Shown piece after piece: positions 1-64,000 of a DNA stretch of 64,000 nt. The notes below the pieces were generated by a model. The model worked only from the letters and a program-made list of their open reading frames with translations. It was not told the origin of the DNA and did no database searches. A program made the position numbers and the translations under genes. Source of the DNA: Lineus longissimus (Eukaryota; Nemertea; Pilidiophora; Heteronemertea; Lineidae); assembly GCF_910592395.1 (NCBI RefSeq), contig NC_088314.1, positions 1,860,001 to 1,924,000 of the forward strand, written 5' to 3'. How positions within the stretch are numbered: position 1 is the stretch's first letter; each line of letters begins with the position of its first letter.

Positions 1-752
1 TCTTATCAGCCTCGTTCTGAACCAGAGGTCAGTTTCAACCTGGTTTCCCTTGTTTTCGGTGGCTGTACATTGTCCTGTACGAAATGTATATGGTTCCACA
101 TAAGTTATCCTGGGTAGCAGGTTGGCTGTGGAGTCTTCAATGGAAGGGACTGTCTGCAAATTTGTTCCCTACAATATTTCACCTCTATGCTGGCAAGCTC
201 TGCCTTTCAAAAGTATGAAATTTGCGAATAAGTAACCTCTATTGGATGTATAACTGAATAAAATACCAAACCTGGTCGTAAATTGGGTACGATTGCATTA
301 ATTTGAAGTGCATACCTCACAATGTTTCTGACCAGGTCCCCCGAATTTAGTCAAAATGTACTATGCAACAATGTATACACATAGTCTTCCGATGGATCAC
401 TTATTAATGGGCGCAGAGGCATAGGCCTAGCTATAGTGAGTTAGGCCTAATTGGTTAAACAAAGACCTCCTGTTGTTAGAGTAAAGAGGATAAAAACTAG
501 ATCCCTGGGCTGTGATGAAACTGTACCATCACGCGAATAGGATGTAGACCTAGCCGCCTATGTCATGATGTTAGCAAAACCACCGTCACCGAGGCCTGTT
601 ACAATAATTCAATATATATACATGTGAAATAGGTCTTTTGTACAGGCACCGGACCCCTCAACTGCCTGAATTACGTTGTCGACATAGTGTTTTTGGCTGC
701 TGTATTGTACAGTTAAAGACAATTGCTATTTCGATTCCAGGTGCCAAACAGA
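1..752. other. upstream / 5' UTR region of the BTB-zinc finger gene
   Basis: No coding exon is visible. A pyrimidine-rich acceptor ends at 740, 12 bases before the ATG at 753, so at least one 5' UTR intron is likely and the first exon lies further upstream or outside the window. The stretch has short tracts of the taggcct type that recur through the whole window. Confidence 0.5.
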
Positions 753-3700
753 ATGGATGCCATTAATGATCCCTATGTCGACCATGCCGTTGCAGCAATG
801 ATGAATGTGTCGGATGTCCAACTTGGTGAAACAATCCGTGAGAGACTGAAGATCCAACGTGATACTGGGCGATTTTGTGATGTCGTTTTCCACGTTCATA
901 GCATCGAATTTCTTGCGCATCGCTGCATCCTCGCAGCCTGCAGCCCTTACTTTGATTCGGTATTGGATCTCAATCGCTATGGCAAGGAGCACCTAACAAT
1001 CTCTGCTGACTGGAAAATCTTCTCTGAACTGATAGATTTTATTTACACTGGGAAAATTTATATCCATGAGGGAAACGTTGCCGAACTATTGCGCTTATCT
1101 GGTTATTTCCTCATGTCTGGTTTAAAAGATTACTGCGGTGAATTTCTCGAGCGCTCAATGAGCGTCAAAAACTGCCTTGGAATTAAAGCATTGTCTGAGA
1201 AGTGTGGTCTGTTGAATCTTGCCATAAACTCAACAGGATTCATCCAAGAGCACATCAATGAAATAACTGGGGAATTGGAACTTTTCGAACTTAGCAAAGC
1301 TAAATTAGAGGCGTTCTTGAACAATAAGGCATTTAATATTTCAAATGAGTTAAAATTAGTCATGATTTCGCGTTGGGTTCTGCATAAGTTGTCCGATAGA
1401 GAAGAGGAGTTTAAGAAGTTGATATCTTTGGTACAGTTGCCACAAGTCGATCATTTGAGAGTCATCGAGCTCATCCAGATTGAGAATCTTTATCATGCCA
1501 GTGAACATTGTCTCTATCACATATTACATGAGCTTTACTCCTTTGGCGTGCAATTAGGACTGTTAGAGGTCACATATTCAGATCTATGTCGCAAGGTCGT
1601 GGAACAGCCAAGGATTGAGGGGAATGTGTTGGATTTGGCGGTCAATGCTGCTCTTGGTGATATGACACCAGCAATGCAGGAGTATACCACTCGGGATTTG
1701 AGAATGAAAAAGGATATGGCCCCAGGGACAGAGGGACTAGGTGATCACTCTTTGTCAAGAGGTGACAGCACCTGTCTGTTGCAGGCCAGCCCCACAATCA
1801 AAGACCAGAGTGGTTTTATTGAGGTGGTAATGCCCGCTCAAGGTGAAGGTAGCAATGTTGAACCAAAGATCGTTGACCATCTTTCGTACACCAAAGTTGA
1901 AGACATGGAGATTGTCAAGGAGCACGTCTTTGAAGAAACAAATGCTGTTGGGCAAGTGCATTTCAAACCAAGATTTCAAGGCAATAGGGAAGAAAACCCA
2001 AACAGTGCTACGACTAGTAAAAGCTTAGGGGCTGTGAAAACTGAAAGTTTGGCCATGCCTGGGAAAGATATCCAGGTACCTGTTGTTGCCAAAAGAGAGG
2101 CATTGGATGAAGATAAGATATTGGAGGCTCAAGCTGCTGCTGCTGCAGAAGCAGTCCCCTCTGCTAGTGAGCTGTATGAAGGTGAAACTGATGAAGATTT
2201 TGCAGATGCTGACTATGTTGCCGATGACAACAATGATAACAATGAAGAAAGTAAAGGTATTGAAGAAGCGAAACCCAAGGTCAAGGCTGAACCGAAAGAC
2301 ACTCTTCCTGAGCAGAATCGTAGAAAACGAAAGGGACGACCAAGGAAGACTGAGAAAGTGAAGGAGCGGATGGAAGGAGACACCACTGGGAGCGAGGGAG
2401 ATGAGGATGAGGAGTGGAAAGTGGAAACAACCAAATCAAGGCCATTTTCTAAGGCAAGGAAGAGGACAGTCAGGGCAAGACATTCAACCACGAGTACCCA
2501 AGCGGACAAAAAGAAAAAGTTGGTCATGAAGCTATCCGTCAAACGGAAAAAAGGTGCTAAGAAACCAGTCCCTCCTAAAAAGACCCGAATCAAGGTGAAG
2601 GCGGATACTTTCAAGTGTGAAGAATGTAATTTCACTGCTAGGAGTCTGCATCGTGTAGAAGTCCATTCACTTGCTGCCCACAAACAGAATGTGGTACAGG
2701 CTTGTGGTAAGTGTGACTTCAAGACCAACTGGAACAAGGAGTACTTCCAGCATATGAGAGGACACTTTACTGGCCCACCCTTCAGCTGCGATGAGGAGGG
2801 TTGCAAATATGTCTCGGACAAGTTCCAGCTGTTGTTGCATCATCGGAGACGACATTCTGACGACCGCCCCTTTGAATGTGAGACCTGCCAGATGAAGTTC
2901 AGGACGAAGAATAATCTGACGTCCCACGTCCGCTGTCACTCAGGTAATCATCTTATTCAGAATATATCAGGACTACAATGTGTATAATATAAAATAGACT
3001 TTGACATGTCTGATGATGACCTGTGTGGGGGGGGGGGGCATGATGTCATCGTTGATATTGGTAAAAATAACATAAAATCAGGGATAAGGGCTGGAAATAT
3101 GAGACTGAGAAGGAACTCTCGGAGGAGGTAAGAATTCAGGTGCCACAAATTTGATTTCTCATTGATATTTTCAGGTGAAAAACCTTTTGAATGTCCTGAT
3201 TGTCAGAGATGTTTTGCCACAAAGAGCACGTTGAACCAGCACAGCGTAACCCACAGCAATCATAGGCCGTACCTGTGTGACACATGTGGCTTCTCGACCA
3301 AATATCAGTCCCATCTCATCGCACACAAACGTATCCACACGGGTAAGTCTTTATATAAAAGTAGAGCGAAGCAGCAGCTGCAAGTGAAAGTTATATCTAA
3401 TGTTTTAAGATAAAATGGTGTCAGTTAGACCCCAGGTATTGTCCTGCCCATGCCTTGATCAAACACACACGGAAAGTTTCATTGCAACGTGGGAAAAAAC
3501 CAAAGGCAAAACCCTGTGTTGTTTTATGATTACAGTATGTAGTGGAGTGTTATCATTTTATTCTCGGGAAGTTGTTCTGTAAGAATTACTCCTCATTCTT
3601 CCTCGACATTGTCTAATTTCAGGGGATGTGTACCGTTGTGTTCATGCAGGCTGCACATACTTTACACCAAAGAGGAGTCAACTGAATGCCCATATGCGCA

Positions 3701-4320
3701 TTCACATGTCCATCAGGAGTCACATCTGTAGTCAGTGCGGTCGTGGGTTTGTCGAACGAAGCCATCTGGTGAGACACGAGAAACTTCACAGCAATGAAAA
3801 AGGATTCAAATGCAGCGATTGCGACTATGCAAGTTACCGCCGTGACAAGTTGAAACTACACGTTGAGAAGCATCATTCGCCAGGTTCCAATTCAAACACT
3901 TACAAACCACGTAAGCAACGGACTCAAAAGGTGCCAGGCCCCCAAAGTGTGTTTCATCACAATATAATGCCAGGGAACTATGGGTTTCAAGGCGGCCCGT
4001 ATCCTGGGATGCCCAGTGGGCAGCAGGTTGACACTAAACCTATTGTTGATGAGCAGATGTATGCAAGTTCACAGCTCGAGCCAATGAACGTTCGGGAACA
4101 GTTCCCAATGTATCACAGGGCACCAACACCACCTCCTGGCAACCAAGGATCTCCGACTGGTTTGTCGCCAAATTCTAGTGGTGCGCCAACAACCTTGACA
4201 AATGTTCGTCAACCAAGGGTGGCTGGTTACATTGTGCAGCCTATGTCTGAACAAAACCAAGGTGTTTACACCCCACAGGGGGATATCGGAGGTCTAGGTG
4301 CTTTTATGGCGTTGTTTTAG
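753..4320 (+). CDS. BTB/POZ - AT-hook - C2H2 zinc finger protein (ZBTB type)
   Basis: Likely a nuclear DNA-binding transcription factor. Three coding exons, 753-2943, 3175-3342 and 3623-4320, join in frame (both introns phase 1) to give 1018 residues. A BTB domain lies at about residues 30-145 (FCDVVFHV, then FLAHRCILAACSPYF). A helical BACK-like part follows to about 250, then an acidic, low-complexity linker. An AT-hook core, KRKGRPRK, is near 525, followed by Lys-rich tracts. Nine C2H2 fingers follow: four in exon 1 from about residue 619, two in exon 2 and three in exon 3. The tail is rich in Pro, Gly and Gln. I chose the ATG at 753 because it follows a 3' splice site at 740; the open frame runs further upstream only through presumed intron. 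BTB plus AT-hook plus fingers recalls ZBTB24 and PATZ1, but finger number and length differ, so no symbol is given. Confidence 0.88.
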
Positions 4321-5994
4321 AAGCACTGGTGGATATGTTGAATATTATCCGAAATGTAATCTTGCATTTTCTATTGGAGATCTAAAGCAGGCTCTATAAT
4401 TAAAATTTGAATGTATCTTTTAGGTTTGTTTCACTTGTTTTAGGTGCATGACCCAGTGGACACATCAGAGCCACACTGCTTTAGTTGGTTGTATTGTAAT
4501 AGTTTTTGTTATTTTATTGTTCAGAGTCATGGAAATGAATTCAGTGCAACTATGTAAATTGTGTACATCTTAGAGGATAGATTTTTCATGTTATTCTACC
4601 AGTCAGACCTAGTCAGATTTCAAGGGTTTTGAGACGTGTATTCTACAAGTAATGAGATACCGTCTGAGAACTACTTGAAGCAAGTTTTTGAAAAAGTCTT
4701 CATTCTGGTTATCAGTGGAGCTTTAAGACACCCTTGAGTGACAAGTTAGGAGTTGAGTTACACTGGGCTGTCCTGTGACAGTTTATAATGCTTGTGTTCT
4801 GGCTGGCATGCATGAAGTGGTGCACAATCGGAGCTTAGTCTGCTTGTGGCTGACTTCGGATTGTTTCATTTGTTTATATGTCTGATAAGGCTAGTATATT
4901 CCTAAAATGATAATTAGCTTGCATTTTATTTATTTCACAATTAAGCTTCAGATGAAGCCAACATACAATAAATTTTGCATGAACTAAAAATCTGATTTAA
5001 AATATAATGGATTGTAATGAAAATTATTTATGAGGCCAAAAGAAGAAGAAATCCAACATGTTTAATTTGAAATATTGGATTTCACGTATATAGCATTTTG
5101 CAAGGAAACTCGTAACTGTGTCTTAAGTATTGGTTATTATACAAGTAGCCTTTATTTCTTCCTGCCAGTCTTAGGCAAATTCTTCATAGATTTGACTGTC
5201 CCATGTACTGCATTTGTTGGACACTGATTATGATTACAGTTTCACAAGATTAAGTTGTTTCTTCTTTCTCATTTCACTCATGAATGGTTAATAGGGCTGT
5301 GGATGTGACGTTTAAGGTTGTTGTCTCATCCTCCCAGTCGCCAATAAGGACAATGAGACAACCTGATTTGGAAAACGTGGTGTACAGCCCTGAATAAGGC
5401 CAGCCAGGTTGTACCCGTCTTCACAAGCACAGTGAGATGATAGCTCGGACCGAAGGGCCCGATTCACTTCCGGCAGCTCATGATGAGGCGTGACCTATAC
5501 ACCCTAGCTTGTAGTAGGGCCTACATCTGGGTTTTGTATTTTTATAGGCCAACAATACCCTTCGCACCCCATTTTGACTGAGTATGGCTAGAACACCCTC
5601 ACACCCCTGGCAACAACTAACAAACGCGTGTTGGGGCCACCCAAAGTAATAGCATCCCGCGAAGTTACTATTTATAGCTCACAAGGTCATTTGCATAAGA
5701 TATTGATGACGTTTTAGTCACGTGACAGTCGGACATCGACACTTATTTCTACGCATTTGAACTTATTTCAAAGTCAATTATCTTTGACCCTGGGCACATT
5801 GTTTTTAGCATGAATGATACCATACATAGAGTCAGAGAGAGAAATATTCAGAACAATTATGTAGTATTTCCAACACTCAACATTTTATTACAAATAATAT
5901 TGTCCTAAAGCAGATTTTAGTGATGTTTTCTTTAAAATTTGTAGAAAACTTCATTATTTTTACCATTCAAGTCCTATTCAACAGTGCCAAAATT
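4321..5994. other. 3' UTR and intergenic region after the BTB-ZF gene
   Basis: AT-rich, without coding signal. The first good poly(A) hexamer is at 4967. From about 5280 the composition is more mixed, but no gene, RNA or clear repeat was recognised before the tRNA-like element. Confidence 0.5.
4967..4972 (+). terminator. candidate poly(A) signal of the BTB-ZF gene
   Basis: AATAAA about 650 bases after the stop codon, in AT-rich DNA. It is the first canonical hexamer after the stop codon. Confidence 0.4.
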
Positions 5995-6068
5995 AGTTCC
6001 CACTAGGATTCGAACCCAGGTCCCATATCATCAAAGTGATAAGTGTGTTACCATTACACCATAGGAAC
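5995..6068 (-). tRNA. tRNA-like sequence with an irregular anticodon arm
   Basis: Read on the minus strand it has a 7-bp acceptor stem (GTTCCTA with TGGGAAC, one G-T pair), a 4-bp D stem (GTGT/ACAC) with loop AATGGTA, and a 5-bp T arm carrying the loop TTCGAAT (internal box B). A TTTT run follows within a few bases. The central arm is wrong. The best pairing, TATCA with TGATA, leaves a 6-base loop CTTTGA, and the stretch between the D and T arms is about two bases too long. The loop recalls tRNA-Gln(TTG), but the anticodon cannot be assigned safely. It may be a tRNA pseudogene or the head of a tRNA-derived SINE. Confidence 0.5.
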
Positions 6069-6193
6069 AAAATGTTTTTTGTTGCACTGTTAATAGTCCT
6101 CAAAATGGTTTTGTCTTTTTTTGTTTTTTTTTGTAGTTTTTCACTTGAGTTTGTATTAACACTAGCGTGTGCAGCCAAATATATATTAGATTC

Positions 6194-6244
6194 TACCCAC
6201 TAGACATCACTGCAATGAAGGCCTTAGCCTCCGTCTAGTGGGTA
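6194..6244. repeat. perfect 12-bp inverted repeat
   Basis: TACCCACTAGAC at 6194-6205 is repeated exactly in inverted orientation at 6233-6244, with a 27-base spacer. It sits just beyond the stop codon of the minus-strand exon at 6281 and could form a hairpin in its 3' UTR, or be the end of a small transposon. Confidence 0.6.
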
Positions 6245-6280
6245 ACCAGTGTTTGTAGTCTGAAATCATGTTCGGGAGAT

Positions 6281-6987
6281 TTACTTCTTCTTCTGGGTCC
6301 GTCTTTCCTTTGCAGCGGCCAACCATTCGTCATAAGATTGTGCCGAATTCTCTGGGCAAAGCCACTGGCCGAAGTACGCCTTATGACCAGTGGTGGCATC
6401 TCTTTGTTTCCCACATTTTAAACAGATCTTGTGCATCGTCTTCTTGATGTACTGCCTGGTTGGACTTCCCTTCCTTTTTCTGTAATATTCCTGGCTACGG
6501 GACACTTCTTGTGCAGACCTCAACCGTGGAGCGGGAGGAAAGGCTGGCACTGGTCGCACTTGTTGAGCTGGCATCTGGGGTGCTGGAATCTCTGGATGGA
6601 CTGGCATAGGACACATGAAAATTTGAGGGAACTGGAACTGCGGTGTGGTGCTTGGTCTTGGTGCTATCGGGATTGGTTGAGGCAAGTTCTGGCGTGGCTT
6701 GATTGGTAGAGGCAGGATCGGTAGAGGCAGGGTACATGCTGGTGTGGACACAGGGTTGCTGCTGCCTTGAGCTGCTGGTGCTGGCTTCTTCCTCTTCCGA
6801 ACATTGAGACGAGCCATGCCAACGGTGTTCTGCGGCAGGTCAAAATGGTGCATCTGCTGTGCTGGGGTCTCTGGGCGAGTTTGCAGGAGCTCTTTTGGTT
6901 CTGGCAGTTGGTGAGTTTCTGTGGGCTGGGATAGTGATGGCTTGTGCGAGGACTTCTTTCTCTTTCCTCTTTTCACTTCTATGGTAC
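6281..6987 (-). CDS. terminal exon of an unrecognised Pro-rich protein with a Cys-rich C-terminal domain (partial)
   Basis: An open frame of about 235 residues ends with TAA at 6281-6283. It begins at a 3' splice site (TTTCAG) whose exon starts at 6987, entered in phase 1. The N-terminal part is basic. The middle is a long Pro/Gln/Ala-rich stretch. The C-terminus holds a compact motif, C-x2-C then TTGHKAYFGQWLCP, with C, C, H and C placed as in a small zinc-binding knuckle. It ends YDEWLAAAKERR plus a Lys tail. I have an impression that similar C-terminal modules occur in repetitive invertebrate and fish genes, but I do not recognise the family. No upstream exon with the required phase was found: a donor at 7777 has stops in that frame. 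The first exon is either missed or lost. Confidence 0.5.
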
Positions 6988-7449
6988 CTGAAATTAATAC
7001 GTGCAAGGTGTCAGGTGGCAGGCATGCAGTGGATACAAGTGTACAAGTGGACAGACTTGTGCAATGGAGTGCACATCCTAAAAGGTGGACAGGCCCAGTT
7101 TTCCCATGCAAGTGATTAGTTATGCAGGCTTCTTTCTCTTTTCTCTTGAATGGTACTTGAAGTTAACACACTCTTCTCCCTTTAAAAAGACCCCTTTTAC
7201 CTTAAAAATACTCTTATTCCTTCTCATTTTTGTGTACATTTCTGATCCTCTCATGCATTTGTCATGTAGGCCTATGTGCATCTCGTGTATATACATTTTG
7301 TACAGGGTAAAATCTTTCCAACATTCCGACGAAATTTTTATGACTTTTTCGCAATTTTTTGAACCCAGAGTTAGGTACTTTTGTCTAAATACCTTTTTGA
7401 ACAATCGCCAGCAAACTAGATCGCGATCAGAAGAATAATTTCAGAGAAA

Positions 7450-7640
7450 TCGTTGATTTTATTCGTAGTTGTCAGAATATCAGCTTTCAAATTAAAACCA
7501 GAAGCTACGTCATGATTTGTTTACTGTAAGAGAGCGTATGATTGGTTAGATTTTATGAAATTTTATGAATGTTCCTCTCTGATTTTATGCCAATCGTGGC
7601 TTTTCATTGGTCGACATTCATAAATATAAAACGAAAACAT
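7450..7640. promoter_or_regulatory. CCAAT-rich, TATA-containing stretch
   Basis: Three CCAAT/ATTGG boxes (gattgg near 7540, ccaatc near 7591, cattggtc near 7606) are followed by an AT-rich ataaatataaaa near 7620. This is promoter-like and lies just before the tRNA-Gly gene and upstream of the minus-strand exon at 6281. Which gene it would serve is unknown. Confidence 0.25.
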
Positions 7641-7703
7641 TGCGTGAGCCTATTGCGACAGCCTATTGATACTATCCGTAAAATTTATTGGGATAGTAAG
7701 AAT

Positions 7704-7774
7704 GCATTGTTGGTTCAGTGGTAGAATTCTCGCCTGCCACGCGGGAGGCCCGGGTTCGATTCCCGGACAATGCA
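7704..7774 (+). tRNA. tRNA-Gly (anticodon GCC)
   Basis: A 71-base complete tRNA. It has acceptor stem GCATTGT/ACAATGC with discriminator A, box A TGGTTCAGTGG, anticodon loop TGCCACG with GCC, a CCCGG/CCGGG T arm and loop TTCGATT (box B). A TTTT stop signal for RNA polymerase III starts at 7781. Compared with the usual animal tRNA-Gly-GCC as I recall it, the last acceptor pair is changed on both sides (T-A instead of G-C), which keeps the stem and argues for a working gene. Confidence 0.97.
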
Positions 7775-7784
7775 CTTACCTTTT

Positions 7785-8308
7785 CATCATTGATATTGTT
7801 TTTATTTTATTTTTAGCGATATCTTTCATTTCACTCTACAAGACAATTATTACAAGTTGGTCCGTCTCCGGTCATGTACCTGAGGAAATCAGTTAATGCA
7901 TATGCAGGGCCGAGTGAACATTATTACCGGGGTGCTAGCTGGGTGATGGAAACATATTTTGGTTGAGCCCCCCCTCCCCCTCTTTCGGGGCCTTGACGGA
8001 GATTAAGCATGCTACGGGCAATGGGGAATTAGTTCACTGAGGTTTATCAAATATTTATTTAAAAAATCCGAAAATTGATTTGCCACTGTTTTTCCCATAA
8101 GTTAGCAAAAATTATTTACCAAATCATTGAAGAACGAAGGCTAGAAAAAGAGAAAGACAGGATAAAGTTGAAATTGGTAACAATTTTGCAGTTTCGAAGA
8201 AAGGATGCCATCAGCAGCATGCGATGCGTGCATGGCCGGTCTTTCTCATCTGTTAGTCTGTACACTATATCATATGAACTATAGGCCTATAGTATAAGAA
8301 TTACTGTC
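7785..8308. other. intergenic region
   Basis: No gene seen. It contains a C-rich run near 7970 and AT-rich sequence. It ends at the foldback element. Confidence 0.4.
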
Positions 8309-8977
8309 GTTTCGCTACATTGCCAGTTCGCTACAAGTCGTTTCGCTACATGTGGCGGTCGTTTCGCTACATGGTAGGTCGTTTCGCTACATGGGTGGAG
8401 TCGTTTCGCTACATGATGGGTATGGTCGTTTCGCTACATGGAGGACGTTTCGCTACATGGGTGGAGTCGTTTCGCTACATGGATGTAGTTATTATTTTTA
8501 CTCTATTTTACCCTACTATAATTCCCGGTGGTGACTACAAATTTACTGTAGCACAGTTTGCCGGTAAAAAAACTTATACGGTTTGATGGAGCGCAAGGGG
8601 TTCTTGTCGTCCTGGCCTGGGTTAGGCCACATAAAAAAAAGAGTTGGTGATCGTCCCCGCCCGCCCCTACGAAAAACGCCCGGCCCCATTTTTGTTAAAA
8701 TCCTAAAAAAGTCTGCGTTGAAGTGCGGTTGAATGACCCCTGTGGAAAGATTCACCACCGGGAATTATAGTAGGGTAAAATAGAGTAAAAATAATGACTA
8801 CATCCATGTAGCGAAACGACTCCACCCATGTAGCGAAACATCCTCCATGTAGCGAAACGACCATACCCATCATGTAGCGAAACGACTCCACCCATGTAGC
8901 GAAACGACCTACCATGTAGCGAAACGACCGCCACATGTAGCGAAACGACTTGTAGCGAACTGGCAATGTAGCGAAAC
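8309..8977. mobile_element. foldback element with 226-bp arms built of TTTCGCTACAT tandem units
   Basis: The left arm 8309-8534 and right arm 8752-8977 are inverted copies of equal length, with only about two mismatches by eye. A 217-bp GC-mixed spacer separates them. Each arm carries about nine head-to-tail units of the core TTTCGCTACAT, separated by 5-13 variable bases, followed by an AT-rich inner part. The open frames in it are by-products of the repeat, since the units read as repeated SFRYM or RFATW. No transposase is present. This is the form of a foldback / non-autonomous DNA transposon, and the near identity of the arms means recent origin or gene conversion. Confidence 0.75.
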
Positions 8978-8996
8978 AGCCTGATACCTAGTATAC

Positions 8997-9081
8997 AGGG
9001 TGGCCCAGAATTATTTTCCCTCACACAGTGGATACATAATAGAATTCTATTGTCCAAAGGAAAATAATGCTGGGCGACCCT
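8997..9081. mobile_element. short hairpin repeat (MITE-like)
   Basis: Arms of 23 bp, starting AGGGTGGCCCAG at 8997-9019 and inverted at 9059-9081, with two mismatches and a 39-base loop. It directly follows the foldback element. Terminal sequences of this kind are common in Tc1/mariner-like miniature elements; family assignment is a guess. Confidence 0.5.
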
Positions 9082-9329
9082 CACTCTATAGATACCCGCA
9101 TAGGCTTACCAGAGTGATTATTGATACACTCTAACACTAGTAACAGTACACTAGCTGGACCGGTGCCATGTGCATGGTCTGAGCCAGCAAGTGTGGGCGT
9201 GTGGCCTGTGGCTGTGTCTCACTGTCAGTGATTCCAGATCTACCGGTAGTGATCTACTAAGTCACATTTATAGGCCCTAAAAAGTCACATTTCATCTTAT
9301 TCATTTCAGAACGGTCAAGTCATCCGATC

Positions 9330-11800
9330 ATGATGCAGCGTGGTCTTGCCAAGTTTCTTCAATTTGGTAGGAAAGTCAACAATTTCCCAAGAAGTCATGT
9401 CAAATTCTTCAGTCCACTCTACCTCAGTCATGCATATGGAAAACTTACAAGAACTTTCTCAACTTCAACAACAATTTTCCAGGAGGAGAATCGTTGGTTG
9501 AATGTTGATGCCACTGTGGATGAAAGGCGTAACATCCAATCAAAATACTTTAAAGAAACAGACACTGGTGGGTTGTCTGCTATGGAATATCTGAATAGTC
9601 TAGATGAAGACGACGCTAAGAGGTTAAAGGTCATTAAGTTGGAGTATGAGGTTGCTTTGGCTTCTGGTGATTTCGTCCCCGAGGTGATGACGGATGAGGA
9701 CTGGCTACAGGCTTGGGATTGTAATGGTAGGACACAGAGGAGGAAGCTTTATAGGTTAGTACAGTAGAACCTCCCATTGCGGACACCTCTGCCAGGCGGA
9801 CATGTCCACATTACAGACATGTTCGTTCAGTCCCGATTTTTTTCTAAGTCATTTGCTTTAACCAAAACCTCTGTAGGGCGGACACCTCTCTACTCTGAAT
9901 TGCGGACACGGCCATGGTGACTTTTTGGTCCAATATAGTTGAGTTGTGCTTGTGCTCTAAATACAAAGAATAAAGCTTGATGTGTGGTAGCCCAATCAAA
10001 TGCTTCTATACAACTATAAGGATGTACGCTGTCTATGTAGTATGTAGCGTGTGAACACAACCTGTATATATCAATGTTGGCAAATTAATATTGCCTCCAC
10101 TAGAAATGTCATAACTTAAGGTATTACAATAAAGTAATTTCAAGTTCGCATATAAATGGTATCATAATATTTGAAGTAGTTAATATTTACAATTAAATGG
10201 AATATGTAAATTAAAATATGTAGGCTTCACGACCCCGTGTTCATACACATGAATATCCTTTTTGGACAATAATGGCATAACCTCTCATTTAAGGACACCT
10301 CTACATTACGGACACCAATGCCCAGTCCCATGGGTGTCCGCAATAGAGAGGTTGTACTGTACTTAGAACTGGAATATCGTCATACCAGTGTTGCACCCTA
10401 TTGGGTTTTTGTCTGAGGTATGGAGTCCACTCTTGGCTTCTGTCCACATGTGTGGGATCTTTAACTTGCCCTGGCATGGCCACTCGAGCACAAGGAACCG
10501 CAGCTTTTAGCCCTTCCCACAGACCCTCATTGACTTATCTCATATTGAGCCTCGAACTGTTTGTGAAGAACCAGTAATTTTATTACGTCTCATCATTGGT
10601 TATTGATATCAATTGACGGTACAACAAATTGACAGATGCTCTAAAGTTAAAACTACAAAAGAATTGTGTTGTTTTTCAGATATCTTGGAAAGTGTGAAAA
10701 GATTGAACAGAAAAATAAACGATTGAAAGAGGAGCGGAGAATAAAGGAAGAGACACGGGTGAAAGAACAGCGAGTGGAGAGTGATGGTGGGTTCGTTTAT
10801 GCTGGTTCTCCAAAGAACACATTGATATTACGAATAGCAGACAAACAAATGAACCAGCATCATTCAAAAAGATGTTATGAAGCCCTTCAGTTTGGTGAAA
10901 AGATTATCTTTGATATGAGCTATGATGACTTGATGCGTCCATTTGACATAACAAACACTGTTGATCAGGTTTTAGAAGCGCATGGTGTAAACAAACTCTA
11001 CCGAGACCCTTTCTATGTCTATTTCTGTAACGCTAAACCAGACGGCAGGTTTGTTGAACGATTACGCAAAAGTACTCAAGGTGACTTCACGTATTACCCC
11101 TTTACTGTGACTGAGAAGAGTTACCTGGATTTATTCCCAAAAGAGAACTTGGTTTACCTGACGCCGAATGCTAAGGACTATTTAAGAGACTACGATGCAA
11201 ACAAAACCTATATCATCGGAGGACTAGTTGATAAGGTGGTGACGAAGCCAGTCACAATGGCAAAGGCAAAGAGGGAGGAACTCACAATGGCCAAGTTACC
11301 CATTGACCTTCATATGAGGTGAGTGACTTTGGGTTGGTGATGATAACAAGAGTTCTGCATTGTCCTCATCAAACTTATTGAATTCAGGTTGCGAGGATTT
11401 GACTTCAGACCCATCGTTGTGTTCCTGTTTGCAAACCACAATAATATCCTCTTGTGTTGCTTATCCCTCTTTGTGGACATAATACTGTACACATGTCCAC
11501 TTCCCAATTGCTTCTGGTTGGAGAAATGGTTGCAAATCGTCGCATTCTTTCATTGAGTATGTTTAACTCTTTCCTTTCCACTGCAGGTTTATTATGGGAA
11601 ACAAGAGCCTCTGTTTGAACCAGATCTTTGGCATAATGTGCGAGCTGAAGAAGACGGGAAACTGGAAAGAAGCATTCAAGTATATCCCCCGACGAAAGGC
11701 CGTCTACATTGATGAGACGGAGGAATTCGAGAGGCGAACGGCCAACCTTCATATGAAGAGGCAAAAGTTGAGGGCTCGTAGAATGGGATATGATATCTGA
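9330..11800 (+). CDS. TRMT10C: tRNA methyltransferase 10C, mitochondrial RNase P subunit 1 (MRPP1)
   Basis: TRMT10C makes m1G9/m1A9 in mitochondrial tRNAs and, with SDR5C1 and PRORP, forms mitochondrial RNase P. Exons 9330-9754, 10680-11318 and 11587-11800 join in frame (both introns phase 2), giving 425 residues; the human protein is about 400. The N-terminus is rich in Arg, Lys, Ser and Phe with few acidic residues, as in a mitochondrial targeting peptide. A charged helical part at about residues 140-175 is followed by the SPOUT methyltransferase domain, with YIIGGLVDK near residue 320 as the SAM-binding loop containing the expected catalytic Asp. The mitochondrial leader and length favour 10C over the cytosolic TRMT10A/B. 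The other RNase P partners are not in the window. Intron 1 carries a small pogo-like transposon seven bases inside the 5' splice site. Confidence 0.9.
9762..10359. mobile_element. non-autonomous pogo/Tigger-like DNA transposon
   Basis: Terminal inverted repeats start CAGTAGAACCTC at 9762 and end at 10359 (GAGGTTGTACTG), about 27 bp with a few mismatches, and are flanked by TA on both sides (target duplication). Subterminal copies of GCGGACACCTC occur near both ends. No transposase frame remains. It lies wholly inside intron 1 of TRMT10C. Confidence 0.75.
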
Positions 11801-13868
11801 TGTATCAAAGACCCACCAATTGGACAAGTGATTTCTAAGAGACTGTTGGAATGTCATTAACTTTTGTACATGTACGTATATTGGATGTACGTGTTGTTTC
11901 AAATTGTAAAGTTCAAATGTAACGAATTAAAAAACAGAAATTTACGCTTAATTTCATCTGCCATCATGTGAAGTACGACAAATGCAAAAAATAAAGGTGG
12001 TCAATTGTATCCTACATATACGTCGTATTATTCTATATTCTGATGCAGGAACTCAACTCTACTGTTGACCTGCGCCAAAATTGCATAAGGACCCTGACGG
12101 GTTGCTATTGCATGTTCCTACCCGTGAGGAATTGTCTGTCCCCCTCCCCCCTCCCACAACGATTGCGATGAATGCTATATGTTGAATTTGATAAACACTG
12201 TCACAAGATGAAGTTGTGACTCTCCATCCGATAAGCCCTTTGAAATACTTAGGAGCTGGAGGTGGGATGACATGAATCGTAGAGTTCTATTGAGGCCCAA
12301 CCAGTTGATCACATCAGTGTGTAAGATGCAGTGGCAACTTCCTTGCCAGGACACCTCCTGACATTATTGAGACCAGTACTGTCATTTCGACGAAGTGCAA
12401 GGAGATGGAAGAATGAATTTTGGAAGTTTCAACACAGAAAGAATGGAAGAAAGAATTTCGGAAATTCAGAATTTTTATTAACGTTCATTGATAGCATAAA
12501 TTTCCAAAAAAGGATACAATTTTGCAACATAATAAAACAACCATATTGCCTTTCTACAACAAGATACATTGTACGCATAGCTCTGCGCCTTTAATATTTA
12601 ATTTACACATATCGTTTGGTTCTGCTACAGGCTACTGCCCCCATATCTTGGAATAAAACAATGAAAAAAAGATGCTGAGGGCTACTGAAATCAACCACAG
12701 GACTTTGCCCTGCCCCTTATTCTTAAACGTAAACCCCAGTCTTCAATTTGCAATGACAGATGTGGAATTGACTGAGAGAAGAAAATCAGTGTTTCCTCCG
12801 ATTTTACAATGTGAATGCATCCTATACAACATGATTGGTGTGTGAAAGCTATGCCAAGCCCTAACCTTATAAAATAATGTTTAGCTAAGAATACATGTAA
12901 AGCAGACATCATAAGTTCTACAACTACTGCGGTATGTCTCCCCAATGGACATCTTTCTCACGCTGAATAATGCAGACGTTCCTCACCAGGAACAGGAGGC
13001 AAAATATACATCCATAATGATGATTCAATCAGCTCTAAACCTTACAGATACATACATCTCTTAATCTACTTATCTGATATGTTCATGTACATGTAATACT
13101 GTTCAACTTCCCACTTTCACAATAAGATCCAAGCAGATTTCAACAGAACTTGATTTGGGGCAACTCTTGCAAAGGCAACAAGCGATGGTTAGTACATCCC
13201 TTCACCTAAGACCATGAAAGCAGACTGGCAGCAGACTGGCAGCAGACTAGTTGAATCACTCAACTTTACTAAACCCATAAGGACAAAAGGAAACCATAAA
13301 CAAACGAGACAAAAGCAAATTTCAATACATTAATTACATGTATGATAAAAAGAAAGTAAGATCAAGAAGGCTGTGCCTAATGATGAGTCTCAAAAGAAAA
13401 AGAGTGCCGTGTTTAGTTTAAACTGGAGCCGTTTTGAAAAAGATTTCAGAATGATGCAAATTTTACTCATATTAAGAAATATCACATGAAACTTTATACT
13501 TTTGATACCTTCAGAAAGTACTCTGTGAGACCTTTCCAATGAATGGTCACATCATCGACAGATTTCTCAAGTCCTCGGGGATATTTCTGTGACCACATTT
13601 GGCAAGAGATGTTGTGGTCTTTCCCGTGTTTATTCCATCCTCTGTCCCTGCATTGGCCCAGCATAGCCATACTTGCCTCCAATGGCTATCACCAACTATG
13701 CATAAAGACCTACATACTTCCTATCACCTATGTGTCACATGGAAAAGTTCTGATTTAAGCAGTATAAAATTTTAAATTCCCATGAAAATATTGGATGTTG
13801 GACACGGATATGCCAATACCCAACAACTCTCGATCCTTGAATATATGTCACAGTCACTATATTCGCAT
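11801..13868. other. convergent 3' UTRs of TRMT10C (+) and BCAP31 (-)
   Basis: Both neighbouring genes end here. A poly(A) hexamer for TRMT10C is at 11990. The BCAP31 side contains a short direct repeat of GCAGACTGG near 13220. No other gene was seen. Confidence 0.5.
11990..11995 (+). terminator. candidate poly(A) signal of TRMT10C
   Basis: AATAAA 190 bases after the stop codon. A weaker ATTAAA lies about 65 bases earlier. Confidence 0.5.
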
Positions 13869-16655
13869 TTAATCATCCTTTTTACTTCCATCATCCTCTC
13901 CTGATAAAATAGCGACTTTTTTCTGAAAAGAGGAAAAAAGAACTATAAAAAAATATAAACTTTGGGGGGCGAGGTGACGAAAGTACCAAATTGTGTTGAC
14001 AAATCCAAAATTAATGATTTCTAATCTAATGGTTATAGGCAATGTATTTAGATATTTCTTAAATGATTTGAGATACAGAAAGATATGATGATTGTGTGCT
14101 GTACTGATAGTGAATGACACCCTGAACTTACCTCTAACTTATAGTGCTCATCAACTAGCCTGTCATATTCTTTATTTGTGCTCTCAGCCTGCTTACGGAG
14201 GGTTTCAAGATCCAAGTTGGAATGGAAAAGCTCTGAAAATCAAGACTAAAATTAACAACTTAAATCTAATAGGAACAAATTCTACGCCAAACTGCAGAAT
14301 TGTATAGTTCACCAGTATGAATTATATTTTACCTTTTCAATAAAACTTATAGGAAACAACTTCAATTTTTTTTGTCCCTGGCACATACATGTTGCTGAAA
14401 CTGACACAGCCTTCACGACCCAACTGTCCATGTGCAGAGAAATCAGAATTTTGGTTGATGGCCAGGGCTGATGAGAGAAATGGGGAAAAACCATTGAAAC
14501 ATTTTAATCCTGTGACTGACCTTCCTTAGATTTCTCCAGCTCCAAGCGTGTCTCGTCCAGCTCTTTCTTCAAGTCATTATTAGCTTTGGCTTGATCTGCC
14601 ACAGCGGCCATTGCTGATTTCTTGCAAGTATCTTCTTTTTCCTGTACCAATAGAAGAGGTTTTAGCAATGGCTTAATCAGTCAGGTACATAAGTTATTTC
14701 TTCTGTTATTCTACGAAATAGTATCCAATCAAAAGTACTCAATGGGTCTCTAAATACTCTGTTGGTTCTGGTAAGGTCAACATCAAGAAGTTGGTTAGCC
14801 AATAAAGAAAAGATGGACTTTTCATAGAGTAGAATACACTGGAGTTTACAGTACACCTCTCAATAATTCAAATTCTTGGCAAATATTGGTCAAGACTCTA
14901 AATGATTACCTTATTATCCTTGTTATCTTTTTCTTCAATTAGCTTCTTGGCCATCTCTGAGGCGCTTGTGGCTTGTTTCAGGGAAGCCTCACTCTGGGCA
15001 GCCAACGTGGCATTGTTAGCTATCAGCACAACCAGACGCTTGATCACACTACAAAAAGACAACAAATCAGATCAACTACAAATGCAAGAGAAAAGGACAG
15101 CTGATTCATGTGAGTACAGTATTGAATTGGTAAGAGAAAGTTCAGTCAAAAAAATATAAGATTCAAAATGTAGATGTAGCACTGTCTAGATGACACAGTG
15201 GCAAGACTTACAGCCAAAGGAAGAGAGCAAATCCAGCAATGTAGAAGTTCCTCTGGGCACGGAATAGCTTCATGTGGACGACTGTTTCAGCATGTGGGGC
15301 ATGAGCAAGCTCATGTGGGTCAGGCTCGACAGAATAGCGGCGTACATCACGGATAGCATCTGAAAAGTCAACGGCAAGAAATGTGTCTGTGAAAAGTTGG
15401 CACAACTGAGACATTGTTGAAAAGACATCTGCAATGAGACTCAATGAGACTGAGGAGGCTCGTCATGTCTATATTTGTTGGAAGTGTAAGAAGAACAGAC
15501 AGGTTTGACAAAGACAACCCAAAGCCCTTAAGCCAAGTTAATTTACTACAGACAACGTCAGAAGCCACTATCACCTTTCATGCTCTTTGTTCAGGTTAGA
15601 GGCATGACTTGTCAGAGCTCAAAGTGTTACAAAGGAAACCTACCAAAGAGGAGTATGGTAAGCACTGCAATCAGGACATTGAAGTAGATGTTCGAGTAGG
15701 ATCCAATGTTTTTGAGAAGACGCGACTTGAAAATTCTCTGCCATCTGAAATAAGAGTTACATAACACTGAACTGAAATAGATGGAACTAATACAGTTCTG
15801 AGCCGAGGAAGAAATGTAACATTTCTTGTCTTGGGAAAAGTAAGTTAGTATTTTGTGTTTTGTTGAGATCAGAATGATTTCAAAATAATTTTAAGAAACA
15901 GAGTCATCACTGCAGGTTCAATAGTTGAAAAAGGGAAGAAACACCTCAGCCAAAAGCAAGTGGTACAATAACTGGAGGTTGAGGTTTGGGATAAAAAAAT
16001 CAATCGTGGTGTCTCAAGAACATGAACATTGAAAAGTGACATGGTCCAATTGGAAGTCTCGTTACGAGTCTCTTGACAGTGAGAACTTGACTGAGCAGTC
16101 AGCATCTCAACCAACCTATATGTACCTCACCAATTATCTCATTCTCAAGCAAAAAAACTGTTCCCACTTTATGATATCTAGCCACCAGTCATCTTCTCCT
16201 GTATTGCCAATGCCCCAAATGCTTCCCCTGCCCAAGTAAACTAAGTAAAAACAAAAACAAAACCACCAGAAACCAAGTCAAAGAAACATAATTAAGCAGA
16301 TTACATCTGAGACATCTTTCGAGAAAAGCCTGTCCATCTGAAAAATGAACCACAAGTTGAGCTTTTAATTGTCTATCCTTTGCCTACAATTAAACACTTC
16401 AAATTGAACTTGAAAATCATGTTTGTGAGCAGAAGAGAGTGGGGAATTATCAGCAAGGCCTTGTTTGTTATCATCATCACCAATGAATGAATGATCTATT
16501 ACCACCAGCCAATACAATACAATACAATGGCGGTACATATTTTAGGATTGGTGATTTGCTTACCTTGTAGGTGAGATAAACGGGAGGAGTAACAAAATCA
16601 CCACACCTATTTCCACATAAAGAAATGTGGCAATGAAGGTCCACTGTATTGTCAT
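13869..16655 (-). CDS. BCAP31: B-cell receptor-associated protein 31 (BAP31), ER membrane protein
   Basis: BAP31 is an ER membrane chaperone and sorting factor. Seven minus-strand coding exons, 16655-16564, 15744-15644, 15359-15212, 15048-14910, 14641-14521, 14232-14132 and 13922-13869, join with matching phases into 251 residues; the human protein is about 246. The start MTIQWTFIATFLYVE and the PFISPTRWQRIFKSRL segment are diagnostic. There are three membrane segments (about residues 5-25, 45-64 and 103-122), then a cytosolic coiled coil from about 124 to 234. The protein ends KKDD, a KKxx ER-retrieval signal. The ATG at 16655 matches the family start; another ATG directly before it (16658) would add one Met. 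The usual caspase-8 site AAVDG is not seen before the tail, and the nearest string is AAVAD near residue 171. Confidence 0.95.
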
Positions 16656-16659
16656 CATC

Positions 16660-18069
16660 GAAAATTTAGGCTACAGCAATCTGAAGAAGAAATTGACAGG
16701 TTTGGTACAACTACAACTTGGGAGGCATTCTCAGTCACTGAGCTGTGGACCATGTAGGATCGATAACCATCCTTCTATCATTCACTCCTATTCAAATCAA
16801 GGGAATGTGATGTAACTAACTAACTATTATAACTCAGCCAACATATAGACTCAAAACGTTTGGTGGGAGAGCATTCGAGATTCTTGCTCCCCAAATGTGG
16901 AACACTTTGGACGCCACACTGCGACAAGAGACCTCATTGGCCACATTCAAAAGTTCTCTAAAGACATTTCTATTTCGAGACTATTTCGGGGTGTGATTCA
17001 AACTAGGTGGGGAGCGCCACAGAACATTGCGACAGTGATATGGGGCGCTATAGAAATGCTAATTCTATCTATCTATCTATCTAACTTCCTGAAAAACCTG
17101 CCACATATGAAGAATCTCAAAGCTACTCCCATGACGCCATCCATATGGATGAACCCATGACCCCAGCAGGACTGCTAGCCTGCTCATCTGTGTTTTCACT
17201 CTCAGTGCTGCAGTATGTACGGTCTGGTCAGTCGGTAGATTTATTCACTGGCCACTGATTGACTGAATAAAGTGTCTTCCTCTTCTTCAACTTCTGGGTC
17301 GAAACATTTTGACAAACCCCTGGCCTTACCCGCTTTACTGACACTTTGAATCAGTGGCATGCGACAGCCTGTGCACTGCTGTGTATGCACTGCAGTGTTA
17401 TACACTTGCACAGGACAGTCACACTCGCCTGACTACTTCAAGTGCCAGACTACTACAAGTAGGCCTAGGCCTAGGCTACTTGGCCTTGTTTCAGTGTTTG
17501 TTGTTTGGAAAAGATTTTTAGCAAGATTTTTTAATCACTAAATATACACATTTTCTGGACACATTCGGAAACTGACATTTAGTTTTATTGGATCCTAGTA
17601 CTGCAGTGAACATTGGGACATTATTCAGGTTAAGTTGAAGAAAGATTTCGTCAGAAAATCGAAGATAAATGAAGAGGAAACCCACCTGACAAGAAATTTT
17701 TTATTTTTTATTGATGACCTGACATCTCGCTTTTCCTCGCGAGATCACGATGTTGTATCAACAGGATTTTGGTCACAAAATTAAAAATTATATTCATTTG
17801 TAGCCAATTCTTTTTATCAACACATGTTTTATCAGACGTTTTTATACGATTTTTATATCATTATTGTTTATGCATATCAGTTGTTTTTGAGCCAACTTAA
17901 CGGATGCTAACTTCTTTCGGATTTGACGCAACAGCAATGCCTAGCAACTGTCAATTAAGAATATGAGAAAGTTGCAGTTGCCCACTTTTTCGGGCAAATA
18001 TTGACTAAAACCATCGAGGGATTGCAGATATTTGGAATCAGAAACGTTATTTGAAACACCAAGACAACT
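16660..18069. other. head-to-head intergenic region between BCAP31 and IQCA1
   Basis: About 1.4 kb between two divergent start codons, so it must hold both promoters. It also contains a non-LTR retrotransposon tail (16841-17083), a short tandem of aggcct near 17460 and an AT-rich part from 17690. No TATA box or CpG-rich core stands out. Confidence 0.45.
16841..17083 (+). mobile_element. 3' end of a non-LTR retrotransposon (CR1/L2-like), truncated
   Basis: Frame 16841-16996 encodes FGGRAFEILAPQMWNTL, then a helix ending KTFLFRDYF and a stop. This matches the C-terminal tail typical of CR1/L2/Rex-type reverse transcriptase polyproteins. A short 3' UTR with GGGCGCTATAGAAATGC and an (ATCT)n tail at about 17065-17083 follows, as in many elements of this class. 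The 5' part is missing, as expected for a dead-on-arrival copy. Confidence 0.75.
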
Positions 18070-26989
<8,920 letters not shown>

Positions 26990-29900
26990 ACAAAACAGGA
27001 TGTTACATCTGATCTGCTGCTATGCATGGTTTTTCAGCTTTGAGCAATAAACTATAAACAATTTTACTTACAATTGTCTGCGACTTTCAGCGATTTTCAA
27101 ACTTTGGGTTGAAACTGCTGATAACTGACTATCTGTGTTTATCTTGGTCTTTTCTACCTGTATGGTTCATCTATAGGCCTACATGTATGCTGATGATACT
27201 GATATAGACTGATGCTGATATGACCAGGTCTCCAAGATGCCAATGTGGCATTTTCTTCTTGTCATATTTTTAAACTGCTGTTCTAATAATCCTACTGTTG
27301 TATCTTGAAATGTTTATACCAATGGCAATGCTGGCACTTTCTAATACTTCCTTCATGCTGACCATTTCTTATACATTGTTTGAAATCCGTCCAGATTATT
27401 TTGGTGAAGTATAGCGTTATTGGTTGGTTGTGGCATAACATAGTATACTGGTACATAATTCTATGTTAGCTTTTTAGTGATAGCCCGTCCTTGGAGAGTG
27501 GACCATTTTCCCTATAGAGTTCACCTCTTGTGCCAGTTGCTGATTTTTATTTCAAGGTTGCTTAGAACTGAGAACTACTTCTGAAATAACCACAACTTCA
27601 CATTCTTCCAACATGCATGTGATATAATCCGTCCAATCTACTGATGCTTGTACACCATTGTATTAACTGCTGTAATCATCAATTGTTAAAACTTTTGATC
27701 TGACACATGCATTGTATGGCATGGCAGACGTTTTACGGTCACAATCCTGCTAAACAATAAATATATAGTGTTCAACAATTATTCTTTTTTGATTTGTGTA
27801 CAACACAAACCATTTCCCGGCTGTTCGACCAATTAGAACACCAGCTGAACATCACATGGTTGATGAGTGGGCGTTTGATATCAATTTGTGTTGATGACAG
27901 CGAGGACCCGTTTCATTGAGTAAGGTTGGAAACGCAGCCTGTGCACTGAATTATTCAGGAAGAAATGTATAATATTTGGGGTTTTCCGTGATTGTCCGGC
28001 CCAATTGGCAATATTGCCATTTGGGATGGTGAACAGAGCTAGGAGCAAATGCGACCCTTATGATTTATTTAAAGAAATAAAATGCCCGATTTAACATCCT
28101 GCAGAATCGGGCGTTTCCAGTGATATACGACACAAATGGGTTGTCCTCAAGCAATCACTTTGGAAACGCATTTTAAAATAAATGTTACGTCCTGTTAATG
28201 GGGCACATCATCATCGCGTACATCCGGGAAAAACTACCTAACGAGACCTTAAAGGTGAATCAAAACGATATTTTGAACGGATAGGTCAGGAAAATCTGTC
28301 GATCTTTCGACCTTAGAGGGCGCCACTGTCAGTAACTTCTGTTAAAGGGGAGTCTGCCGCTTTTGTTAAAGGTGAAATTTGTCGATATTTCAAGTCGTGA
28401 AGTCGTTTTAGATACTGCCCATGTACTCGGCGCCGCGGATTCCTATCTATTGAGAGGACGAAACGCCGTCTAATAAAGTGTCGTTCCATGGGCCAATCAA
28501 ATTGGCGACGTCAAGGGTCACCGAGGAGAAGAGGATGACAAATATCACGATCTTGTTTTTAATATCTTTATTGAACAATAAATTATCAGAGTAGAATTTA
28601 CAGCTTTTTTCTGGGAGTTTCTCCACAAGCCGGGATCACATACACCCGTTGAAATTCTCTGTGGCAGAGACATTAGGTTGAGTGAGACGTGGCGACGTTA
28701 CTCACCATTGACGATGCTTGGAGAGTGTACCCTGGGTCAAGGTCGACAGGTTGTTGCCTGGGAATGAATGTACACAACTTGGAAGTTTGTACGCGAAGTT
28801 AATCAAGCTAATAACATTATGGGTTCACGATAGAACAGAACACAGTCAAAGTAAGACCTGATATTAGAAATCAAATTGTTAAATTTGTAATTGACTTTCC
28901 AGATTTTACACTTACAGAGTGTGAAGTTGGTCATAAAACCGGTGTTGTTCGGAGTGTTGTGTACATTTTTTTGGTACAGGCACAGGCAGTCAGGCTACAT
29001 GCAATGCAGCACACTCTCTGGCTCAACAGCATTACATTCTGTCTGATGTGTGTTGTTGTTCCCAGTCTCGGAGGAAGTCAAGTCATTGTCATTGAGAGCC
29101 ACAAAAAGGCAGTCGAAAACAAAAGACTACCGTTGATTTTATCGACTTGAGTCAGTTGAGACTGTTGCAATATCAGAACTATTTTGTTTGGTAATGGATG
29201 CTGACCCGCAACAACATTCTTCAGGTTCAGTATTCAGCATCAGGTAGGCCTAGTGACGGAGAGATGTATCCATGATGAAAAGATGGAAGAGGAAGTGTCT
29301 AAAAGTACTGACATTACTGACATGACATGGCAAAGCATGACAATACTGGATGTGTCCGTGACAGTCATGTCCAATGTGTGTAGTATTAGTTGGCGACTGT
29401 GTCAGGCTGGCAGTGGTTAGGGAGGCTATTATCAGTATTGACAGTTCGACTTCAATTCAGAAACAAACCAAAGTTTACAGTTATCCCTGTTACAATATGT
29501 GACTGTGAGAGTGTTTCATAAAAATGTTGTGCTGCCTTTCAGATGGATAGGATGTCAATAGATCAAGGTCAAGTGAACCCATTTTTGAGAGTTGCTCCCA
29601 CTCCCAGACCATCAACCTCCTTTGTTAACGCCAACTTTTCCCCTTCCAGAATCCTGGAAATAAATCCCTTTCAGTTTCAAAACCATTTTAAATGTGCACT
29701 TCTACTTCTTGCTATAAGAATTTGTTTCAACGACAATCCCAATTCATATCTTCTCCTGCAAGTGCAAGACTGGTTTATCTTCTTTACTAATACCAATGCC
29801 ATGGTCAGTGATAAAAAATAATGAACCTATTTTGTAATCTTGTTCCTCACTTTGCATGTTGAAGTTTAACTGCAGCAATTAAAATCATTCCATGACTTTC

Positions 29901-31174
29901 CTAACTCTCACACCACTTTAAAGTTCTGCCTGCACCAGCTGACCAATTCTGTTGCTTGACAACATTTTGTTTTGAAACTGTGGAAAACTGCATGAACTGC
30001 ATTTTTCAACTCAAAGAACTAACTCATTCCAGTTTAGAACCTCCAGATCAAATCACAAAATGTAACATGTTGCATCTGTCTCTTATCTGAAAAACTATTC
30101 ATTTCCACAGAGACAAATTCTTGTCTCCTGTATTCTGTAATATTGAGTCATTGATGGCACTATTAGACTCAACTAATAAATGCTCTTGTCATGTCGGACT
30201 GAAAAACTAAAATCTTATGGTTATGGTATTCTACTGGGGACCCCTCACTAAGAAGATAAACGTTGTTATTGATCAAGCACCACGGGGCAGAATATGGATT
30301 TATAAAATGTGCATGCATAATTCTCAAACAGTGGTAAAAGTAAAAGTATTGTGACCAAGGAGACACATACTATACACCGTCATGATTGCTGTCACAAGCT
30401 GGACAGGCAGCAAATCTATTGGCCTGATGAACATTGTGTTTATCCTCAGTCCCATGTGGCCGGGATTATTCTGAGTAGGGAATAATTTCGGTCAACATTT
30501 TTCCAGAAGTTTGGCTTTGGCCTTCCGTATTAGGTTCTTATATATTTGATATGGAAAGAGGATTTTATTTTCTTATTGATATTCGACAGCGAAATGTCAC
30601 ATTTGGATTTAGCTGCAAGGGAGAAGTCTCTCTCTAATCGTGAGTGAGAAGACTCTCAGGGCAAATGATAGAAATTCATGAGTCGGAAAGTGTTTGTTCT
30701 GAACTCCCCTTCTTTCTAATACTCCTTTAAGTCGTCTCCAGTGATTCATATTCTCATAAATCATCTACCAGTGGTCGCAGCACTTTGTAGCAGAACAGGA
30801 TATGAATAGTTCAACCTTATTTTAGCTGTTTATTGTTGGCCACTTAATTCATGAGTGGTAGAGTAGAGTACGCATGCTCCTATTCCCAGTATCATATTTG
30901 CTGAGCACGGAGCTCTCATAAAATCAAAGGTGATGTAGCATTTAAGCAGTATCGGGATAGCACTAATTGTAGGAGTTACTGCTGATTCAGACACTAACTA
31001 ATAATGACCATAGCATTTCCATGTTCAGGGCAGTAATGTACAGAATGTAGAGAATCTTTATGTACTTTTTCTGATGCATCCATGAGCCACCCTCTAGATT
31101 TGCCACCTGGTATGTTAGTCGTCATCATTAATGGTCTCTTTTCTGCAGGGGGTGAACATCCTTTACTAAGGAAG
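26990..31174. other. IQCA1 3' UTR and intergenic region up to the CCDC162-like gene
   Basis: A poly(A) hexamer lies at 27046. No coding exon could be supported between 27050 and 31148. The pyrimidine tract ending at 31148 is a 3' splice site, so 5' UTR exons of the next gene should lie here. A short acceptor-like site before 29543 is one candidate, without a good donor. Confidence 0.45.
27046..27051 (+). terminator. candidate poly(A) signal of IQCA1
   Basis: AATAAA 57 bases after the stop codon. Confidence 0.6.
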
Positions 31175-34100
31175 ATGGCGGACATCTATAAAGTCTCGGG
31201 GACGGAGAACCTGAAAGCTCTCGAGAGGGAGCTGGGCAAGGAGCTGCAGGAACTCAAGAATGAGATCGAGGAGAATGAGATGGTCCACGGACTGCCTGCA
31301 AGGACAATAAGGTAGATTTGAAGCATTTGGTCAATTGAACAGTCTCACTCTCCGTACCCTGCAAGAATGAAAATTTGCCCTCGAGTCCATAAACCTCCTG
31401 CAAAGTTTAAACGCTACATTGCACCATCTCCTTTCAGCTCGTTACCCCTGCCAAAAGATGTTGAGCATTTCAGGAGAGAAAGGAAAGTGGTGCTTGACAG
31501 GGCTTTGATGGTAAGTGAAAGCAGTGAATCTGAAAAACTTCCGTTTGGAGAGCGATACTTCAATGTCGGGGGCCTTGCTTCCCTGTAAATGAGGCACTTT
31601 TCCCATTTTTAATTTCATACAGGTGTGTGTAGCAAAAGCTGAAGCAGATTAATCCATTTGACAATAGCAATTTGTTGTCTAAAAACTCCCTTTTAGAGTC
31701 TTCTGCAGCCATTTTCGATAAGTTATGCTCCTCTCAGCTGCTGCTTTACGATCTTTCTTTAAAACCATGCAACTAATTCCTAAATATTTATCATCAGATC
31801 AGTGAGGCGCACCCGACTGTGATACAGGCCGACGTGATGAAGGAGGAGCTGTTGAACTGTGAGAGACCAGAGTACACGGCTGATAACATGCCGCTCTTGT
31901 TACTTCAGGTAAGACTCCAGTCAGAGCAAGGCCAGGGTTACTTAGTCTGGCAACTACCCGGCACCCTGGACATAAGATATGTGACTATGATAGGATCATA
32001 AGACAGAATCTTAAAGGATGAAAAAAATGTTCAAGTCCAAATATTTTTTTCACTTTTTTTTCTGCTCAAAATGAAAAAAACATCATCAGTCCCAAAAAAG
32101 TTTTGGTTTTGAAAACTTTTCAGAATTTTGAACTAATGAAAAAATTCAACTCTGAGTGGTCATGTTACCGGGGTTCCACCGTATGTTCCTTTTTCAGCAC
32201 TTCTCTGAACGGATCTACCAGTTGGTTCAATGTAAACACATGCACATGCTTCGGTGGAAGAGGTTCTGTGAACACAGCAGCACCATCGAGTCACTCTATC
32301 CCGCCTATCAGAAAAGATTAGCGTAAGTAGGATCATGATGCTATAAACTTCATCAAAAGAATTAAGCTGCAATTTGACATAGACAATTTTAAGGATCTGA
32401 AAAGATATATTCTGACCTTCCTATCAGTAGTTCACAATAAGAACTTTTAGACACTCAAGACTTAACTTTTGCCACCAAACTTTCCTGTTTTCCAGTGACA
32501 TCATGACCGAGTATCACGACTGCCTGAGCCGAACCCAGCGACTTTCAGTAGCACGGGAAGCCCACCTTGCTGGCATGAATAACGCTTCCCCTGCTGTGAA
32601 AATGGACGACCTTCTCATCTACCTCCGGTGGCTGATTTGTCATCTCCATGCTATAAAGAAGTTCAACCAATTCGCTAGGGTAAGTTCACCAAAAAGACTC
32701 AAGTAAGGCTCTACTTCATTGACCTTGTTAGGTTGAGAGTGGATTAATAAGAAGAAAAGCGCAAGGAAAGCCAATTTTGCTTGTCAACTGTATTTTGACC
32801 ATTTGGATTCAACGACAGAGTCTACTGTCAACAAGTTTTCCTTGAACTGACACATTGTCAATAGAATTGCATGCTAGGAACTAAATTTGCAAAGAAAGTG
32901 ATGAACTACTGTCTAGTATAAATATTTTTGTCATGGGATGTTACTTTCAGGTATTGCAATGGTTCCCGGTCACCCACAAAACAGATGTCACACCCACTTT
33001 ACCAGATGCCAAAGAGCAGGATGATGATGCACCCACCACCTCTCGCTTCACCTCCCGTTACCAAGACGACACTGCCTCCTTCCTGTCACGGCCAGCCTCA
33101 GGCAGGTCGCGGCCGAGTTCAGGCGCATCCCTCCACTCACCGTCCCCGGTTCCAAACCCACCGTCTGGTTTGAGTCACACACAGTTGCTGTCGGCACAAG
33201 TGGGACCAATGTCGTCTGCTCCGATGTTGTATGCTGCGGCTGCTGCAGGTAAGCGTGTCATAGATATTTACTTTTCTCAGTCATCATCCACTTTTCCTTT
33301 GGTCTATAATTTGTTTATTCTGATCATCCAATTTGTGTTTTATTCCAGGTGGAGGTATAGCATCCGATGAACAGAATCTGGGTCTGCCCCTCCATGTGAA
33401 CGATTTTGACTCGATCAAGGTGCACCTCAATGTTTTCGTCAACATGTATGGCCTCTCAACGGTAAGTCCCTTCAATGTGAATCGTGTTTGCCCGTCATGC
33501 ACACCTTGAATTCTATCTCAAGCAAGTCACTTTACCTCCATTGTAATGCAGTTTAAATGTTGATGTAACTGCAGTGATTATACGACATGACGAAAGTGTC
33601 AATCATGAAGATGAATGTTTCCTCAATGTTCGAATGTTTCAACGACGTCTTTCAGGATGTTGAAAGTATGAAGAGTACAGCAGATGAGATGGAACTATAT
33701 GCTGCTGTGAACAGAAAATTCAAACAGATCTTTGTCCGGCAAGAGACCATGAAAACTTTCAAGACCTATGATCGAATCGAGGTAAGGAAGGTTCTTGCGG
33801 AAGTATAGGTAGCTCGGAATATCTCAGAACCAAAGAGATATCGTCTTTAGTCTCCCTTATATAGTCCTGGCTCTCACAAGACGAATTGCTATCTGTCAGT
33901 CGAACTGTACAACAAAGCCTGCACATCAGCTGACTGAGGTCTTTGCTTCCTGATGTCAATAAAGATATCTGTTCCAACTTTTGCTTTCAAAGTCATTGAT
34001 ATGCTCAACCGATTCTTAAACAAACATTCCATGTTTGTTTCCCAAACAGTCAGGTCAAGAGAACTGGGGAGCTGACCACTCGACACATGCTCTGAAGCAG

Positions 34101-37100
34101 GACGCCAACTGGCTGTCATTTGTCAAGCTGCTTCCGGAGAAGGACCCGCACCAAGAGCGTCAGTTCTTGCAGTTACGGCAGCGCAACAATGTGGATGAGT
34201 TGTTACGAGTGATGTCAAGATTCTTACAAGTTCATGATCCAGAGGTGAGTGCGAACAAAATATTCAGCCCTCGAGCTCCGGTTTGCCACATGCCACAACG
34301 TCACTGGTTCACTAACTAAGTAATGCTAGTTGATCTGTTGGCTGACGCTGGACTACGTCAGGGCAGATTGGTAATACAATGACCTCTCAGCTGACAATAC
34401 GGACATGTGGTGATATTGTTTGCTATACAAGTTTCTTTATTGCCACAGAGAATTCAAGACACCCTGAGGGAGCATGCGATCTCTGTCCGCGAACCCCCGT
34501 CAGTCACGCCTGTCTACGTCACGTCAAACAGAACGGGCAACAATACAAAACTCATCTGGAAGAAGATCTACACCAATCCAGAACTGTTCACGTTGCAAGA
34601 TCAAAACCAAGATATACAGCTCATGGAAATAGAAGAAAAAGACACGGATAATGTCAACTTGAGTCGAAGTCGTACTTCAAGTGCCAAAAAGAGGAAAGAT
34701 AGTTATGACTATTCCACAACTGTACAAATGTTAGGTAGGTTTGACAGAAGCTTGCCTTTGCTGCAGGGATCTTGACTTTCAAAATGACATGTTTTCTTCC
34801 AATAAAGACTCCTAGTCCTATTAGGAAAATCATGTGGGCACAAGCAACAATATTTTGGCGACCTGGCCTAGGTCTGAAGAGGTCTAAAGTCATTTTGACA
34901 GAAGTTATCAATTGGGATAAGAAATATGACCTGGGCTTAAAGTCTGATTGATTCTTTTTTCAAGGACTTGATGATGGTGATCAAGATAGTAGTGATGTAG
35001 CCAGCCTCCAGGGGGCATACCTCTCATTCCTTCATCTGCGTCACCTGCGGATCCGAGACCTGCAACGAACCTGTCTCAGCATCCTGAACTATTTCCGATC
35101 GGTTGAGAGAACGATGACGATCAATGATGGTGGGTTGTCGTTGGATGGCTGCAGGTTGAAGAGGACGAGGTGAGTGAACTCTTTAACAAACTGAGATGCC
35201 AATTGCCAGCTGAACACGGGTTGTTCGGGCCTGATCAATCAAAGGTCTGGTCGGCCGAATTGTTGATGTAGGATGAGATGATGTTGATGTCAACCATGTA
35301 CTGAAACTTTTCTGTTTGACTTTCAGTGCCCAGAACCACAGGAAGAGTGCTACTGAGCTCGGTGGTGTTGGTGGTGGAGGTGGCCTTGGCTCCCACCATT
35401 ACCTGCATTACAACCCAAGGGACTACAGGTGAGCATGAGTCTCAAGATGTTTACAGTAGCTCAAAAAAGGGGGTCGTTGTGGGTGTGACTGGGTCTTCAG
35501 AAAGCAAGTTTTCTTCCTGGTCAGAAATACGATGTGTTCCCTGCTTCAGCCTCCACCAAAGCTATTCTGAATGTCTGTCCCCAGAAGCATTGATTGGAGC
35601 AGGATGGTTAAAACTATGTTTTATCTTTTAGGATGTCTGAAGCAGAGTTTATGCACTTCTCCGAGGTTGAGAACCATGATGACTTCTACACATCAGATGA
35701 GGGGCGGGTTCATGTTCAGGATCAGAGAGGGTATTACATGATGTACGATGCTGCCTTGGAAGATCTCAAGTAAGTGTTACTCGGAAGTAAATGAGATAGA
35801 AGAGCCTTGTGTGTCAAAATGGACATGTGTCATTTTCATCCTCAGTTTGGTAGCTGTAATCAGTACTCCAGTTCTTATAGGTCAGGGTGGGGGAGGGGGT
35901 TCTTGTGTATGGTGTAGTCCACATGCCTTGAGATAGAAGAGCCTTGTGTGTCAAAATGGACTTGTGTCATTTTCATCCTCAGTTTGGTAACTGTAATCAG
36001 AACTCCAGTTCTTATAGGTCAGGGTGGGGGAGGGGGTTCTTGTGTATGGTGTAGTCCACATGCCTTTGTTTTCCTTACAGAGCTTTGGAGCAAGATCTGC
36101 TGCTGCTGGCCACACACTATATAGAGAAGGACAAGGACATGAGGACGGCATCTAGAATCAACAGAGCAGCCTCTTCAAGTTCGAGGATGAAAAAGGTGGG
36201 ATAATACTACTAAATATGGTCTTCTCTATTCTGTGTCATCCCTCGGAATTGAGTTGAGTAGTTCATCATATGTCTGTTTGTTTGATAGTTTGGCATTCCC
36301 ATCTCATTTGTATCATTTCAGTCGTCGGCTGGTGACTTCGACATTCCTAGCTATGGTCATCAAGAAGTGGACCGATTCGGCATTCTGTTGGATCTGTGGA
36401 CTAACGAAGCTGCATACTTAGAGTGCAAGAAAGGGGTAAGATTTTGAGTAACAGATAGTTAGTCCTCAAGTTACATGTATGATACCACATGTATTGTCTC
36501 CAAGTTCACACTCAGAAAAAAGAAGCTTCTCTAATCTTGCAATGGCAAGTGCCAAGAGCCAGAGAAGAAGAAATTCTTTCAATCAGAAGAAGTAACTGAT
36601 TTTACACTCTTGTTTTCAGCTATTAGATTGCTATGTTGAAGCCTATCTCCATGTGTTTGATCGTGATGAGAAACGTGGCGTCGCCCAGGTCATGACCAAC
36701 ATCATGTACAAGCGGCCGAGATTCGACTTTAGTGCCTCCTATTTCCTCAAGTCTTACAGAATGGAATGCATTTGTCTGCGGTTGCACAGCACATTGATCA
36801 AAAATATATTGGATAACCAGGTACGTTCTTCATTTGTTCTTTTGTGTTTTGATTGGTACGATTCTGAAACAGTTTAGCACAACTGCTTCCTAGGTGACAA
36901 CTCTAGTTTAGCACAGCCAGGGTTTAGGTTGTTAATGATGTGGGTGGCCTCAAAAAAGGATGGAGATGACCTCAGACAAAGTAACAGTTGAGGTCGTAAA
37001 GGATCAGAATAGGCTTGACATTTTCAATTCAATGATACTGTATGTTCCAGATTGAGGATCAGAGGGAGTACATCCACAAGGTGACGAGGGATGCACATGA

Positions 37101-40100
37101 TAGTGACTATGGATTACCTCACAAGGTCATCGCCAAACAACCCATCTCTATCAACATTAGCAGGTATGTGGAACAAGTTACCACCTAAGGTCTATCCCCT
37201 TCCTGTGTCGTCCCTGTCCAGCAGATTGCCTGTTGGAGACCCTTTCCCTGTGGAGAGTTTTGTTTTGCCTGATTAGATTTGAGGCAATGAATGGGATTTG
37301 ACCGGTGAAGCTTCTCTCTGTGTGATCGCACTGATACTCCAAGATACAGAGATGAACTTCCTCACATGAGAATATCAACCTATTCTGTTTGACCTTGCTA
37401 TCGTGTTCCCTCCCCAATACCTTCCCACTCTCCTAAACAAGTCGCTGAAACGTCACATCAAATGATCCTTGTGTGCATCTTCAGTCCACCTGCAACTTGA
37501 ATTTCACCCTGCCATCCAATCCCTGCCTTTCCCATTTTGCATATCCCTCCTACGATGCCCCTTTCTGTCAATGTGTCGTCTCCCACGCTATTAACCTGTC
37601 CTTTGCAAATTTCGACTTCCAGCGAAGATGAAGATTTCGAAGCACGGTAAACTGTCAAACACTGTCTTACACTTATTGAGTACACCGCCAACAGCATGAA
37701 TATCTATCTATGATCAAAACATTGACCATGGTACTGTACGAAAGCACAGCAGAGCGTCTTTTGGAATGGATTCATGAGCTAAAGTTATGACAACATGCAC
37801 CTGGTTCAAGGCACATTAGTGAATCTTGCACAGTATGCAGTACCATGGCCTCCTACACGGCATGTATCTCACATTCTCTGCTGGAACCTTTTTTCCCAGT
37901 TTATCTGGTAATCACTGAATTTTCCTCTATCTATGCTAAAGCCGACAGCCTTATCTACATTTAGTTTCACCCATTCATTTCTTTAGAGTGAAAACCGATT
38001 TAGATATTGGGATAGCCTAACACAATTTGTGGGATGAGATAATAGCTTGTAAACCTTGGGAGTCAAAATAAGCCCTCGGGAACCTTTTCCAGACCTCATA
38101 TGATAACTGCATGATGGTTTGATAAGTGATGTAGCTAACTCTTTAAACAGCTGATAGGTAAAGGTGGTATATCTTGAGTTGAATCCTAATCACCAGACTT
38201 TTCACAATCCAGTTGTCAAACTCAGACGACTGTTACCTTGCACAGAGCTATTAGGTTCACAAGATCTGTTTATGTTGTAAATGTTCAATTCGCAAATTAT
38301 TGTCTTTCGACTTTAACTTTCAGGCCTCTTTCAATATCTTATGATAAATGTTAATTTCACAACTACCAAATATTCATTTTGCATGGTTTTCACGGTTTAC
38401 TTTCTTCACTATCAATAGGCCAGCATTGCGTAATATTTTCCTGTTGGAGTTTCACCCATCACTGAGTATAGCCAGCCGTCTGCCCGATGCACTGAAGCAT
38501 GCTTACTGGGTAAGTCTAGTCACATAACATTGAGGCCTTGAGTATTACATTTTGAGATATCCCTGATTCCTTTTTGAAATCTTCAAGAAATAGTTAAGTT
38601 CACTAAACAAATCAGATGAACTAAATGCCAAGATTGTTGAAGGTCTGAGAACCACCCCATGTTGAGTCAGATACCTGTCCTTGAGCCCCAGACTGAAGAC
38701 TCCCGGCCCCAGACGCCTATTCTCTGAAATGTCATTCCAAACTGATGGGCATCCTTTCCTCCATACAGGAGTTGTATCACCTGCACAAACCTGAGACGAC
38801 GTCAGAGGCGGTGCATCTTGAGAAGAGGATGCTGGAGGTGGCACTGAAAGAGTGGGACAAGATGGACACACTTGGCGCGTCTTATTCTCACCAGATGCAG
38901 AAAGATGTAAGTACGACTAACATTAGACAGACAACTGGGCTAACAAGGTAGCCATATTACTGAAGTAGACCCTTGTGACTCAGTTTGGTGAATACATAGT
39001 TCAGCAAAGCACCCTTACTAAGGTCCGACAAAGAGAGCCAAAAACTGATTAAGCTGACGGGTGCTGCAGTGAGCGAAAGATCTATGAAGGCCTTCCTGGT
39101 TAGCTTTCTTGTCTAGTCCTACTTAGGACGCCGGAGTGGCCAGTGCACTCCATCTTCAGTCAGGTTTTATTTCAGAGTTTCTGTGCAAGTCTGGTTGCCA
39201 TTGTCTGGCTGATGAGCCCAGACTATCTAGTTGATATTCGTGTTTTCCCTCCTCGACTGGTTACCTCCCAGGGCTAAAGAGGCCAATTTCCCGGCTTCAG
39301 CCAGTAATAATTAGTCATTGTTTTCTGTTGCAGCTCTTCCAAGGCATGTATGTTGAAGACCCGCAGCTTCTTGTAGAGATTGCTCACACTCTAGTCCATG
39401 AGGAGGAGCAGACAGGCAGGAGGAGAACACAGAAGGAAAAGCACACGGACATCTTGAATTCTATATGCAGAGTCATGGAGGTACGGTCGTATGATTTGCC
39501 CCCGAATAATGTCATGTAATTGGTACCAGCTAAAAGTGCTGGTCAAGAACTTTACAACTAAAGGCAATGTCATTGATATTTGAAGGTAGCAGTGAATTGA
39601 CCCAAAAAGTATGGGATGTGACATTGTGACCTGAATTCATATTTCAGATGGTGACATTGAGGCACAGACTGTTGGATTCTGCTTGGGAAACCGAGGTTCT
39701 CTCCAAGATCTACAGAAAACAGGCCGTGGACATGGGATATGACGAGTGCCATCTCTTCTTGCGGTTCGTCCAATTTGAATATGCAAATTTCAAGGAGAAT
39801 GCTGGGAAGCCTCCTCCTGTATTCATCACCGCCATCCAGGAGGATGATACAAGTGTGGACAAGTAAGTTAGCTCCAGCAGGTTGAGGAGAGAGTCGCATA
39901 GCCCAGTGGTTAGCACTGCTGGCTACTCAGCCAATGGGCCTGGTTTAATTATAGGAAGGCTCAGAATCTCTTTTTTGTCCCTTCCGAAGGCTTTTTGTGA
40001 GTGGGTCGGATTCAATAAAACACTTGAATTCTTCTTGATAACTGTGAAAATTATAAACACCATAAGATAAAGATTACCAAGATGGCCGCTGGGTTCCAAG

Positions 40101-43100
40101 TTCATTTCCCTTGCGACCAATGATGACTACGAAGCTCGGAGCGGGTTGACTTTACTTTAATGATGGGTTGGGCTGATATGATTATTTCTTCCCAAGTTTG
40201 ACACCCAAGTGCCTCTTTAGCCTTTTCAGGTAAAACTTTATACTATTAGGACAGGTAACCATGGTAACTCAGCATTGCTTGCCCACCATTTTATCGTCTG
40301 CTACACATGTGATTGTTGTTTTGCCCCAGTGTTGTTTGACCGATTATCGTGAATTTCACAATATGAGATGATCTACATTGTAATTTTCATCACTTCGCAA
40401 ATATGTGTTGTTTCGTCCACCCATTTTCACTGTTGAGAATCACAGCCATGATGCTCTATTGTACCACCTCTTCCCCTCAATACCATTCATTAGTTCTGCC
40501 TTGATCTTCATCAGAAACATCTCTGAAATCCTGCATTTTTTTTCATGCATAATTCCTTTTGGGTATTTGTACTATTTCATATTTTTTTTCCACCATAATA
40601 CCCCATGTTGAAGTATTTCTCTTGTGAGGCTTGACCTTATTGAGCACAACCCTACGCTTACTTCTCGGTGCCGTGGTGTAGTTGTAATAGTTCCAGACTC
40701 CTGACTTAGAGGTTTGAATCCCTTCAAAGGCCCCTAGTTATTTCCTGTCAGAGTTCAAAGGCTGAGTGAGCGGTTAGTACCTGATTTCAGTTTAATACTC
40801 CTGCCTACACTATTTCCAGGTACACTCCCTCAAATCTCTATCTCGCCATCAATGAACTCGATGAAAGCCACGTTGGCAAATTCTCCTTCAAGTCTCGTGA
40901 GGGAATCCTGCAGGTAAGGAATCGCTGTGGTTACGAGAGGTGCACGATTGTTCATCAGTTTTGGAATCGCTTGGCTTGCTGAATGTGTCGTCTGTTTTGA
41001 AGAGGATTTTTGGTCTCTAATTTGACATCAACTTTCTCCCTGGCCTTATATGTTGACATCAATACCACGGACCAAATTCCTGGGTCGTAAAACCTCAATC
41101 TTGCTTGGCCGATATCATAATTTTGTTTCCTATTTCAGGTGTTGAAGTGTTTGGGTAGCCTGCAGACTATCCTGATGGCCCAAGTTGTTCACAAGAATGC
41201 CCTCGTCTCCGCTGTTCTACAGGGCCATGGCTGCCAGCCTATCAAACCAACATTCATTGACGCTAAAACGTAAATATTCCTGAGCTTCATTTTGATTCCG
41301 TTTGTTTCAAGGTCTTTTTGGGCTAGAATTTGGGCTAGAATTTGAGGCTGAGGAAGGCAAAGCTACTGCACATGTCAGGGGCATTGAGACCAACAAGACC
41401 TATTCCTGAAGACACCAGAACAATGGGCAAGCTTGTGAGTTTTTGGAGTGCCAAATGGTTAAGACAAAAAACAGAAACTACTGTAGATAACCGGCAATCC
41501 CTTCCCTTTACTTCAGCATGCTATTTCGAGTATATCCTTCATCTATTTCCCTTGTTTCTTACAGTAGTGGCCGTTTAAGTCCATCGGAGACAAAGAGTGA
41601 GAAGAGTTCCTTGACCGCCATGACAGGGTTGTCCAGTGGAACCCAGGGGACCATGCTTGCCTCAAAGCTTCAGACAGGCACGCCCATGGCAAGGAAGTCA
41701 CCCGAGGCGTTTGTGTCCTTGCAACTGGAGAAGGTACGACCAAGATACAATTCAGGTTGATGAAGATTGAGACCAGATGTGGTAAAGCTGGATCCTCAAT
41801 CCTCTTTCTGCAGCTTGTAGGATCAGTCAGAGTTGGCCCGTATTCTGTGAAATCTCGACTAGTGTGACAGTTCTCTCATAACTGAGTTACTTCGTCTGAT
41901 ATTTCAGAATCCCAGCCGTGATCTGATGCTCAATGACTTTGTCAACAAGAAGTCCTCGATGAGTATGATACTGAAGAACCCAGAGGAGATGGAGAAGTTG
42001 AAGAGGAAACTGATAGGAGAATATTGCCATAAGTTCATGGTGCGGGTGTCACAGTATTCACTACGAGCTCAGATCATCGCATACTACAACAGTATCCTGG
42101 GTCTGCTGGAGCAGTTCCCTTCAATACGGTAAGCTGTTGAAATAAGTGGATGGTGTCTTCTTGAATAAATGTCAGGTCCCTGATTGGAAAGACTCTACTA
42201 CATTTGTGTCACAAGGCTGGTTCAAGCAGTCTTGCATCTGTCGAGAAAAACTCACTCTGAATGTACTTGTATGTTGTACCAGTTCCTAACTCCTTGAAAG
42301 ACAAATTTGCTGTCTATGGCCCACCGGCCCTGGTCAAACAGAAGATCATTTGCCATGAAAATGTAAGTCATTCTGTGTCTTTCTGTTTCAGAGAGAACTA
42401 CTTTTTGTTGGGTGAGCTGAATGAGAAGAAGTCTGAAAATGATGACGTCCTCGGGTTAACCCCTGATGCCAGGTCCCTCAAGAAACGTCCACGTCGACTT
42501 CTCTCCCCCGACGGCAAACATGTGCTCAACATCTGGTTCATCCCTCACTACTCTGAAATCCTGATCATGTTCAAGACGATGGAGGACGACACGTGTAACC
42601 GAGCGCTGCGTTACTGCTCCCTCATCGTGGCCGCACTCCATGACATCCTACAATACCTGTGCGCTCATGCCAAGTTAGGTAGTGCCAATGCGAGGTTGGG
42701 CAAGAAGGAAGGTGTGGTGGCAGCAGACTGGGGTGGCACTGAAGGAATTGGTGCCGACCTCCGAGAACTCCAGAAACAAATCAACCACCTGCCGTTCTCG
42801 ACGAGCCCAGACCAAGTTGCTGAGTTACTGACTCTGCGACGTGACGTCATGCTCCTGGAGTTTGACACATCCGTTCGGCTGTCGATGAGGAATACATTCC
42901 TACAGATGGGAAACATCCAGGCCTATAAGGTGAGCGCATAGAACTTGTTTAAGGAACTTTTCTGCAGGGGTTTGTGGTATATGTAGGAGTGGAGCAGTGT
43001 TGGTCCTGGTCATGGATTGTACACTGTAGCACTGAATGAAAGCTCCTTGACACATCAGGGTGCCTCTGTGGAAACCTATAGCTGTGACGTTTCTAAAATC

Positions 43101-46100
43101 TTTTGAGACGCATCTCAATCAGCTATAAACACCTTCAAAACCCTTTCTCAAATTGATCTTGTCTTATTTTCAAGGCCATTACGAACAACATCTTCACCGC
43201 TCTACCAGCCCTCAGCAATGTGATAAGCCCAAGTGTCCTAGCTACCGGGCTCAGCATCCCAGAACCACTCGAGCCAAAAGATCATAAAGCTAAGGAGTTG
43301 TATCCGTGGAGAACGTTTATCAACAAGTAAGGAGACTTTAACGTTGCCTGCTCGATGGTCTAGATCCGAATTGAGTGTTTTATGTTACAGCCTTATGGTC
43401 TGATACTCTCGTGTCTCCGTGGTTGGGCAGTGCAACCCTAATTGTTGTGAATCCTGATCAAATGATTGCAAAGCCTTATAAACTCTCTTCACTTTCTGAT
43501 AAAAAACCTTTTCTTTCAGCCAAGGACCGTTCCCTGTGACCTACTGGCAGTGGCAGCAGATAGAATACTATATCCAACTCTGCCTGTCAGGATTAAAAGA
43601 GGTGGACCGCTCGGTTGCAAATGGTGAGATTCTGGGGGTGACACTCCTAATGGAGGACGTGCTCAACAGTGGGTACCTCGACACTGCCACGTTGTCTTTG
43701 GAGAGCGAAGATGAAGAAGGTGGATCACGTCATCCATCGCGGCCGACAAGCAGAATGAGTCGTATTGGTGGATCGCGGAAATCAAGCCTGCTGCCTGCAT
43801 CGGAAAGTTCCTACGTCAAGGGTGAGTTGTCAACTGATCTGTTGCAGAGAGTTTTCTGAAGTATTGCCCCAAACGTTCAGAAATGTCAAAACCTCTTGAT
43901 TATGCCTTGTCTCTGGGAAGCTCGTTATCAATGTCGATTATCACATGGCATGATTTTCTTCACTGATGTTATCAATTTTCAGAACCAGTTGTCGAGAAGA
44001 AGACACTATCGCAGCAAACTCAGCCAATCGAATCCTATAAGCTCCTGCACGTTTTCCTCCTGCTCTGGCGGCGGCTAGAGATGATGAAGGCGGCCTGGGG
44101 TCGGCGGAAATTGGGCGTTGAGGACATTGATACTGTATCAGCCTTCAGGGAATACACGTAAGGAAGGATTACCTTGGCTTTTGTTTATATTTTAACTCTC
44201 TTTGTCTGTAAGCTTATCACTAGCCAGAATCAACTTTTGAGTGACAGGTTGTCTTCAGTCTGACAAGGGTTAGGTCGCTGGTTGTAGTGTCAAGTCGGAT
44301 GATAAACTTTAACATCGTTGATATCAGACTGTAAACCTCAACTTTGAATTGAAATACTACACTTCCTTCATGTAGTTCTAAATGACTGTATGATTATTTC
44401 AGGATACTGTACAAGGTTGAGAAGCTATTTCCTTGTTTGAAGAGTATCGCTGCTCGACACGGACGCGCCGACTTCTATGACGGAATGGCGGCAGATAGTG
44501 AGACACTGTCGCCACCTCCTGGAGCGAGTGAGATTGAGATCAAGACTAAACAGGTCAGTTATGTTGTGATGATACCAAGTGTGATGGTTTAGTGGTAAAG
44601 CATCTGACTTGTAATGAGTGATGTAAGGTTTGCAAGGAGTGGACAGATACTGAAGTGAGACTGCTCCAAGAAATGTACCTAGCAAAGCAAGATATGCCGG
44701 TGTGTGCTGTGGAAGTTTCAGTGTGTGTAATTCTAGAAAAGACACACCGAACCTCCACAGAATGTATTTGTTATGCAGTTTGTATTCTACATTTCAGCTG
44801 GTGAAGTTATGTGAAAGTTTGGAGGTGTTCATGATCACAGAAGTACGACGGAAGTTGCTGCGTGAATTAAACCTGGTGCTAGCAGAGAGAGCGAGAGAGG
44901 AGAGCGCCCTGCCAACTGACCTTTGGAAGAAACCTGTGAGTAGAATCAAGATGGTTTGTACTGGTTGTGTTGTGTTGGTTGAAGTTGCCCTATCCCCCCT
45001 GGTGCCCCTATGCTAATGATTTACAGATGACCATTGTTCAAACTGTTTGAAAGATTGGCATGTTATTCTTAAAGGAGATATATCAGATGATCACAGATCT
45101 TAACAAATGATCAACAGAGTCTTTATTTCTCTGCAGGCAATGAAGGAAAGTTACACTATTAACAAACCTCACATAGCGGAAGACTTCAAGGATCTGTTGA
45201 TGGCCGAGGTGCAGGAAGAGGAGGATGGAACGCTGGTGTTCACCAAGAAACACCTGAACACTTGTCTCCAGCAGCTAGCCAGGGATGTCATGGAGAGGGA
45301 GAGACATAACTATGAGAGGTAGGATAACATGATATCATCACAAAATCCACCATCTTGACACTGAAACTGATGTCAAATTGCACCACTGTCCCCAGGTGGC
45401 ACAATTTGATGTCGACCACAGAGTGATGGACTACCAGCCAGAAGTGATGCCAGTGAATAAGGTCCAGTGGCAATCAGTGGCTTTGTTTTCATTAATGACA
45501 GTATTGGGTCTAGTAGTTCATGAGGCGTAAGTCCTGAGTATGAATCAGGTAACATATTGTGGTGCCTCCATCTTGGACAAATCCCTCCACCCCTTGCTCC
45601 CTCATTCCTAATCTCTCCTGTCCGTCCATTTCCAGCTATGCCATGTATTATGAGAATTTGCTCAGGTCCCAACACCAACTGCTTTATCAGAAGGAGCAGG
45701 AAGTCAAACAGGTCCGCGACCAGCTGAACACATCGAGGAATGATACGATGGTAGATGTGCAGTGTCTGCTGGCCGATCAGAGTCATGAGCTGCTGCTAGG
45801 TAAGCTAAAGTGACATTGCCCAGTCAACACCAGGTGACATTGCCGGTGATGTGCATTGCAGAGAGAGTGAACCTGTTCAAAAGTTTAAGTTTCAGAGTCT
45901 ATCACATGGTAAAGTTTTGCTATATTTCATCTGCGGAGACTTGATGAAGTTATTCAAGCATTCTTGTTTGTCTTTCAGAAATCACTGCCCTGCGAGCCAA
46001 GATAGCTGAGATGAGGGAGATCAGTCTCACCCAAGAGAGAGACATTCGCGAACGAGTGAAGGAAGAGTATGACGATCTCATAAGGAACCTCTTCTCGTCT

Positions 46101-48933
46101 GCGTTCGAGCTCAAGTCACGATTTGATGAATTCAGGCACGAGCTGCATGACGATTGTTTCGATAAGATATCTGAGGCGAGGAGAGAAGCGATTGAGGCAA
46201 TGACTCGGCTCAAACAGAAGTCTGGTGGCTCGGACAAAGGTAGGTAGTAAGGATGAGAATGAGAACTTTCACTGAGAGGAAGAGCGTGTTTAAAGAATAG
46301 CTCTAGAGGGCTTAACTTCATGCTCACCCTTGTGCTGTTGTGTTATTTTCAGATGACGAGGTAACGGCACGCCTCCTATCCATGTCGGAGCAGATTCGAG
46401 AGACCAAGCATGAGAACTACACGCTTGGTAAACTCATGTTGAAGATGAAGTCCATGACAAACTGGAGACAGAATCACATGCAGGAAAACTTCTTTAAACA
46501 GGTGAGGGAGGCATGACTTTAGTGTAGGGCTGTAATATTGGTTGTCTAAGGTCATTGCTTGTATGGTGCTGAGAACATTCCTGCTGCTGGTCAAGTGTTT
46601 GCACTTAGTAACTGCTCCTTCCTGCAGAGCACTTCGGGATGCCAGAAGCACTTTGAGCAGGGTTGACTTGTAAGGTGCAAAAAATGCTGAACTTTGACTT
46701 TGAGTTAATCTTTGTGACTGACCTTTTTCAGTATGTAAACACAGCGTTATAGTAACCTCTGTTTACTTCCATAGTTCATGTGTCTCAGTAGTTATTTCAT
46801 AACCTTGTATGGTTTCCTTCACCCAGGTTGCTGAACTCAAGAAAGAGTCGGACCACAGCAAGAAGGAATACCTCGGAGTGAAGATGATGGCCGAGGAGGA
46901 GGTGATTCTCTATCGCCAGCAACAGGTGGCGCTCCGCAAGTATCTACAGGAGGCGGAGAGAGAATTACTTGAAGTCAAGAAACTCATGGATAAAGAGGTA
47001 GGAATTATAATGTGACGTCGAGTCGCTGATTATTTTCTCAAGAATGAGCACTGCATGTCTGGTCATTGAAACTCCAGAAGGTTTGTGGCAGAGACTGGAA
47101 TAGTAATAACATATAGGCAAGAATCCACAGTAAAACTCTTTGTGACTAAAGTGTAAAAAATAGCTATGAGTGCACCAGAGCTATGGTATGCATGATCATG
47201 TTTGGTTTTTCCTTTTCAGATAAAAAACAAAAAAGAGAAAATGCACACAGCACAACAAAAGGCTCAGAGTCTGAAACAACTGGAGATGGCACGGGCTGCT
47301 AATGCAGAGAAACTGGTAGGTTATGCTCAAGTTTGTTTCAAACGGTAATGTTACTCATACTGTGCAGAAGAAAGAAAGTCATGAAGTCACTGTGTTATCA
47401 CATATTCGTTCCCTCTTGGAATTAACCCATTTGGCCTGGTTCCTTTTACAGTTAGAGGAGCTGGAAGAGAAGGAGTTGAGGTTAAAGGTCATGGAGGAGG
47501 AACAAGAAAAACATGTCCGCCTCAAACAGTTGACAGAGGAGAAGGCGCGTAAAGACGTGTCGCAGGTCAAGAAACATCTCAATCATGAACGCCACCTCAA
47601 GCTGGATGCATTCAACAGATGTGACGAGCTACAAACTACGGTGAGATGCTTAGATTTATCCCTGGCCTCGTCAACAACTACCGGTACATGTGTGTTGTCA
47701 GTTCTGTGCTCTTTGTTTCGCAATGTAATGTGCATCTTCGACTAAGGAGTGACTTGTGGTTATACTGCAACATGGCATTGGGAATAGTGGTGTCCTAACT
47801 GGGCCAGAAGAAGAGGATTTTGCAATGATGATTTTCTTGGCTGTATTCTTCACCTGTAGATAATCTTTTTCTGTCTTATCATATTTTCAGCTGTATGACT
47901 TTGAGCTCGCTGCATCCAGACCAGAGACGGCAATGATGATACTGCCCTCTCGTAAGTTCTCTTCCAAGTGACATTGTAACTTGCACTAAAGCTATTTCTC
48001 TCTTGGCAAAATGATGTTGAGGACAAGCATATTCATTACACCATTGTGTCCAGCCTGCAACCTAAGCCTGCAGTTGCTGCATCACACTTCACTACGTCCA
48101 GCTGTCTCACTCAGGTTCTGCCTCATATCCATTGCCCCTCAACCGATTCCAGGCATCATCGCAGCTGTAGCTTGGGGATCTTCTCAGCCATATTCCTTGT
48201 CTCGGCAAACTACCACTTCGGATCTGCAACATACCCCATCCAAAGCAACCAAATTCATTTCTAGCATGACGCAAAACAACCTGGCTGAGGGATCTGGACC
48301 CAGATCACACTGAGAGAAACTTCAGCTTATCTGAGAGTTATGGCCTAATTTGTCATATCACATGGTATTTGTATCTGAGTCGGAATAAGATATCTGTTAT
48401 TCTGACATGACTGACCACAAAATATATTTCTTCAACAGCAAACCGTCCAAAGTCCCGTGTCTCAAGTGCGGGTGTGGCTCGGAAGAGCACTGGTCGTCTC
48501 AGCACCTCGCATTCCAGTACAGGAATATGGCCGCCACCCGTGTCCTTTCCAGTCAGTCGGTCCATGACGCCTGCACCAGAGGGCATTGGTAAACAGCTAG
48601 CTGTTGACTGGAAGAAGAGGGAACAAGTTATGAGGCCAAAAACTGTAAGTCAGGGTGGCGTTCTATGAAAGGGCTAAAAGACAATTGCTTAAAGGCAGTC
48701 AAAGTACTTGTATTCGTTCTTAGACCTGATAAAGTTGATAAGTCGCAGTGATGGGTGATATTCAAGTTTGGTTTTTCCAACTCATTTGAGGCATTTTGAA
48801 GTGATTGTAACCTTCCCCTTCCTTTTTACAGGTCCATGGACAATTGAGGAGTAAAATAGCGGAACAACTGTTGACAAATCTGGAGCCGGACACCCACCAA
48901 ACTATGATTACCCTGCAGACATTACAATTATAA
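31175..48933 (+). CDS. CCDC162: CCDC162-like large coiled-coil protein (DUF4549 type)
   Basis: Forty-one coding exons with consistent phases give about 2292 residues. Exon starts: 31175 (ATG), 31438, 31798, 32198, 32496, 32951, 33349, 33656, 34050, 34449, 34965, 35327, 35632, 36081, 36322, 36620, 37051, 38419, 38769, 39334, 39648, 40820, 41139, 41565, 41908, 42392, 43175, 43520, 43983, 44403, 44798, 45137, 45636, 45979, 46353, 46827, 47220, 47452, 47891, 48439 and 48832. The longest is 42392-42929; stop TAA at 48931. The N-terminus (LKALERELGKELQELKNEIE, later RRERKVVLDRAL) fits the DUF4549 region of CCDC162 as I recall it. A Ser/Pro-rich linker is in exon 6, long helical parts follow, and the last quarter is coiled coil ending in a Ser/Pro tail. 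Function is not established; the family is often tied to ciliated cells. The exon containing ATG 31175 stays open upstream to its splice site, so a few more N-terminal residues are possible. Confidence 0.78.
32154..32183. mobile_element. fragment of a pogo-like transposon end
   Basis: Thirty bases matching, inverted, the terminal repeat of the element at 57116-57625 (CCGGGGTTCCAC core followed by GTA). It lies in CCDC162 intron 3, 14 bases before the next exon at 32198, so it overlaps the region that must serve as branch point and pyrimidine tract. Confidence 0.5.
35793..36066. repeat. 137-bp tandem duplication in CCDC162 intron 13
   Basis: Unit 1 at about 35793-35929 and unit 2 at about 35930-36066 are nearly identical, with only a few differences. 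The repeat ends just before the exon at 36081, so unit 2 supplies the sequence upstream of the acceptor. It is a simple recent tandem duplication. Confidence 0.8.
39893..39955 (+). repeat. tRNA-derived SINE head, degenerate
   Basis: tRNA-like 5' half with box A AGCCCAGTGGTTAGC and a decayed box B (CTGGTTTAATT) at tRNA spacing, in CCDC162 intron 22. No anticodon arm of normal form. Confidence 0.4.
40666..40734 (+). repeat. tRNA-derived SINE head, degenerate
   Basis: GTGGTGTAGTTGTAATAG as box A and GGTTTGAATCCC as box B at tRNA spacing, in the same CCDC162 intron as the copy at 39893 but not closely similar to it. Confidence 0.4.
44581..44640 (+). repeat. tRNA-like repeat, degenerate
   Basis: GATGGTTTAGTGGTAAAGC (box A form) followed by an anticodon-like arm around CTGACTTGTAATGAG and a decayed box B. 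It lies 28 bases inside CCDC162 intron 31. Confidence 0.35.
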
Positions 48934-49352
48934 ATCAGACTTTGTAGTTTGCGCCTGTTCAAAATTTGAGATGAGCTGCTACCTATCTAGGCTCCAAGTG
49001 TTTGAAATATGCCTCGTATCAGGTCAAGGTCAGGCGGTGTTGACCTTGACCTCAGCTGTTGCCTATCTTGACACTGATCTTGGTTTTGTTTGTATTTGTC
49101 CTGCGTGGGTGCCGCACTTGTGTTAGTTGAGAGAGAAATGAGTTTTATCATTATTCTATGCAAATGTACACCTTATCTCTTGACAAGTTTCATTCATACT
49201 TGGGGTGGGGGGTGGGGGGTAATCACAGTGAGCAAGCCTATGTATAGTTGCCGATGAAAAGCACAAATTTCAAGAATGATATTGTTTATTTCCCTTCCTT
49301 TTTTGTTTATTCCTGATATAAAACCAGTCATCCCATCATATAATAGATATGC

Positions 49353-49358
49353 AATAAA
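49353..49358 (+). terminator. candidate poly(A) signal of the CCDC162-like gene
   Basis: AATAAA 420 bases after the stop codon; the first of three hexamers. Confidence 0.4.
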
Positions 49359-50489
49359 GCTCCCACCTATGCCATGTACCAAATAATCATAGTAAATGAA
49401 TGTACCGTAATGAATGAATTATGTAAAATGTTCAAGTGTACATATTGTGACATAGCCAAAAATGTGTAATAGTGATCTTAGGATTTGTTATTTTGTACTG
49501 ATAATTAGTTGTTACGATAATGTCAAATGTTCTCGTGACAACCTTGTCATGAATATCATGAATATATTTTACTCCAGTGTATATGAACAGATTCCGCCCA
49601 TATTGTGTAAGGTCATAGATTACAGTAACTGTTAGGTACTTAATCAACATTTAGGCAGCAAGAAATTAAGAAATGCTAAGGAAGTTATTGATGTTCCCAA
49701 CCCATGACCAAGGTCTCTGAGCCAAATAAATGCTTTGGTATAATGTGGTTTGTATTCTTTTGTGGCTTGTGGTATCTAAAGTGACTTTCAGAAGCATTTG
49801 TACTCTTTCATGGGGAAAAATGTCATCAATAATTCTAAAGTAGATCCTGAGGTTGCTACCATGTCTGTGGCAAAACAAATCGGCCTTTGCTGAAGTATGC
49901 ATTACACTCTAACTGCAAATGTAAGCAAAGTCAACAATGACATTGATCTTGTCTGCGGATAAGTTAGACCAGTTCCCATCTTGGCCACCATCTTTACCAC
50001 TAGATGTTGTGGTGGTCACGGATGAATCATTATCATTTTGCAGATCTCAGATGGGTATCAGTCTACTGAAAATCTCTCAACAGAAAAGTTCATTACATTG
50101 TTCTGTTCAGCAGCTTCAGTAGGTTTACTCACAATCATGGTTGTGACCATATATCCAGCCGTCCATTTCATTTTGATGACCTTTATCATTTTTATTTTGT
50201 AAAAGTTATTTTATCATCTTTATGAATGTTTAGTTCTTATTTATACTGCTGAAATAAACGAGAGATATACATATACATAATGATAGAGTTACATTTTGTT
50301 GCTTTTGGCAAGTCGAGCTTATGTTGGATGCACTTTGGTGGATTAGATGGACATTTCGAAACATGATCACTGTCTCCAATCTCTGTATTGACTGATCAAC
50401 CCAATCAACTTGCAAAGCAGGATGACAATGCAGACGGGAAACACCACTGATTGTGACACCATGCAGACAAACCACTGCTCCATACTGTG

Positions 50490-50960
50490 AATGGACTGTG
50501 AGTGTCCATTGTCTGCTGGTTGTCTGGTGACCATTGTCCTCTCTGTCTCTGTTGTGAGTGCGTTCACTGTCCGATGGTTGTCTGTGACCATTGTCCTCTG
50601 TTGTGACGTTCACTGTCCTCTGGCTGGCTGTCAGTCAGCTGTGACCATTTTCCTCTGTTGCCCTCATGAAATAGTGTCCACTGCTCTCAGACAACAGTGA
50701 ATGTGACCATTTTCCTCTGTCTCCCTAACAGAATAGTCAAATGGCTATCTGCTGGGACCACCGTCTCCCTCATGAACGAAACACTTGTGTCCACTGTCCT
50801 CTGACGGTTTGCTGTAACCATGTTCGTCCGACCCTCTGCTGTGACAGTGTTTACTGTCCTTTCGCTCTCTCCTGTAACCATTTTCCTCCGTCTCCCTAAT
50901 GAAACAGCTAGTGTCCACTGTCCTCTGGCTGTCTGCTGTGACCATCCGTCTCCCTTTTTA
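50490..50960. repeat. degenerate minisatellite
   Basis: Seven or more diverged copies of a unit of roughly 55-70 bases with the parts GTCCACTGTCCTCTG, CTGTGACCAT and TTTCCTCTGTCTCCCT, often followed by a CTCATGAAA- or CTAATGAAA-type stretch. Copies differ by indels, so no exact period holds. The minus-strand reading gives repetitive His/Thr/Arg-rich frames that I do not take as genes. Confidence 0.6.
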
Positions 50961-53900
50961 GCGCAAATGAGCTGTTGATCCAAACACTGCTGGCTGTGTT
51001 ATCACATGGACAAAAGTACAACCACTTTGCTGTCGGCCCTAACTAAAATATTGTCATCAGTAAAGACAGAAATGCCATGACCGTACTGCCAGGACACCGG
51101 GCAAGAGTACATGCTCGTCATACCATAAGCTGACACATTAAGACAAGGCTTTTTACTCTTCACCGCTATACCCCCACGAACAGTTTGGAGGCTTCTTTCG
51201 TTCTTTCGAGCAGTAATTAAAGACAGTTCCAGGAATTGATGTTCTTTACTGCTGACGTATATTAGACCAGTCTTTCAAATTTATTTGGGGTTGGCTATTA
51301 TTTATAAACATGACTATCATGTCATGCATGGCGTCAATGAATGAATCGCTCTTCACAAAACAGAAACATTGTCAGTTGGTTGAACCATGCCCGTGCTGGG
51401 AGTTGGTCTAGGATCGGATTGTTTGAGAAGATGAATTATTTATACGGTGTTTTCAGGTCTGGTTATTGGGGGGAGGACAGAATCAAACCTATTATCATTC
51501 CATGTCACGAGTCTAATGTGCTGTTGTATAAGGTTGTGATTTACAAACTAGCATCAAAACTGAGCTATAAAAGCCTTAACCATATCGGGGAGGACATGCC
51601 CAGCAACCGGCTTATACCCACATGTTTATTGTTTACGAAGGAACTAACTTGGGGGCTATTAAATCTTGTTTTCATAATCTCTTGGTAGCTTGTCTTCATT
51701 TCGGCATAAGCACCGATGAGAGACACTGCACGGAGTTTCCATTGTCAATTGGGTTTACTGGCGTAAGTGAAAGTATGGTTGCCCACACAATAAAAATAAC
51801 CCAAAAATTCCAGGCAATTGATCGTGGGTAGAAAGAACAATCAGTGCAATAAAAAGTGATAAAAATATGATGGCCGATTCCCCGAACAAGGATATAATCC
51901 TTCTGGACAACATTCTTAATTTGCTTTGAATGAAATAATAATACTCCGTGCTTACGGCAGGGGAGAGTTCCAGTGCTGAATTCCCGAAACCCTGAACCTC
52001 TGTTCAGTTTTTATCAGTATACATGCGCTCCTCCGTCTAAAAAAGTACTAATATGATTCGTTAGATTGATTTCTACACCGCTACGCAGTGGTTACAAAAC
52101 ATACTAGAAGTCCCCCGGGAAGACTTGCGTCTGAATGTCGCCTCTGCTTTGGGAGTGTAGTCAAGCATTTGACAGCCAGCTGTTGGGCCCCGGGCTGCCA
52201 CTGGATGCGACGACGTAGCCCGTAATACGTCACCATCTTGCTCCTCAATGTTTTGACATTCCCTCAATATTTTGACATTGCTCAGCTTTCAGACAACTGT
52301 ACGTCATCCAGAGGAATGGCCTCCGTATAGCCTCCTCACACGCGCGTAAAGTCTGTGGCCGTGGCCGTCTGAGAATGCAGAAGGAGATCACTGAAGAATG
52401 CAGTATAGACCTAATAGTGGACGTGTGAAGAAATTTTGAAAAAAGGGCTTATGAGAAGAGACAATGAATTAGCTAAATATTAGGTGTTCGTAAAGGTCGG
52501 TTGTCACCGGTTTTCAGCTCTCGGTTTTACCATACATAACCCCCACAGTCATTTGTGTAATTCCGGCAGCACTGCCATTTGACAGATGGTAGTAGCTAAT
52601 TCGCTGTCACTTTTGTTGTCGAATAATGTATATGCCCACGTTATCAGGCGTCGGTATAGGCTTGTATAATTGTGGTAAAACCACAATATCGGGAAATAAA
52701 CTGAGGCACTAATGAACTCATCAACAGACAATATGAATTCGGGCAGATTGTGCGGATAGCATGTTTACCGAATTCGTTTATGTTTTGATTCGTAGTCCAA
52801 CGGTCGTCGTCTTCTCCAGCCGAGGCGAGCGAATTTAGATGCAGCATCAGAAAAAAAGAATTATTCAAAAACACATTTACGTCTTTTTTTCGGTTACTTT
52901 CCGGTGTGACAGCGGATATAGTCCCCCTGGAGTCATAGTCCGGTAGCATTGTATTTGACCAATTAAGCAGCATGATCTATTGTACCGCTAACCCCAACCA
53001 AAACATTTAGCAATGCGGGCTATTGTTACACGGACTATCAGCCCTAGGACTACATGTACTATCCCTTGCACACAGGCTTCCTTGATGAAGTCCTTCTTTG
53101 CCCCCACCTGCTGGGAGAATTGTTATGTAGGAAGTTTAGAAGTCATGATTTGATTTTCTAGAGAGTGTTTGGTGTCTATTCTTGTATCCGCAAGTGTTGT
53201 CTCTTTCTCCATTGACACCAATGTTACGTAATATGGCAACGAGGACAATTCAATTTGTCCAATCAGGTGACTCTATTTTGAAATTCCCTAATAGTTGTGT
53301 ATGACTTTGGGGTTGGACACAGAAATGCATTCACCGAGATGTTTTCGAAACGTGCGCTTGAGTAATTCGAACATATTCAGTCACATACAGGGCCTCACAG
53401 TTAGGTGCCTTTCCGCCCAAAGGCCTCTTTTGAAAATGGAAAATGAATGAGAAATAGAGATTCGTATCTTGCTTTTCATAAGTCCTTTCTTCTCAAGAGC
53501 ATGTCTTGATCTCATGACGTTTTTACATTGATTGGGGAACAACGACAATAATCATATGTCATGTTTTGTTGATGATTGTAAAAAGTCAATCGGAATCGAT
53601 TGGTGTGTTGCTTTTTTCGGTCCAAGGTGAATGTGAAATATCTAACGGGAACGAAAAAATGTAGCATTATTTAATACCACAAGTCCGAATCCGGCAGGGA
53701 TGTGGCTTAGCTTTCAGTTTGTGCACACTTATCTGATTACAGCCATCGACACGATGCGGCTATTCATGAATCCGACCATTATCCGAATGTGCAATAGTTG
53801 ACCTTTGTCAAGATTTGGGTGCTTGCCATCAGCCAATTAAGACAGCGTGGGTAGCCGTCAAAATAAGGAAGTATATTACTGCCACCAACATTAGAATCAA

Positions 53901-54005
53901 CATCCAGGCATATTTCCACCCAGACCCTTTTCTTGTTATAAGGAACTTTCATCAGTTTCAGAATCACTGTATGCAACACCTGAGTCATGCTGTCTTTGGG
54001 GAGGA

Positions 54006-54013
54006 TATTTAAG
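54006..54013 (+). promoter_or_regulatory. TATA-like box upstream of the plus-strand cytokine candidate
   Basis: TATTTAAG lies 102 bases before the proposed ATG at 54115. A start of transcription about 30 bases downstream would fall just after the strong upstream ATG at 54029. Not tested. Confidence 0.25.
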
Positions 54014-54028
54014 GCCTTGCTGACAACC

Positions 54029-54118
54029 ATGGACCATCATTCCAAGCTTCCATCATCCTTTCGGACAAAATCAAGTTGTTATACCCCCCACTGGACCTAC
54101 TTCCAACGCATTACATGA
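54029..54118 (+). promoter_or_regulatory. upstream open reading frame overlapping the main start codon
   Basis: ATG at 54029 in the strong context ACCATGG opens a 29-codon frame whose TGA (54116-54118) overlaps the main ATG (54115-54117) as ATGA. If it is in the mRNA, the cytokine candidate could be translated only by reinitiation or leaky scanning. If transcription starts from the TATA-like box at 54006, this ATG may be excluded. Confidence 0.3.
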
Positions 54119-56729
54119 TGAAGATACCACGCACTTCAATAGGTGAGTTTATTAGATATATTTTGCCCAGCTTTTAGTGACGACGTCAAGCCCATTATGC
54201 TTCAATTGATCTTGACTCTGATTACTCCGACAGACGTGACAATAAAACAAAACATGTAGCATCCAGTATACTTTTCCCGTCCAGCCTGCTGACCATGCCA
54301 TTTTCTTAATCAAATCATTAAAGGTTTTTCGCCCACTCCCAACTCTCGAAATGTCAAATGAAGACCTTCGAGTTTAACCGCCTATGACACGTCAACCGAA
54401 AAAATTAAAAGAAGCACTTTTAGATATAAATTAGATATCATCGTTGCATAAACCCCACACAAATGGATGATTTTGCCATTCGATATGTCGAAGTTGTACA
54501 CTCACTTTTATGCTCAAATTCTCTTGTTTTCAGTCATTTCGCTCATGTGTTTGGCCCAAGTAGTTTTTATCCCTTCGACGAACGGCACCCGATTCATGGA
54601 TCCACTGGAGACGGCGGCGTTCTGTAGCCCTCCATCAGGGAGACTGGATCCGGACTGGGACACTTCCCCACTTGCGAACTTCGTCTGTGACCTCGTGCAG
54701 CTGAACCATGACCTCACGTCACTCTATCAAAAATATGTAAGTACATGTACTCCTCAAAATTGTTTTTTTTTATTGATTTTTTTGATCTTCTTGGCAAAGT
54801 GGGTAAGTTAAAGTTCGAACCTAAAATCTTTATTTAACCTGTCGTTCCTCATAAGTCGTGGTGTGTCTCTCGCTTCTGGTCACATGTCTCATAAAAGACA
54901 TTGTCATCAGCCAAAACGAGGAAAATTTCAGCAATGGCAAATGTTACCTGTTATGAAACCGTGAATTTAGCTTCTTAACACCATCGGGACATAAGGCTGT
55001 TCTCAGGCTGGAGGGGGGGTCCATTGTATAAAAAGCGCGGATTGCGGGGAAAAAGCCTTGTAAATGGGAAGCAGACCTCCTCTGCTCCCCCTCCAAAAAA
55101 ACCCACGCACAAACAGCTATCCCCCTGCACCATTGATAGAAATAGTTTTCCAGAAAAACAGGCTTTCTCAAGGTGCTGTAAAGTTACCTTCTGAGAATAG
55201 CTATATCAGATTATCAGATGCGGCTTTCAAAAACCAATATGAGATTTGGGGAATTCCACTCAGTCACACAGTCCCAGTTAACAAAGACAGCAGTAGTGTA
55301 CTCTTTTGTCCTCTTGTAGGTCTGCCTTCCCAGAAATGCGGCGTTTTTCCGAACTAACAAGTCTTTCAAAAATCTTTCAAATTGATGCGTCTTTTGAGTG
55401 TGTATGACACAGATTTCTGGCTTCCCCCTCCTTAAAAATAACACTTCCTGCGAAGGTTCCCAAAAGTGTGTGTGTATACACAAGAGGAAATGAAGACCTC
55501 CTGGTAAAGAATAACTCTGCAGGATTATCTCCTTCATCATCCACCTTTGTTTTTACAGGGACCGTACACTGAAAATCCTCACCGCAACCTGACTTGGCCA
55601 GAGCTGCCATTGGATAGCAAACTAGCGGTGGTGGTAAGTTACATATTCAATTAGGCAGGTTCTGCAACTCTTACCACAAGGACCAACGAACGGCGAAGTA
55701 CCAAGTATGGAAATGTATTTTATCGACGACGGTCTTTGAAGAGTTCGCCGAGTTTTCGCAAAGCCCCCAAAAACGCCAACGTGAACGCCTATCTCACTGT
55801 TCGATCTCATCATGATAACGATGTCGAAAGATAAGATAGGCGTTCACGTTGGGGATTTGCGAAAACTCTCTTTAAGGGCGATTTACGAGTGTCGCGTACT
55901 AAACGATTTCGCGCAGTACTTCATGACACCTTATGTCTTCTTTACGGTGCTTCGTCGTTCATAAGAGCTGAGGAACCGATCTATTAATTTCATTTAAACC
56001 GTGACTGTGAGTTGACTGTCTGATGATAGGCTGCCTGTCTTCTTGGCGATTGAGACTATCCGCCGTATTGTCCAATCATAATCTGGCTTCACAGGGCTAG
56101 TTACTGCCAATGAACCAATCATAAGCAGTTCTTTGTGAAACGTCCGGTCGCATGGCCGTCCAATCAGCCAATCAGAACATCGTTTTGATGCCATTGTCCA
56201 GTTGGAACCCGTCTTGACACCAAGATCCTCATACGCTTCCTAAAACGCGATATCAGACCTAAGATTTACGCGACAATGCACTTTTCATAATTCCGCTTTG
56301 GACAAACGCTGTGCGCTGCTCTCTAATAATAGAATTTTCATTTCCTTTTATCCACAGAAATCACTTTACAAAGACTTTGCCACTGCCTCGCTTTACCTAA
56401 GCAATGTTGCGGAAGAGGAACTCCTCATTGCAGCCCAGTACGACGATCCCCAAACGTCAATGTCAAGGCCGTTGGCAGAGGTCATAATCTTGTCGAGAAC
56501 GATTCTATCGAAAACCTGCGAGGAACTGGCAAAGGCTGGTGTGGAGGAGGAAATTGGGACAGTAAATTTAGCCGCAGCGATCAATGACAGAGCACGCTTT
56601 TCCCGCGGGAGAGAATTTGGATCGGCTTTCGTGAAACAACTGCGTGCCATCGTTAGGAAATATCTTCGTCGTTTACCGCACATAGGCCTACATCACAGGA
56701 GAGCGAGGTGTGCCCGGTCTCCTCGGTAA
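54115..56729 (+). CDS. candidate secreted four-helix cytokine, CNTF/CLCF1-like (IL-6 family)
   Basis: Four exons, 54115-54142, 54534-54736, 55559-55633 and 56358-56729, give 225 residues. The first intron is phase 1 and the others phase 0, a pattern common in helical cytokine genes. The start is a basic residue pair then a hydrophobic core (SIVISLMCLAQVVFI), a signal peptide. Sequons are at N26 and N87; Cys at 40, 61, 156 and 220. Predicted helices are A about 54-77, B about 97-127, C about 138-162 and D about 186-208. Helix A and its loop (LNHDLTSLYQKYGPYTENPH) have the spacing of CLCF1 and CNTF, and the length equals that of human CLCF1 as I recall it. Before helix D, F183 is followed by basic residues, roughly where the family has its FxxK receptor motif. 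The likely role is an extracellular ligand of a gp130/Domeless-type receptor. An unspliced start at 54467 is possible but less likely. The family call is inference. Confidence 0.6.
55750..55868. repeat. imperfect long hairpin (MITE-like) in cytokine-candidate intron 3
   Basis: Two perfect blocks on each side: 13 bp (GAGTTTTCGCAAA at 55750, inverse at 55856-55868) and 19 bp starting CCAACGTGAACGCC at 55776 (inverse at 55834-55852), around a 39-base loop. Outer flanks also show weaker inverted similarity, so the full element may be larger. Confidence 0.6.
56072..56172. promoter_or_regulatory. cluster of five CCAAT boxes
   Basis: CCAAT occurs at 56072, 56107, 56115, 56160 and 56168, all on the plus strand, three of them as CCAATCA. 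They are inside intron 3, about 190 bases before the exon coding helices B-D. This could be an NF-Y-bound enhancer or internal promoter, or chance. Confidence 0.25.
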
Positions 56730-58691
56730 AATCGACCTTCTTTGCATGCAATGTGCTGATTCAATGAATTTCAATTTGCGAACGACGAATCTAACGTAGA
56801 CTGCCTTGATGCCATCTGTGGATGATAGATAGAAACTACTGAGATAAGAAGTTTGAACTGAAGATTGTCAAGGTTTTTGACTGAAAAGTAGAGTCATTTT
56901 CGATTCTTGATTGCAGTAGACTAGTTAGTAGCTAAGTAGTAATAGTTGGTGGATCAGGAACACTATAGCAGAAGGGAGTTGGCTATATATATGTACTTCA
57001 ATGAGTTTTTACTTCAATGGAATGTTCATCCCACGATTAACTTGATTATGAACTATCTTACCAGGAATCATGCCTATGCGGAGTTGAATTATTCCTCAAC
57101 TCAAACTTCGTTATACAGTGGAACACCGGTAACTCGACCACTCATGGGACACAGGTTGAATGGTGGGGTGGTCGCGTTAGTGAAGTTGAAAATCCGGGGA
57201 CAAAATGAATGATTAAGTTTTCCCGCCAAAATTGGCATGACAGCATTCGTCTTTTCACGGCAATTAGGCCCTTTGGTCGGGTGAGAGAGGTGAATTTGGT
57301 CATTGGGACCGCCCAATCCAGTGGTCTTTGTCTGGGTACCGGTGTAACATCTGTGGTTGTTTCCCATGTGTCAGTGTTTCCAAACAATAGGCAGCTAGAG
57401 AGACCATGACTTTTCAATAGGGGGAAACACAGAAAAACTTGTCAATCTATCTTTTAGCGTTCCCAAACAATGAGGGGAAACACTCAAAAATAGAAACACT
57501 CAAAAACATTACACCGGGGTGGTCATGTTACCGGGGGCCTTGTAATGGCAATTAGAGAGGAAACCATTCGGGACCAGCGATTCTTGGTTGTCATAGCGGA
57601 GTGGTCGCGGACCGGGGTTCCACTGTATACATTCCAAAAACAATCTCTATTTGTCGAAGATTGGGAAAAAATGAACGGAAGGCGTGTCCTATTTTATCGG
57701 TTTTTCGTCAGCCTTGTTTCAACAAAAATATTTTCATATGGAATTTGTATTGTCAGCATTGGCATATTTTTATTCCAGAAACCATGTAATAACTACTATC
57801 AGTGCAATGTTTTGTGTAATTAATTTATTCAAGATGTACATGTATTTTGTGTACCCACACTTCTATTTTAGTTAATGTCGACTAACTGGCGGTGAACGTC
57901 AATCCTAAAAGTCTCCTCCTTCAAGAAGGATGGATAATACTCACCGGTAGATCGGCATGATTTAGTTTAATAAATTTACTTTTTCACAATTTTGACGATT
58001 TGTGTTCTTTTATGAGATATACACGCTATTGTATGTACATGGGCAGGCAAGCAGAAGTGAGGTCGACTGTGCGGTTGGTAAACCTTTGGAGAACTGTTGC
58101 ACTAGAAAGAATCGACTCACTTAAATATGATGCGATCCAACATGATATGAAAGGAATCACACCGTTATCAAAGTCGGTTTTCCCCCTTAGCGTCTATCAA
58201 ATGATTTGTTTCGCATGTCAATACTCTACGTTTGATTGTTGATAACTATAGTGACCGATACCAATTACGGAACGTCAGAAATCTCCCGTGATTTCGCGTG
58301 ACTGAAGTCGCAGTCCACCAAAAATGGTTTTATCCAACAAAATATATACATACATGAATACAACTGTGTTGAAATACAGACTATACATAGATATAAATGT
58401 TTTTTACGTAAATATATACATTCTTTTTTGTAGATTACAATATGTAATACAAGTAACATAATGATTAGCGTCTCATTACCGAAACGGTATTTTAACAAGG
58501 CAATATTCATGTTGATGATGTAACGTTAACGGTTATCCCTGACGGAGTATTACCACCCCTCACAATAACTGGTGTGTACCAGGCAAATGGAGCAATCGTT
58601 GTCCATTCTACGTTAAGCATATCATTACCGATCCTTGCTCAACGGTGTTAATGGGACACCTATTTACATTACATCAGTATCAATAAGTCTG
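56730..58691. other. intergenic region between the two convergent cytokine candidates
   Basis: Holds the 3' UTRs of both genes and a pogo-like transposon (57116-57625). An AATAAA at 57969 is on the plus strand. Open frames here are overlapping by-products of the transposon or AT-rich sequence. Confidence 0.45.
57116..57625. mobile_element. non-autonomous pogo/Tigger-like DNA transposon
   Basis: Terminal inverted repeats CAGTGGAACACCGG at 57116 and CCGGGGTTCCACTG ending 57625 are flanked by TA on both sides. Subterminal copies of the gtggtcgc / gtggtcatgttaccgg motif occur inside, and GGGAAACAC-type short repeats occur in the middle. No transposase frame remains. Confidence 0.75.
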
Positions 58692-60797
58692 TCAACACCA
58701 CGTGTGATGATTGCAGAGTTGCAGACGCGCGAGATTGCCCTGAATCTTCTCCATTATCCAGTCTCCAAGGTTGTTCCGGTCTGTCGCTGGCTGGAGGTGA
58801 CTTGGCTGCATGCATGAGGGGAGGCGGAATCCGATTGGTGCGAACCCGCCTTGCCTTCGCGACTCCCAGCACAGTCTGCTCTGGAGTTTCGTGCTGAGGG
58901 TGTCAAAGGCGTTTTTGGTTGAAATGGGCCAGGTGTTTTTGAATCCGTGCACTGGATGGTCTACCATTAATCCAAATTGCTTCACCATCAGCAAACATAC
59001 ACTAAGATCTTGGATTGTGGACAAGGAGGGTTGCTGAAATATAATAACGGTTTTATTAGTATGTGAATGTGTGCAGTAGTTGTGGTAGTGTCGGCCTCCT
59101 GATCGGAATGGACTAGGTTCGAATCCATTGAAGTCACTTGTTGTTTCCACGTTGGAGAGGTGAACACTTTTCAAGTGTTGAAAATGTGCTAAGAATTCGA
59201 CAAAAGCAGAAGAACATCTTTAGCCTGTTGACAGTCAGTCGAGATAAACATTCATCTTACCTGGCATTGGAACGTTCTAGATGTCTGGTCCACCCAGGTT
59301 TTGATTTGTTCATCCATGGCGAGCAAAGTCTGGAAGGAGATAGAAACTCATTTTAGAACTTCGCCAGTCTCGCTTAGAAGTAAGCGCAACGGATACTCAG
59401 TGCAAGCCTGTACTACACTCCGGACGCATTGAAACGGCCTCATTCTGTCGCCATGCAGTCGAGACACAATTAGGATGACCCAATGGACCGCCCCGGGAGT
59501 CTAACTTGTTCAGGTTACGGCGTGTTTCGGTGATTTCCCCGAACGCGTATAGGTTTCCAATGTCTATTCGGGACACCTTCCGAACACAGGCACATGAAGA
59601 TCTGCAAGCAATAGATCGATCGCTCAATCAATCTATAAACACCATCCCAATTGTAGCACTTTGATTCAGGACGGGTTTTGTTTAAGAAGCCAATCGTTCG
59701 TTGTTATTTAACCGGACAATACGGGTACTTACGCGATTGACATTCCTCCCGGCGCAACTGTTGAGGTGAGGCCATCCATGAGACGACGGGGACTGCGAGA
59801 GCTGAAATCGTGTAGGATACATGATTACATCAAATTGAAATTGGTACGGAAAATCAGTGTGACCACGGTTATCAACACGACAGTCTGATCACATCCTAGT
59901 TCGTATCATAAAAATCTAAATATGGTGAGAACTGGTCTTCAGGAGTCAATCAGATCCAGAAGTGCGTTTGATATTTCTAATATTTTATTTTTCAGTTTTG
60001 AGTGAATCATCAGTTGTCGTCAGCAGGCCTTTGGCCTCTCGCGGTTACATTGTCTTCGGTGGTGAAGACATTGCACTTCAGAAACACAGCGAAACAGGTG
60101 TAACAGCTTGAAATTTCCAACAGGACAGACTGTCCTGCATGGGCGACAAAGAATGTTGTGCGCTGTTAATCTTTGCGGTATTGAAGATCAGTGGTGTCTC
60201 TACCATACCATAATTCGTCAGGGGGACACCTTTTCTAGGGGGTGTCTTCATCTACAGCTACAGCGGTTAATATATTAGTATCTATCAGGCCGATCCCTGT
60301 GAAAAGCCATATTTTAATAGAACCAATACTGACAAATCACAAGAATGGTGTCAAACGCTTACCTCTCCCCTTATCACCACTGTTAGTGCGTTGAGTTCGT
60401 TGAACGAGTAACAGTCGGCAACGACATTAACGCCAGGGCAGGGTCGATGTACCCACAGGTGAGGATGGGGACTGGAATTGACGCCGATCAGGCTGGCCAT
60501 GGCCAGTCCTACCACAAGAAGTACCACGTTTGCTGAAAAAGAAGAGAAGTGTCCATGCTGTAAAACTGTTATTATTTGCCAGATAACTCCATGTGGTCTC
60601 TCCAAGCGTTGAAGCAAAATTTCTTAGCGCGGCGACGCCTACTGAGGTGATCAGCCTGAGATCTCCAACAACACAGTAAAATATTTCAAAACATTTTACG
60701 ATAGCGAATTAAGAGTCAGCAGAAAAACAGATAATAATTGCTAAGTGATAAACTGGTGTCATGTCAAAATGTTCAACCACTCACCTGCAAAAGTCAT
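58692..60797 (-). CDS. candidate secreted Cys-rich four-helix cytokine-like protein
   Basis: Five minus-strand exons, 60797-60785, 60532-60363, 59801-59733, 59329-59261 and 59033-58692, give 220 residues. The first intron is phase 1 and the next three are phase 0, as in the plus-strand neighbour. Residues 1-22 are a textbook signal peptide (ANVVLLVVGLAMASLIG core). The mature part has nine Cys (36, 45, 77, 106, 120, 162, 181, 214 and 220) and sequons at N23 and N83, the second spanning an exon junction. Predicted amphipathic helices are A about 44-62, B about 85-106, C about 110-131, an extra short helix about 148-162, and D about 195-214. Exon 3 carries GWPHL, matching TWPEL in the loop exon of the neighbour. 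I do not recognise a family. The splice sites all fit consensus (GTGAGT, GTAAGC, GTAAGT, GTAAGA), which supports a real gene; the cytokine reading is inference. Confidence 0.55.
59072..59135 (+). repeat. tRNA-like repeat with intact box B
   Basis: TTGTGGTAGTGTCGGCC (box A form), an anticodon-like arm and a canonical box B GGTTCGAATCC at 59116-59126. It lies in intron 4 of the minus-strand cytokine candidate, opposite strand. No good acceptor stem, so probably a SINE head. Confidence 0.45.
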
Positions 60798-60890
60798 TTT
60801 GTTGATTGTCTCCAAATTCGTCAGATTGAGTCCTGGTTATGTCTGATCGACAGCTGAAACGGTTGTAGTTGCTCCCATCCATTTTTGCCT

Positions 60891-60898
60891 TTTTATGT
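60891..60898 (-). promoter_or_regulatory. TATA-like box of the minus-strand cytokine candidate
   Basis: ACATAAAA on the minus strand, about 95 bases upstream of the ATG at 60797. The distance is close to that of the TATA-like box of the plus-strand neighbour. Confidence 0.3.
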
Positions 60899-61259
60899 CT
60901 TACCGTTATTTAGTTATCTAATGTTCAAGGACTTAAACAAAAACTTTAACAAGTTTCTGATTTCCTCAACTTCCCCTTTTCGTCTCCCACAATATGAATT
61001 CCGACATGTGGGATATGAAACTAACACGAGAATTGGTGCGATAACACTGAATATAGTAAGTTTCGCCGATATGAGATTATTTTGATAAGTTTACAAACAA
61101 ATACCTGACTTTGAACTAAACATATTCAGGCCAGGCGGCAAAGAGATCGTTTCTTGTCTTTGCGTTGACATGTGAAACGAAACGACGAACTGGAATCGTA
61201 TAAGGGACAGGCAAAAACTCTCGAATGCATTTGTCATCGCGGGTTAGGTCCTTGTTGTC

Positions 61260-61411
61260 CAGGGCCCGGTTGTTCAATACAAGTTTTGTCCCTATAAAGC
61301 TGGCGTTAACTTGGCGTTAAGTCTAAGGGCTTAACTGAAGGAGATAACGCTATGTTAAGTTAACGCCAAGGTTATTAGTGACAAGAATTGATTCGAACAA
61401 CAAGGCCCAGA
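61260..61411. mobile_element. short inverted-repeat element (MITE-like)
   Basis: Ends GGGCCCGGTTGTTC and GAACAACAAGGCCC (imperfect inverted repeats) enclose an inner palindrome of GGCGTTAACTTGGCGTTAAG type with its inverse near 61354-61370. The whole segment can fold as one hairpin. No coding capacity. Confidence 0.55.
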
Positions 61412-63768
61412 CCTGATGAATGGGGAGGGTATAGCTGACAGTTCCCTGCCTGGGATGGCTGCTTCTAATGCAGGCCCGTTTCACTCTCTTTTCCAAAATG
61501 GCCGTCACACCCGCCATCTTGGAATATTCATTGTCAATCACTTGCCGAAGACCCTGGCATTGCTGGACCCGCTCACCTACGTGCTTGCCGAAAGAGGGAG
61601 CCTATAGACAGGAGCTGGTGGGTCAATGAAGTGGCAGTGGCCAGTTGAATGCCATGCACTGTTAGGCGCCTGGGTTGTTTTTGATTTAGTGATAGTTATG
61701 TTCCCGATATACAATAATGAATAGTTTCTATGTACTGTGAGATAGGATAGACCCCTATCAGCGACTTTGTGTAACTTGATCTGACCTAACTGGATCATGC
61801 TTATAGTAGTTTCCCTTTAACACGTTTGTTTTTTTTCCGACTGTTGGAGTATGTCATAAGAGATGACTGATGAATCTTACATGCTTTGGCTTGGCCTTGC
61901 GGTTCTTCAGCGACATGACGCTTGTTGTTGACTATTGATAAGCGAAGCCTGTGGCCAGTGTGACATGGTACATCTGGTGAAGAATATTTAGGTTTATTTC
62001 GGAATCTGTGATATTTTTCTTGATATTAACACGCCCTAGTTCAGCCGCGGGTGAAGGCCGGAAAGAGGCGGCGTGCACTCCAATTCTCATTAAAATTCCT
62101 GGTGTGTTCCAAAATTTCATGGGGAATTTCAAAGGCTTTTCATGAATTGGGGGGGGGGGGACGTCTGGTGCGCGCCCAACCCGCTTGGATCTGCGCCTGA
62201 TAAGAATGCATGGCCACAAATTATTTAACAAAATATTTATTGACTGGCCAACAAACTTTTTGAATGAAACTGAATGCCGCGCCTCAAATGGTTTGCCCAA
62301 GTAAAGTGACACTTATTGATAACCGCCCTCTGTTCTGGGCAATCTCGAGAGGACAACGATTTTATCTACAAAACTTTGCGGAGGACCATTTCGGTTGTCT
62401 ACAACCAGGAAGACAGAACGAGCTAATGGTGCTTTGTGTTTATGAAACCTGCTTGAAATGTATCGATTTTCAAAGAAACTTTAAAAGTGATCCGAGACAC
62501 TCCCGTTTTTGTTGGCAAATTGTGGGCTTTTCCGATGCAGTTCCAAAGTTGTGTCCAATGGGTCAGCTCCAGTGGAATACGAGTATTCCAGGAATACCCA
62601 TACTGTGATTGGTCTCTCTATCCGCCCATTCTTAGATACAGGACACAGCCTCTTGTGATTGTTTTTTTCTATCGATCGATCTACATATAGGCTTTGGCTA
62701 CATCCGCGAAAACTTGCGCCATTGCGGGAACTATGTAACCAGTTTGAATTTCCCGCGTAACGCACTTAACGATCCTGAAAGTTACCCTACTGATGTAATA
62801 TAGTTTTGTGAAAAAGAAGTTTTTAAAACAAAGATATTCAATTCAGTTACACCTATTTTGAGTTCAATAATGTAAACTTGAATAAAACATTGAATTTTAA
62901 TGGATTATTAAGTAGGCATAGCTAAGTTACATGTTGCTCAATTTTCATTATAGCGGCAGATCAATTTCCAAGTTTCAGTGTATAATGACATCGCAATGGA
63001 ATGTGTTGAAAAAATCATGAAATCCGCCACAAATGTTGACATCAATTAGTGAATTGAAAAGTAAATACCATAATTTAGTACCTGTACTACACTATGTGTA
63101 AAATTGAAGGCTTTCTGGGTAGTTGTAAGGAAACTATAGAGATTTTTATGAGATGGTTTCTGACCCCTTTGTTTTGGTCTGCTGCTCTTGGACCGTGCAG
63201 CCCAGGCCACAACCACCCGGCTGCTACACAGTTATGATGTGTTCACTGTGTGTGCCAGCTTCCCGTATCTATACTTGTAATTCGTTGGTCTGCAGCAGCC
63301 AGTTTTTTATTTCGTTGGCTTATTCATATGTTGATTAATGATGAAACATGAAAGAAACCGTCTCAGGCCCAGGTGAAAAAGAACAAGATCCTGTCTTCAA
63401 GTTCAATTTTACTGACTTCAGTTCAGACTAGTCCTCATTGACTTTTTGTACAATACATAGGCCGAGGCATTACATGTATGACTTAACTTTAATGTTTGTA
63501 TGAGTAGATGACTTTAATAGAGGCAATATCCTGTGGCACACCATTGAAGGCCAAATCATTCTGGTGTGGTGACTCCATGTGGTGACCCCAGTCTCACGGA
63601 ATTCTTACTTTGAATCTTTTCAGATGCTGCCCATCACCTAAGTCTAGACTCGTCAGCCTTCTGGGCTAAACCAACCTCATCCACCAGACTGTTGGAGGAA
63701 GTTACTTCTGATAGTAAAAGCTTGTCTCAACTTGCCTCTGTGTCAGCTGGACCGACCCCACCGGAGTG

Positions 63769-64000
63769 ATGCAGGACAATGAGCTACAAGCTGAGTACAG
63801 CATCTCTCTCAACTCGTCGCCATGTGCAGATTTCCTGACCAGTGAAATAGATCGGGGGGACAGTCAGGGGGAGTATGGAGGCCTGATGGGGGAGATGTCA
63901 GCATCCTACAGTGATGGCAAAGATCCAGAAATGGACATTTTCGATAAACCCCTTGGTATGGATGATTTTGGTATTGACATTCGCAATGACTTGTATCAGT
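63769..64000 (+). CDS. N-terminus of an unidentified acidic protein (cut by window end)
   Basis: The exon begins after a 3' splice site at 63623. Three in-frame stops (TGA TAG TAA, about 63708-63716) precede the ATG at 63769, so this is the first Met in its frame. The 77 residues seen are acidic and rich in Ser, Gly and Met (MQDNELQAEYSISLNSS, later DIFDKPLGMDDFGIDIRND). This looks disordered, like an activation domain of a transcription factor. The frame is open to the window end. No family recognised. A tiny upstream frame at 63624 (5 codons) precedes it. Confidence 0.5.
   Translation, partial: MQDNELQAEYSISLNSSPCADFLTSEIDRGDSQGEYGGLMGEMSASYSDGKDPEMDIFDKPLGMDDFGIDIRNDLYQ

Follow-up and report, generated by a model that had tools for sequence, protein, structure and literature searches.

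The locus at positions 54115 to 56729 of the window (the whole stretch of DNA analysed here, 64,000 nucleotides) raises the question whether a helical cytokine of the CNTF/CLCF1 kind is encoded in it, as a sequence-only reading had proposed. As far as the available parts of the sources go, IL-6-family ligands are reported from vertebrates only (PMC8226699), and a BLAST-based study (thresholds E ≤ 1e-5 and 30% identity) states the same, with insect Upd noted (PMC13203501). The available part of the latter traces IL6R to molluscs and has IL6R sequences from echinoderms and hemichordates in its tree, contrary to the accessible text of another source, according to which the purple sea urchin shows no apparent signalling through cytokine receptors (PMC3296744); a gp130-like receptor is described for the sea squirt in the part available of PMC1963337. 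Among the literature matches listed, which mostly do not include preprints and subscription journals, none described a ligand of the CNTF/LIF type from a non-vertebrate. Beyond insects, the class as such already has a known non-vertebrate member: amphioxus GHl is presented, in the available part of its source (PMC9010856), as a type I helical cytokine.

The sequence bears out the exon layout that had been read from the DNA, that is, a 28-base first exon ending in phase 1, followed by a hydrophobic leader and phase-0 exons (Table 1). The four exons (phases 1-0-0) add up to 678 nt, encoding 225 amino acids plus TAA, and are joined across the donors AG/gtgagt, AT/gtaagt and TG/gtaagt and the pyrimidine-rich acceptors ttttcag, tttacag and tccacag. 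The hexamer GTRAGT accounts for 43 of the 3,975 GT dinucleotides on the plus strand of the window and is used by all three introns. The leader clears the hydropathy threshold of the architecture scans described below (11-residue mean ≥ 1.8), and a product of 225 residues with a leader fits the norm for class I cytokines, which are secreted proteins of about 150-230 residues. Cysteines are found at residues 15, 40, 61, 156 and 220. Both sequons that had been claimed, N26 and N87, are present, but N26 may be unused because it lies at the guessed leader cleavage site. Several alternatives likewise leave the chain open: there are two start codons (54115 and 54118), a further candidate first exon beginning at about 53556 and, for exon 2, a second donor after 54802 that would add 22 residues. 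No in-frame stop occurs in the 90 nt upstream of the candidate ATG. Codon usage amounted to -0.167 bits per codon for exon 2, 0.036 for exon 3, -0.018 for exon 4 and -0.058 for all. Intron 3 contains an inverted repeat, recognised by eye, with 19-base arms at 55776-55794 and 55834-55852 (plus strand) and looser pairing outside them.

Table 1. Positions of the candidate gene, of its possible polyadenylation signal and of the second gene in the window.
Feature	Positions	Strand	Description
Candidate, coding exon 1	54115..54142	+	28 nt; MMKIPRTSI plus one base; phase 1 end
Candidate, coding exon 2	54534..54736	+	203 nt; hydrophobic leader, N-terminal stretch, predicted helix A to Y77; phase-0 junction
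Candidate, coding exon 3	55559..55633	+	75 nt; bulk of predicted A-B loop, GPYTENPHRNLTWPELPLDSKLAVV
Candidate, coding exon 4	56358..56729	+	372 nt including TAA; predicted helices B, C and D, then basic tail
AATAAA, possible polyadenylation signal	57969..57974	+	about 1.2 kb 3' of the stop
Second gene, coding exon 1	60785..60797	-	13 nt; phase 1 end
Second gene, exon 2	60363..60532	-	170 nt; leader and first possible helix
Second gene, exon 3	59733..59801	-	69 nt
Second gene, exon 4	59261..59329	-	69 nt
Second gene, exon 5	58692..59033	-	342 nt including TGA

A strict scan for chains of this architecture returned a single terminal exon on the plus strand, that of the candidate (4 models), nothing on the minus strand and nothing in 40 dinucleotide-shuffled strands. 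A looser scan of the whole window returned two loci, the candidate (6 models) and one on the minus strand (10 models), against one locus in 60 shuffled strands; as the scan criteria were chosen after the model had been seen, these contrasts with shuffled strands are indications and not strict P values. With the first intron set to phase 0 or 2, the looser scan found no locus in the real window. The candidate gene model is well above chance, and we regard it as almost certain that the candidate is a real gene.

In class I cytokine genes the first intron is typically in phase 1 and the later introns are in phase 0, one of them at the end of helix A. The candidate has the same arrangement, with phases 1-0-0 and a junction after Y77 at the predicted end of helix A. 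This exon 2/3 junction was taken to be the intron site of CNTF (after residue 38, Y38) and of LIF (after precursor residue 66), and the junction points of CLCF1 and OSM were placed by analogy. The CNTF and LIF intron positions were not found in the literature, including the available parts of PMC11944073, PMC7016601 and PMC5385356. For vertebrate IL6, PMC7284502 gives five coding exons, the signal peptide and helix A both being encoded by exon 2. Two LIF registers were run; the one kept follows the LIF exon lengths assumed here, and moving the LIF anchor to the next residue abolished the match (P 0.93). The residues before the Y77 junction were compared, ungapped, with those before the corresponding point in human cytokines, the background for a length of 14 being 39,663 14-mers from stop-to-stop open reading frames of the window (mostly noncoding); both the helix and the families were picked with the finding in mind. 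At this length, P was 3e-5 for CNTF, 5e-5 for LIF, 2e-4 for CLCF1 and 7e-4 for OSM, with the junction register ranking first of 212 in each case, and since the cytokines are mutually related these P values are not independent. GH also gave rank 1 of 212, with a P of 4e-3. No match was obtained with IL-6 (P 0.99), G-CSF (0.74) or EPO (0.72). At lengths of 10, 18, 20 and 24 the junction register still ranked first for CNTF; it ranked second for LIF and OSM at length 10 and for CLCF1 at 18, 20 and 24. At a length of 20, the summed score of CNTF, LIF and CLCF1 was 52, compared with a background maximum of 36 (34,977 20-mers), and among 12,605 helix-prone 20-mers P was 2.4e-4 for CNTF, 8e-5 for LIF and 4.6e-3 for CLCF1; CT-1, whose letters are unverified, matched weakly (score -2). 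As a control, CNTF and LIF scored just -1 against each other in the same register. By sequence, the putative helix A end of the candidate is similar to those of CNTF, LIF, CLCF1 and OSM and not to those of IL-6, G-CSF and EPO. The motif L-x-H-x-L-x-S-L-x3-Y, said to line up with CLCF1, is literally present in both proteins. The loop likeness claimed along with it (G-P-x2-E-x-P) extends to the G-P block, but the candidate reads GPYTENP and CLCF1 GPPFNEP, with E and N swapped. The stretch from Y to G is also longer by four residues in CLCF1; P was 0.013 for the 10-residue block and 0.053 for the 14-residue block.

Exons 2 and 4 were folded separately. The exon 2 model (mean pLDDT 57) contains a helix at residues 55-76 and, further up, two short strands plus another short helix, and the exon 4 model (mean pLDDT 48) contains helices at 105-129, 133-162, 171-181 and 186-206, although Pro140 suggests that helix C starts later than modelled. 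Combined, they give the order helix A, a 28-residue loop, helix B, a short loop, helix C, a long loop that includes a short helix, and helix D. This predicted order is that of long-chain class I cytokines and, coming from low-confidence models, fits such a fold without proving it. The four-helix amphipathic pattern that had been claimed was recovered for helices A and D (P 0.02 each) but not at a significant level for B (0.37) and C (0.14). A Foldseek search with the exon 4 model, one of the checks proposed for the fold, returned 155 matches at E ≤ 10, of which none reached E ≤ 0.001, the best having E 1.0; given the pLDDT of 48 for this model, the outcome, which brought no significant fold match, is not meaningful.

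The FxxK motif at the start of helix D is common to CNTF, LIF and CLCF1 (verified sequences), and F183 with its basic neighbours had been placed near this site III position. F183 is present, but no F..K occurs anywhere in the candidate protein, and the place of the lysine is taken by G186, which R185 and R187 flank. The F183 register ranks 24 (CNTF), 25 (LIF) and 40 (CLCF1) of 202, which is no helix-D match; the best helix-D register with LIF is 184, one off, with a score of 6. Because FxxK is absent, with G186 in place of the lysine, a LIFR-type site III in the style of CNTF and LIF is unsupported.

Sequence searches with the candidate found no family in Pfam at E ≤ 10, hence none of CNTF, LIF_OSM, PRF or Hormone_1; as a control, human CLCF1 matched PRF at 2.4e-8 and CNTF at 2.8e-5. 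No relative was found in the PDB, where the best match (E 0.35) is unrelated. This missing PDB relative is not counted against the candidate, as human CLCF1 and CNTF fail the same test mutually: a phmmer search of the PDB with either one does not recover the other at E ≤ 10. Pairwise alignment was not significant with CLCF1 (z 1.5-1.6) or CNTF (z 0-0.7), compared with z 4.7-6.4 for the control pair of CNTF and CLCF1. The profile search that the sequence-only reading had called for gave a divided answer. Against a CNTF/CLCF1/LIF profile, the candidate scored 18.6 over 150 collinear columns and beat all 100 shuffles and all 40 open reading frames of the window that were compared, but the hhalign probability was just 1.1%, and with OSM added to the profile the score was reached by 4 of 50 shuffles. 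Two-member profiles gave scores of 14-16. In leave-one-out controls CLCF1 scored 37.8, CNTF 36.4 and LIF 23.1. With the four-member profile, G-CSF (26.5) was above noise and EPO (11.1), leptin (12.7) and IL-6 (14.1) were at noise, which indicates that genuine members of class I may be missed by this test and that neither a high nor a low score is decisive. The candidate was at noise against the GH/PRL, IL6/GCSF, EPO and leptin profiles, its scores being reached by 32, 38, 42 and 19 of 50 shuffles, respectively. No paralogue was found in the window by tblastn (other matches at E 1.7 or worse). Among pattern matches to exon 4, 0 of 7 were confirmed in the viral_contigs collection and 2 of 98 in genome_contigs, and 1 of 3 was confirmed for exon 2 in viral_contigs; the loci concerned, L001 (21 query residues) as well as L002 and L003 (Cyanobium contigs, 27 residues), were taken as chance short matches.

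A second gene is located 2 kb from the candidate in convergent orientation. It has five exons with phases 1-0-0-0, and its product of 220 amino acids carries a hydrophobic leader together with nine cysteines and two sequons. The genes of IL-6, G-CSF, GH and EPO are laid out in the same 1-0-0-0 fashion, and their first coding exon is likewise very short. No Pfam family and no PDB relative was found for the product, and no polyadenylation hexamer occurs in 58001-58691. In profile comparisons, its score was reached by 3 of 50 shuffles for IL6/GCSF, 6 of 50 for LIF/CNTF, 10 of 50 for EPO, 35 of 50 for leptin and 39 of 50 for GH/PRL. A prolactin-like identity, seen by eye in CPG..C, NSC and a C-terminal Cys pair, was rejected on this GH/PRL result and on a collinear-block test that was unsupportive as well (P 0.85). 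At the helix-A anchor, the second gene has no significant likeness to the candidate (score -8, P 0.16) and does not match CNTF (-9), LIF (-25) or CLCF1 (-24). None of five pattern matches to its last exon in the viral_contigs collection was confirmed.

Elsewhere in the window, TAGGCCTA occurs 9 times, compared with 0.9 expected from base composition; it is an echinoderm trait and serves as a lead only. Further features are a BTB/BACK open reading frame followed by a C2H2 zinc-finger one at 717-4320 (+; Pfam), a tRNA-Gly(gcc) gene at 7704-7775 (+) and a second tRNA at 5995-6068 (-), the anticodon of which has just two bases in the ARAGORN output. An exon of the tRNA (guanine-1)-methyltransferase family lies at 10651-11319 (+; Pfam) and is presumably TRMT10-like, and an IQCA1/DRC11-like exon or open reading frame lies at 25374-25736 (+; PDB match at E 2.4e-21), a match to be expected of an animal, whether vertebrate or invertebrate.

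The candidate can be compared with several known ligands. Like CNTF (PF01110), it has about 200 residues and a predicted helix A that ends in DLT[SA]Lx3Y, with a phase-0 intron right after it, but it differs by its leader, two more introns, and the lack of a Pfam match, of FxxK and of whole-length similarity. With CLCF1, which is secreted, it shares the helix A motif and the G-P loop block, whereas the distance from Y to G-P is four residues shorter, FxxK is missing and Pfam, which assigns CLCF1 to PRF and CNTF, is silent. As in LIF/OSM (PF01291), the helix A end is in register, and LIF also has a short phase-1 first coding exon; unlike LIF/OSM, the candidate lacks FxxK and, relative to LIF, has an extra intron before the predicted helix B. 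It would be another non-vertebrate class I receptor ligand beside the insect Unpaired ligands if the source is an invertebrate, a parallel of kind. Amphioxus GHl, an invertebrate type I helical cytokine of 208 amino acids with low sequence identity to known ones, is the kind of protein that the candidate may be, but it is described as GH-like in the available part of PMC9010856.

Taken together, the proposed CNTF/CLCF1-like cytokine is supported in part: the gene model, the helix A end and the helix order of the separately folded exons speak for it, but a Pfam match and FxxK were not found, whole-length similarity was at noise or hardly above it, and no fold match was significant. Since two defining features, a Pfam match and FxxK, were looked for and not found, the candidate is not filed as a LIF/CNTF member. 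It is nevertheless highly likely that it is a class I helical cytokine-type ligand of some branch, and the best explanation, which we consider probable, is that 54115-56729 is a real gene encoding a secreted ligand of the class I (four-helix) cytokine type that is most LIF/CNTF-like. A ligand of another branch, GH-like, ancestral or lineage-specific, in which the likeness of helix A to LIF/CNTF reflects chance or shared ancestry, is unlikely. GH matches the anchor too, FxxK is missing, phases 1-0-0 are general to long-chain class I cytokines, and the available part of PMC9010856 provides a GH-like precedent in amphioxus; however, CNTF, LIF, CLCF1 and OSM all beat GH at a length of 14, and the profiles of the other branches stay at noise.

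The helix-A match in register with the junction and the adjoining second gene of the same layout class argue against a secreted helical protein with no relation to class I cytokines, such as a lineage-specific secreted factor, whose layout would have arisen by chance. Such a protein, quite unlikely in our estimate, would agree with a whole-length similarity near noise, with the absence of a Pfam match, with the uncertain models and with the fact that phase-1 introns after signal peptides are common in secreted proteins. It is very improbable that the exon model is wrong or that the locus is not a gene: codon usage is inconclusive, with exon 2 noncoding-like, and alternative starts and a donor exist, but full-consensus donors at three of three introns and the architecture scans speak against it.

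If the candidate is a LIF/CNTF-like ligand, its leader would be cut off near residue 27, and residues ~55-206 of the predicted structure would form an up-up-down-down bundle with long A-B, short B-C and long C-D loops, the phase-0 introns lying at the predicted end of helix A and just before the predicted helix B. The ligand would join receptor chains of class I, such as those related to gp130, LIFR or Domeless, and the assembled receptors would signal through JAK-STAT. It is possible, and suggested here tentatively, that the window holds a non-vertebrate LIF/CNTF-type cytokine gene that faces, in convergent orientation, another gene for a secreted protein, whose five exons follow the canonical 1-0-0-0 layout of class I. 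That CLCF1 and CNTF miss each other in the PDB implies that such ligands escape sequence search, and gene layout combined with the helix-A anchor may be a usable route to finding them. If the animal is an invertebrate, the gene bears on the origin of these signals: should the reading just given hold, LIF/CNTF-type ligands would predate vertebrates, and the products of both genes would be candidate ligands for gp130-like receptors in invertebrates, where such receptors have no known ligand.
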